Assembly: GCF_027409185.1 (NCBI RefSeq)
Contig: NC_084468.1
Coordinates: 48,547,001-48,611,000, forward strand
Direction of reading: 5' to 3'
From: Cynocephalus volans
Taxonomy: Eukaryota; Chordata; Mammalia; Dermoptera; Cynocephalidae
DNA: 64,000 nt
This document shows, in pieces, positions 1 through 64,000 of this stretch. How positions within the stretch are numbered: position 1 is the first letter of the stretch; every line of letters starts with the position of its first letter. Below the pieces are notes generated by a model that was not told where the DNA came from, did no database searches, and was given only the letters and a program-made list of their open reading frames with translations. Both the position numbers and the translations under genes were made by a program.

Positions 1-459
1 AAGCATAGCCATTTATAATCCTTCCTTGGTATGTATGTATGGATGTTGGAGAGAGGCATTGTCTTTCCATTGGTTTTTTGAGATGGGGAGCTACAGACAT
101 TTAATGGGCTTTATTAGTTGCTCTTGGCCAACTTTCTTGGATGCATGGTGGAAATCCATGGGTAATTTTGTAATATCACAGAATTAGAATAATACATAAA
201 GAAAATCAAGGCTAAGAGATAGGACAGGTGAGAGAGAGCATAATTTGTATTACTTGATTCAGTTTTGTCTGAGTCTGTCAACCTTCGAACTTATCAGTTA
301 CATGAGTTAATGCTCACACTATTGCTAATTGTTTTCCTTCCCTTTAGCCTGAACATGTTCTCACAAACAAACTGCTCTTGTCCGAGGCGTTTTGACCACC
401 AGTCCTCGTTACCTCATTCTTTTTCCCAGGACCCTGTTTTACTCCCTAATTGTGTAATT
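1..459. other. unassigned AT-rich sequence
   Basis: I see no recognisable repeat, exon or RNA gene here. The 88-codon open frame that crosses it runs into the MIR that follows and has no protein-like features. Confidence 0.5.
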
Positions 460-712
460 GTTTGGTGGTTAAGTACAAGGGCACTGAAACCAGACTACCT
501 GAGTTTGAATCTTGGTTCTTCTACTTGTTAGCTGTGTAATCTTGACTAAGTTATTTAAACTCTTTGAGCTTATTTCTATATCAGAAAAATTATGGAATTA
601 ATTGTACCCACTTGTTAGGGATCTCATGATGATTAAATGAATTAATATGTATAACGTGTCTAGAACAGGGCCTGACATCTAGTACTTCTATAGTAGGTGT
701 TAGCTATTTTAA
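460..712 (+). repeat. MIR SINE fragment
   Basis: The order of elements is that of a MIR. A degenerate tRNA-like start with a TGGTTAAG A-box region is followed by a GAGTTTGAATCTTGG-like B box. A core with GCTGTGTAATCTTGACTAAGTTA follows, split as in other MIRs, and then an ATGATTAAATGA tail region and a 'GTAGGTGTTAGCTATT' end. This is an ancient tRNA/core SINE fixed before the placental radiation, and it is heavily diverged. Confidence 0.8.
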
Positions 713-1762
713 TATTATGTTCTGAAAAAGAACAAATATCCAAATATTTTTGTGTTTATTGTCTATTTAAAATTTTTAGTTTCTGAGGTATAAAGACTTT
801 GCCTTCTTGGTTTGCATCGATTATGACGTTTAGCATAACCTCAGGTTTGTGGTAAGCATTTCCCTGGCTTACTTGTTCCCACACCACACTGCCCATAGAG
901 ACCTGTCATTTCTGGCCTCATTCCAGACCTGCTTGACTTGGTCCATTTTTGGGGTACACTTAACTTCTCTTTTGACCTCATAATTCCGTATTTGACTCAA
1001 GGTTCCTGCCTGACTGTTCTTTTCCCTTCCGGACTATGATTTTTATTCTACTTCCTGTGATGCTATTTCAACTCACTGCCCCACTCCTCAAAACCCTAAA
1101 AAAAAAAGGGCTTTCACTGGTTTTATCAAAGCCCTGTGAGCAGGGTCAGGACATCATTCAATAAATATTTATGGTTAAGAGATTCTAGAACACACCCCAA
1201 ATAGTACTGTTCTAAGCTCATAGTGAAGGAGAGTTAACTAAAAACTGATCATGTGACCTAGCACGGATCAAACTTGTGCATCTTGTCAGACTTGTGCATC
1301 TTGTCAAACTTGTGCATCTCAAACTTGGCTACTCTCTGCCTTGTGTCTTCCTCAGCTAATAATTTTCTTTTGTGGCCAGTAATTTGAAAATATTTTAATA
1401 TCAACACAAACAGGTACATATTCTTGAATACACAGTAAAATTTGTGTGGAGCCCATTTCCATGTAAATTTTTGGACTCATAGGCCTTAGGGAGTTTAAGT
1501 GATAGGACATAAGTTGCTGTTCTTTGTCATTAAAGATTCTTCTGTGGAAACATTTGAGAAGAGACTAGAACTGTCCTTTTTTCTTTTTGGCCAATGCTAG
1601 GTGGGGTTGATGTTCCCAATAGCCAGAACTTAATACTGACTACCATTTTGGAACACTTCTTATATGTCCCAAACTCTTTACAATAGACACTTTACTATAA
1701 TATATAATTTAATATTCACAGCAAGTGTATATTACAGAAGAGATAAAACTGAATCTTAAAAA
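713..1762. other. unassigned sequence with a short tandem repeat
   Basis: No gene or transposon could be identified. The only local structure is an 18-bp tandem repeat listed separately. Confidence 0.45.
1271..1320 (+). repeat. 18-bp tandem repeat, about 2.8 units
   Basis: The unit reads AACTTGTGCATCTTGTCA. The copies start at 1271, 1289 and 1307. The second differs at its first base and the third is truncated after 14 bases. This looks like simple replication slippage in otherwise unique sequence. Confidence 0.85.
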
Positions 1763-1928
1763 GTTAAATAACTTGGGCCGAGCCCATGGCGCACTCGGGA
1801 GAGTGCGGCGCTGGGAGCGTGGTGACGCTCCCGCTGCGGGTTCGGATCCTATATAGGAATGGCCGGGGTGCTCACCAGCTGAGTGAAAAAGACAAAAAAA
1901 AAAAAAAAAAAAAATGTTAAATAACTTG
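1763..1928 (+). mobile_element. GC-rich tRNA-derived SINE (CYN-like) with target duplications
   Basis: The body lies at 1776-1915. It starts GGCCGAGCCC, has an A-box-like TGGCGCACTCGGGAGAG and a B box GGTTCGGATCC followed by TATATAGG. A second, partial tRNA-like arm (GGCCGGGGTGCTCACCAGCTGAGTG) comes next, and the body ends in an A-rich tail. Perfect 13-bp target duplications GTTAAATAACTTG lie at 1763-1775 and 1916-1928, proving L1-style retroposition. The arrangement matches the tRNA-derived SINEs I recall from colugos. The family name is from memory; the structure is seen directly. Confidence 0.88.
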
Positions 1929-2249
1929 AATGATGTCTCAGAACTATTTTGTTTTGGGACTTAGACTCAAATTTGGGTCTGTAAAGCTCTAAACTGCCCT
2001 TAACTACTACAGAGTACAGCCCAAGCAGAATTTAACAAATAATTGAAAAGAGCAGCTTCCATTAGTAACAGTCAGCTTGAAGTCTTACAGGACCTGCAGA
2101 TTAAAAGGAGAAAGGGAGAAAAGGAAAGGAGAAGAACACGTACGTGTGTGTATGTTTGCATATATGTGCATGTATATTAACACATACATATTATATATTA
2201 TACATATGTAGCACATACAAAGAGTCTTCAAAAAGTTTATGAGAAGATT

Positions 2250-2432
2250 TATATTATTTCTTTCTTTCTTTTCTTTTCTTCTTCTTTTTTTTGTCTTTTT
2301 CATGACCGGCAACTCAGCCTCAGCCAGAGAGTGCACCGGCCATTCCTATATAGAATCCGAACCCGCGGCGGGAGCGTCGCCGCGCTCCCAGAGCCGCACT
2401 GCGCCACGGGCTCGGCCCTATATTATTTCTTT
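2250..2432 (-). mobile_element. GC-rich tRNA-derived SINE (CYN-like), minus strand, inside a MITE
   Basis: The body at 2264-2418 reads, on the plus strand, as a T-rich tract, the partial second tRNA arm (ATGACCGGCAACTCAGCC), the reversed B box (GGATCCGAACC with one change), and the reversed start ending GGGCTCGGCC. Target duplications TATATTATTTCTTT lie at 2250-2263 and 2419-2432. It is the same family as the copies at 1776, 6481 and 53430. Confidence 0.85.
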
Positions 2433-2593
2433 TTCATAGCTTTTTTTTTTTTTTTTTTTTAATTTTTTTTTTTTTAAATTTTATTTTGTCGATATACATT
2501 GTGGCTGATTATTGCTCCCCATCACCAAAACCTCCCTCCCTCCTCCCTCCCCCCCTCCCCCCCAACAATGTCCTTGGCCCTATATTATTTCTT
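2414..2593 (-). mobile_element. 5'-truncated L1 3' end with 18-bp target duplication
   Basis: A T run starts at 2441, followed by the reverse complement of the L1 3'UTR end also seen at 41,490-41,640 (TTTGTCGATATACATTGTGG, then a C-rich tract). The copy stops at 2575. The duplication GGCCCTATATTATTTCTT occurs at 2414-2431 and 2576-2593 and includes the last five bases of the neighbouring SINE, so the L1 landed after the SINE. Nine extra bases (2432-2440) separate the duplication from the poly(T). They could be a very short 3' transduction or a tail remnant. Confidence 0.85.
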
Positions 2594-2632
2594 AATTCTA
2601 TTTTTCCATGAACTTTTTGAAGTATGCTTGTA

Positions 2633-3584
2633 TATTATAATTTATATATTAGAACTTACTTGAAGTGAGTTGAAAATGATCCCCATATCTCAAAATTGTA
2701 CTAGTTATTGTACCTTCTGCCAGTTTAGTTTAAAAACCAGCTGGCTTTTTTTCCAGGAAAGAATGCTGAGGGATCTGTCTTGTGCAGGTCGTGATCTGTT
2801 CAGGCTTCAAGCACACACTGGTGAGTAAAAAGAACCAACATCTTGGTGGATAATTTGCCCTGAACTTATCCCCTAGGATTATAGTTTTTCAACTAAAATT
2901 GTTGGCAAAGGTCAAATAGCCTGCTTTATTTGTACATTATTTACAATAGAAAACTCATTAAATTCCTTTCTTAAAAGCTCATTGATAGAGCTATTTATTA
3001 TCATCACACTTTCCTTCCCCATTTCTCTTTTGCAAAGGTTGACTTGGCAAGAACTTTATTTCACTTTGTTGTGCTCTGAACCTTTGGTGCATATTCTCAT
3101 TTATTTTGCAAGTGAACCATTTTGGCTGTTTGGCCTAAAGTAGTCGACTCTCGAGTGCAAAAACTTGACTTAACATGTTTTCTGTTTATGCACTTGAACC
3201 TCAATGATCTACATATACAAAAGCTCACCGGAGCTTCTAATCTTAATATTGACTTTATTTGTAAGTGCTAGTGCACAGACAGGCTGTTTCTAAGAGTGTT
3301 TCATGAAACATATGTCAGTAACCCAATATGCTTGTGTAGAAGACCTTCAATTGTCAAATGAGTTGTGGTAACTCTGTGTATGAGTAATATATCTTGTCTT
3401 AGATGTTCATATCATAATTACTATATAAAGGTCTCTAGACCATTTTGCAATTACAAGAAAAACTAACAAACTTTGCTTAATGCAGAATTTTCCAAACCTG
3501 TTTGTCCAAGCTTAAAAGTATTGGTTCTTAACTTTCTGTGGCACTGGTATTTCTTGAAACAAACTTTAAGAAATACTTATCAAT
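2633..3584. other. unassigned AT-rich sequence
   Basis: No repeat or gene recognised. No long open frame. Confidence 0.45.
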
Positions 3585-3775
3585 ATGTACCCATTGGCTT
3601 TTAAGTTCAATTGGACCTGGGTTAGAATTTTAGCTCTATTATTTGGGTAGTACATTTGTCCTTCATGAACTAAAAACTCCTCTTATTGGGAATATTAACC
3701 TCAACAGTGTTGTTAAAGTAGATGTGTTCGTATGTCTAAAGCAAATGACACAATGTCAGGCATAAAAGTTAACCC
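3585..3775 (+). repeat. MIR-like SINE fragment
   Basis: It holds GGACCTGGGTTAGAATTTTAGCTCT, split as expected for the MIR B-box and core region, then a core-like stretch and GACACAATGTCAGGCATAAA near the end. It is diverged, and the assignment rests on the order of these patches. Confidence 0.55.
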
Positions 3776-4209
3776 ACCTACTTCTTAATCTTTGTTTTCC
3801 CTCACATTTTCAAGAAGCTCTTGAAATCTCACTTTATGAATTCCTCCCTCAATAATTGCTCTAGAAAGATAATCTGTACCTAAACTTATCTAAAGTAAAC
3901 GTGCATGTCTCTTGACTATATTTTCAAATATCAAGAACAAAATGCGTTTCTCCTTTCAGTGAATATTCTGATTTAAATGATGATAATAAATGCCCCCATT
4001 TTAATGCAGAGGTGAAAATCATATTGTTCTAGGGAAGAGAGAGCAGAGTATGGTCTCTGGATTTTGCTCCTGACATAGGTTCCTCAGGTAGCCAAATGTT
4101 AAGATTGTTGGGGTAAACTAAAGAGAAACTTTTAGAGGCACTGTGAGTCAACAGAGAATGACAGAAAATAGAGGCTGCGCTTGACCATATCCTTCCAAAG
4201 CTTGCCCTA

Positions 4210-4790
4210 TTTCTCACATTTCTAGTCTTCTCCAGAGAGACAGAATCAGTAGGCTATGTATATAAATGTATGAGAGGGGATTTATTATGGGAATTGCTTT
4301 TTGTCTCCTTTTTTTTTCTTGTTAGCTGGCTGGTACAGGGATCTGAGCCCATCATGGCATTGGTGTTATAAGGTTTCACTCTAGCCAACTGAGCTAACTA
4401 GTCACCCGTGGATTTATTTGGGGAATTGGAAGTCTGAGGCCAAAGACCTGAGAGCCAGAGATGCTGCTGGTGTAAGTCCTGGAAACCAAAGCTGAAGAGT
4501 CTCAAGATTTGATGTCCATGGGCTAGAGAGGAGTGTATCCCAGCTCTAGGATATAGAGAGTTTCACTTTTTCCTCTGTCCTTTTTGTTCTCTCTGGGCCT
4601 CCAGGAGATTGGATGGTGCCTGACCACATTTAGGGTGGATCTTTCTCACCTTATCCACTCAGTCCCACATGCTAATCTCCTCTGAAAGCACCCTCACAGG
4701 CACCCCTCAGAATAATGCTTTACCAGGTTTTTAGGTACTCCTTAATCTAGTTAAGTTGACACCTAAAATTACCATTTTACCTGAGTAAAC
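4210..4790 (-). repeat. ancient LTR-like repeat, interrupted by a SINE
   Basis: It begins with TTCTCCAGAGAGACAGAATC and ends AGTTAAGTTGACACCTAAAA, a pair of landmarks typical of a widespread old mammalian LTR read in antisense. In between are GAGATTGGATGGTGCCTGACC and AATCTCCTCTGAAAGCACCC. I do not name the subfamily. A tRNA-like SINE with its own target duplication interrupts it at 4297-4409. Confidence 0.5.
4278..4428 (-). mobile_element. older tRNA-Ile-like SINE, minus strand
   Basis: Reading the minus strand, the body at 4409-4297 has an A box TTAGCTCAGTTGGCTAGAG, an anticodon-arm-like CTTATAACACC and a degenerate B box GGGCTCAGATCCC. It ends GTACCAGCCAGC before a short A-rich tail. This resembles tRNA-Ile more clearly than the GC-rich SINEs do. 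The 19-bp target duplications (4278-4296 and 4410-4428, beginning GGATTTATT) differ at two positions, so it is older than the SINE at 1776. Confidence 0.75.
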
Positions 4791-4897
4791 TGATTCCCTT
4801 TTGTTTAATTGAGTTCGAGTTGTGTTTTCATTACTTGTAAAATAAAAAATCCTAACTAATAAATACAGTATACTATAAGTATATCATATCTGACATA

Positions 4898-4979
4898 TGA
4901 GGGTACTTCAAAAAGTTCTTGGAAAAATGGAATTAAAAGAGAACATGAATCTTTCCATGAACTTTTCGAAGTATCCTCG
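4898..4979. mobile_element. 82-bp mariner-type MITE
   Basis: Terminal inverted repeats TGAGGGTACTTCAAAAAG and CTTTTCGAAGTATCCTCG flank a short AT-rich centre. TA lies immediately outside both ends (4896-4897 and 4980-4981). It is the least disturbed of the three copies in the window. Confidence 0.8.
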
Positions 4980-5054
4980 TATATGTCAGACAGTGACAAG
5001 TAATATAAAGAAGAATAAAGAAAGAGGAAGAGAGAGAGTATTGTAATGAGAGTG

Positions 5055-5545
5055 GTAAGTAACTACGGCTGAAGTCAGGAAAGGCTGATTGGGAAAGCAA
5101 CTTCTAAGCACAGACTTGAAGAAGACAAGAGAGCAAGGCATCTGGGTTCAAGTATTCTTGGCAGAAGTAGGAGCAAGTGTAAATGCCTTCAGACAGGATT
5201 CTGCCTGGCACTTTCTAAGAACATGAAGGAGTTCTAGTGTGACTAGACTATGAGAAACAGGAGAGAGTGGGAGATAAGGTCAGGAAGGTAACGTGAGTTG
5301 GGTAGGCTGTGAAAGGTCTTAAGGCCATTGTAAGAATTTGGCTTTCTTCTATGTTAGAGGGGAGGCCATAGGAGGGTTAAGAGTAGAGAAGCGACAAGAC
5401 CTAACTTACATTTTTAAGGGATCATATACTTATTGTTTTGAGTATAGACTGGGTGGGGTGCTAGTGGCAGGTGCAGGAATTATGGAGGCTGGAAAACCAG
5501 TTGGAAGCTGTCGCAGTAATCCAGGAAAAGTGAGATGATTTCTCA
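5055..5545 (-). repeat. L2 LINE 3'-end fragment, antisense
   Basis: Landmarks of the reverse-complemented L2 3' end appear in order: GGTAGGCTGTGAAAGGTCTTA, split by changes, then the region matching 'ggaagccattg...gggttt' in degraded form, then GGCTGGAAAACCAGTTGGAAG and GTCGCAGTAATCCAGG. The 66-codon frame inside it is chance. Confidence 0.55.
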
Positions 5546-6129
5546 GAATGGAGAGATGGAGAGGAAGGTTGGAAGTGGTTAGAGTCTGTCTACATTTTGA
5601 AAGTAAAATCTAGATGATTCAAAGAATGGACACCCTCTTCTTCAAGATGAAATTTTTGACGAGTTTTCCCTTAATAGTGAAATTAGAGATCCCTCTTCTT
5701 TTACTTTAAATTGTTTCTGATTCAGAGGCCTGCCTAATCATAGCAGAGCTGAAAAAACAGGGTGTTTGGCAAGATTTCATCACAGTGTCTAGGAATGCTC
5801 TTTTTCCCTAGGTGGTTTGAAACAAGAGAGAAAAATATATGTTTTTCTATTAATCAAAATATTGCAAACAAAAAAGCCTTTAGGGTATCCTTAAGCTACC
5901 AAAGTCTTCTATTTCACTCCTCAGTAGACATTTCTGAATACAGGTCAGCAGGAAGCCACAGCAACATAAGGAGGCTTCATTTTACTGGGCCTCAGGGGCT
6001 GTTTGAAATTATAGATACCATTTCTTTTCTTTACTCCTCTCAGGGTACGTAGCGGGCCTAGCGTAGTTTCCTACACTTAGTAGAGACATGTGTAGTGTTG
6101 GTTGAATTGAATTACGTTTCTAAAAAGCC
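5546..6129. other. unassigned sequence
   Basis: No feature recognised. Confidence 0.45.
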
Positions 6130-6260
6130 CCAAGATGTCATGAAAATATCTGGATTCTAGTCTGTGACCTACCAATAAGTTGTTATGAGACATGACATGA
6201 ATTATGTCCCCTCTCTGGGTTTCCATGTCTTCATTTGTGAATTTAGGACAATGAAGTAAA
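6130..6260 (+). repeat. MIR-like core fragment
   Basis: The run CTGGATTCTAGTCTGTGACC, followed by TCTCTGGGTTTCCATGTCTTC and ATTTGTGAATTTAGGACA, follows the MIR core and 3' region. It is short and diverged. Confidence 0.5.
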
Positions 6261-6315
6261 AAATCACAATAAGCCATTCCACCTCTGGAGTTTGATGGAT
6301 AAAAAGGGTCAAGCT

Positions 6316-6342
6316 TATTACCTTACATGTGGTAAGGTAATA
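6316..6342. repeat. perfect 11-bp inverted repeat (hairpin)
   Basis: TATTACCTTAC is followed by the 5-nt loop ATGTG and then the exact complement GTAAGGTAATA. No T-run follows and no function can be assigned. Confidence 0.85.
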
Positions 6343-6465
6343 TTCTGAGATATTAAATTATGTTTTCTCCTCATATTTCCCTCTTTTCTCCATTTTCTCT
6401 TCAAGCTTGGGTCCAGGAGAGGTTTATTTCAGGGCTGAGAGACTGAGGGTACAAGGAGCTTTTGC

Positions 6466-6635
6466 GAATAAAGGCTGAACGGCGCACTTGGTAGAGTGCT
6501 GCGCTGGGAGCGCGGCAACGCTCCCGCCGCGGGTTCGGATCCTATATAGGACTGACCAGTGCACTCACTGGCTGAGTGCCGGTCATGAAAAAAACGACAA
6601 AAAATAAAATAAAATAAAAAGAATAAAGGCTGAAC
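6466..6635 (+). mobile_element. 5'-truncated GC-rich SINE (CYN-like)
   Basis: The body at 6481-6620 starts at GGCGCACTTGGTAGAG, so the first dozen bases seen in the copy at 1776 are missing. It keeps the B box GGTTCGGATCC and a nearly complete second arm (GACCAGTGCACTCACTGGC), and ends in an (AAAAT)n-type tail. Target duplications GAATAAAGGCTGAAC lie at 6466-6480 and 6621-6635 and are identical, so the insertion is young. Confidence 0.87.
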
Positions 6636-6958
6636 GAGAATCAGATGCTCTAGTCCACACTGCCCTTCGCTTAATCCTGCCTAAATTTGATAGAATGTTC
6701 ATGCTGCTTCATGGAAATGGAAGGGGATAGGAGAATCTCTAAAGTGACTTTATTTACCCTTCTGCTACCAGACAGAAATGCAAACAAATATTGAGAGGAA
6801 AATAAAGTTACAACTTGAAGTAGTGTATCCACTACATATGTTATTCAAATGATCCAGTTTAAGTATTTTATTCCTTGCATCAACTGGTTGTTTTAGTGTC
6901 CTATAAAGACAGTTTAAAATTATGTTAAGAAAGAGATGTAACATTTATGCTGTCTAAT

Positions 6959-7324
6959 GTGGTAGGACTGAATTGTACCTGCACCGAAGCCCTAACCCCC
7001 AGTGTGACTGTATTTAAAGACAGGACCTGTGAAGAGGTAATAAAATTAAATGAGGTCATAAAGGTGGGGTCCTAATCTGCTAGAGTTAGTGCCCTTATAA
7101 GAAGAGGATGAGACATCAGAGCTTTCTCTCTCTCTGACCTATGAGGACACAGTGAGAAGGAGGCCTTCTGCAAGCCAGAAAGAGAGTCCTAACCAGAAAC
7201 TAAACTCTTCCAGAACCTTGATCTTGGAATTTCTAGCCTGCAGAGCTGTGGGAAAATAAATTTCTTTTGTTTAATCCATTCAGTCTGTGGCATTTTGTCA
7301 TGGCATCTTAATCAGACTAATACT
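6959..7324 (+). repeat. 5' LTR of MLT1-type provirus
   Basis: It shows CCTAACCCCCAGTGTGACTG, CTTATAAGAAGAGGATGAGAC, GAGGACACAGTGAGAAGG and a GGAAAATAAATTTC polyadenylation region, the classic MLT1 LTR landmarks in order, ending AGACTAATACT. Confidence 0.82.
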
Positions 7325-8714
7325 GATTTTTGTACTAAGAAGTAGGTTCAACTGTTATAAATAGCTAAAAATGTGGAAGCAGCTTTGGTACTGGTTAATA
7401 GGAAGAGACTGAAGGAGTTTTGAAGTGTATGCTAGAAAAATTCAAGACTGCTGTGGAGAGACTGTTGGCAGAAATATGGACATTAAAGGTATGTCTGTTG
7501 AGGTCTCACAAAGAAAAGAGGAGAGCTAGAGAGAAAGCCTGCAACTTCCCAGAGAATAGATAAATAATCATGAACAGAATGTTTGTAAAAATATGGGCCA
7601 TTCTGGCAAGGTCTCAGATGAAAATGAGGAACAGGTTATTGGAAACTGGTTGCTTATTATAAAGTAACAAAGAACTTGGCTGCACTGTTTTCCAGTGTTT
7701 TGTGGAAGGTAGAACTTGCGAGTGATGAAATTGGACATTTAGCTGAGGAGATTTCTAAGCAAAGTGTTGAAGGAGTGTCTTGGTTCCTCCTGACTGTTTA
7801 TAGTCAAATGTGAAAGAAGAAAAATAAATTGAAGAAAAAAATGTTAAGCAAAAACAAACAAGAACCTGAAGATTTGGGAAAATCTAAGCCTATTAATATT
7901 GCAAAAACTTGAGAAAGCATGTTCTGAACAGAACTCCAAGGTTGTGGCCATACTATTACCTGATAAGGAGGTTATGGGGTGATATAAGCTAAAAACTGCC
8001 AGTTTGAACCAAATGGGATGAAGACAGGATGAAATGAAGGAAGGTTGTTGGATCTCTTGGATCTGATAAGGCAGGATGATAGAACTATTTGGTTGTGAAT
8101 GTGTGCCATTTTTCAAAAAGAGAAAAAATGACCTTGAAAGTAATTTGGAGATCATCAGGGCCACCACCTTGGTTTCAACAGGCTGAACAACCTCCACCTG
8201 AAGCCACAGGTGTGGGAACACTCTGCAGAGCTGTAGAGGTAGAATCACCCAACAGAGTGCTGGAGGCAAGACCCTTGCCTAGAGCTGTGAGGGTGATGCT
8301 GCTGCGTCAGTGGACCTGGAGGGCAGAGTATCAAACCAAAGAGGATTATTCTTAAGCCTTAACATCTAATGGAATTTGCCTTGCTAGGTTTTGGACTTGC
8401 TTGGGACTCATCACTCCTTTCTTCCTTCCAATTTTTCTCTTTTGAAATGAGAGTGTCTATCTTATGCTTGTCCCTCCATTGTATTTTGGAAGAACATAAT
8501 TTATCTGGTTTCACAGCTGGCGAAAAATTTTGCCTCAGGATGACTTGTACCTTGAGTCTAACCCATATCTGTTTTATATGATATTTAGATGAGACTTTGG
8601 GCATTAGGTTTTAGAGGTGCTGCTGAAGCAAGTTAAGACTTTTGGGGCTGTTGGGTTAGAATAAATGTATTTTGCATGTGAGGGGAAATAAATTTCAGGG
8701 GGCCAGGGACTGAA

Positions 8715-9086
8715 TGCTACAGGTTGAATTGTGTCCTCCCAAATTCATTTGTTGAGGCTTTAACCCCCAATGTGAATGTTTTTGGGGATAGGGTCTGTGA
8801 GGAGGTGATAAAGGTTAAATGAGATCGTAGGGGTGGGGCCATTCCCTGCTTAAGTTGGTGCTCTTATAAGAAGAGGATAAGACATCAGAGCTTTCTCTCT
8901 CTGCCATGTGAGAACATGGCAAGCGGGTGTCTGCAAGCTGGGAAGAGAACCCTCACCAGAAACTGACCATGCTAGCACCCTAATCTCAGACTTTCCAGCC
9001 TTCAGGACTATGAAAAAATGAAATTATATTCTTTAAGCCACCCAATCTGTGGTATGTTGTTAGGGAAGTCTGAGCAGACAAATACA
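8715..9086 (+). repeat. 3' LTR of MLT1-type provirus
   Basis: It starts TGCTACAGGTTGAATTGTG and carries TTAACCCCCAATGTGAATG, CTTATAAGAAGAGGATAAG and ACCCTCACCAGAAACTGACC. It ends with CAGACAAATACA, and is clearly homologous to the 5' LTR at 6959. Confidence 0.82.
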
Positions 9087-11337
9087 TAAAGTCTCAATGT
9101 GGTGTTTAGGTGACCGGAAAATTGACGTAGACTGATCCATAGTGAACTTTGTTGACATCAGCAGGTCCTTAGAGAGTAAGCTACAGCAGGGTGATCATTT
9201 TACTACCAATTACTTGAAATAAGGATAAAACTCAAGCTATGATCAATGTTCCCATAATAAATAAAATCAGATTAGCAAGCTGCTGGGGAAGTTGATCATT
9301 TTATCTAATGGACTGTAAGCACAATTGTATGTGTTAAGTGCCTTTGATTTTGTTCTTAACCTCTGCCCTCTTATTTAAAACGTTTGAATTGTAGTTGAGG
9401 AATAGGCAGACTAGACTAGATGTTTTGAGAAGGGACAAAACTAAAGGACTGTGGGAGTAAGGGCTGCTCCATAGAGCAATTTTGTGGAAATCCCTGCCCT
9501 GCCCAGTTACAAACCAAAGAACACCACGTTGACATTCCTTCTAGGGTGCAGACATTCCCCATTTAAATTTCTCCATTTAACTCCTGCCAGCAGCACACAC
9601 ACTATCTTATCATAAGGAGAAATCAAGAATAATCTACCTGATTTTAAAGCAAGAGGCTCACTTCTATTTATGGTTGCCTTCATTACTTACCAAATGGGAA
9701 AGAATGATGGTGAGCTAAGCCAACCACAGAGTTTTGAAAAATTACTTGTATTTTGCTTGAATTACTGTAATGGCTGGTTGCTGTCTTTATTTTAGGAAGC
9801 ATATATATCTCTTTAATCCAGCTTGTTTAGATTATATTGAAATTCTTTGTCTTCCTATAAACATACCAAGGGCAGGGGAAAAAAAAAAAAACAGCTTCAG
9901 AGGCTGCTGGCCAAAAATAGAAGCTGATCTGTTGTGATTAAAATTTAGCCCAGGGTAATCCATAATGAGTTTAATTTGCACGCAGAAAATTGGTTATACA
10001 TAACACTTGTAGCTACTTGTATATAATGTTTGCCTTTTATCTTTGTTTATCCAATAAGCCATGATTAAGTTTCACCTTGGTTATGTGTTCTTTGTAGCTT
10101 CCCTGTGAAATAGCTGTCCCGTCTCCTCTGATTCTGGTCATCAGGAACCTACAGTGAGTGGCAGGATCTTCTCAGGCTTATTGCACCTTTGTCCCTGACC
10201 CCTCTGTGTAATACCACAGCTCAGTGCCTGTCAATATTTAAATTGAAGCCTCTGGAAAGAGCTCCAGTTCCTTATACTTACTTGCAGGGAGGATTTTCAC
10301 AGACCCAGCGCTTTGTGTGACCTCTGTGCCCTGATATTTTAGAGAAAGATTGGATGGCATGGTATTGGCTGTGATGATGAAAGTTACTAAAAATGACAAA
10401 TAACTGATCCTTTAATAAGATTCAAAACAGGTTTATTGAACTGTGAGGTTGTCAGTGGTAATGAGATTTTATACTCATTTTCTCACATCTCTTTTAATTT
10501 ACAGCAGAGTTGGGAAAAAAAATTGTTTTTAAGGGTCACCAGAAATATGATTCATGGATCTCTTAAACTCATTAGAAAATTATGAAGATGCATAATGCCC
10601 AGGGTAAACTAAAGGCTCATAAAGCCTTTCACTTAAGGTAAAATTGATTTCAAATGTGCTGGGGGAAGTGAATATTAGTTAGCCTTAGATTAATTCCCTT
10701 TATCTTTAAGTCTCCATTGTATGGGGGCAAGGTAGTTCTTAAATTAAAGATGGCATAATTAAAAGTGCAATAAATTGAAGGAATTACTTTATTTGATATA
10801 ATTTCTATGCAGTCTGGTCTCACTGACTGATTCTGTTATGGCACTGTCAATGAGTGGTGAAGACTAGGTACTGATTTTCAACTATATTATTCTTCACTGT
10901 AATCACCCTTTATTATAATACTTATCTGCAAGGGTACATCAATCAGCAAATGCCCATTAATTACACTGCTAATGGTCAGCAAGTAAAAGGATAATGCTAG
11001 AATGAATAGAGAATGAGCTGTAAGTACCTTTGGGATAGCTGCTGTATAACTACAGCAGTGGTACTCTGGGCAATGCTGAATTGGTGGGCAAAGCTATTGG
11101 CCTGGAGCCAGCAGGTAGCATGCATTACTGACCTTTCAGCTACTTGGAAAACTGCAGGAGCCTGAAGCCTAATATTAACAAACAATATTTAGAGCTTCTC
11201 TGGCAGGGCAAGGCATGGAGAATGCAGTCCCCTGATAATGCAGAGATGAAGATGTTTCTAAATGATATACTTTGATTCTGCTTCAAGTTTTTGAATGTTT
11301 TCCTTTTGTTCTGAAGAATGAAATTTGATACATTAGC
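9087..11337. other. unassigned AT-rich sequence
   Basis: Over 2 kb with no repeat that I recognise and no credible exon. A block near 9,890-10,080 has several homeodomain-like TAAT and TAATCC words in repeat-free sequence. It is flagged as a possible conserved non-coding element on composition only. Confidence 0.4.
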
Positions 11338-11718
11338 TGATAGAGTTTGGATCTTATTGTTCCCCCAAAACTAATGTGGAAATCTGATCCCCAGTGTGGC
11401 AGTGTTGGGAGCTGATTGAGTCATGGGGTGGATCCCTCATCAATGGATTAATGCCCTCCCTGGGAGTGGGGGTATTGAGTGAGTTCTTGCTCTATTAGTT
11501 CCTGTGAGAGCTGGTTGTTTAACAAGACCCTGGCACCTCCCCTCTCTCTCTCACTTGCTCTCGCCATGTGATCTGCTTGTACCCACTGGCTGCCTGCCAC
11601 TTTCCACCATGGAGTAGAAGTAGAAGGTTCCAGAATCATGAGCCAATAAACCACTTTACTTTATAATTTACCCAATCTCAGGTATTCTGTTATAGCAACA
11701 CAAAAACGGACTAATACA
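11338..11718 (+). repeat. solo MaLR LTR (MST/THE1-like)
   Basis: It begins TGATAGAGTTTGG and has GATTGAGTCATGGGGTGGAT, CCATGTGATCTGCTTGTACC and GCCTGCCACTTTCC, and ends CACAAAAACGGACTAATACA. No internal sequence follows, so it is a recombined solo LTR. It closely resembles the LTRs of the provirus at 55,553. The flanking 5-mers (TTAGC and TGAGT) match only partly. Confidence 0.85.
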
Positions 11719-12458
11719 TGAGTCAAAAGCTTTTTATACTTGAATGTAAAATATAGAAAGGAATAATCATTTTCAGATAAGCTGCTTCCAAATATCTAGA
11801 AGGTTAATGGGTGCATTCATTTGGTATACTTGGGCATTGATCTTTTCTTCCACCAATTCCCATAGGCTTCAAAATTATTATAATACTTACTGATATGCAG
11901 ATATGCAATATCTTAAAATAATAGAGTATTAATTCAGTAGTATTTAATCTTGACTTAACTGGCATTAAAATTATACTCCTTTTTTAAAAGCTATATTTAG
12001 TGTTCAGAAAAATAATAAATTTCTCAAATTTTCTCTTATACTTGTGGCATGGGGTATATCGGTGTACGTTTTAAATGCCATTGAGCTTGGAAGTTGGAGA
12101 AAAGGAAAATAAGATGATTTTGAACTGACTTTAATAGAAAAATGGGGAACACAAAATCATACAATTAGAAAAAGAAAATGAGATGATTATGGACCATTCA
12201 CTGGAGAAAGTAGGGTATAAGTGATTTTCATGTTTGAAATAAGAAGGAGAAAAAAAGCAGGCTGGAGAGCTGCAAATACTCTTGAAAAGAAGTGGAATGA
12301 TTTTTCCTCTTTATCCGGCCTCACTACTAACATGAGAGAGAACATTTTTGGACTGTTCTTGAGGTTAAACAGAAGCAGTATCTGTCAGAAAGAAGCAGCA
12401 TCACAAAATAAAGAAAGAAACAAGTAACAAATGCTGATCTTCTTAAATATTATTTAGG

Positions 12459-12540
12459 CTGTGGTTTCTCCAGTGGCTGCACACAATGAAGGGATGAAGC
12501 AAGAATAGAGAAGTTCCATTTACATGAATGTGGAAGCCAC
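12459..12540 (+). repeat. 82-bp segment, copy 1 of a dispersed direct repeat
   Basis: It is the same length as 17,452-17,533 and aligns to it without gaps, with about 10 mismatches. Both copies start CTGTGGTTTCTCCAGTGG and end GCCAC. I do not recognise the family. Confidence 0.8.
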
Positions 12541-12590
12541 TTTCTTGAGTGAAAAGCAGAAAAACTAAAAATATGCTATGCCAGTTAGCT

Positions 12591-12593
<3 letters not shown>

Positions 12594-12671
<78 letters not shown>
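12594..12671 (+). repeat. (TG)n microsatellite
   Basis: A dinucleotide tract of 78 bp with one GG interruption near 12,629. It creates a spurious 65-codon Cys-Val frame. Confidence 0.97.
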
Positions 12672-12673
<2 letters not shown>

Positions 12674-14306
12674 GTGAAGTACTCAGTTTTCAACTCATCT
12701 CTTTGTATTCTCTGCCAAATAACTTTTGTTTTATTTTTCAGGTTATATGAGTGTACTGCTTATTTTTGGCCTTGAGAAGACAATGCTTTTGTCTTCTGTG
12801 GATGCCAAATGTAGAACAAATTAACATTCAGCATACCTATTACTTAGAAATTAAAATACTATTACATTTCTTCTGAATGATTTCTTTTATTACAAAGATA
12901 TATTTAATTAGGCATTTAAAAATGAAGTGTTCCTTGAAATTTGGAAGTAATTTTATTATTTCCATAATTCTCTCACCAAATTAATTAGATATTGTGGGCC
13001 AAATGTGTAGTTTAAAATCATCAGATCAATGTAAATGACATTTTGTATGTAAAATTAAGTAGGAGACTTTTAGAGATTTTTAATTTAATCTGAAAGGCAA
13101 TTGAGAAAATAGTTCTCTGAACCAAAGTTAAAGATGTTATTTAAAATGAATTCTAAAGCTAAAGGACAATCATTACTTCAGATTAAATGCCAAAGGACAA
13201 AGATTAATGGTGAAAAATCTTTATTAGTAGGAAGGAATTGAGTGGAAAATTATTAACTTGTCCCTTCATAAATCTTTAATACTAATTGATTAGTGCTTTA
13301 TATTTAAAGATATAATCACCAGAGTGTAAATAAGATGTGTAATCTTTTTTAGTAATGGTCTAAAATATTCCACCAGACATTTGAAAGGCACATCCTTCTG
13401 GAAAAGTTGGGCTATTCCATTCCAAGAATATCAGAGTTATTTTATTAGGAAAATCAAATTCTTGTAAACTTTGGAAACATTTCCTAAACTTTGAATCTCT
13501 CTCTCTATCTTTAGCTACTTCAGAAACACTAAATTTACCTCTATCACTAAAAAATGTGATTTCCCGGACTCTCATAAGATAGCCATTTAAAAACATCTTT
13601 AAGAATTTATTTTTAATTTCTTAACACTGTGCTTCCTGGAACTGTCAATATCTGTACATGCTCATGCCCATGTGAACATTTTTAAAACTAACTTTATTAA
13701 TAAACAGGGATAGTTGTCTCATCTTCAATAGTGATGGAGAAGGCCAAATAATAAGGACAACATAAAAGCTCAAAAATATTTTTATTAACATGTACAGATT
13801 TAAAAAAAATTTATTTATTAGAATTTCTTGTGGTGAGCATCGTCTGAGAAAAGTACTTTGGGAAGACAATTTTAGATAATAGCACCCCAAGGGCATGTAC
13901 AAATAATAAAAGAAGTCCCTCTTCTTTTGGCAATGAGATAGGAAGAATAATTTGTATTGCTTCTAGAAGACAGGTAGAGAGGGAGAAGAATAATAAGGTG
14001 AGACTAAGTAAGCTGTCAGAAAGCTGTGTGTGGCATGATATGGCTGGTCCTCGTGAGCCCCCCAAAATGATTCATGTTAGTGTATTTCTTGTAGAAGCTT
14101 GAGAAGGTGATAAATTTTGCAATACCTGTTGATATAAGGTGAGGCAGAGATAGTATACACAAAAATAGGAGCCAAGGGTGGATTCTAGAGCTAGAGCTGA
14201 AATCTGAGATACATGAAATTAAACAAAGGCATTTTATCAGTACACTAATGAAAAATAACCAACTCATAGTCTTTAGGTAACCATGAATGAGATTGAGAAA
14301 GAAAGC

Positions 14307-14659
14307 TGTCTTCAGTCAACTCGGGTAGCCATGGCAAATACCTTTGACTGGGTGGCTTAAATGAGACATTTATTTCTCACAGTTTTGCAGACTGTGAAGT
14401 ACAAGATTAGAGTGCCAGCTTATTCACTTCCTGGTGAGGGCTGTCTTGCAGAGACTGCCTTCACACCGTGTCCTCCGCTGGCCTAGAGAGATATCATCTC
14501 TCTTGTGTCTCTTCTTATAAGGGTATTAATTTCATTCATGAGGGTTCTAACATGAACTAATTACTTCCCAAAGGCCCCACTCCAAATACTATCACATTAG
14601 GGATTAGTTTCAATATATGAATTTGGAGGGAAGGGGGCACAAGCATTCAGTTCGTAGCA
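14307..14659 (-). repeat. solo MLT1-type LTR, antisense
   Basis: In antisense it runs from TGTCTTCAGTCAACTCGGG through TTTATTTCTCACAGTTTTGC and TCTCTTCTTATAAGGG, ending CATTCAGTTCGTAGCA. Flanking bases (AAAGC and GAAAC) are only loosely alike. Confidence 0.78.
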
Positions 14660-14804
14660 GAAACATTGTTTACAAGAGACAGAAAAATGTTGACTTTATT
14701 ATGTGTGGAAGATCTAAATTTGACAATGAAATGTTTCTGAAACTCTCTTTTTAGAAAAAGAAACTTTTTAAAAAGATAATTTCCAATACAAATGTGATCA
14801 CCTC

Positions 14805-15207
14805 TGTATTAGTCCATTTCTGTTGCTTATAACAAAATAGGCAGAACTGGGTAATTTGTAAGAAAAAAAAATTTATTACTTACAGTTTTGGAGGCTGGGA
14901 AGTCCAAAGTCCAGGAAACACATTTGGTGAAGGTCTTGGTGGTGGTGACAGTGAACCAGAGGTCTGACCTGGCAAAAAATGGCAGAGCAGAGAGAGACTA
15001 ACCTCTCATGTGCTCTTCTTTTAAAGCTCTCAGAACCATGCCCCTGACCACCTTTTTCGATCCATCACTATGGCATGGTGCTACAATTTAATCACCTCTT
15101 CAGGGCACCATCTTTCAATTACCCTAATAAGATTTCCCACCCTCTTAACAATCACAGTGGAGATCAAGCTACTAATAAATAAAACTTGGAGGACACAACC
15201 TGTATCA
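14805..15207 (-). repeat. 3' LTR of antisense MaLR provirus
   Basis: On the plus strand it starts TGTATTAGTCCATTTCTGTTG and ends ACACAACCTGTATCA. It is the same subtype as the LTRs at 34,672, 42,555 and 43,373, marked by TTGCTTATAACA next to the 3' end. Confidence 0.85.
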
Positions 15208-16727
15208 TTTCACCCCTGGTCTCCAAAGTATATGTCCTCCTCACAGATGAATACATTCATTCCATCCCCAAAGTCTTAATTTGTTTCAACTCAAAAGTCC
15301 AAAGTCCAAAGTTCCAGCTGTGAAATCAGTAGAAGTTATCTACTTCCAAGATACAATGCTGGGACAAGAATAGAGTACACATTCCCATTTAGAAAGGGAG
15401 AAATAGACCAAAAGAAAGGGCTAACAGGTCCCAAACAAGTCTGAAACCCATGAGAGCAGGCATTAAATCTTATAGCTGGCAAATCATGTACCTTGACTCC
15501 ATGTTAGATGTCCTCTGCATGCTGGTGTAGGGTTGGGTCCCCAAGTCTTTCCTGGTCTCAGGCCACACTTCAGCTTTCCTAGGCTCATGTTCCACTCTGG
15601 TTGCTTCACAATTCTGGGGTCTCCATGGTGGTCCCACTCTCACAGCTCCACTAGGCACAGCACTGATGGGGTTTTTCTGCTGCAACTCCAACCTCACATT
15701 TCTCTAGGCATTGCTCTAGTGAAGGCTTTATGTGGTGAATCCTCCCCTGTGACAAATTTCATCTTGGGTCCCCCAGTTTTCCATACATCCATTGAAATCA
15801 GGGTGGAGGTTCCCAAGCATCTACTGCTCTGACATTCTGTGAGCCTACAGGCCTAACACCATATAGATGCCACCAAGGCTTCTAGTTTGTATTTTTCCAA
15901 GCTGTGCATCCAGCCACACCTGGTGCCAACTTAGCCATAGCTGCAGCAGCCAAAGCAGCCAGGGTGCTGCTGGTGTGGAGAGCAGCATCAGAAGGTAGCC
16001 CTGGGCAGTGAGCCCATGGAGGGTGCCTCAGTTCTGTTCCCCAAGACCACTCTGTCTCCCTAGGCCTCTGGGCCTGTGATGGATGATGCAGCCTTCAAGA
16101 TCTCTGAAACACCTTCAAGGTCTTTTTTCCCTTCTCTTGATAATCTCTTTCTTCTGTACTAACCTCCTTAGCAAAGGGCCCCTGCACTATACCCTTGCTT
16201 TTGTGGCCAAGGTGAAAGTTTTCCATTTTTTCCCCCCTCTGCTTTCTTTTGAATTTTAAATTCTGGCTTTATGTCATGCTTTTTCTGCTGTAACTCAGCA
16301 TAGGCTGTTGCAAGTAGCCATATGGCTTCCTTAATGCTTTGTTGCTTAGAAATTTCTTCTGCCAAATATCCTGGATTGGCATTTTTAAGTTCCACACTCA
16401 ACAAAACTTTTGGGCCTGAACAGAAAGCAGCCAAGTTCCTTGACAGTTCACAGCAAGGGTGATATTTGGCTCAGTTTCCAATAAGTTTCTTCTCATTTAC
16501 ATCTGAGATTTTCTCAGAATAGCCTTTACTGTCCATATTTCTATTAGTTTTCTGCTCTCTACCACATAACCAGTCTCTAAGACATTCCAGACATTCTCTC
16601 ATCGTTTTGTCTTCTTCTGAGTCCTCCAAACTCCTCCAGCCTTTGCCTAACACCCAGTTCCAAGGCCACTTCTACATTTTCAAGTATCTGTTATAAGCAA
16701 TACCCCACTTCTCTGGTACCAATTTTC

Positions 16728-17129
16728 TCTATTAGTCTGTTTCTGTTGCTTATTACATAAATACCTGAAACTGGATGATTATAAGAAAATGAAATTTATT
16801 GCTTATAGTTTGGGAGATTGGGAAGTCCAGAGTCCAGGGAACACATCTGGTGAGGGTCTTGGTGGTGGCAACAGTGACCCAGGGGTCTCATATGGCAGAA
16901 AATGGCAGACCAGAGAGAGATTAAGCTCTCATGTGCTCTTCTTTTAAAGCCCTTAGAACCACCCTTGACCATCATTGTTAATCCATACACTACGGCATGG
17001 TCCTACAATCTAATCACCTTTCGAGGTCTCACTTTTCAACTACCATAATAGGATTTCTGACCCTCTTAATAGTCACAGTGGGGGGTCCAAGTATTAATAC
17101 ATAAAACTTAGAGGGCACAATCCATATCA
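16728..17129 (-). repeat. 5' LTR of antisense MaLR provirus
   Basis: It runs from TCTATTAGTCTG to GGGCACAATCCATATCA on the plus strand. The inverted TG/CA ends match the partner LTR except for one base at the outer edge. Confidence 0.85.
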
Positions 17130-17451
17130 ACCTCCTCAACCCAAATATTATTGTCATTTCTTACCATATTCAGGGCTGCTAAGTAAAATGGTACCATATA
17201 ATTTCTGGGAAAGACTTCAAGCATGGTTGAAAGTGTCAAGTTCATTCAGGTACTCAATAACATTGAATGATGTGGATTCACGCTGAAGACAGACTATCCT
17301 GAGTATAAGACCAGGTTCCAGGTTCCTCTGCTGGATGATGGACCATTTTCAGGAATTGCCCTTTGGTGAAGTATAAGTTTAGAACTTCCTTACTAGTAGA
17401 TAGTGCTACTGTAATTATATAATCTTCTAGCCCAGAGATCTCCAGAGTGGT

Positions 17452-17533
17452 CTGTGGTTTCTCCAGTGGTTACACAAAATGAAGGGATGGAGGAAGAACA
17501 TAGAAGTTCCATTTACACGAATATGGCAGCCAC
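17452..17533 (+). repeat. 82-bp segment, copy 2 of a dispersed direct repeat
   Basis: Ungapped partner of 12,459-12,540, about 88% identical by hand count. It lies just outside the provirus. Confidence 0.8.
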
Positions 17534-17535
17534 AG

Positions 17536-17862
17536 GTTAGCTGTTTATCAGAGCATTTAATTTTTCCTGGCACATAACTAGACTACCTTTCCCAGACTCC
17601 CTTATAGTTAGGTGCATCCATGTGACTCGATTCTGACTAACAGAATGTGAACTGAGTGATGTCTTTTACTTCCAGGCCTGGCCCATACAAACTCACATGT
17701 GCAATCTTAAATGCTCTTTTCCAATCTACTGGCTTGATGACAGGAGCATGGTGACCTCGAAAGCCATGTATTAAGGATAGTGGAGCCACTTACAAGAAAG
17801 TTGCCACAGATTGGGAATAATTCTTTTGGAATTTTTACGAGGAGGAAATAAACTTCTATTTC
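17536..17862 (+). repeat. ancient LTR-like repeat
   Basis: It contains ACTACCTTTCCCAGACTCCC, ATCCATGTGACTCGATTCTGA, CCAGGCCTGGCCCATACAAAC and GGAGGAAATAAACTTCTATTTCC in order. These are landmarks of a common old mammalian repeat ending in a polyadenylation motif. Subfamily not named. A pyrimidine-rich (TTTCC)n tract follows at about 17,860-17,897. Confidence 0.5.
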
Positions 17863-18649
17863 CTTTCTTTCCTTTCCTTTCCTTCCCTTTTCTTTCCCAG
17901 AAATATTAAATGAGATAAGGAAAGAACATTCTCATTGAATCCAGCAATATGAATTTGATATCCATGGAGGTCCTCAGAGGCTTGAATGGAAGAGTTCCTG
18001 TGGAATGAGAGAAAGTAACCAGCATATAAAGGACTTCACAATGAACAGGAGGGGATGGGGTGGAGAACACTGTGAAGACAACCCTTTCAGGGAATTTGAC
18101 CATGAAGGGGAGCAAAGAAATGAGGCCATATTTAAACCAGTATATCAGGTCATGGGAATTTTAAAAATTAAAGTATCTACGACGCACTATTTATTTATTT
18201 TTAAAATTTTGGCAGCTACCATAGCATATTTGGAAATAATGGCATTACTACCGTAGAGGGAAAAGACTGATGATGCAGGAAATTAGAGGTTAAATAATAG
18301 ATAAAGGCTTTGAGAAGAAAAGAGGAGATTGGCACCAAAGCACAATGAAATGAGTTGACCTTTTATAGGAAGAGGGACAATGTAAGAGGAGATAAGAAGG
18401 GCCGAGTTTAGTCAGCTTTTAGGGGGAGGGATTTCTATTTGATGGCTTCAATTTTCTAGTTCTAGTAAGAGGCAGGTTCCCTAGGAGACAGTTAGTGTGG
18501 AAGAGAGAGGAGTTGTATGAGAAGAGCAAAAGAACGTGGGCAGTGTCATGTGCCGATTGGTAAAGTGAATCCGGTCAGCTCAGGTGCAAATTTTTTTCCA
18601 GCAACTACTAGAACAGATGCTATGAATGCTATTAGGAATGTATGACAAT
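17863..18649. other. unassigned sequence
   Basis: Apart from a short (TTTCC)n tract, nothing is recognised. Confidence 0.4.
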
Positions 18650-18860
18650 AGTTTAGGTAGTAACACAGATTCTGGAGAAAGGACAAATCTCAAATTCTGG
18701 ATAAGAAATTTGACTTTGTCTCCTTAACTCTGTGATCTTGAGCAAATTATTTTACTTTCTGACTATAATATGACTATAACAACAACTACGTCGCATATAA
18801 TAAAAATTAAATGTTGATGCATATACTGTCCTTAGCAGAAATAGAATAAAGTCTGTAATA
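18650..18860 (+). repeat. MIR SINE fragment
   Basis: It has CACAGATTCTGGAGAAAGGAC, TAACTCTGTGATCTTGAGCAAATTA in two parts and a tail TTAAATGTTGATGCATATACTG, which follow the MIR core and 3' domain. Confidence 0.65.
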
Positions 18861-19189
18861 AAAGATGGCTATTTCTACTATAATAGATATTTCCCTAATA
18901 AAAACATAAATGGATAAGAGAGCTTTGCTTGTGTGGTTAGACCTTTGATCATTTTCTTTATTTGAAAGTTATATATTTTTTGTTTTTAATTTAGATCAAA
19001 CTATTTGTGAGGTCTGGCACCCAGACTATATGCATTTTCCTACATCTCTTTACATCACCTCATCCTCCCCCTCAAGAACTTCAGAGGACTGCCCTGTTTT
19101 GAGGTAATAAAAGACAATGAATGCCATATTTGGTTGCAATTAATTAGGAAGGAATATCTGAAGAAACGAGTGATGAACAGAATTTTGAA

Positions 19190-19620
19190 GAGAGGCAAGA
19201 TATTGGTGGAAAGAGCAAGAAATGAATTTGTAGGTCGGTGGGTGGGGGGTTTGCATGAGGAAAGACACAGAGATGAAAATGAGCAAATCACATATGCAGG
19301 CATTGCTGGTGGGAGTGGAGAGGCTGTGGGGAGAGGTAATGAAAAATGAAGGTGGGATGGGATCCTGGGGGGTGTCATATTAGCAGAAAGACCCGAAGGC
19401 CAGAGAAGCTTGGGATGTACATAATAAGTGACATTGAAGCCCTGGAGATTGCTGAGCAGGCAAGACGCCTGAAGAAAATGAAGTTAGAGGAAAATCATTA
19501 GAGTGTCAGTGAGTCGGTGGAATCTGATGATGAGAGACTGGTGACAGAGAGACCTGTTGGAAGCCATCACTGCAATTCAGATTTGAGAGGATGAGGCCCC
19601 TGGACTGGGCGGCTATGGGA
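19190..19620 (-). repeat. L2 LINE 3'-end fragment, antisense
   Basis: Degraded antisense L2 landmarks are seen, including GAGAGACCTGTTGGAAGCC followed by ATCACTGCAATTCAGATTTG. The antisense frame of 107 codons here is chance. Confidence 0.4.
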
Positions 19621-22600
19621 ACTGAGAAGAAAGCATAAATTATAACAACATAATTTAGGAGGTTGTGTAAAGAAGACCTAAGAGAGAGGTAGAAAATAAC
19701 TCAAACTTGATAATTTAGAGTGCTGAGGGAACTGGATATTAGAGTGAAGTGGTATTTTGGGGGGAGGGTGGGAGAAGGGAACAGAACTGTCCTAATAGGG
19801 TAAGGTATGATAAGACCAATGCATATGTATGCCAAACTTACATTTGAATACTAATAATGAAAAAGAACGTTTGAGTAATATGTTATTGCCTTCAAGAAGA
19901 AAAAATAATAGGAAGAAGGAATATTTGGAACTTTCTCCAGAAATTGTAATCTTGGGCCATCTCAGACCATATAATGTTTTCTTTTGACTTTGCATATGGA
20001 TGTAAAAGTGTGCCAAACACATATGGTGAGGTGAGTGAGCGTGCATTCCTTGGGTCCATGGGTCTAACTCTCAGTCTTCCCTCTGCAGCATTGCTTTGAG
20101 CATGGGAATTTTAGGACTGGAGTACAAGGAAAGAATTTGTCACTTGGTACTCAGTGAGACACCTCAGGTCAACAGTCCCTCTGCAGCTTGGGAATACAAG
20201 ATGAAGCAGGATTTTCCTGAGAGCTGGAATTTGTTGAGGAGTTGTTTTAGGTGCCACTGGATCATGATATGCCATGAGGCCAGAGTCTCTAATGACTGAC
20301 ACGTGATGAGCGCTTAGCTGCTGGCACTGTTCTTGGTTCTTTGAATACAGTTGTAATTCACAGGCATTGCTTAAACATGGCTGGCTTTGCAATCTGTGCA
20401 AGTCATGCAGTCAGTGTCAGAAGTTAAATCTTATAAAAAGCTCCTCTGAATATCTGAGTTTGAAATGCCTTTCTCAACTTTCTCTGTGAATAAGGAGAGA
20501 AAAGACAGTGCCCTTTCAAGTTTGATTAGATCACAGAACTACTGTTATCTTTATCACTTTTAAGGTAACTTTAACTGTGAAGTAAAGTGTAAATTAGCAG
20601 GAAAAACATGTTTGGTTTCCTAACTTAGATGGGGAGATTTCAACAGTTGACATCCAACTGGTTTTTAGTCTTGGCTTGTAAGTGTTCTGTGTTTTTAATA
20701 GTGTTGACAAAACTTTCAAAAAATGAGGAATGTATAGTGAATGTAAGATGCAAGTCCCTGTCTTGAAGAATGTTGTCCAATTGATTTCGTATAGAATATA
20801 CATTTCCCGTTTTTATATATAATTTACTAAATAATATGCATCTTATCTATCTTTTGCATATTATAGAAATACCTATATATCTCCATAACATCTGCACCTT
20901 TTCTAAGTTTAATCTCTCCAATTTAGTGGATTTTAATATTTTTATATACTAATTTATGTTTAATCAAAGTATGGTAAATTGTGGTTACTTCACTCTATTT
21001 TTAAAACTTTCATGTGGTCTGATGATTTAAACTAAACGTGCATATTATGTTGCTGTTTAATTACATGCTGAATATTTGTCACTAATAAAAATGTTTTCTT
21101 TTCTGTAGAAATAATTTTACACTCCATAATTTATAGCTTAATAAAATAGTATAAATTTAGGCATAAAGTGTGAAATGAAAGAGTTGACTTATTTTGAGTT
21201 TGAATTTGTAAAGAATGCCTCTTTAAAAAATAAACTCAACAGCCTGAAAGTATTAATGCATTTAGCTAAAAACAAAAAAACAAAAAAACAAACAAAAAAA
21301 AAACTGGTTTAAAAATGAACAAGTCAAAGTATTTAAAAAATGAAATGTTTCATGTATTTGACCAGCTTTCTACAGAATTAGGCAGAGACCAGAGTGTGCA
21401 GCCAACATGTGGCGAAGAAAAGCCTTCATCTTCAATACACTGAAGCAGCAGAAAGTGCATTACATCTTCTCTTCTGTTCATTCAATGGCCACATGGGCTG
21501 GAAAGTGTTTTTCAAATTGCATTCCACAGTTTTCTGAAGCATCTTTGAAATTGTGATTTTGACAAGCTTCTGTAAAGCAGGGTGAGAACTTCTTGAGGCA
21601 TGAATTGGAAATAGGCTTCTCTCCTTCAAATCACCTTATTATAAGGGTTTTCATGTTTGTGCTGTAAGGACATTGAGGACGGCTCCTCATTAAAGTGGTC
21701 TCATAGCTTCAGTGGAGCCTACGCTCAGTGCCACAGCAGCTGGACCACCAAGTCTCTAGTCTCTAGCTGGTTTTCATGGCCCTGCCTCAGCACTAGCTGC
21801 TTTCCTGTCCTCCCAGGGGTTCCCTGAGACTTCCTGAATGGAGAGAGCTCAGCCTCCAGCCCTTCACTGCTCAGCTCAGGAAGTTTGCTTCAGTACACAC
21901 CTTCCCAAACTCCAATTCCAAAATCTTTCCAGTGAGCTTTTCAGAAAAGAGTTTCTTTCCTTCCCAAAATGTTGGGGAATATCCAAGATTAAAATTCTGA
22001 CCTTGAAAACCTCACACTTAGGAGCTGAAGATAATACAGCGTAGGAAATAAGATAATCTATTAACAGAGTTAAATTTTTCCAGGGGTGGCTGATGGGGAA
22101 GTTGAATAAGGAATAATCTCCAAAAGATTAGGAAAACTGTGGAGCTGAGATTTGACACTGTTGGTCCGTGGACCTTGCTTCCGTATAATGATCTCTAAAT
22201 TCATTCTTAGATATTTTTAAATTTTAGAGCAGGAATGGAAACATTTTACACTTGCTCATTGAAAGGAAATCCATCTTCTGAGTTATTTTTTTAAACTCAG
22301 TTATTTTTAAAACTGAGTAATTTTTTTAAACCGGTTTCTTTCATTTTTAACATTTCTCAAAGTCTGTTCACCGAGCCCAGACTAGCTCAGTGCTTCTTTC
22401 TTGTAGCTACTTCCGTTTAACAGGTGGAGCAAGTGGACCAATTCCACCACCTGCCACTTTACACTTGTCACCGGCTTCAAGCAATAAAGGCTGTTGTTCC
22501 TTCCAGACTGATGATAAAGACTGAATATCCATCCACGTGTAAGGAATGGCTGAACATTAATTGCCAACCGCCATTCCTGGAGATTCCTCTTCGTTTAAGA

Positions 22601-22756
22601 ATTTTAGAAATTACCACTCCGCCCACACAATGGCTGATCTTGAAGCATTTGAATGTGAGTCTTTTGAGAGAATCAATAATGTTCCTTACACTTTCCCAAG
22701 GTAAATGAACCTAAGGGAATGTGGCGGAAGAAAACTAGTCAGATATTTCAGGAATG
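19621..22756. other. unassigned sequence
   Basis: About 3 kb without a recognisable repeat. The part from 20,820 to 21,310 is very AT-rich, with an A-rich run near 21,270-21,302. Frames of 60-96 codons at 20,100-20,400 and 22,382-22,708 overlap on both strands and lack any domain or splice context, so I do not call exons. Confidence 0.4.
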
Positions 22757-22957
22757 GAGATCTCTGTTTTATTTATTTATTTATTTTAAATTTTAACTTT
22801 TCAATATACATTGTAGTTGATTTTCGTGTCCCTTTACCCATTCCTCTTTCCTCACTCCCTCCTCCCCCAACTACATCATATCTGTTCACTTGTGTCTTAA
22901 CAAGTTCAAGGAATTACTGTGATTGTTGTGTCTTCTTCCCCCGAGATCTCTGTTTTA
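22757..22957 (-). mobile_element. 5'-truncated L1 3' end with target duplication
   Basis: The body at 22772-22942 is the reverse complement of an L1 3'UTR: a T-rich tail, TTTTCAATATACATTGTAG, a C-rich tract, then TGTTGTGTCTTCTTCCCC. Perfect 15-bp duplications GAGATCTCTGTTTTA lie at 22757-22771 and 22943-22957. The C-rich part is more diverged than in the copy at 2441, so it comes from an older subfamily. Confidence 0.85.
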
Positions 22958-23084
22958 ACTGCATTCTTGAGAGATTCCTAGGCTATGGGAATGGGAACTT
23001 TATATTCCTGGATGCAGGTATAAAAAAGCACTAGAGTTTTTACCATCTCTGTGTCTATTAGGGAAATAGGAAGTAGTAAGAATC

Positions 23085-23235
23085 CCCAATTTTTTAATTG
23101 AAACATATTTGATTATACATATTTGTGAGATACAGAGTTGACTTTCTGCGTTTGTGTATGAGATATGATGATCAAATCAGGATAATTAGTATATTCATCA
23201 TTGCAAAATCTAATTATTCTTTGTGTCCATTAACC
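23085..23235 (-). repeat. ancient L1 3'-end fragment, antisense
   Basis: TTTTTTAATTGAAACATATT, then TGATGATCAAATCAGGATAA and TTAGTATATTCATCATTGC, follow the antisense 3' end of old mammalian L1s. Confidence 0.65.
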
Positions 23236-23239
23236 AACT

Positions 23240-23780
23240 TCAGAACTTTTTAATGGCAGGTGACAGAATGCACAACTCAAAAGAACTTAAAAGATATTTA
23301 TTAACTCATAAAAATGAAAAGTCTGGGAATAAGGTTTCTTTGGACAAAATAGGGCTCAAATGACTTTCAGCAAGACAAGTTTTTCTCTTCATTTCTTCGT
23401 ACAACCTTTTTGGCATTGGCTCTGTTCACAGACAGGCTCAGCTATGGCGGAGCATCTGCCTCGTGCTTTACCAGATTGAGCATGCCGTCGCTCAGGCTGA
23501 GCTTCTGAGGCTGGGGCTGCCTGGACATGACTGAGTTCAAATCATGTGCTCATAACTGTACACATCCCTGTCTTCAGAGGAAGGAGATGTTCTGTCTGAC
23601 CAAGCTGGGATTACACGCCACCCCAGAAACTGGAAGTGACATTAGCTCCACAGAAACCATGTGGTCTGTGAATGAAGGAAAGTTGAATCCCCATATGAAG
23701 ATGAGAGTGCTGTTAGCTAAGTGAGATAAATAGATTCTGGGCAATCAGAATATTGTGCCCCTATAGTACTTCCTTCTGAT
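23240..23780. repeat. possible ancient LTR-like repeat
   Basis: It contains ATTTATTAACTCATAAAAATG, GGCTCTGTTCACAGACAGGC and a downstream sequence resembling an old mammalian interspersed repeat in antisense. Weak call. Subfamily not named. Confidence 0.35.
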
Positions 23781-25235
23781 ATTTCACAAGACCAAGATAC
23801 CTGAATAATGAAGTTATATAATAAAGCTTCTACCAACTTTCTCCTCATTTGTAATTTTTTAAAAAAAATTTAGTATAGTATACTGCAGAGTTCAACTCTA
23901 TTAGATTTACTGATGACAATAAATAACACTATTAAACATTATATATATGATATGCTTGGAACAACTATTGGAAATGTATGTTTATAACTCTCTTTCCAAC
24001 TAACATGAAAAGACCAACAGGGATCATTTGAAACTTTTGAAATACTTTGAGTTACTAGACATGGTCTTACATTAAAATTGCTAACAAAATTTTGAGAAGT
24101 GCAGAAGGGACAACAACGCAGTGGTGGAAAGGGAGGGACATTAAAATAGAGGCTGAGGTTATATAATCCATTATGTATCAATTTTGTCTCATCTTAAGAA
24201 TTTTATTAAAAATGTATTTCATGTCTAAAGAATACTGTGGCATTATTTCTTAATGTGAGCCTATAGTCAAAAAAAGAAATTGTAGAGTCTGCTAACACTA
24301 TTTTTTAGACTTTACTACTTCAAATAAAAATCTGTCAGTGTTTCATTCCCCTGCTTTCTTTCTCAGCTTCTCCAAGTACCAGAGCAGGCTTCTATCTCCC
24401 CTGTGAATGAGATCTGTTTTGTAAACAACGGGCATAGCATTGTTGACAGTTCAGGCAGGTTTTGGAGATTCAGAAGGAAGAAGGAATAGAAAATCACTGA
24501 CAAAGTCTATATGGGTTCAAAAGTGTGTAATATATTTCATGGTGATGTTTTTGATTAAATGTTGCTCTTTATCTGGTCATCTTAAGTAGGATACACATAC
24601 ATACATGTGAACACATATATTGTACTTGATTGAGGGGCATTAACATTTGGATAATCAAGATATATATTTTCTTCACAGTGCTGCCAGGTAGAGTATTTGT
24701 ATAGATTCAAGCTAATTCAGCCAAAAGTTTTGTTTCCTCCCCCCCAAAGAATCACTGGGCAGTTGAACTGAACCAATCTAGTTACTTTGATGTCATCTAG
24801 GAACATCATTCCCTCTTCCATGAAATAATTTGAGTTTGACAATTCCACCATTCAAAGAGCTATGTCCTAGACTTACAAATTTTTGTCGGGGGTAATTGGA
24901 CCAAAATTGAAATTTTGTAAAAGTGATGGCAATAGATGCCAAGATGTCCACTGGTGTTGGTACTTTTAAATGCAAGAGACAAGGAAGATGAGAAAGCACT
25001 CTGGGAAATACTCAAATAGGTATTGCCAACAGCCAACTAGTTTTTAAAATGGGAAAATAAACACTACCTTCTACAATTAAGACTGCAGTTAATATAGCCT
25101 ACTGCTTGTTTCCTTTTCTTCAGTTGGCCCAGGAGAATCCACATGTCCATCTAAACCTATTTGTGGAACTAGCCTCAGAATCATTAACAAGCCTCTACTA
25201 AGGAGCAGTATATAAAACCCATACGCTAGCCTGAA
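23781..25235. other. unassigned AT-rich sequence
   Basis: Nothing recognised. The antisense frames of 68-80 codons have no protein-like features. Confidence 0.4.
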
Positions 25236-25729
25236 TACAGTCGTGCTGTATAACGACATTTCTGTTGATGATCAATGACCAACTGCATATATGACAGTGG
25301 TTCCATAAAATTATAATGGAGCCGAAAACTTCCTATTGTTTAGTGATGTCCTAGCAGTGGTAACATTGTAGAGCAGTGCATTACTCAAGTGTCTGCGGTG
25401 AGCTGGTATAAACAAAGCTACTGCACTGCCAGTCATATGGAAAGTATAGCACATACAGTTATGTATGGTACATAATACTTAATAATGATAATAGACGACT
25501 ATGATATACTGGTCTATGTATTTACTTTACTATGCTTTTTACCGTTATTTTATTAGCACCATGCTCAACCTAATTGTTATTTTGGAATATGGTCCTTCTG
25601 CTAAAAAAAAATAGTCTACAGTCAAACCGTGTTCCGTATTATGTAGGTGGCAGCCTCAGACATCTGTGTTTACTGCATCTCTTGATTGTGTCATTTCTTT
25701 TGTGCTTGCTTTAATTTTGTGTTTTTTAT

Positions 25730-25805
25730 CATGGCCCCTAAGCTTAGAAAATCCACTGCTAATGTTGCCAGTAAGAGACCTGGATGCAAAATTAAAAGTG
25801 ATCGA
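25730..25805 (+). pseudogene. N-terminal remnant of Tigger transposase
   Basis: The frame opens ATG-GCC-CCT-AAG and encodes MAPKLRKSTANVASKRPG, which resembles the start of Tigger transposases, before the CENP-B/pogo helix-turn-helix. It is lost after about 25 codons, where sequence homologous to a MaLR LTR begins. No DDE catalytic domain remains. Confidence 0.6.
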
Positions 25806-26054
25806 GTAATGGGAGTGGTTCTGATGACTTTACAAGGAGAGCAATTGAGATTAACTCTCTTTTGCTCAAGCCATTTGCCATGTGACACCCTGCATTGCTA
25901 TGAAGAGTCCCCACCCACCAACAAGGTCCTCATAAGACGTGTTCCCTGGACTTTGGACTTCCCAGCCTCTGAAACTGTAAGGAATGAATTTTGTTTCTTT
26001 ATAATTACCCAGTTTCAGATATTCTGTTATAAGCAACAGAAACAGACTAATACA
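25806..26054 (+). repeat. 5'-truncated MaLR LTR inside Tigger
   Basis: It has GCCATGTGACACCCTGCATTG, GGACTTTGGACTTCCCAGCC, CAGTTTCAGATATTCTGTTA and the end AGCAACAGAAACAGACTAATACA in pieces. It is the same subtype as the LTR at 43,373 and its 5' part is missing. Confidence 0.78.
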
Positions 26055-26279
26055 AGTGTGTGGTAGGCTATGCCATCTAGGTTTTTGTAAATGTGCTCTA
26101 TGATGGTTGTACAATGATTCATTTCTCAGAATGTAACCCATGACTGTATTAGAAAGTATTGGAAAGATTTCAAATTGTCAGAGGACTTAAAAGAATGTTG
26201 GAAAAATGGGAAATATATAAAAGCATAACTATTAATACTAAGTAATACTAGTTAAGTACCTAATTAATAGTATAAATTT

Positions 26280-26585
26280 AGGGTCAACAAACGTTTTCTA
26301 AAAGGGCCAGCTAGTAAATATTTTAGGCTTTGTGGGCCCTATTCAATTCTGTTGTTGTGCAAAAGCAGCTACATAAATACAGAGTGTAGCATTGTTCCAA
26401 TAAAACTTTATTTGTGGACATTGGAATTTGAAATTCACTTAATGTTCGTGTGTCATGATATATTATTCTCCATTTGATTATTTTTCAACAATTTAAAAAT
26501 GTAAAACCCATTCTTAGCTTGCAGACTACACGAAAACAGCAGAGGGTCATATCTGGCCTATGGGCCATGGTTTGCCGGTCCACGG
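26280..26585 (+). repeat. non-autonomous hAT (Charlie-like) DNA transposon
   Basis: It starts AGGGTCAACAAACGTTTTCT and ends near GGTTTGCCGGTCCAC, an imperfect terminal inverted pair. Between are AAAGGGCCAGCTAGTAAATA and CCAATAAAACTTTATTTGTGG, hallmarks of a common old hAT MITE of placental mammals. Confidence 0.75.
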
Positions 26586-26879
26586 TAGAGATATTAAATG
26601 TTTTATCTTGGGGTAGGAGTATGTCACATTAGTTGTTGATGTTTCTCCTCTTAGAGGGAAGTCAAATATACAAAGCAGTCCACTTGATTTTACGATAACT
26701 AGGTTCAGTCTCCAATTTTTTGCAATTAACTAATTGGTTATTTAATTATTTCCAATGGAAACTTGCCTGGTTAGGGCTGAAGCTCAGGTGTATTTGTGTG
26801 TGTCATTGGTCGATAGTTTAGTTTGGCTCTGCATAAGGGCTGTGTATAAGACAGCAGTGAGAGAAAAAATTGAAAGGGT

Positions 26880-27045
26880 GAATGGGAACCAGAGACTTGA
26901 ATGCTGGGCTGAGTGGCCCATCCTTAAAAAAAGAGGTGACCTGTAGGTTTTTGAGCAGGAGAATAATCTGATCAGAGTTGTACTTTAGAAGGTTTAGAGT
27001 TTAGACCGGAAAGATGAATGAAAGCAGGGTAAGAGAAGTGACATT
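26880..27045 (-). repeat. L2 LINE 3'-end fragment, antisense
   Basis: GGTTTTTGAGCAGGAGAATAA, followed by CTGATCAGAGTTGTACTTTAG, parallels the antisense L2 stretch '...agcaggggagtgacatgatcagattt...'. Confidence 0.5.
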
Positions 27046-29568
27046 ACTGAACTTCGCTTATATGTCAGATGCCTTTTAGAGATTGGTTAAGTCATTTCTC
27101 CATTTAGTAAAATGAGAGGAAGGCCAGTTTGCAAAGTATTGCAGGAACAAAAAGAGAAGGGAAAAGTGCTAGAAAAATTCTACACTCTTTTGCTTCAGAT
27201 TGAATGTGGAAAATAAAGGAGAGGAGGAATCAAAGATAGCAAAGTTTCCAAGCCCAGGCGAGTGCACGAGTGGTAAGAGGGAGTCAGGAGGAATCAGTTA
27301 TTAGAAGGAAGCTTGGATTGAGAAACATGCACACAGCCAAGCAAATTAGCACAGGCTGACAGACTCACATCCCAAAAGGCGGAGCTGAACATTCATGAGT
27401 CTCTTAGTAAATACTCTCTAAAGATTGTTCTAAAAGACTGATACTGCATGGCTTAAACTCATGACCCTTTGCTTGTATTGTGCTTTGCCATTTCATTGAC
27501 AGTAGTGGGAATGGGAGAGATTTGTTACATGTTGTGGGTCAGTAAAAATGTTTGAATCGTTAAAAAATTTTAAGAAGTTATAGAAAATGTATATATATAC
27601 ACACATGCACACACACAGAAATTGTCATACTGAATTTAGTAGTTCCAGAAATTGGATGCATTACAAGTGGTAATTGTTTTAGTTCAGATTTAAATCAAAA
27701 TCCAAATGTTTAGCACGTGTTGAACATGTTCTGCTTTTTATTCCCCTAATATTTGGTTTTTGAATAGTAAAATGAAGTTAGGTATTTGATCCATAGAAGC
27801 CTCATTGTTTTAGTTTGTTGACTTATAGTGCCTTTTCTTATTCAGAATAAAAATTTTTCAAAAAAACAAGTTCTGACTGATCCGTGCCATTCCCCTTAAG
27901 TTCCTTGTCTGATTAAATAGAGGCTCTCACTGATCTACCATCTTTCTTCTCTGAGTGGCTCAATTATTCTGTCAGCTTTGATTACTAATATGCCAACATG
28001 TTCACATTTTCTAATTTAGAGAATTAATAACAATTTCTTATGGTGCCCATCTTCAGTGATTTGTTTTATTGGTGTCCATAGATGGAAGACTGGCTTTATA
28101 TCACAGTTCCTGATATTTCGATATTTTGAAAGTGCTGAAGAACTCACGCTGCTCTCCTGAGGAGGCAGAGTTCATGCAGAGTGAAGGAGGCTCACCCCTG
28201 GCTCTGGTTAGCTGTGTGAAACTGAGAGGCTAGTTTGCACCTCTCTTCCTTTCTTTCCTTTTCCCACCCTTCATCCTTCCTTCTTTATTTTCTTTCTGCC
28301 TTTTTCTTTCCACTAAAGTGCTCATTTCAGTCAGGGTTAGATGAGGAAAACAGAAGCCATTTAAATCTTCCAAGTAGGAAAGTTTTAATAAAGGAAAGTA
28401 GAGGCTTCTGCAATTGTCAGATGGGCAGAGGAAACAAAAGTCAGGGAAACTACTGCTCCTGGTGTCTATACCAAAGTACAAGATTCTCAAGCATTTGCCT
28501 GGAATCCCCACCTCCTGAAGTGCCACCTCCTGAAGCTTCCTCTGTAGCTGCCAGAATAATGGCTCCTTTTTCTGAGTTTCCCAAGACATGCAAGTGTCTC
28601 TCACTGGCAGATTCAAGCCCAGAACAACATGAGGAAAAGAATTCTGGAAAATATAGTCCCAGGTTCCTCCCCAATGCAAAAGATAATATAAATGGTATGG
28701 CAATGACATTGAGTTGACAACACTCTGACACATTTGCTGAGCCTCTATCAAGCCAAAGATGAGTGTGGTGATTTCTATCCTCAAGATGCTGACAGTCTGG
28801 TTAAGTTGATCATATATTAGTTTTCTAAGATAGCAAATTTTACTGAGCAACTATGCCAGGACAAATCTTCACCATAGAGCCCTGCTTCAAAATGAATTAT
28901 TAATGTATAGGGTTGGTTATATCATAGCTCATATCAAGTCCCCAGTTCTTAACAGTTACTTATAGTGAAAGATGGACATATAGCAATTACTAGAAATATA
29001 AAAACTGTTCCCCAACATAAGTAGCATAATGTTACTAAATTTTAAAGGTGCTTTTAAAATTATTAGTATTACTTTATTTTCAGATAATGATTTGGGGATA
29101 AATTATTCTTGCATTACAATATCCCCTTTGAATGGGTAAAACCTACTATTTTATAAATAGGGTAAAAAATAAGTATAACTTCATAAAACTTCAGAGCAGC
29201 TCTGTTCATTTCAGCACAGTATATCCTTACATTACAAAGAAGCTTCCAAAAGGGAGTCAGTGCCTAGAGATTACTGAAAATTCAGTGAAATTGATAAGCT
29301 TCACAGTCATGTCAAGTATGTTACCTTGCCGTAGGGGTATATGATATGCTGAGAGACAGACATCAATTGCAATGAGAAATTAGCTGTGTAAATTTAAGCT
29401 AGTCATTCATTAAATTATGTATTGTTTCTTCCAGATTTAGTTTTCTTGGCAAGGCTCCACTGAATCTTAGGGGAGAGTGAATTCAGTAGTGGAAAGTTAT
29501 ATTTGTATTTAAATGATGTGCTTGTGGCAATAATGAATGATCACACGTCTACACAACTTCCCTCAGTG
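27046..29568. other. unassigned sequence
   Basis: No secure feature. Open frames of 160 codons (plus, 28,235) and 206 codons (minus, 28,850) overlap between 28,230 and 28,850. Neither shows a domain, and the plus strand begins in a pyrimidine-rich tract. The block 28,311-28,700 has the look of an old LTR-type repeat (GGAAAATATAGTCCCAGG near its end) but I cannot name it. Confidence 0.4.
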
Positions 29569-29981
29569 GCTCCTGCCTTAGCTTGGCCTGCTATAACAAA
29601 ATACCATAGACTGATAGCTTAAACAACAGAAATTTGTTTTCTCACAGCTCTAGAGTCTGGAAAGTCCAAGGTCAAGGTCCTAGTAGGGTATAGTCTCTGG
29701 TGAGGGCTCTCTTCCTGGCTTGCAGATGGCTGATTTCTTGCTGTTTCTCCACATGGTAGGGAAGCAGAGAGACAGAAACAGAAAGAGAGAGAGAGAAAGA
29801 TCTTCCTTTTCTTATAAGGCCACAGACCTATCAGATTAGGGCCCCACCCTTATGACTTCAATTAACCTTAATTACCTTCTGATGACCCTATCACCAGACA
29901 CAGTCACATTTGGGGTCAGGGCTTCAACATATGAATTTGGGGGACGTGGGGGTGGAGCATAATTTAGTCCATAACAGCTCC
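29569..29981 (-). repeat. solo MLT1-type LTR, antisense, with GCTCC target duplication
   Basis: The LTR at 29574-29976 runs TGCCTTAGCTTGGCCTGC ... AATTTAGTCCATAACA. A perfect 5-bp duplication GCTCC sits at 29569-29573 and 29977-29981. The reversed TATA/poly(A) region (CTTTTCTTATAAGGCC) and CAACATATGAATTTGG confirm the class. Confidence 0.9.
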
Positions 29982-30059
29982 ATTGCCCACATGCAGAATA
30001 AAATCTTAGGTCCACATCATGGCACAAATCTGGCCTCTCCAGAACTCAGGATTTCCTCA

Positions 30060-30425
30060 CATTGGCCCTTTTTCCTAGTTCTTTCTTAATTTTGTCTTGC
30101 TATCTCACACCTGGGTGTTTTTGTAAATGCTATTTCTCATCATCCCCTTGTCCTCTCCTTCATCTACCATGGCATCCCAAGCTATTTGCTTTTCAATACT
30201 CTGAGCCCTGCCAAGTGCTGTGTCCTCTGTGTTCCTATGAGAACCAGTGCTTACCTCTATTTTTCCACTTAAACTTTTATTTTAATATTTGATTGCATAT
30301 AGGATTTTGCACAGGAATAAAAGCTCCTCAAAGGCATAGTGTTCTTATGCAACTGAGCATCCTTAGAGCCAGCCAGAATTCCCAGTACTTAGTAAATGCT
30401 CATTAACTGATAAATGAATGAGCAG
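30060..30425 (+). repeat. L2 LINE 3' end
   Basis: It ends with the L2 signature: AAGCTCCTCAAAGGCATAG, CCCAGTACTTAGTAAATGC and a (TGAA)n-like tail. Upstream CACCTGGGTGTTTTTGTAAATGC fits the same element. The 76-codon frame is not a gene. Confidence 0.65.
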
Positions 30426-31699
30426 AACTCGGGAGCAGAAAGTTTCTAATCACAATGATAAAATGCATAAAATAGAACTAATCTTACATTTATCCCCATT
30501 TAAATACTTTATAACTATAACGATATTATAACACTCATAATAATTATCAAAAAAGGATAGGAATTATAGATCTTTCATAATGTTTTGCCCCATGCCAAGT
30601 ATTCTGCTGGGGTACACTATGTAATCAGCAATGCTTATAATAATGAACTCAGCTGGCCAGTATATATATTTTTTCCTTTTGATTAATTCAGTCTCCCTAG
30701 TTTACCTTGCAAACCCAGCTGCTGGGAGAAGCTCTGCTGGTTACGGGGTTAAAGAGGAAATGGTCATAATTTTTATTTAGTGTTTTCCATATAAATGCAC
30801 CTCATTATATATGATCTATTTTATGACCATTTAGTTCTCCTTAGCAGTCCTGTTTTTATTCTGTTATGCTTGCTGTCTAAACTCTCAACTTTATGACTCC
30901 ATTACCCCAGCTCTCTGTGCCTGCTGTCTCACTCCCACTGCTGAGGTGGATAGTGTAGCTTTGCTGTTGCCAGGCCAGCATTTGTAATAAATTCTTCACA
31001 TACAGACAGGCAGCAGTGCAGGGCACAGCGGCTGGGTGCCATGCTTTCATATCACATCACTAGACACTCGGATGCTTGTGAGAGAAATTACCAGTGAGGC
31101 TTCCTCAGGCACAATAGCATTAATGAAGTTAGGAAATGACTCCCACAGATGTTTGACACTCAATCAATTCTACTTAATTTAATTACACTCTTGAATGAAA
31201 GACAAAAGAGAATGCTCTTGTAGTCCAAGCCCTGCTTTTTATTTTCTCATATGATTTTTTCCCCTTTCTGACTTAATCCTTGCTAAGAAATGTCAATGTA
31301 ATTAACTTGTTATAATTATTTAAAAGTGGACTTTGTTATAATACCTTGTATCATTTTGCACTTCTCTTCCCCTACCAAACTGTAAGTCCATGAGAGCACT
31401 ACTAGTAGTGTGGTAGAGTGGAGAGAAATCATCCTCTTATAACCTTGACAGCTCATCCGCTTCTTATATCTCTGTAATTAAGAACACTGATGACACTGGC
31501 CCTTACAGCTTTATGTCTTGAGATTTCGTTCAAAAGCTTGTTCTTGAAATTAATTAGATTCTGGGAAATTTTCTTACTACCAGTCTCAGAATGGTAGGAT
31601 AAGCTTATTAAGTACACTATTCCTGGCACTGAAGAAGTGGGCACATAAGTACATGACCACAGAACTGTGTGGCATGGCTTGGAGAGAGGCATGCACAGG
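30426..31699. other. unassigned sequence, possible conserved non-coding block
   Basis: It is repeat-free to my eye. The part near 31,080-31,220 combines balanced composition with TAATTTAATTA-type words. I could not identify an exon. Confidence 0.4.
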
Positions 31700-32160
31700 A
31701 GGCAAGGGGAGTGACCACGCGGAACTAACTATGGTGTCCTGACAGGTGGTTGTGGAGGTAGAGCTGGAGGATTCTAAAGAGTCTGGAATATATTGAAGTA
31801 AAAGGGAATCACTGAAGGACTTTGTTGTTCCTCATGGATAATGCGATCAATTTGAATTTTAGAAAGAGTCGATCTAGTTTTAGTGTGGGTGATGTCAAGA
31901 GTCCCTCACAGGTGGATACAGCTGCCTTGCACCAACATCGTAAACACAGGAAGAGAGGCAGGATTGGGAGGGAAGATTATAGTTTCCATGTTGAACTTCC
32001 CATGGGACATCCAGGTAAATATGTTGGTCTGCAGCTCAAGAGGAAGATCTGAGCTGGAGATATTGTTTCAAAGTCATCAGTGGAGAGGTGGAGGTTAATG
32101 AGCTCTGTTACCGAGAATGTGTGTAGTGGGAAGAGGGCTGAAGTAAAGATCAAACACTGG
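31700..32160 (-). repeat. L2 LINE 3'-end fragment, antisense
   Basis: The order is degraded antisense L2: AACTATGGTGTCCTGACAGG, AAGTAAAAGGGAATCACTG, GGACTTTGTTGTTCCTCATG, AATTTTAGAAAGAGTCGATC. The two overlapping 71- and 76-codon frames are chance. Confidence 0.4.
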
Positions 32161-32199
32161 GAGCTATAACAGTGAATGGTCCTGATCCCTTGGGAGGAG

Positions 32200-32905
32200 A
32201 CAGACCATGCAGGTCACCCCTCCATGCCTTGACTCTGGTAACGAACAAGTCCTGTTGGATTCCCCTTCACCATCAGCCAACAAGTGAGAGGCTGACTTAG
32301 TCAGGGGAACCCCTGACCCCTGTGGGTCTGAGTGCTCCCTGCTGTGGGATCACCAGTCACACTCACCATATAGAACTTAAAGGAAAGCCTTTTTGTTTTG
32401 GAAGATGTCAACCAGAGACAGAGGGAGAAGTCCCAACTGCCTCCCTGATCGACTGAGGGCTGGGGTTTATACAGGTAAATGTATAGGGAGACAGGATATA
32501 GATAGAGTCTTCAAGCACGAAGCACAGCTGCTTCCTGATATTATCTATGGCACCAAGGTCTCGTCTGGTTTCTGTTCCGTGATGCTATCTTCGAGAGATG
32601 TATGGGGGAGACAGGATGTGACGGGCAGCTGCTTGCGATACAATCCTAGTTAATTATTAAGGGTTAGCTACAAAGGGACAACAAAATTAGTTCTATAATG
32701 TATACTTGGATGTGCGGGTTTTTCTACGTTTACAACTCTTTGCCCTTAGGGAAGTAGCAGGATAAGGTAGAAAGAAGGCTGGATTGGCTTCAAAACACTG
32801 GGATCTTGTTCTTGTTCAACTGAGAGCTTCTCTGTGGGGCCTAGGGGAAGGAACCCCATTCCACTCCATGTCTTGGTTGTCCTATCTCTGGAGGTGAGGG
32901 GCCAC
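32200..32905 (-). repeat. putative class I ERV LTR, minus strand
   Basis: Read on the minus strand, this ~0.7-kb block has promoter-like CCTGTATAAACCCCAG (TATA box at about 32,474-32,461). Roughly 75 bases downstream is an AACAAAAAGGCTTTCC polyadenylation-like region (32,400-32,381). A U5-like stretch GGTGAGTGTGACTGGTGATC then follows. Spacing and motifs resemble gammaretrovirus-type LTRs. It retains several CpGs in an otherwise CpG-poor area, so it may be fairly young. I could not fix the TG/CA ends or a 4-6-bp duplication, and no internal viral sequence adjoins it. The 86-codon plus-strand frame inside is not coding. Confidence 0.5.
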
Positions 32906-33449
32906 AGCAGGTTTCTCTTTGGACCTTCTCACCTCTACTGTTGTGTATGACAGAGTCCCAGTGACCATGGCATTAAGATGAAAGGTAAAGACTGAAATGG
33001 AAAGGAACACAGTGAATGCTCTGTATTAAATCAGAATTAGCTCATCTCTGCATAGAATGGTTCATATGGACCAATGTTCTCACCTTTAACTCAGAGTTTC
33101 TGACATTTTATAAGGAGGATAGATTTGTAATCTGCTCATCACCCTTCCCCTCTATCTCCTGGATGCTCTTGATGGCCCAGACCATTGTCTTCCTCAGCTT
33201 TAGCTTATTGCAGATGTTTGTCAAATTGCATTAGAATTTCTTTATCTGTTTCTTTGGAGTTTCTTTTTAATGTTTCCAATATTCCCTAACCTCAAATACT
33301 ATAAGCTCCCATGATGTTTGGATATAACCCTTTTGCTGGTTCCACCTTCCAATATTCTCTGGGGAAATGTAAAAAGAAGAGAGCTGGAGGGCGTGTATTT
33401 GTATAGACTGAGTGAACCTTGCAGACGCTGCCTCTGAGACCTACAGACA

Positions 33450-33600
33450 GCCAGACAGACCAGAATAAAATCTGGCTCAGTCATTTGCAAGCTTTCTGGT
33501 CTTTGGCAAGTCACTCAACTGAACTTAATTTCCTTTTCCAGTAATGCAATGATAATAATATCTTTGTTACAGCACTTTTAGTTAAACATTTATTGGATAC
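33450..33600 (+). repeat. MIR SINE fragment
   Basis: TTTCTGGTCTTTGGCAAGTCA, then ACTTAATTTCCTTTTCCAGT and AATGATAATAATATCTTTG, match the MIR core and 3' end. Confidence 0.6.
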
Positions 33601-33707
33601 CTATTATGTGTCAGACACTGTAATGGAAGGTGGATTTGAGTACCTGTCTCTTTAAGTCTCCTGGGGAAATCTAAATGCCTTCTCTGTCAAGCAGGTGCAA
33701 AGCAGGT

Positions 33708-33749
33708 GAAAAGCGCTACTAAAGAGTAGACTAAAGAGTAGCGCTTTTC
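33708..33749. repeat. perfect 13-bp inverted repeat with internal tandem duplication
   Basis: GAAAAGCGCTACT (33708-33720) and its exact complement AGTAGCGCTTTTC (33737-33749) enclose a 16-nt loop. The 12-mer ACTAAAGAGTAG is also tandemly doubled at 33718-33741. It could arise by a replication template switch. There is no T-run to suggest a Pol III unit. Confidence 0.85.
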
Positions 33750-34897
33750 TATTTGTAGAGGTGGCCAACTTGTGACAGTGAGCTCTTAATTGATCTGGGG
33801 AAACTGAAGAAGCCATTTATGTCTCTGTAAATTTCTTTAATAAACTGCTCTGTTTTGCTATCGCCACAGTTACCTTGTAAAATTAGCCAAAAGTCTAGAT
33901 GGAGGATTTTGAACTGCATCTTTTGAGCAATGGAAAGGACTTGTGGAATTTTAAGCCAGTAAAAAAATGTTCAGATATACTTTTTAGCATTTGCCTATAG
34001 AATGGCAAATGGATTAGAGGAGGATGAGATTTAATGCAGAAAGATAAAAGCTAAGGTACTGTAGTTTCCCAGGGAAAGCCTATAGTGATTTGGACTAAGG
34101 CGACGGCAGTGGGATATAGAGAAAAGGGTGATCAAGTAATATTTAGAAGGTTAAATCAAATGTATTTGGGGACAGCATGGATACAAACTGGGGTTAAGGG
34201 AAAAGGAATCATTCAAAGATGCTACTCGAGCAATTGGGTGGCTGCAGATCTATTTACTGAAATAGACAACACAGAAAGAAGAGCAAGTGTATTGGGAAGA
34301 TCATGAGTTTGCTTTGGGCATGATCACATTTATGTACCTGTGATACATGGAGGTGAAGATGTGAAGTAAATCTGGATTCACTCTGTAACATTCCAGGTTG
34401 CTGTAGAACCAGCACCATGTTGTTTGGACAGGTGGATGAACTGATGATCCGTAAGAAGGAACAGGCATCAAAGAAGAGGGCCAGAGCCTCATAGGTTGCT
34501 TTTTTCCAACCCTCTATTGCTTTGACTTGGGAAGATGGGCAGTTGTGTTACCAGGTGTGTGCCTAACTGCTCACAGGGATCACTAGGTTGGGAGGGGGCC
34601 TAATCAGTGGGGTTTTTTTCAACTTCAAAATTCATGACAACAGATGAGAATTTTAACTTGGATAATCCAAATGTATTGGTTGGTTTCTGTTGCTTATCAC
34701 AAAATACACGGAACTGGGTATTTTATAAAGAAAACAAAATTTATTGCTTACAGTTTCAGAGGCTGGGAAGTCCAAAGTTTAGGGAACACAGTTCGTGAAG
34801 GTCTTAGTGGTGGCGACTGTGACCCAGGGATTTCATATAGCAGACAATGGTCCTCCTCATGCACTCTTCTTTTAAAGCCCTCAGAACCACACCCCTG

Positions 34898-36430
34898 GTT
34901 TCAAGATGGCGGCGGCTGCGGCGGCTGGCGCGGAGTAGCTGAGGTGGAAAAGGTGGCCACTGGGCCTCAGGCAGCCGGGAAACTTGTGGACCTTTCTCTG
35001 GCCATCTCTTAAGGGAGGACTGCTGCTGCTGGCCGGTCATGGGGGCTCAACGCCACTTTGCCCCCGGCAGGAGAGGCTGCCTCATTTACAGGCAACAGCT
35101 TTGAAGTGTGGAGCAGGAAAAGAACTGATTCTTAGCTGCAAAAGTGAGTCTTGAAACAGGGAACACGGCACCAGGGCTGCTGTGGATGCAGCCAGGATCC
35201 CGGAGGCTGGGGCCGCACTGAAGGCGGCCAGCTGCCCTATCCAGGATTCGAGGCTTTAGGCCGGCATTAAAGAAGACTCCTGGGAGCGCCCGAGCGGCGC
35301 CGCGACTGAACAGCCCGAGGCGGCAGCGCCGAGAACACGGAAGGCAACAAACCAGAGACAGAGCGAGCGCCCGACCTGGCACAGCACTGTGAGTGATCCC
35401 TGGCAAAGCTCTGTTCGGGGGGTGGATGCCCACGCGGCTCCCCGCCTGCACCACCAGGCCACTCACTGCCCCGGTGCTGCCTCCATTTTCCCAGGTGCGG
35501 GCAGCTCCGCCCTGCTCGGCCATCACTGAGCCCATTTGCTTGGCCTGGCGCGGGGCTTTCCGGACCCTGCGGGCCGACCTCCTCTCCCACTCCCTCCAAG
35601 GTTCTCTGGCAGGGCTGGGGGTGTGGGGCGTCCCGACCAGTTTTGGGAGGGCTAGGAAGTACGGGCGGGCCGACTGTCACTCCACCACACCCTGGACTCC
35701 GGCCCCGGTAAACTTCCTGTTACTGGGAGGCAGATACCATCTCTGCGACCACCAGTTTGGAAAAAAGCCTAACGAATTTCTGGTTGGGAATAGTGTGGTA
35801 GGAGAGTTCCCAGGTCTGCTTGAACCTGCCGGAGAGCAGGCTGCAGGCGGGCACTAGACTCGGTTTATACCGGGGGGATACAAAGGTGAACAAGACCCGA
35901 GAAAGATCTACACAGTGCTACAAAGGCACCCAGAGAGACTGGTCGTCTGTGCCTAGCAGAAACCTGGTAGACTTCCTGGGCAAGGCGGTGCTGAGCAGGG
36001 TCTTGAAGGCCCAGCTGATAGACGAGGGGTGCAGAAGACACGCTCCAACCCAGCACAGTGTGCACAGAGGGGGGAGACGTGCGGCCAGGGAGGCGGAGAC
36101 TCGACAGAAACCACACACCCGGTGGGGTCGCCACTGCACGATCTAACAGCCTGGGCCAGAGCACACTGAACGGGGAGAAGTCCTGTACAGAAAGTGAAAG
36201 CTCAACAGAGATCACACACCCTGTGGTACGTGATCCACCAGCCCAGCAGAGTACAAGCTGACCAGAAAGGTGGATCCCCGGAGAAGCCCAAGACCCGAGG
36301 CAACCACACACACAAGACACTAGAGGCCAACTGAGCAGTCACGGCGGGAGCCATACCAAATTGGCAACCACAGCAACATCCTAGTTAGTCATTAGTCTTA
36401 AACCGGTGGACTGTGAAACCCCCTGCCACA
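34898..36430 (+). promoter_or_regulatory. L1 5'UTR / internal promoter, CpG-rich
   Basis: This 1.5-kb GC- and CpG-rich leader contrasts with the CpG-poor surroundings. Length exceeds the ~0.9 kb of human L1. In human L1 the 5'UTR carries a Pol II promoter that starts at its own first base; the position and composition here suggest the same. It contains an imperfect ~101-bp internal duplication (from about 36,100 and 36,201) and open frames on both strands. The longest antisense frames are 149-151 codons (35,535-35,086 and 36,320-35,865). I treat these frames as by-products of base composition. Confidence 0.8.
34902..34913 (+). promoter_or_regulatory. YY1-like site at the L1 5' end
   Basis: CAAGATGGCGGC begins five bases into the element. 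A CAAGATGGC YY1 site in the first ~20 bases is the element that positions transcription start in human L1. Function here is inferred by analogy. Confidence 0.7.
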
Positions 36431-37411
36431 ATGAATAAACACCAAAAAAAAGACACTAGAAATACAAAAAATCAAGAAAGTACACCACCAAAAGTTAATA
36501 AATCTCATACTCTAGATCCTATAGAACAAGAAGCCCTTGAAATAACTGATAAGGAATTTCGAGTGATAATTCTAAGGAAACTGAATGAGATACAAGAAAA
36601 CTCAGCTAGACATCATGATGAAATGAGGAAAAGTATACAGGATCTGAAAGAGGAAATATACAAGGAAATCAATGTCCTGAAAAAAAATGTAGCAGAACTT
36701 GCTGAACTGAAGAAGTTATTCAGCGAAATAAAAAACACAACGGAGAGTTTAACCAGCAGGCTTGTCGAAGTTGAAGAGAGAACCTCTGAACTTGAAGATG
36801 GGCTGTTTGAAATAACACAAGCAGACAAAAAGAAAGAAAAAAGAATCAAGGACATGGAAGAAAATCTGAGAGAGATATCAGACAACCTCAAGCGCTCAAA
36901 TATCCGAGTCATGGGTATTCCAGAAGGGGAGGAAAATGGAGATTCCATTGAAAACATATTCAACAAAATAGTGGCAGAAAACTTCCCAGGTATAGGAAAA
37001 ATCACAGATCTTCAGATCCAGGAAGCTCAACGATCTCCAAACGTATTCAACCCAAAAAGGCCTTCTCCAAGACATGTCATAGTCAAATTGGCAAAACTCA
37101 GAGACAAAGAGAGAATCTTAAAAGCTGCAAGAGAGAAGCGTCAAATCACCTATAAGGGAGCCCCAATCAGGTTAACATCAGACTTTTCATCACAAACCCT
37201 AAAAGCTAGAAAGGAATGGGATGATATTTTCAAAATACTAAAAGACAAAGATTGCCAGCCAAGAATACTCTACCCTGCAAGGCTATCCTTCCGAAATGAG
37301 GGGCAAATAGTATATTTCTCAGACAAACAAAAACTGCGGGAGTTCACTACCACAAGACCACCCTTACAAGAAATCCTCAAGGGAGTACTGGGTTTGGTTC
37401 CTGAAAAATAA
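36431..37411 (+). CDS. ORF1: L1 ORF1p, RNA-binding chaperone
   Basis: It encodes 326 aa from the ATG at 36,431 (A at -3). The open frame extends 18 bases further upstream, but only to a GTG, so the ATG is preferred. ORF1p trimerises, coats L1 RNA in cis and acts as a nucleic-acid chaperone in the cytoplasmic RNP. Order seen: a basic, polar N-terminus (1-40); a heptad-rich coiled coil (about 43-155); an RRM-like region starting NIRVMGIPEGEE (157-168); and the C-terminal domain with KLAKLRDKERILKAAREK (220-237), TYKGAPIRLTSDFS (240-253) and YPARLSF (281-287). No stops, frameshifts or missing blocks, and the size is close to human ORF1p (338 aa). ORF2 follows after 187 bp on the same bicistronic RNA. 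Confidence 0.95.
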   Translation: MNKHQKKDTRNTKNQESTPPKVNKSHTLDPIEQEALEITDKEFRVIILRKLNEIQENSARHHDEMRKSIQDLKEEIYKEINVLKKNVAELAELKKLFSEIKNTTESLTSRLVEVEERTSELEDGLFEITQADKKKEKRIKDMEENLREISDNLKRSNIRVMGIPEGEENGDSIENIFNKIVAENFPGIGKITDLQIQEAQRSPNVFNPKRPSPRHVIVKLAKLRDKERILKAAREKRQITYKGAPIRLTSDFSSQTLKARKEWDDIFKILKDKDCQPRILYPARLSFRNEGQIVYFSDKQKLREFTTTRPPLQEILKGVLGLVPEK

Positions 37412-37598
37412 CTACCACTGCCATAAAAACCTAAGAAAAATCTAAACCCGCTAGTACAATAAAAATGGCATTCATGAAGAGAAAACAAGCTAACAAAAAC
37501 ACTATCTACAACCTAAGGAACCAACAAACAAAGAAACCAAACAGTAAATCAGAAAGCAAGGAACAAAAGACACCTAAGACAACCAAACAACCAATAAA

Positions 37599-40500
37599 AT
37601 GCTAAGAATAAATCAACACCTTTCAATAACAACTCTTAATGTTAAAGGCTTAAATTCCCCAATTAAAAGACACAGACTGGCTGACTGGATCAAAAAGCAG
37701 GACCCAACTATATGCTGCCTACAAGAGACCCACCTCACCCATAAAGATTCACACAGACTAAGAGTAAAAGGATGGAAAAAGATTTACCATGCAAACAGAA
37801 AAGAAAAACGAGCTGGAGTGGCTATTCTTATATCTGACAAAATAGACTTTAAACTAAAAACCATAAAAAGAGACAATGAGGGACACTACTTAATGATAAA
37901 AGGACTGATCCATCAAGAAGACATAACAATCATAAATATGTACGCACCCAATGTTGGAGCAGCCAGATTTATAAAACAAACTCTATTAGACCTAAAGAAG
38001 GAAATAGACACTAATACCATAATAGCAGGGGACCTGAACACTCCACTGTCAATATTAGACAGATCATCTAGGCAAAGAATCAGTAAAGAAACACAAGATC
38101 TAAACAAGACTCTAGACCAATTGGAATTGGCAGATATCTACAGAACATTCCACCCAACAACCTCAGAATATTCATTCTTCTCATCAGCACATGGATCATT
38201 CTCCAAGATAGATCACATATTAGGTCACAAATCAAGTCTCAATAAATTCAAAAATATTGGAATTATCCCATGTATCTTCTCAGACCACAATGGATTAAAA
38301 CTAGAAATTAATAACAAACAAAACTCTGGAAACTATACAAACACATGGAAATTAAACAGCATTCTACTTAATGACATATGGGTCCAAGAAGAAATCAAGC
38401 AGGAAATCAAAAAGTTTATTGAAACTAATGAAAACAATGATACATCATACCAAAACCTGTGGGATACTGCAAAAGCAGTATTGAGGGGAAAATTTATTGC
38501 ATTAAATGCTCACTTCAGAAGAATGGAAAGATGGCAAGTGAACAACCTAACACTTCACCTTAAAGAACTAGAAAAACAAGAACAATCCAATCCTAAAGTT
38601 AGCAGACGGAAAGAAATCATTAAGATCAGAGCAGAACTGAATGAAATTGAAAACCAAAAAACAATTCAAAAGATCAACGAATCAAAAAGTTGGTTTTTTG
38701 AAAAGATAAATAAAATTGACAAACCATTAGCATGGCTAACAAAAAAAAGAAGAGAGAAGACTCAAATAACCAAAATTAGAAATGAAAAAGGCGATATTAC
38801 AACTGATTCATCTGAAATACAAGGAATCATTCGAGACTACTATAAACAACTATACGCCAACAAATTTGAAAATCTGGAGGAAATGGATAAATTTCTGGAC
38901 ACACACAAGCTCCCAAAACTGAACCGTGAAGACGTAGAAAATTTGAACAGACCAATAACAATAAAGGAGATTGAAGCTGTTATCAGAAGGCTCCCAACAA
39001 AGAAAAGCCCAGGACCAGATGGATTCACAGCAGAATTTTATCAAACATTCAAAGAGGAATTGACACCGATTCTTTACAAACTATTCCAAAAGATTGAAAT
39101 GGACGCAAATCTCCCAAACTCATTCTATGAAGCAAACATCATCCTGATACCAAAACCAGGTAAAGATATAACCAAAAAAGAAAACTACAGGCCGATATCC
39201 TTGATGAATATAGATGCAAAAATCCTCACTAAAATACTAGCAAACAGAATACAGCAACACATACGAAAAATTATTCATCACGATCAAGTGGGATTCATCC
39301 CAGGGATGCAAGGTTGGTTCAACATACGCAAATCAATAAATGTGATACACCATATTAATAAACTCAAACACAAGGACCATATGATCATCTCTATAGATGC
39401 TGAAAAAGCATTTGATAAAGTTCAGCACTCATTCATGACAAAGACCCTCTATAAGTTAGGTATAGAGGGAAAGTATCTCAACATAATTAAAGCCATATAT
39501 GCCAAACCCACTGCCAATATCATCCTGAATGGGGAAAAGCTGAAAGCTTTTCCTTTAAGAACAGGCACTAGACAAGGATGCCCACTCTCACCACTCCTAT
39601 TCAACATAGTGTTGGAAGTACTAGCCAGAGCAATCAGAGAAGAGAAGGAAATAAAGGGCATCCAGATTGGAAAAGATGAAGTCAAACTGTCCCTGTTTGC
39701 AGATGACATGATCCTATATATTGAACAGCCTAAAACCTCTACAAAAAAACTGTTGGAATTGATAAATGATTTCAGCACAGTAGCAGGATACAAAATCAAC
39801 ACACAAAAATCAGTAGCATTTCTTTTCTCCAATAGTGAACATGCAGAAGGAGAAATCAAGAAAGCCTGCCCATTTACAATAGCCACCAAAAAAATAAAAT
39901 ACTTAGGAATTGAGTTAACCAAGGAGGTGAAAAATCTCTATAATGAGAACTACAAACCACTGCTGAGAGAAATTAGAGAGGATACAAGAAGATGGAAAGA
40001 TATCCCATGCTCTTGGATTGGAAGAATCAACATAGTGAAAATGTCCATACTACCCAAAGTGATATACAAATTCAATGCAATCCCCATCAAAATTCCAAAG
40101 ACATTTTTCTCAGAAATGGAAAAAACTATTCAGACATTTATATGGAACAATAAAAGACCACGAATAGCCAAAGCAATGCTCAGCAAAAAAAATAAAGCTG
40201 GAGGCATAACACTACCTGACTTTAAGCTATACTACAAAGCTATAATAACCAAAACAGTATGGTACTGGCATAAAAACAGACACACTGACCAATGGAATAG
40301 AATAGAGAATCCAGAAATCAACCCTCACACTTACTGCCATCTGATCTTTGACAAAGGCACCAAGCCTATTCACTGGGGAAGGGACTGCCTCTTCAGCAAG
40401 TGGTGCTGGGATAACTGGATATCGTTATGCAGGAGAATGAAACTAGATCCATACCTCTCACCATATACTAAAATCAACTCAAAATGGATTAAGGATTTAA

Positions 40501-41426
40501 ATATACACCCTGAGACAATAAAACTTCTTAAAGAAAACATAGGAGAAACACTTCAGGAAATAGGACTGGGCACAGACTTCATGAATACGACCCCAAAAGC
40601 ACGGGCAACCAAAGGAAAAATAAACAAATGGGATTATATCAAACTAAAAAGCTTCTGCACAGCAAAAGAAACAATTAAAAGAGTTAAAATACAACCAACA
40701 GAGTGGGAGAAAATATTTGCAAAATATACATCTGACAAAGGATTAATATCCAGAATATATAAGGAACTCAAACAACTTTACAAGAAGAAAACAAGCAACC
40801 CAATTAAAAAATGGGCAAAAGAGCTAAGTAGGCATTTCTCTAAGGAAGATATCCAAATGGCCAACAGACATATGAAAAAATGCTCAACATCACTCAGCAT
40901 CCGGGAAATGCAAATCAAAACCACATTGAGATACCATCTAACCCCAGTTAGGATGGCTAAAATCCAAAAGACTATGAACGATAAATGCTGGCGAGGCTGC
41001 GGAGAAAAAGGAACTCTCATACATTGTTGGAGGGACTGCAAAATGGTGCAGCCTCTATGGAAAATGGTATGGAGGTTCCTTAAACAATTGCAAATAGATC
41101 TACCATACGACCCAGCCATCCCACTGTTGGGAATATACCCAGAGGAATGGAAATCATCAAGTCGAAGGTATACCTGTTCCCCAATGTTCATCGCAGCACT
41201 CTTTACAATAGCCAAGAGTTGGAACCAGCCCAAATGCCCATCATCAGATGAGTGGATACGGAAAATGTGGTACATCTACACAATGGAATACTACTCAGCT
41301 ATAAAAACGAATGAAATACTGCCATTTGCAACAACATGGATGGACCTCGAGAGAATTATATTAAGTGAAACAAGTCAGGCACAGAAAGAGCAATACCACA
41401 TGTTCTCACTTATTGGTGGGAGCTAA
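37599..41426 (+). CDS. ORF2: L1 ORF2p, endonuclease and reverse transcriptase
   Basis: It encodes 1275 aa, the same length as human ORF2p, starting [23 protein letters not shown]2p nicks target DNA and copies L1 RNA at the nick (target-primed reverse transcription). Landmarks fall at the human residue numbers: endonuclease N14, E43 (QETHL), Y115 (YAPN), D145 and N147 (GDLN), D205 (KIDH), D229 and H230 (SDHN); reverse transcriptase D600 ([10 protein letters not shown]) and F700-A-D702-D703 (FADD); the C-terminal CX3CX7HX4C cluster C1130, C1134, H1142, C1147. I found no missing catalytic residue. Translation in this family depends on unconventional reinitiation after ORF1. Whether less conserved positions weaken activity cannot be told by eye. 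Confidence 0.96.
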
Positions 41427-41635
41427 AAATTAATATATAAATTCACACACACACATGCACACATACACACACAAACCGGGGGGGGGGGGAAGAAGATATA
41501 ACAACCACAATTATTTGAAGTTGATACAACAAACAAACAGAAAGGACATGGTTGGGGGGGAGGGGGGGAGGGAGAAGGGAGGGAGGTTTTGGTGATGGGG
41601 AGCATTAATCAGCTACAATGTATATCGACAAAATA

Positions 41636-41666
<31 letters not shown>
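41427..41666 (+). promoter_or_regulatory. L1 3'UTR with G-rich tract, AATAAA and poly(A)
   Basis: After the ORF2 stop come a (CA)n-like stretch, an 11-G run near 41,478-41,489 and a polypurine block (about 41,552-41,587) with at least four G-runs of three or more, able to form a G-quadruplex. G-rich 3'UTR tracts are a general mammalian L1 feature. AATAAA lies at 41,632-41,637 and the pure poly(A) starts at 41,641. Confidence 0.88.
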
Positions 41667-41671
<5 letters not shown>

Positions 41672-41854
41672 CACACCCCTGACCACATTATTAATCCATT
41701 CACTACTGCAAGGTCCTACAGTCCAATAACCTCTTCAAGTCTTCACCTTTCAATTACCGCAATACAATTTCCCACTCTCAACAGTTACAGTGGAAATCAA
41801 GCTTCCAATACATGAACCATGGAAGACATAGTTCAATCAATCCACAGCACCAAA

Positions 41855-42514
41855 ATTTCACTAGCAAAATAAGAACCACATCTGGAAAGAAATAAGCCAT
41901 TTGGTTATTGGTCATAAATACAATGAATTTTAGGCATTTTGTGTCACACACATAATTATGTGACATAGCTATGTCTTACCAAGAAGCATTTTCTGCTACT
42001 TTTCATTGTCGCATATATTGCGCACCTCCTGTATTTAATAAAAAAAAATCGTAAATGAAATACTCTGGTCCTTATGTGTTTGATTATTATCATATTCTAG
42101 CCATTCCTAATCTTCCCATGTGTAGAAGATGACTAATTTAAGGAGGGAAAATGTATAATCAAAGCTTAAAAAATAATGATAATCGGTCATCTTCAGAATA
42201 AGCACTACTTATTCTGAAAATTGAGTGAAGTTACACAGCAGCATCAGGGGACACATCTACTCTATTTATAAATCAAAAGTTGATAGGCAGGCCTTTAGCA
42301 CCTGAGTGAATATTAATGAGGCTTAATGTCTGGATGCCAGGCTATTACTTTATGACCACATTTGCTGGCACAAGCAGGACTGCTCTTAGTTTTGGGAGAA
42401 AATCTATGAGACTGAGAGGATTGATAAAATATTGGAAATAACAATTCAAATAGGGCATACAGCAGATTACAGTGGTCCCCAGTACTCATCCTTCTTTGCT
42501 TTTATGTTTTCTAT
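41855..42514. other. unassigned sequence with a short hairpin
   Basis: No gene or repeat recognised. A perfect 11-bp stem, TTCAGAATAAG with CTTATTCTGAA and the 5-nt loop CACTA, occupies 42,192-42,218. Confidence 0.45.
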
Positions 42515-42554
42515 TTTTAAGATTTAAAAAAATCCTTTTATTGAAGTATAACAT

Positions 42555-42978
42555 TGTAGTGGATTGAATTATGTCCTGCCAAAACTCAGTGAAGCTTGAA
42601 TTGTGTCCCCCAAGTTTTATGTATTAGAAACTTGGCCCCCATTGTGACTGTTAAGAGGATGGGAAATCCTATTATCGTAATTGAAGGGTGGGGCCTTGAA
42701 GAGGTGATTGGATTGTAGGACCATGCAGTAGAGAATGGATTAAAAATGGTGGTCAAGGGCATGGTTCTGAGGGCTTTCAAAGAACAGAGAGGAGAGTCTG
42801 TCTTTCTCTTCTCTCTCTGCTTCCACCAGTTTGCAATGTGAAACCTCTGGGTCACAGTCACCACCAACAGATGGACTTTAGACTACCCGGTCTCAGGAAC
42901 TGTAAACAATAAATTTCATTTTCTTATAACTCACCCAGTTTTGAGTATTTTGTCATAAGCAACAGAAATAGACTAACA
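42555..42978 (+). repeat. solo MaLR LTR 1 in L1M
   Basis: It starts TGTAGTGGATTGAATTATG and contains GTGACTGTTAAGAGGATGGG and GATTGTAGGACCATGCAG. It ends near AACAGAAATAGACTAACA. AACAT occurs at both edges (42550-42554 and 42975-42979), but the second overlaps the LTR end, so the duplication is doubtful. The 93-codon antisense frame within it is chance. Confidence 0.8.
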
Positions 42979-43367
42979 TAGAAAGTATATCCATTTTAAA
43001 AATCGAATGCATCCACGCACCCAGATCAAATGACAGAACATTACCACCATCTCAGAAGCCCTCTCATTTCTTTTGCACTTACCACCTACCCCTAGCACAC
43101 ACAAAAGGAACTTGATACTGAGTTATCATAGCATGGATTAATTTGGCCTGTTTTTGTACTTCATATAAATTGAATCATACAGCATTTTTTGTGAAAGTTT
43201 CTTTCATTAATTGTATTTTCATCTGTAATGTTGCTTATAGTGGTAGATTATTCATTACCTAGTCTGATGTCAGTGGGAATTTGGCTAGTTTCCAGTTTAG
43301 GACTCTTATCACAGCCCTGCTATGAACATTCCAATCCATGTCTTTTTATGACCATGCATTTCTCTTA

Positions 43368-43787
43368 GGTATTCATGTGGATTCATTGGATCGTGTCCCC
43401 CAAAGTCCATACATTAAAGCTTAATCCCCACTGTAACTTTTGAGAGTGGGAAATCCTATATGGCAATTGAAAGGTGGGCCTTGAAGAGATGATTAGAGTG
43501 TAGGACCATGCCGTAGTGAATGGATTAATAATGGTGATAAGGAGCATGGTTCTGAGGGCTTTAAAAAGAGAGCACATGAGAAGCTTTCTTTCTGCTCTGC
43601 ATTTTCTGCCATGTGAGACCCCTGCATTGCCGTAAATCCAACTTCAAAGAAGACCCTCATCAGATATGTTTCCCGGACTTTGGACTCCCCAGCCTCAGAA
43701 ACTGTAAGCAATAAATTTTGTTTACTTACATATTACCCACTTCCAGGTATTTTGTTATAAGCAACAGAAATGGACTAATACGGGTAT
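43368..43787 (+). repeat. solo MaLR LTR 2 in L1M, GGTAT target duplication
   Basis: The LTR at 43373-43782 begins TCATGTGGATTC (TG changed to TC) and ends AATGGACTAATACG. GGTAT is perfectly duplicated at 43368-43372 and 43783-43787, and joining the flanks restores the L1M sequence. Confidence 0.88.
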
Positions 43788-43864
43788 ATACCTAGCAGTG
43801 GAATTGCTAGGTCATGTTTATTTCTGTATCTGTGGATCTGCATATGTAATAAAAACCATGAGTT

Positions 43865-44215
43865 TACCTCATCCTTCTTTGTAACCACACCTTTTGCCAT
43901 GTGACTTTGCAGTTTCTTCTCTCCCTTATGTCAGTTTGTCCATATGATTTGCTTTGGTCCTTGGCATGTTACAGGTGTGACATGACCAAAGGCTTCAAAA
44001 GCATTTGCTCTGTTGGGCTTGCTCTGCTCTTCCCTCATCATGAGAAGAATATGTCTTGATCAGTCCTGTAGTCCCAGAGGGATGAGAGACAGGTGGAGCA
44101 GAGCCAGGCCACCCCTGACAAGCGCAGTCTGGAGCAGCCAACCCCCTGCTGACCTGCAGCTGAGTTTTGGTGAGGTTTACAATGTGACAATGATGTAGCA
44201 TTAGCTAACTGATAT
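43865..44215 (+). repeat. possible ancient LTR-like repeat
   Basis: TTTTGCCATGTGACTTTGC, GGTGTGACATGACCAAAGGC, GTGGAGCAGAGCCAGGCC and GCTGACCTGCAGCTGAG run in the order of an old mammalian LTR-type repeat. Subfamily not named. Confidence 0.4.
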
Positions 44216-44642
44216 GGAGAATTGTAGACTCAGCAGAAAGATCCTAGCTAATGTTAGTAACCTGAGGGAAATGAGAATGAGAGAGAGAAAGACAGATGGG
44301 CAGCAGACATACAGACAGACAGACACACACACATAGGGAGAGAGAAAGAAGAGAAATGTTGACATCGGATTGATAAATAATTCAGTATAAGAGAGCACAA
44401 TTATTTTGAGGTTAAAGTGAAAACACTGAGGAAAGTCAAAGCCTTAGCACATGAGGAATGGAAACATGAATGCATCTAGAAAAAAAAAGACTCAAGAGGA
44501 TTTGATGCCAAGGAAAATGACTAATCACCAATTTGTGAATGAAGACGTAAAAACAGCAGGAGTTGCTGCAGGAGAATTCTGTCTCTCCTAAGGCGAATCT
44601 TCTTCCCTTTCCCTTCTTGCTTTCTCACCTCTGCCCCTAAGG
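44216..44642. other. unassigned sequence with purine-rich stretch
   Basis: A GA-rich and (CA)n-like stretch at 44,270-44,350. Nothing else recognised. Confidence 0.45.
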
Positions 44643-44865
44643 CAGTTGTTCTCCTGGGGTAATTTTGCCCCCCAACAAGACATCTTTCAATGACTGGAGA
44701 TGTTATTGATGGTCAGGACTTCAGGGGTTAGTGATACTGTCATCCAGTGGGTAGAGGTCAGAGATGCTGTTAAACATCCTACAATGTGCAGGATGCTACC
44801 TGCCTCCCCGCAACATAGAATTATACAATCCAAAATCTCAACAGTGCCAGGCTCGAGAAACCTTG
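44643..44865 (+). repeat. MER20-like hAT element
   Basis: It starts CAGTTGTTCTCCTGGGG and ends GGCTCGAGAAACCTTG, an imperfect inverted pair. Inside are TTTTGCCCCCCAACAAGAC, CAGTGGGTAGAGGTCAGAGA and AAACATCCTACAATGTGCAG. The two small frames on opposite strands are not genes. Confidence 0.8.
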
Positions 44866-45159
44866 CCATAATATTTAAGAAGTGTGGCCTAATCCGGTGA
44901 AGTTCCAGAAGCTTATATAGCAAAGGAAGAGGACTGAGCAGAATTCAGACAGAATTCATTTTTTTGAGAACTTCATATGCATCAAACCCTTAACTAAGTA
45001 CTAGGCATGCAAAGATGAGAAAATTGCTGTTGTTGTCTTTGTGAAACATATAGACCAAGCAGTGGGAGAAAAAGAGACATTTTTATAAAGCCTTATCAAT
45101 AAACGTAAAGTTACAAACTGCTATGGAAAAAGATCCTGAGACTTAGGAAAGAAATTTGG

Positions 45160-45700
45160 CTTAGTCAGGTGGGCTAGAAATGATTTTAATAACAGGTAGC
45201 ACTTTAACTGGTACCTAAAGAATGAGTTGGTATTAACCAGGTAAGAAAGGGTGGGGAAGGCAGTTAGGTAGAGGGGACAGGATGCTCAAAGCCAGTGTAA
45301 CTAGAGGGCACATGGTGCATTTGAGGAACTGGAAGCAAATCAGTGTGGCTGAACCACCTGAAACAAGGGCAGGATGGCCTGTGGTGTGATGGGTGAGCAG
45401 GCAGGGGCCAGATTATGCAGGGCTTCTCAGGCCTTTTTGAGGATTTAAATCCTCCTACCAAGGGTAATAACAAGCTGCTGAAAGATTTAAAGAGGAGAAT
45501 GATGTGATTAGATTTGTATGTTAGAAAGATGGCTGTGAATACCCAGTAGATTAAGGTTTAGAGTAGTGGGTGGAAAAACAACCAGGACAAGAAGGATTGG
45601 TCCTTTTTAGGGATGGCTGGGAGTGCCAGTCACTTTGGCATTTTGCTCACAAAGGAGGGAACTCATTTGAGGTGATGGGAAGAAAACTAGAAGCTGGAGA
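45160..45700 (-). repeat. L2 LINE 3'-end fragment, antisense
   Basis: The best-preserved antisense L2 in the window: GGCAGGGGCCAGATTATGCA, then GGGCTTCTCAGGCCTTTTTG, AAAGAGGAGAATGATGTGAT and TAGATTTGTATGTTAGAAAG. Confidence 0.68.
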
Positions 45701-46084
45701 GGGGGCTGCCAAGTGAATCAGAGGGCAAGTGAGTCAGAGCTTTCTGATAACTGAGCAGGCACTGGGCAAGGCTCTGTCACAGGAGGTAAATGATCAGGGC
45801 CCACCCCTCTTGCTCACAGGAGTGAATAGGAAGCCTCACCTAGTGGTTGTTCTCTCTTGGCTGCAGGTTGTAGCTTGCTACATGGGGCTCAGGCGTAACC
45901 CCAAGCCACCTGACCAACATCACACTTAGAGGAGAGTAGAGATATTCATTTTCCCTAACAACTTTTCCCATCTCCTTTCTTCTCTGTTAGGGGCTCCAAG
46001 CACTGATGATGTTCCATTATTCACTTTCCTCCATTGCTTTAGTTAACACATTTTCCAAATGGTCATCAGGTCAACTTATTTAAA
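45701..46084. other. unassigned sequence
   Basis: No feature recognised. Confidence 0.4.
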
Positions 46085-46335
46085 TAAACAGGTATTAAGA
46101 GCTTACTATGTGCCTGAGGTAACACAGTGTTTGCGAGCGTGGACTATTGACCAGACTATCTGTGTTCAGTGTGTGTTTTACTAGCAGCAGACTTTGGTAA
46201 ATTTATTTACTGACCAGTTTCCTTATCTGTAATATGGGGATAGTAATACTACTACCTCATAGATTTGTTGGAGGATTAAATCAATTTATGTATGTAAGAA
46301 CTGTGCCTGGTAAATAATAAGCTCTCAATCATAGT
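46085..46335 (+). repeat. MIR SINE fragment
   Basis: It includes GAGCTTACTATGTGCCTGAG at its left edge, then GTGTTTTACTAGCAGCAGAC. TTTCCTTATCTGTAATATGG, ACCTCATAGATTTGTTGGAG and TGCCTGGTAAATAATAAGC then follow the MIR core and tail in order. Confidence 0.75.
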
Positions 46336-46689
46336 TAGCTATTATAATAATTGCTTGTTAGGAACTGGAGATAGAAAAGTGAGTATAAATGATCCCTGCT
46401 CCCAATGAATGCAATGCACAGTCTAGTAGAGGAGACAGAGAGGAAACAAGTAACTTCACTAACATGATGAAAACCATAATAAAGATAGGATAACTTGCTC
46501 TGGAAGTGCAGAAGAAATGCACATACCATATGGATCTCTATCTCCAGTCCAGATCATTCTGCTGAGCTCTTGACCTGTATATCAGTCTGCTTTGTGGATA
46601 TCACCACTGAATGTTCCAAAGGAAATGCAGGCACCAATATTTATCCTGATGCAGGAGGGAAAAGCTTTAGTGTCATTCTAGAGCCTCCA
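46336..46689. other. unassigned sequence
   Basis: Nothing secure. It may be the diverged upstream part of the L2 that follows. Confidence 0.35.
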
Positions 46690-47160
46690 CCTCATTGCTG
46701 CCCAACAAATCACCAAGGCTGGCAGCTTCTACCTCCTTAATATCAGCCAGCTGCTTCTCTCCATCCTCACTGTCATAAACTTTGTTCATAACAACTTCAT
46801 CTTTCCCAGAATTATTGCAATAGCCACCCAGTTGGCCTTCCCTCCTATGGTGTTGTTCCTTCTACCTTGTTATCCACCCTGCACCTTAGGGATCATTATA
46901 CAGCACAGAACTCATAGGGTTATTCCCCAATGAACATTTAAATGTCTCCCAATTGCTTTAAAGTCCAAACTGCTTAGGCAGCACAGGATGCTCTTTACTC
47001 ACACACTCTCAATCTCACTTCATGCTGTTACTGCCCTCTTTCCAACAGACACTTCCACATCTGGAACAGCTGGGCATTTCATGGACATGGCTCTGCTCTG
47101 CCTCTCCTACCTCTGGACCTTTGCAAAGTTGACTCTGATCTTTTTCTCTTTGATTTGACA
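46690..47160 (+). repeat. L2 LINE 3'-end fragment
   Basis: Sense L2 landmarks: TCTCCCAATTGCTTTAAAGT, CCAAACTGCTTAGGCAGCAC, CACTTCATGCTGTTACTGCC and TACCTCTGGACCTTTGC. Antisense frames of 70-85 codons across it are chance. Confidence 0.6.
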
Positions 47161-49118
47161 GAGACTTTAATAGCGACTTCCTTCCTTGGGATCTGGAAAC
47201 CTGGGGGAAGAGGCAAAATGCAATCACTCATCCGTAGTAATTTTATTTCTAAAGAGCATATACAAGAGACCATTTCCATTCTTATGCTTTCCCCACCATT
47301 TAGTCTTTTCCTTTTGGTGTGGGTGTGAAGATGCAATCACTTGATGTAATAACATTTGAAATGTATAGCTGATCATAGATTTTAAAATTAATATGGAAGA
47401 TTTACAAAAATACAGAATTTTAGTTTATTAAATTCTTTAAGTTGTAGAAAAGATATGAGACATCTTCAAATCTGTATTTTTTATTTTGTAAATATTGTGC
47501 TGATAAATCCTAAAGCTGCACTATGGCAGGTTTGAGTGGAACTGCAATTACTATATTCTCTCTGAAGGAGCAGAATATGTAAATAACAGTCATTCCTTAC
47601 TAACTCACTTATTGATGATCTCAGATGTGGTACCCTTGGTTCTATGATCTAGGATAATTAATGTTTTCTATATCATGGTTCTTTTCCACAGTGGATTATT
47701 AGCCATCATATAACTTCAACTGACTTTTTTGCTTATCTCTTAGAGACCAGGATGATTATTGGTTATTCTGGTTTTCTAAATTTCAAAGTAAACCTTTCTC
47801 AAAGCGAACCTACTTTAGAGAATATCAGCTTATACACTTCATAAATTTTTATACATTTTTAAAGAGAAACTATGTCAAGAAGTTTGACTTTTTTTTTTTT
47901 TTTGGACTTAAGCCAATGGAGTGATTAGATTTATTAATAAGGACCTTTGGCAAAATAATATTAAATCACACTACTACTTCATATTTTGATGAAGTGCTTA
48001 ACTGAAAAAAAAATAAGGCATCTGAAAATAAATGCTGAAACTCCTCTATGGGTCAGAAATCTAGTTAATGAAAATCAAAGTCCTCTCTCTAAAGGACAGT
48101 TATCCTTAAGTAGCTTAGCTAAGTAATGATCATGGGAATAATAGGCTAGGCTGTGAAAAAGGAGTTAATTGCATTTTCTCACCTTCAGCCAAACAGATAC
48201 ACATATCATAAAATTCACCACTGTACTTTTTCCAGTGTTCAATGAATCACGTTGGTTAAAAATTCCGTAGGACTTATGTTTGGATATGATCATTCATGAT
48301 TACTGTAATCTTCATAGTGTCATGCAGTTATTTGCAATAGCTTTCACTGGTGTTCTTTGTACTATAATCATACTTTGGAGATGTTATGAGAATACAAGTC
48401 TAACAAAATTTTAGTAAATTGTAGAAGTTATGTTTTAATAGTCATGTCACCCAGGTGGTCAAAGGGAGATAGGTAGCACTGTCTAATAGCTCTGCAGAAT
48501 GGAGTACCTGGGATATAAGGAGGGAGCTCTGATCTGTAGGTGGAATTAGGTGTGTGTGAAGGGAAAGAAAGTGGTGGGACCTCTACAGTGGGTTTTATTT
48601 AGTTTCCTTTTTAAATGACAAATGTTTGGTGGGAACATTAATTTTTTTCCAAAGAACATTCTCTCTCATCTACTCAAGTAATTTGTGTTCTTCTGATTAT
48701 CTGACATAGACCATTTTTCTTATGAAAAAATATTCCTGGCCTTATATCAACAGTGCATTTACCCCTTCTTGCTTGGTCATGCATGACAAGCTCCCATACA
48801 CTAGCTGACAACACATGCCAGTCTGCTCAAGTAACTTCCCTTTGCCTCAGCTTTCTCACCAGCCCTTAAAGAGGTACAGGAAAAATTCCAGTTTTCCCTA
48901 CTACAATTCAAAGAAATTCAGAAGAAAGAGGGGAAATTATAGGAAGTTTCTCCTTCTCCATAAAACTTGTCTTTACCCTCCCTAGCTGCATTAATCACTC
49001 TTTTATCTGTGATTACAATTATAACTTCAATTCATTTCAATTATAATTATCATCAAACTGATTATTGTGTTTTACTAATTTATAAACATCCACTGCTTGA
49101 CATAATACTTGGCATATA
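47161..49118. other. unassigned AT-rich sequence
   Basis: A T run at about 47,888-47,905 is the only simple feature. A short CATATCATAAAATTCACCAC at about 48,203 could be an L1M scrap. Confidence 0.4.
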
Positions 49119-49199
49119 TGCAAGTACTTCAGAAGTTCATGGAAAGATTTATATTATCTTTTAATTATATTTTTCCATGAACTTTTTGAAGTACCCTCA
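49119..49199. mobile_element. 81-bp mariner-type MITE
   Basis: Arms TGCAAGTACTTCAGAAGTTC and GAACTTTTTGAAGTACCCTC bracket an AT-rich centre, with TA at 49117-49118 and 49200-49201. Third copy of the family seen at 2216 and 4898. Confidence 0.78.
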
Positions 49200-49324
49200 T
49201 ATATCTCATATTAGATACATTTTTTGACCAAACAACCAATATATCTCCGGTACCAGAACTATTGTTGGCACTCAAGAAATACTTTTTTAAAAAAGTAATA
49301 ATAAAAAAAACAACAGTTAATATT

Positions 49325-49515
49325 TTTTTCAGCTCTTACTATGTGCCAGGCATGGTGCTAAACAATTTATATGGATTTCTTCATTTAAAGCTTATTAAGA
49401 GCCCTATGAGTTGGGCACCATGCTATTCCCTTCTTGCAGACTGAAGCATGGAGAGCTAAAAAAGCTTCCCCCAAGTCACATAGCTTGTAAGTGGTTGAGA
49501 CTGGAGCCCCAGAGC
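49325..49515 (-). repeat. MIR SINE fragment, antisense
   Basis: TTACTATGTGCCAGGCATGG, GCTAAAAAAGCTTCCCCCAA, GTCACATAGCTTGTAAGTGG and TGAGACTGGAGCCCC are the reverse-oriented MIR core and 5' domain. Confidence 0.72.
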
Positions 49516-50569
49516 CCATACTTTTAATCTCTGTTCCAGATAAATGGAGAGAGATGTAAATAATTGTAATACTATGACTTATTACAATGATAGATCTATG
49601 TACTTGGCCCATTTGTGGCAGAAAGGATAAATGATCAGATTTACTTGAATAGTCAGGGAAGGTTTCCCAGAAAGGGTGAATAATAGTGGCAGGCATGTAG
49701 CATGGTGAGAACACTTGACCTAGTTCTCTTTTAAGTGTTGTCATCAAGTTTTAGTAAATTAGGCTGACCTCATGCAAAACATCACTAAACTCACTTGTTT
49801 CTGTTTCCTTATCTGTAAAAGAAGTGGGTTAGATTAGATTAAATCTCATCTTAAACATTTTGATTCAAAATGAATTATTTCACTGTAGTGTGTGCCTTAC
49901 ACAATGTAGACTCAATAAACATCTTCTGAATTTAATCAATTTGAAATAGAGGGAATACATCCAGTGGATGGTATTGCAGCAGCTAAAACCATCATCTGTC
50001 TAGACCATTATGCTTTCATTATCTTACATAGTTGTCGTACATTAGTAGAATTTGCCTGTAAAATTTCCTCTTTTGAAATTACCAAATACAGAGACATTAT
50101 GGTTTATTGATGTTAAGTTTCACATTTGATTCTTCAAGATTTGCTATTTTTCTTTCATTTCCAAGGTGTGCTTCTTGCACTGGGGGATTTCATTTGATCA
50201 TAATCTATCACTGCTTCACCTGGTAAATTCAGAAGAACCTCTAAGAAAGCTGACTAAACTGCATATATAAGCTGCCATGTATGAATGATGTATGAGTATA
50301 TTCTCATAGGAGATAGTACACTAGGAACCACTGATTCAATATTAGAAAGTAAATTTTCAGAGGGGCATAATCTATTCTCTTTCTTATGGGAAATAAAGCC
50401 AGTGTCCCATTGATATCATCTTGGTGAGAGGAAATATTATTGTCTTTTAAACTACTTTTAAAGAGCCATAATCTCCTTCAGATACCAGTAGAAAAAAACC
50501 GTATCTGAGATGTGCTTGGTAACAATGCACAGTTTTCACTGGGAATTGTGTTTAGGGGTGGGAGTAGAG
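49516..50569. other. mostly unassigned, with a weak MIR-like patch
   Basis: TTTCCTTATCTGTAAAAGAA near 49,805 and the following AGATTAAATCTCATCTT resemble a MIR-type 3' region. The rest is unrecognised. Confidence 0.4.
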
Positions 50570-51085
50570 GTTTAGTTGATTATTTGGTTTAATTTATTTT
50601 CTCTATTTTCTGTTTTCAATTTTAGTAACTTTTGTACTTTACTATTTCCTTCCTTCTGCATGTTTTGGTTTAATTTACTCCTTTTTTTTCTAGCTTCTTA
50701 AAGTGGAAGACTAATGTATTGATTTAAAAAACCTTCCTTGTTTTCCAATATAAGCACTTAATGCTATAAATTTCCCTTTAGGCTACCTTTAGCTACATCT
50801 CATCCATTTAGCTATGTTGTATTTTCATTTTCATTTAATTCAAAATATTAACTCCCTGTGCTTCCTCTGTAACCCCTGAGTTATTGGTAGCGGATTGTTT
50901 AATTTCTAAATATTTGTGTATTCTTCAGATACTTTTCTGTTATTGATTACCATTTTAATTCTGTTATCATCAGAGAAAATACTCTGTATTATCTCAGCTT
51001 TTAAAATTGGTGTAGATTGTTTCTTCGCTGAGAATATAATCTGTCTTAGTGAGTGCTCCATCGTGAACTTGAACACAGAGTTGGT
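50570..51085 (-). repeat. ancient L1M ORF2 fragment, antisense
   Basis: ATAAATTTCCCTTTAGGC, CCCTGTGCTTCCTCTGTAAC and ATCAGAGAAAATACTCTGTA follow antisense ORF2 between the endonuclease and reverse transcriptase domains, ending with GTGAGTGCTCCATCGTGAAC. Heavily broken. Confidence 0.65.
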
Positions 51086-51184
51086 AAATTGGGAGGAATA
51101 TTGTGAATTGAAAGGATTCCTTTTAAGTCTACAGCCTAAAACAGACCAAAAGTGGGCCTCTGTGCTCTCTTTCCTATGTGCTGT

Positions 51185-51365
51185 TCAATACGGGAGCCGC
51201 TAGCCACATGTAGCTATTTAAATTTGCTAAATTAAATAAAATTTAAACCTCAGTTACTCAGCCACAGTAGCCATAAGCACGTAATAGTGATATATGTCCA
51301 GTGACTACTGTACTGCACATTTCCATCATCACAGAATGTTCTACTGGGCAGCACTGTTCTAGATT
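51185..51365. repeat. non-autonomous hAT (Charlie-like) DNA transposon
   Basis: CAATACGGGAGCCGCTAGCC, ACATGTAGCTATTTAAATTT and CATTTCCATCATCACAGAAT, ending with GGGCAGCACTGTTCTA, match a widespread old hAT MITE. Orientation not assigned. Confidence 0.65.
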
Positions 51366-51829
51366 CACATCCTGATTTTGACCTTTAAGATCTCGCCACT
51401 CTGTTAACAATATGAGGTATGGAGAAACCAGTATGAGGAGAAAAGAGTCGGGGAAAGGAGCTTCCTCCATGTGAGGCTTAGGGCAAAACTTGCAAAACCA
51501 TCCACCTCAAGACTTCTCCTGGCAAGGATTATTATCATGAAGGAGGATGTCATCAGGCTGTTTTGATGGGAAAAATACCAAAGAAGGAGCTACATGGCAA
51601 AATAAATCATTCCATTTGAAAGGAAAAAATATTTTTACCATCTTTGTATTATTAACCATATAGTAGCTCTAACAGTGCCTTAATCAGCTTCTGGGACTGG
51701 GAGTGGGTCATGTTTGAGGTGGTGCTGGTGAGCTATGAGCTCCTTAGGACACAAATTAGGAAAAGCTGCAGCAGCTCAGAGCCCAGGTGGGAAAGGTTTA
51801 ATACCTTTATTCCTGATATATGTTGTGTG
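51366..51829. other. unassigned sequence
   Basis: No feature recognised. Confidence 0.4.
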
Positions 51830-51985
51830 CTTATTCAATGTCTGTCTCTTCCACTAGACTGCAGACTCTGTTATGGTACAAAATGTGCCAGTTATGCTCA
51901 CTTTGTATCCTCAGGACCTAACAAAATGCCTAGTAATCAGTGGGCATTCAAAATATTTATGAATGAGTGAATAAATCCTATTTTG
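51830..51985 (+). repeat. L2 LINE 3' tail
   Basis: ACTAGACTGCAGACTCTG, TATCCTCAGGACCTAACAAA, ATGCCTAGTAATCAGTGGGC and a TGAATGAGTGAATAAA end are the L2 3' terminus. Confidence 0.68.
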
Positions 51986-52831
51986 AAAGAGGGTTATTAT
52001 TGTTAGTTATTTTGATAGCGTATTAATCTGTATCAAATTAATAACATTTGTTCCATTAAATACCATTAGCTCCTATAACTTCTCATTACATATTGCTCTC
52101 CAATTTTTTATTTCCTAAATGTATGGCAGAATTTTGTATGCTTTTAAACTGGACTGGAGGTTCTTAACTGAGGCTCCACTGAGCCCTAGGTAGTTCACGC
52201 CTGGCCTTCAGAAACCTCTGTCCATGTGCATATGTATATTTTTCCGAGGAATAGACGTTTAGATTTTGTTAAATATTCAAAGGGGCCACTAACTATCCCT
52301 TCTCCAAATGTTAAGAACAATTTAGATCAACCAGTGCTGGGCATATTTGAAAGGTTACTTTTCCATCTGTAGCATGGTGTAGAGTGAAGAATGATTAGTT
52401 GGGATGAAGGAAACCTGAATTCTATTACTTTTTTGCAGTCTCTGTCTGATTGGGTTCCAATTTCATCATATATAAAACGAAAAGAATAAAGATGACGAAA
52501 GATGACCTCCATGAGGGGTTATATCTCAGATGTTCTTATGTTTTACAACCCAAGTCACTGGTCTCCCAATAAGCTTGCTGAACTTTGTGTTTGTTAATCC
52601 AAAGCAAGTCTCTATTGTTAAGTAAAGTCCAATCTCAGGTCCTCTATGAGCCCCAGATCATTATCTGCCACACTTAAAAAATTATGTTATTTGTCAACTT
52701 GTATTTCTATAGGTAATGTTTTATTTTTCACATGTATCCTTCAACTAAAGAGGTAGTTCGTTTCTGACTTCCTTGTTTCATCATAGGCCTTTTGAATTCT
52801 CAACATTATTTTCATGGTACCGACTTTGTGT
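51986..52831. other. mostly unassigned, weak repeat traces
   Basis: GGAGGTTCTTAACTGAGGC near 52,157 may open a degraded hAT copy, and AACCTGAATTCTATTACTTT near 52,412 may be a MIR trace. Neither is firm. Confidence 0.35.
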
Positions 52832-52965
52832 AGAGCAGTGGTTCTCAAAGTATGATCCCATGATCCTTGAGAGTCCCAGAGATCCTCTGAGGGGCCTGTG
52901 AGGTCAAAACTAGCTTCATAATAATACTAAGATTTTATTTCATTTTTATTTTATGTTATTAAAAG
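52832..52965 (+). repeat. hAT (Charlie-like) terminal fragment
   Basis: It begins AGAGCAGTGGTTCTCAAAG, and contains GATCCTCTGAGGGGCCTGTG and AATAATACTAAGATTTTATT. This is the 5' part of a common Charlie-type element. Confidence 0.7.
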
Positions 52966-53134
52966 ATTTTTTGTTAGCATATTCATTCTTACAAATCATA
53001 ATTATTCTTTCATGACTCTTACTGGACCAACCCTCCCCCACCACTCCCTAACCCACTGCCTCCCTCCCCCTCATCTCTATTATGCTTAGGTTTGTTCTCT
53101 CCTTCTGAAAGCTCAATGAATAATTGTAGTCCGT

Positions 53135-53229
53135 CCTTCCTTCCTTCCTTCCTTCCTTCCTTCCTTCCTTCCTTCCTTCCTTCCTTCCTTCCTTCCTTCC
53201 TTCCTTCCTTCCTTCCTTCCTTCCTTCCT
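53135..53229 (+). repeat. (TTCC)n microsatellite
   Basis: A nearly pure 95-bp tetranucleotide tract. It produces false Pro-Ser-Phe-Leu and Arg-Lys-Glu-Gly frames on the two strands. Confidence 0.97.
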
Positions 53230-53419
53230 CTCTCTTCTTTTTTTCCTTCTTTCTTAGCACCCAGTTATAAGTGAGGACATACAGTAATTCTTTTCCTATG
53301 TCTGGCTTATTTCATTTAATTTTCTTCAAGCTCATCCATGTTACTGCAAATAGCAGAATTTCATTCTTTTTTAGGGCTGAGTAGTATTCCATTGTGTATA
53401 TACACCACATTTTCCTTAT

Positions 53420-53591
53420 CCAGTTGTCTTTTTTTTTTTTTTTTTTTCTTTGTCTTTTACGTGACCGGCACTCAGCCAGTGAGTGCACCGGCCATTCCTA
53501 TATAGGATCCGAACCCGCGGCGGCGGGAGCGTCGCCGCGCTCCCAGCGCCGCACTCTCCCGAGTGCGCCACGGGCTCGGCCCCAGTTGTCT
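53420..53591 (-). mobile_element. GC-rich tRNA-derived SINE (CYN-like), minus strand, in L1 copy A
   Basis: The body at 53430-53581 is the most complete copy here: T tail, GTGACCGGCACTCAGCCAG, reversed B box GGATCCGAACC, and CCCGAGTGCGCCACGGGCTC at the end. Perfect 10-bp duplications CCAGTTGTCT lie at 53420-53429 and 53582-53591; removing the SINE restores the L1 sequence. Rich in unmutated CpGs, so young. Confidence 0.9.
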
Positions 53592-55552
53592 GTTGATGGA
53601 CATATAGGTAGGTTCCATATTTTAGCTTTTGTAAATATAGCTGCAAATGAACATGGGAATGTAGATATACCTTTGGCATAATGATTTCCGTTCTTTTGGA
53701 TACATACCCAGTAGTGGGATTGCTGGTTCATATGGTAGTTCTATCTGTAGTTGTGTGAGAAACCTCCATACTGTTTTCCATAATGGCTGTGCTAATTTAC
53801 AGTCCCACCAACAGTGTAGAAGAGTTCCCGTTACCCTGCGTCCTCACCAGCATTTGTTATTCTCAGTCTTCTTGATAATGGCCAGAATAACTGGGGTGAA
53901 ATGATATCTCAATATGGTTTTGATTCGCATTTCCCTGATGATTAGTGATGTTGAGCATTTTTTCATGTACCTGTTGGCCAGCTGTATGTCTTCCTTTAAA
54001 AAATGTCTATTCATCTGCTTTGCCCATTTTTAGATTGGATTATTTGTTTTTTTACTGTGTAGTTGCTTGAGTTCTTTGTATATTCTGTATAATAATCACT
54101 TGTCAGATGTGTAGTGTGCAAATATTTTCTCCCATTCTGTGCATCATCTTTCTACTCTGTTGATGTTTCCTTTGCTGTGCAGAAGTGTTCTAGTTTGATA
54201 TAATCCTATTTGTTTATTATTTTCTTTTGATGCTTGTGCTTTTGAGGTCTTATTCATAAAGTCTTTGACCAGTCCTACTTCCTGAAGTGTTTCCCCTATG
54301 TTTTCCTTAACTAATTTTGTGGTTTGGGCTCTTATATTTAAGTTTTTATAAAATTTTGAGTTGATTTTGGCATATAGTGAGAGGTACAGGTCCAGTTTCA
54401 TCCTTCTGCATATGGATGTCCAATATTTCCAGCACCATTTATTGAAGAGGGATTCTTTCCCCAATGTATGGTCTTGTTGCCTTTGTCAAAGATCAGTTGG
54501 CTGTATATGGGATGATCCTGGGTTTTCTATTCTGTTCCACTGATCTGATTTTCTGTTTTTATGCCAATACCACATGCTGTTTGGGTTACAGTAGCTTTGT
54601 GATATAATTTGAAGTTGGGTAGTGTTATGCCTCTGGTTTTACTTATTTTTCTTAGGATTGCCTTGGCTATTTGGGGTCTTTTGCTGTTCTATGTGAATGT
54701 TAGAATTGTTTTTTTCTATTTCTGTCAAGAGTGTCATTGGTGTTTTGATGGGGATAGCATTGAAACTGTAGATTGCTATGGATAGTATGGACATTTTTCA
54801 TGATGTTAATTCCTACAATCCAAGACCATGGCATGTCTTTCCACCTTTTTGGGTCCTCTTTAATTTCTTTCAGGAGTGTTTTGCAGTTCTCATTGTAAGG
54901 ATCTTTCACCTCCTTGGTTAAATTGATTCCTAGGTATTTTATTGTTTTGGTGACTATTGTAAATGGGCTTGCTTTCTTGATTTCTTTTTCTGCTAGCTTT
55001 TTATTGGAGTATAAAAATACTACTGATTTTTGGGTATTGATTTTGTATCCTTCAGCATTACTGAAATTGTTAATTAGCTCTAAGAGTTTTTTGGTGAATC
55101 TACAGGTTTTTCTCTAAATAAGGTCATGCTGTCTGCAAACAGGGACAGTTTGACTTTGTCCTTTCCAATCTGGATGCCTTTTATTTCTTTGTCTTGCCTG
55201 ATTGCTCTGACTAGTACTTCTACTACTGTGTTAAATAGGAGTGGTGAGAATGGACATCCTTGTCCTTTTCCTGTTCTTAAGGAAAAAGCTTTCAACTTTT
55301 ACCTATTCGGGATGACATTCCCAATTGGTTAGTTGTATGTGGCTTTTATTGTGTTGAGATAATTTCCTTCTATACCTGATTTGCTGAGAGTCTTTATCAT
55401 GAAGGGATGTTGAATTTTCTCCTATGCTTCTTCTGTATCTATTCAGATAATCATATGTTTTTTTCCCCTTTGTTTTGTTGATGTGGTGTATCATATTTAT
55501 TGACTTGTGTATGTTGAACCAACCTTGCATGATGAGTCCCACCTGATCACAG

Positions 55553-55965
55553 GGATGGAGTTTGGATGTCTTGTCCCCTCCAAAACTCATGTGGAAACTT
55601 GATCTCAAATGTAGCAGTGTTGGAAACTGATTGAGTCATGGGGCAGATCCCTCATGAATGGATTAATGCTCTCCCTGGGGGAGGAGGGGTAGTGAGTGGG
55701 TTTCCACCCTATTAGTTCCCATGAGAGTTGATTGTTTAAAGGACTCTGGCACTTCCTCTCTCTCTCTCTCTCTCTCACTTCCTCTCACCATGTGATCTGC
55801 TTGTACCTGCCAGCAGCCTGCCACTTTTCTGCCATGAGTAGAAACAGCCTGAGGCCCATGCCAGATGGAATTGTCCTAGAATTATAAGCCAAATAGACCT
55901 ATCTTCTTTATAAATCACTCAGTCTCAGGTATTTCTGTTATAGCAACACAAAATAGACTAAAACA
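55553..55965 (+). repeat. 5' LTR of MaLR provirus
   Basis: GGATGGAGTTTGGATG to CACAAAATAGACTAAAACA. The first base appears changed from T to G. It contains a (TC)n stretch near 55,757-55,776. Confidence 0.88.
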
Positions 55966-57049
55966 GAAAATTGGTACTGAGGAGGGGGGTGTTACTATAC
56001 AGATACTTTAAAATGTGGATGCAGCTTTGGAACTGGGTAATGGGCTAAGGTTGGAGGAGTTTGGAGGACTTAGAAGAAGAGAAAAAGATGAGGGAAAGTT
56101 TGGAAGATTTTAGAGACTGGTTAAATGGCTGTGACTAGAATGTCAATAGAAACATGGACAGTAAAGACCATGTGGATGATGAGGTCTCAGATAGAAATGA
56201 GGAACTTATTGGGAATTGGACAAAAGATCACCCTTGCTATACCATAGCAAGGAATTTGGCTGCATTGTGTCCATGCCCTTGGACTTTGTGGAAGATGGGA
56301 CTTAAGAGTTGTGAACCAGAGTATCTGGCAGAAGAAATTTCCAAGCAGCAAAGCATTAAGGATGCTGCATGGTTATTTCTAACAGCCTATGCTGAGTTAT
56401 GGTGGAAAAGGCAAGATGTAAAGCCAGAATTTAAAAGGGGAGCAGAGCATAAAGACTTGGAAAATTTGCAGCATGGCCATGTGGTAGAAAAGCAGAGAGC
56501 ATGCAATGGTGCAGCCCAATGACCATTAGCTAAGATTAGTACAAAGGAAAGGGATTATCAAGAGAAGGAGAAAAAGGTCCTGAAGGCATTGCAGAAGGCT
56601 CTGGGGCCAACCATTCCATTTCAGGCCCAAAGGCCTAGGGAGACAGAATGGTCTTGGGGAACAGGCCTGAGGCACCCTCCATGGGCTTGCGGCCCAGGGC
56701 CTCCTCGAGAAGCTGCTTCCAGCACCAGCACCCCAGCTGCTTTGGCTGCTCCAGCTGTGGCTAAATTGGCCCCAGGTGTGGCTGGACCCACAGCTTTGGG
56801 AAATACAAGCCAGAAGTCTTGGCAGATCCACGTGGTGTTAGGTCTGCAGGCTCACAGAATGCCAGAGCTGGGAAGTCTTGGGAGCCTCCACCCAGATTTC
56901 AACGTATGTATGGAAAAGTTTGGGGGCCCAGGAAGAGATCTGTCACAGTGGTGGAGTCACCACAGACAGCCTTTGCTAGAACAATGCTGAACAGAAATGT
57001 GGAGTCAGAGTTGCAGCAGAGAAGCCCCAATAGCGCCATGCCTAGTGGA

Positions 57050-57100
57050 GCCATGAGAGTGGGACTGCCATGAGAGTGGGACTGCCATGAGAGTGGGACT
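57050..57100 (+). repeat. 17-bp tandem repeat, three units
   Basis: Unit GCCATGAGAGTGGGACT, three identical copies starting at 57050, 57067 and 57084, inside the MaLR internal region. Confidence 0.92.
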
Positions 57101-57573
57101 GCCATGGAGCTACCAGAGTGGAACACCAGCCTGGGAGAGCTGAAGTGTGGCCTGAGACCAGGAAAGCCATAGGAGCAGAGCTGCCTAAGGACTTGGGGAC
57201 CCAACCCCCACACCAGCGTGACGAGGCAGTCGAACATGGAATCAAGGTACCTGATTTACCAGCCTTGAGATTTAATGCCTGCCCTGCTGGGTTTTGGACT
57301 TGTTTGGGACCTGTTTTTCCTTTCTTTTGGCCTATTCCTCCCTTTTGGAATGGGAATGTATACCCAATGTCTGTTCCACCATTGTATCTTGGAAGTCAGT
57401 AAATTTGGTTTTGTTTTTCAGGTTCACAGCTGGAAGGACTTTTGCTTTTGGTCTCAGATGAGACTTTGGACTTTTAAGTTGGTGCTGGAGCAAGCTAAGA
57501 CTTTTGGGACTGTTGCAATAGAATGTATCTTGTATGTGAGAGTGACATGAGTTTTGGGGGAGCAGGGGGGGGA

Positions 57574-57991
57574 TGATGGAGTTTGGATGTGTTGTCCCCT
57601 CTAAAACTCATGTGGAAATTTGATCTCCAATGTGGCAGTGTTGGAAACTGATTGAATCATGGGGGTTTATCCCTCATGAATGGATTAATGCTCTCCCTGG
57701 GGGAGGAGAGGTAGTGAGTGAGTTCTCACTCTATTAGTTCCCATGAAAGCAGATTGTTTAAAGGACCCTGGCACCTCCTCTCTCTCTCTGTTTCTCTCTC
57801 TTACTTCCTCTCTCCATGTGATCTGCTTGTACCCACTGGCTGCCTGCCACTTTTCTGCCATGAGTAGAAACAGCCTGAGGCCCGTGCCAGATGCAACTGT
57901 CCCAGAATCATAAGACAAATAAACTTCTCTTCTTTATAAATCACTCAGTCTCAGATATTGCTGTTATAGCAACACAAAGCAGACTAAAACA
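57574..57991 (+). repeat. 3' LTR of MaLR provirus
   Basis: TGATGGAGTTTGGATGTG to AGCAGACTAAAACA, with intact TG/CA ends. Confidence 0.88.
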
Positions 57992-59083
57992 CACGGTGTA
58001 TAATTTTTTTATGTGTTGCTGTAATCTGGTTGTTAATATTGTGTTGAGGATTTTTGCATCTATATTCATCAGTGATATTGGCCTGTAGTTTTCTTAGTTT
58101 GTTGTTTCTTTATTTGGTTTTGGTATCAGGGTAATGCTGGGCTTACAGAATGAGTTTGGGAGAACGGCTTCTGTTTCAACTTTTTGTAATAGTTTAAGAG
58201 AATTAGTATTAATTCCTCTTTAAAAGTCTGGTAGAATTCAGCAGTAAAGCTATCCAGTCCTGGGCTTTTCCTCGTTGGAAGATTGCTGATTATTGTTTCA
58301 ATATCATTGCTTGTTATTGGTCTGTTCAGGTTCTCTATTTCTTCTTGGTTCAGTCTTGGTAGTTTGTATGGGTCCAAAAATTTATCCATTTTTTCCAGGT
58401 TTTTATATTTGTTTGTGTACAGTTGTTTAAAATAATCTCTAATGATTGTTTGTATTTCTGTGGTATCAGTTGTAATGCCTCTCTTTCATTTCTGGTTTTT
58501 GCCATTTGGGTCTTCTCCTTTTTTTTTTTTTTTTTTTTTTTGCTAACCTAGAAAATGGTTTGTTTATTTTACTTATCTTCTCAAAAAACCAACTTTTTTT
58601 TTCAAAGATCTTTTGTGTCATTTTTTGGGTCTTTGTTTCATTTTCATTTAGTTCTGACCGATTATAATTATTTCTTTCCATCTACTACTTTTAGAATTGG
58701 ATTGTTGTTGTTTCTCTAGTTCTTTGAGGCACAGTGTTAGGACATGTATTTGAAGTCTTTCCATTCTTTGGATGTAAGCATTAATTGCAATAAACTTCCC
58801 TCTTAATATTGCTTTTGCAGTATCCCACAGATTTTAGTGTGATGTACCTTAGTTTTTGTTAGTTTCAAGAATTTTTTTTTCTTCCAAATTTTATTTTATT
58901 TTGTCAATATACAATGTGGTTGATTATTGTGGCCAATTACTGAAACCTCCCTCCCTCCTCCCTCTCCCCACTCCCTCCCAACAATGTCCTTTCTGTATGC
59001 TTCTTGTATCAACTTCAAGGAATTGTAATTGTTATGTCTTCTTCCCTACCCAACCGGGTGTTTGTGTATTTATTTATTTATTT

Positions 59084-60116
59084 TTAGCTCCCACAAATAA
59101 GTGAGAACATGTGATATTTCTCTTTCTGTGCCTGACTTGTTTCGCTTAATATACTTCTTTCTGGGTCCATCCATGCCATTGCAAATGACAGTATTTCATT
59201 CTTTTTTATAGCAGAGTAGTATCCTGCTACTTTGCTGAAATCATTTATCAACTCCAAGAGTTTTTTTGTAGAGGCTTTAGGCTGTTTGATATATAGGATC
59301 ATGTCATCTGCAAAGAGGGATAGTTTGACTTCATCTTTTCCAATCTTGATGCCCTTTATTTCCTTCTCTTCTCTGATTACTTTGGCTAGTAGTTGAACAC
59401 TATGTTGAAGAGGAGTGGTGAGAGTGGGCATCCTTGTCTAGTTCCTGTTCTTAAAGGAAAAGCTTGCAGCTTTTCCCCATTCAAGGTGATACGGGCAGTG
59501 GGTTTATCATATATGGCTTTAATTATGTTGAGGTATTTTCCATGTATACCTAACTTGTAGAGAGTCTTTGTCATGAATTAGTGTTGAATTTTATCAAATG
59601 CTTTTTCAGCATCTATAGAGATGATCATATGATCCTTGGGTTTGATTTTATTGATATGGTGTATCACATTTATTGATTTGCATACGTTGAACCAACCTTG
59701 CATCCCTGGGATGAATCCCATGATTGTGGTGTATAATTTTGCATATGTGTTGCTGGATTCTGTTAGCTAGTATTTTATTGAGGATTTTCACGTCTATATT
59801 CATCAAGGATATTGGACTGTAGTTTTCTTTTTTAGTTGTATCTTTACCTGGTTTTGGTATCAGGATGATTTTTGCTTCATAGAATGAGTTTGGGAGAATT
59901 GTCTCTGTTTCAATCCTTTGGAATAGTTTGTAGAGAATTGGTGTCAATTCCTCTTTGAATGTTTGGTAGAATTATGCGGTGAATCCATCTGGTCCTGGGC
60001 TTTTCTTTGTTGGGAGCCTTCTGATAACAGCTTCAGTCTCTTTTATTGTTATTGCTATGTTCAGATTTTCTACATCTTCTTGGCTCAGTTTTGCACAGGG
60101 GCCATGCTAATCTTCC

Positions 60117-60149
<33 letters not shown>

Positions 60150-61481
60150 AAAGTGAGCATTTGGCTCAGTTTTGGTAGCTTGTGTGTGTCCAGAAATTTA
60201 TCAGTTTCCTCCAGATTTTCAAATTTGTTGTCATATAGTTGTTTATAGTAGTCTCAAATGATTCCTTGTATTTCAGATGTATCAGTTGTAATATCACCTT
60301 TTTCATTTCTAATTTTTGTTATTTGGATCTTCTCTCTTCTTTTTTTAGTTAGCCATGCTAATGGTTTGTCAATTTTATTTATCTTTTCAAAAAACTAACT
60401 TTTTGATTCATTGATCTTTTGTGTTGTTTCTTGGGTTTCAATTTCATTAAGTTCTGCTCTGATTTTAATGATCTATTTCCGTCTGCTAACTTTGGGTTTG
60501 GATTGTTCTTGTTTTTCTAGTTCTTTAAGGTGAAATGTTAGATTGCTCACTTGCCATCTTTCCATTCTTCTGAAGTAAGAATTTAATGTGATAAATTTCC
60601 CCCTTAGTACTGCTTTTGCAGTATCCCACAGGTTTTAGTATGATGTATCATTATTTTCTTTAGTTTCAATAAATTTTTTGATTTCCTGTTTGATTTCTTC
60701 TTGGACCCATATGTCATTTAGTAGAATGCTGTTTAATTTCCATGTGTTTGTATAGTTTACAGAATTTTGTTTGCTATTGATTTCTAATTTTAATCCATTT
60801 TGGTCTGAAAAAATTCATGGGATAATTCCAATTTTTTTGAATTTGTTGAGACTTGATTTGTGACCTAGCGTGTGATCTATCCTGGAGAATGATCCATGTG
60901 CTGATGAGAAGAATGAATATTCTGAGGTTGTTGGTTGTTCTGTAGATATCTGCCAAGTCCAATTGGTCTAGAATGTTATTTAGATCTTTGGTTTCTCTGC
61001 TGATTCTTTGCCTAGATGATCTGTCCAATATTGACAGTGGGGTGTGCAGGTCCCCTGCTATTATGGTATTAGTGTTTCCTTCTTTTGGTCTAATAGAGTT
61101 TGTTTTATAAATCTGGCTGTTCCAACATTGGGTGAATATATATTTATGATTGTTATGTCTTATTGATGGATCAATCCTTTTATCATTATGTAGTGGCCCT
61201 CATTATCTCTTTGTATGGCTTTTAGTTTAAAGTCTATTTTATCAGATATAAGAATAGCTACTCCAGCTCGTTTTTCATTTCTGTTTGCATGGTAAATTTT
61301 TTTTCCATCCTTTTACTCTTAGTCTATGTGAGTCTTTATGGGTGAGGTGGGTCTCTTGAAGGCAGCATATAGTTGGGTCCTCCTTTTTGATCCAGTCAGC
61401 CAGTCTGTGTCTTTTGATTGGGGATTTTAATCCTTTTACAGTAAGAGTTGTTACTGAAAAATATTGATTTACTCCCAGCAT
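59084..61481 (-). pseudogene. degraded L1 ORF2 of copy B
   Basis: The start is recognisable (MLGVNQYFSVTTLTVKGLK at 61,481), but the catalytic N14 is replaced by T. Frameshifts and stops follow. The reverse transcriptase FADD is intact near 59,300. Immediately after [10 protein letters not shown] (human-like residue ~730) the frame jumps to [10 protein letters not shown] (residue ~1231) and ends FSLICGS. The fusion is in frame, but the protein would lack the thumb and Cys-rich regions. Confidence 0.85.
60080..60173 (-). pseudogene. U6 snRNA retropseudogene, 3'-truncated and tailless
   Basis: The minus strand of 60160-60093 matches U6 snRNA nucleotides 1-68 with about five differences, three of them CpG-type changes. 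It stops at CCCCTGTGC and has no poly(A). TTGGCTCAGTTTT flanks it at 60080-60092 and 60161-60173, a perfect 13-bp duplication of L1 sequence. It is thus an independent insertion into L1 copy B, not an L1 5' chimera. The upstream U6 promoter elements are absent, so expression is unlikely. Confidence 0.9.
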
Positions 61482-61668
61482 TTTATTGGTTTTTGTTTGG
61501 ATGTCTTAGGTGTCTTTTGTTCCTTTCTTTCTGATTTACTGTTTGTTTTCTGTATTTGTTGGCTCCTTGGTTTGTAGATAAACTTTTTTTTTTGTCTTCT
61601 CTTCATTGTTGCCATTTTAATTTTACTAGTGGGTTTTGATTTTTCTTGGGTTTTTATGGAAGTGGTAG

Positions 61669-62648
61669 TTATTTTTCAGGTACCAAACCCAGTACTCCCT
61701 TGAAAATTTCTTGAAAGGGTGGTTGTGTGGTAGTGAACTCCTGCAGTTTTTGTTTGTCTGAGAAATATACTATTTGCCCTTCATTTTGGAAGGATAGCCT
61801 TGTAGGGTAGAGTATTCTTAGCTGGCAATCTCTGTCTTTAAGTATTTTGAATATATCCTCCCATTCCTTTCTGGCTTTTAGGGTTTGTGATGAAAAGTCT
61901 GATGTTAGTCTGATTGGGGCTCCCTTATAAGTGATTTGATGTTTCTCTCTTGCAGCTTTTAAGATTCTGTCTTCGTCTTTGAGTTTTGCCAATTTGACTA
62001 TAACATATCTTGGAGAAGACCTTTTTGGGTTGAATATGTTTGGGGATCTTTGAGCTTCCTGAATCTGAAGATTTGTGTCTTTTCCTATACTTGGGAAGTT
62101 TTCTGTTACTATTTTGTTGAATATGTTTTCAATGCAATCTCCTTTTTCCTCCCCTTCGGGAATACCCATGACTCCGATATTTGAGCACTTATGGTTGTCT
62201 GATATCTCTCTTAGATTTTCTTCAATGTTTTTAATTCTTTTTTCTATTTTTTTTTGTCTGCCTGTGTTATTTCAAACAACCCATCTTCAAGGTCAGAAGT
62301 TCTCTCTTCTGCTTCTGCAAGCCTGCTGGTTAAACTCTCTGTTGTGTTTTTTATTTGGTTGAATGAAGTTTTCAGCTCAGCAAGCTCTGCTACATTCTTT
62401 TTCAGGGCATCGATTTCCTTGTACATTTCTTCTTTCAGATCCTGTATATTCCTCATTTCATCATGTTGTCTAGCTGGGTTTTCTTGTATCTCATTTAGTT
62501 TCCCTAGAATTATCACTCGAAATTTCTTGTCAGACATTTCAAGGGCTTCTTATTCTACATGACCTAGAGCTTGAGAGTTATTACCCTTTGGTGGTGTACT
62601 TTCTTGATTTTTCATATTTCTGGTATCTTTCTTTTGATGTTTAGTCAT
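61669..62648 (-). pseudogene. degraded L1 ORF1 of copy B
   Basis: It begins MTKHQKKDTRNMKNQESTPP at 62,648, hits a stop soon after residue 30, and continues in other frames through the coiled coil (62,537-62,244) and the RRM/C-terminal domains (62,169-61,669, ending GLVPEK). At least two frame breaks. Confidence 0.85.
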
Positions 62649-62985
62649 TGTGGCAGGGGATTTCATGGTCCACTGGTTTGACACTATTGTCTGGCTAGGA
62701 TGCTGCTGGGGCTTCCAATATGGTACAGTTGCCTCAGTGTCTGCTTGGTTGCCCACTAGTACCTTGGGCGTGTGGTCACCTTAGGTCTTGGGTATTGCCA
62801 CGGAGGTGTCTCTCTGGTCAGCATGCATTTGGCCAGGCTGGGGATGGAGTTGAATGGCAGTGGCGAGGCCTACCTGCTGGGTCACGCAGGGTGTGTGGTC
62901 TCCACGGAACTTCCACTTCTCTGGCTGGGCGCCTCTTTGATACACGTGCACTTGGCTGGGCTAGGGTGGAGTCCTGGCTCTATTT

Positions 62986-63165
62986 TAGATGATCTCTGAG
63001 GTTACAACAAACTGTGGCCACCTTAGAAGACTGAAGGAAGCCTCAGTTCATCTCAACATGCAAGGCGCTTGCATGTCAGCTCTTCCAAAGTCTTCTGTCC
63101 TCCATTTAGATACTGTAATACAATAGTTTACTAATATAATCCCTCTAGGTTATAACTAATAGGAG
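62986..63165. other. unassigned filler between L1 fragments
   Basis: No L1 similarity recognised. It separates the 5' end of copy B from an antisense endonuclease scrap. Confidence 0.4.
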
Positions 63166-63249
63166 TGACTACTATCTCTTTTTTTAGGTCTAAGAGTGTT
63201 TGTCTTACAAAGCTGGGTGCTCCAGTGTTGGGTGCATATATTTATGACA
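63166..63249 (-). mobile_element. antisense L1 endonuclease scrap
   Basis: The minus strand of 63,249-63,166 corresponds to ORF2 residues about 113-135 (around the YAPN motif). It is either the displaced 5' part of copy A or the inverted 5' segment of the sense L1 that begins at the next base. Confidence 0.7.
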
Positions 63250-64000
63250 AACCTATTGTTACCAAAAGAGCATGGTACTGGCATAAAAACAGACAATCAG
63301 ATCAGTGGAACAGAATAGAAAACCCAGGATCATCCCATATACAGCCAACTGATCTTTGACAAAGGCAACAAAGACTCCCTTTTTAATAAATGGTGCTGGA
63401 AATATTGGACATCCATATGCAGAAGGATGAAACTGGACCTGTACCTCTCACTATATGCCAAAATCAACTCAAAATTTTATAAAAACTTAAATATAAGAGC
63501 CCAAACCACAAAATTAGTTAAGGAAAACATAGGGGAAACACTTCAGGAAGTAGGACTGGTCAAAGACTTTATGAATAAGACCTCAAAAGCACAAGCATCA
63601 AAAGAAAATAATAAACAAATAGGATTATATCAAACTAGAACACTTCTGCACAGCAAAGGAAACATCAACAGAGTAGAAAGATGATGCACAGAATGGGAGA
63701 AAATATTTGCACACTACACATCTGACAAGTGATTATTATACAGAATATACAAAGAACTCAAGCAACTACACAGTAAAAAAACAAATAATCCAATCTAAAA
63801 ATGGGCAAAGCAGATGAATAGACATTTTTTAAAGGAAGACATACAGCTGGCCAACAGGTACATGAAAAAATGCTCAACATCACTAATCATCAGGGAAATG
63901 CGAATCAAAACCATATTGAGATATCATTTCACCCCAGTTATTCTGGCCATTATCAAGAAGACTGAGAATAACAAATGCTGGTGAGGACGCAGGGTAACGG
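63250..64000 (+). mobile_element. sense L1 ORF2 fragment, inverted duplicate of copy A, runs off the window
   Basis: It matches ORF2 from about residue 882 onward. Bases 63,385-64,000 equal the reverse complement of 53,828-54,443 at every position I compared (616 bp), including shared stops and the 85-codon frame at 63,427. Bases 63,295-63,371 are also identical to copy A, but a patch at 63,372-63,384 carries a deletion of about 17 bp and substitutions. The element continues past the right edge. Confidence 0.9.

Follow-up and report, generated by a model that had tools for sequence, protein, structure and literature searches.

The right part of the window (the whole 64,000-nucleotide stretch analysed, C15:48,547,001-48,611,000, in a genome of 2.81 Gb and 130 contigs) is occupied by remains of L1 retrotransposons and by elements nested in them. 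Sequence that overlaps the window exactly and continues 19 kb past its edge was added to the analysis, and coordinates marked "ext." carry the window numbering on past 64,000. Two L1 copies, A and B, face each other across a spacer of 8.9 kb. The elements are as follows.

53239..55552, minus strand: copy A, the 3' part of an old L1 (L1-A), delimited by alignment to a full-length L1 of the window (C)
53432..53581, minus strand: SINE in A, with a 10-bp target-site duplication, AGACAACTGG, on both sides
55552..57993, plus strand: LTR element inside L1-A, LTRs at 55,552-55,968 and 57,573-57,993
57994..58878, minus strand: body of L1-A again after the LTR element
58879..62900 (limits approximate), minus strand: L1 Y, within L1-A
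63156..63243, minus strand: short L1 ORF2 piece, agreeing with L1-A in order and strand
63243 to about ext. 64,818, plus strand: copy B, a separate 5'-truncated L1

L1-A is 77.8% identical to C both over 53582-55573 (C 41255-39255) and over 53239-53422 (C 41441-41253), and 76% identical where its body resumes (57995-58930 to C 39279-38356). Its SINE is presumably tRNA-like, a label given by eye, and the LTR element is taken to be of MaLR type, as an earlier note on this sequence had named it. The two LTRs have diverged at 39 of 414 aligned sites (9.4%, K2P 0.102), in line with the 8-10% estimated by eye in that note; its argument that A must be old on account of this divergence is sound. L1 Y retains a long 5' part and is 86% identical to C (59029-62845 to C 39990-36233), relative to which it lacks about 1.5 kb internally (C 39,791-41,288). 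Copy B aligns to C at 76.8% over 63241-64425 (C 40228-41433), its 3' end being placed from a weak match at 64636-64820.

Two minus-strand L1 fragments border copy B. The ORF2 piece matches C at 81% (63172-63247 to C 38007-37930) and Y at 74% (63156-63247 to Y 61058-61149), and ext. 64819-65956, past B, aligns to C 37,576-36,421 at 71%. Going by their order and strand, both fragments probably belong to L1-A. Since B lies between them, it is taken as a later L1, apparently nested in the upstream part of L1-A, which implies that about 350 bp of L1-A (C 37,930-37,576) would be missing at the insertion site. Alternatively, the piece at 63,156-63,247 could be a 5' inversion of B, an outcome of twin priming during L1 insertion. 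Nested insertion fits better because the piece has its proper place in the sequence order of L1-A, which starts again at ext. 64,819, directly past B. A net inversion by non-allelic homologous recombination (NAHR) between the arms was also considered and rejected: the pieces at 57995-58878, 63172-63247 and ext. 64819-65956 are all on the minus strand and in monotonic order. They would belong to one L1, and nothing in their arrangement points to a net inversion. A and B themselves are separate insertions, as they have unlike 5' extents and their own L1 3' ends and only A contains the SINE. The A/B alignment past the window shows an empty site near ext. 64,237 where the SINE would stand. The right arm thus lacks beyond 64,000 the SINE of 53,430-53,581, whose presence there had been put forward as a check.

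Despite this independent origin, one segment of the two copies is exactly the same. By direct comparison, all 616 bases of 53,828-54,443 match the reverse complement of 63,385-64,000, as the earlier note had reported from the letters up to the window edge, and realignment brought out none of the several per cent of divergence that would have told against it. The window edge cuts the block, so that 616 bp are seen within it and 740 bp in full (53,704-54,443 and 63,385-ext. 64,124), after which the identity ends. At the inner end the first mismatch is at 54,444/63,384. Repeat detection with mismatches tolerated extends the arms to 631 nt, and the exact inner limit stays at 54,443/63,385. The divergences described just outside the block, at 63,372-63,384 and left of 63,295, are both seen, the first consisting of three substitutions adjoining a 17-bp deletion in B.

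A run of this length is far beyond chance for L1 pairs of such divergence. Identical runs reached at most 89 in 20,000 simulated pairs of 1,180 sites with 14.6% divergence, and at most 75 among the 325 pairs of 26 other genomic L1 copies. The surroundings of the block form a mosaic, given here in the order of copy A.

53592..53654, minus strand: identical run up to the SINE, 0 A/B differences in 63 columns
53655..53703, minus strand: outer patch, A and B unlike at 6 of 49 bp (A derived at 5 of these, B at 1)
53704..54443, minus strand: putative main conversion tract in copy A, 740 bp, equal to the reverse complement of 63,385-64,124
54444..54475, minus strand: patch 1, taken as unconverted, with 3 substitutions and the 17-bp deletion in B
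54476..54550, minus strand: inner run, probably converted, A = B, with 4 shared derived states in 75 sites, 3 of them rare
54551..54606, minus strand: patch 2, taken as unconverted, adjoining B's 5' junction, with 4 A-only, 3 B-only and 1 both-differ among 52 sites
63385..64000 in the window and on to ext. 64,124, plus strand: putative main conversion tract in copy B, delimited by sequence identity

In an alignment of 29 rows, patch 1 takes the form of four substitutions and a shifted gap. In patch 2 A and B differ at 8 of 52 sites, and A has a 2-bp insertion. Patch 1 has an identical run on either side, and the patches differ at 12 of 67 sites versus 0 of 693 in those two runs (Fisher p 8e-14); the patches entering this test were picked after looking, so the run lengths from the simulation and the 325 pairs are the fairer test. 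Past the SINE, toward the L1 3' ends, there are 7 A/B differences in the first 85 aligned sites and 20 in the next 94, and the identity of the two copies over a 241-position alignment is 84.6%. Across patch 2, the outer patch and the stretches past the SINE it is 239/280 (85.4%). A and B are there no closer to each other than each is to its best match among the other aligned copies, 86.0% for A and 87.2% for B.

The changes carried by A and B were polarised in the 29-row alignment, composed of A, B, C and 26 of the 38 other listed genomic matches (L003-L008 and L011-L030, some of them partial). The genome search scored 40 of 13,514 candidates, so all copy counts are lower bounds. Columns were scored where at least 13 copies were present; those with a majority below 70% were called unclear, and a change was called rare when found in at most 1 of the 26 copies. 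Over the 739 columns of the core (22 unclear) there is no A-only and no B-only change, and 54 positions are changed in both copies, 25 of these changes being rare. The unconverted columns scored, namely patch 1, patch 2 and the two stretches past the SINE (14+52+85+94 = 245), have 17 A-only, 16 B-only, 3 both-differ and 4 shared changes (2 rare). The inner run and the run up to the SINE show the pattern of the core, the latter with six shared derived states, four of them rare, in 62 scored columns. Other aligned copies are at most 88.4% identical to the tract, and the 325 pairs of other copies reach at best 90.2% over the core (median 87.5%). The load of derived states in the core, 54/717 in both A and B, fits the flanks of neither copy better. 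No GC bias is evident among the shared core changes (19 weak-to-strong, 20 strong-to-weak and 16 neutral, in 55 columns under a filter slightly different from that of the main count of 54).

These observations are very probably explained by recent, patchy, non-crossover gene conversion between the two inverted L1 copies. The argument rests on an exact run of 740 bp with diverged L1 on both sides, on an identity of 740/740 in the block against 239/280 in the unconverted parts, on private changes that are shared within the tract and independent outside it, and on A and B being separate insertions. Conversion in patches between inverted repeats was among the three readings offered in the earlier note. 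It is the one supported, with independent private changes outside the block, none within it, and an unconverted patch lying between identical runs; the proposed inverted duplication is contradicted and a fold-back assembly error is unlikely.

The assembly deserves scrutiny, given that the perfect identity is found within one assembly and judged here from assembled sequence, and that assembly "contigs" may be scaffolds. The core of the right arm could have been built from reads of A, through a fold-back chimera or through wrong gap filling or polishing. This is improbable, as the sequence on either side of the block in B is B's own (the 17-bp deletion, the majority state at sites derived in A, the empty SINE site), in register with L1 throughout. 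A fold-back read fits neither the 8.9-kb spacer nor block ends at homologous L1 positions, there is no N in the window or in the 19 kb beyond, the contig measures 152.8 Mb, and copies about 15% apart should not confuse mapping. Finding a perfect inverted repeat where a window ends does not, then, have to mean an assembly fault. Even less probable is a recent inverted duplication, or break-induced copying of the left side of A into the right arm. Exact identity starting at a homologous point would agree with it, but the exact copy stops at 740 bp, within the L1, and is followed by B's own L1 3' end at about 85% identity and without A's SINE. Such copying would need the SINE and the left flank of A beyond ext. 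64,240, which the sequence contradicts, and on both sides B is diverged L1 and shows the majority state at the sites privately changed in A. That B is a retrotransposed copy of the RNA of A is scarcely credible: B is 5' truncated and has A's private changes in the core, but just outside the core it keeps the majority state at A-derived sites, it also carries B-only changes, and the SINE is missing from it, so that its flanks contradict a retrocopy.

The number of conversion events is a finer matter, on which the outer patch sits uneasily with a single one, as it mixes its six A/B differences with four shared changes, three of them rare, in 49 columns. It may reflect an older round, or a cluster of changes specific to A. 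No other aligned copy appears as a donor for A in this patch: among the 26 copies compared, one of them without letters there, none shares more than two of the five A-derived states. Likewise, the run up to the SINE may have been converted as an outer stretch or may belong to an earlier event. A variant of the preferred reading, which we regard as possible without leaning toward it, has conversion recurring over time, an older and wider event having since partly diverged. Rare shared changes occur at 3/49 in the outer patch and 4/62 in the run up to the SINE, a density like the 25/739 of the core, but the numbers are small and the six differences are clustered while the run up to the SINE has none. 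A more speculative history, which we hold doubtful, begins with an L1 that landed antisense in an older relative. The resulting inverted repeat, about 1 kb long, would have exchanged sequence more than once despite an identity of only about 85% outside the exchanged parts, and the SINE in one arm would have been the barrier up to which the exchange ran. The outer identical run does stop where the SINE stands in A, which is no more than suggestive of such a barrier.

Two further points count against gene conversion. An inverted control pair, L013/L027, 47 kb apart, is identical at 636 of 734 sites (86.6%) and has not been homogenised. The identity of the unconverted parts, about 85%, lies under both published figures, that is, the approximately 92% proposed in a review for efficient conversion (PMC3966225) and the optimum of 89-100% identity as cited in PMC8230782; this makes the locus mildly unusual.

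Under gene conversion, two L1 copies of the same old group would have inserted independently, in opposite orientation and about 9 kb apart. A break or a stalled fork in one copy may then have been repaired by copying from the other arm, a local fold-back bringing the inverted arms together. Conversion would have produced the identical 740-bp core and left patches at the 17-bp indel and near the ends, the heteroduplex being repaired patchily, and resolution would have taken place without inversion of the spacer. The arms having been made more alike, a later inversion of the 8.9-kb spacer should be favoured.

The identity of the core looks far younger than the elements that carry it. The absence of any difference over 740 sites puts the 95% upper bound on divergence at about 0.4%. 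On an assumed mammalian neutral rate of 2.2e-9 per site and year, the core identity would be less than about 1 million years old and the LTR divergence would correspond to roughly 23 million years. Conversion events of this kind mislead estimates of the age of repeats.

The process is already known, and the locus is best read as a further example of non-allelic gene conversion. It is an ordinary process that appears to be recorded here with unusual clarity: this clean natural record retains an unconverted patch inside and is bounded at one end by a heterology. Among works judged by title or abstract, none on conversion between inverted L1 copies was found, and no absence from print is claimed. 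Conversion between neighbouring Alu repeats is established, its rate falling with distance and being raised below about 10 kb (as summarised in PMC8230782 and PMC6598467). As in Alu-Alu conversion, also reported for LTRs, copies within about 10 kb would here have been made locally identical; unlike in it, the copies are L1, the tract measures 740 bp and identity in the unconverted parts is no more than about 85%. The human Y palindrome P6 is likewise an inverted repeat kept similar by arm-to-arm conversion, with a mean tract of 2,068 bp and rare inversion as outlined in PMC3723533. It is a large palindrome, of a class with arm similarity above 99.9%, whereas the present arms are short, old and diverged L1s with one main core. 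Finally, Alu pairs in yeast show that widely spaced, diverged inverted repeats can interact in cis and that heterology suppresses this only beyond 25%, according to the summary in PMC10164571. These fold-back pairs resemble the arms described here in being inverted, divergent and widely spaced, but their outcome is gross chromosomal rearrangement, in contrast with the local conversion that very probably took place at this locus.

The old minus-strand L1 whose 3' part forms copy A (L1-A) lacks sequence at two places where a younger element appears to be nested within it. At the insertion site of copy B, the 5'-truncated plus-strand L1 (window 63,247 and position 64,819 of the numbering continued past 64,000, i.e. 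L009:1819), approximately 350 bp of L1-A are absent, corresponding to positions 37,930-37,576 of the window's full-length L1 C. Around L1 Y (58,879-62,900, minus strand), between window positions 58,878 and 63,172, approximately 400 bp are absent (C 38,409-38,007). Judged from the alignments, it is as if target DNA had been removed by the two insertions. Between the 5' region of Y and the ORF2 piece, the approximately 200 bp at 62,950-63,155 gave no strong match to either L1 C or Y.

The outer patch of copy A (53,655-53,703) carries five A-derived changes within 49 bp, all of them transitions, and is flanked by two stretches in which A and B are identical. At most two of these five derived states were found in any of the 26 other genomic L1 copies aligned (one of which has no letters there).

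Long simple repeats adjoin the 3' ends of both L1s, at window 53,130-53,249 and at 64,419-64,640 in the continued numbering. The repeated unit is GGAA, followed in B by GA and AAAG. Perhaps the L1 3' UTR itself was twice the seed of microsatellite growth.

L1 Y also contains a 3'-truncated U6 snRNA pseudogene on the minus strand (60,094-60,162). The corresponding Rfam hit (60,053-60,160, E 4.5e-17) extends into the L1 through its low-coordinate portion. About 12 bp of L1 flank the pseudogene on either side (C 38,914-38,925 aligned twice), in the manner of a target-site duplication, with no poly(A) tail. The pseudogene resembles the tailless retropseudogenes described in the literature.
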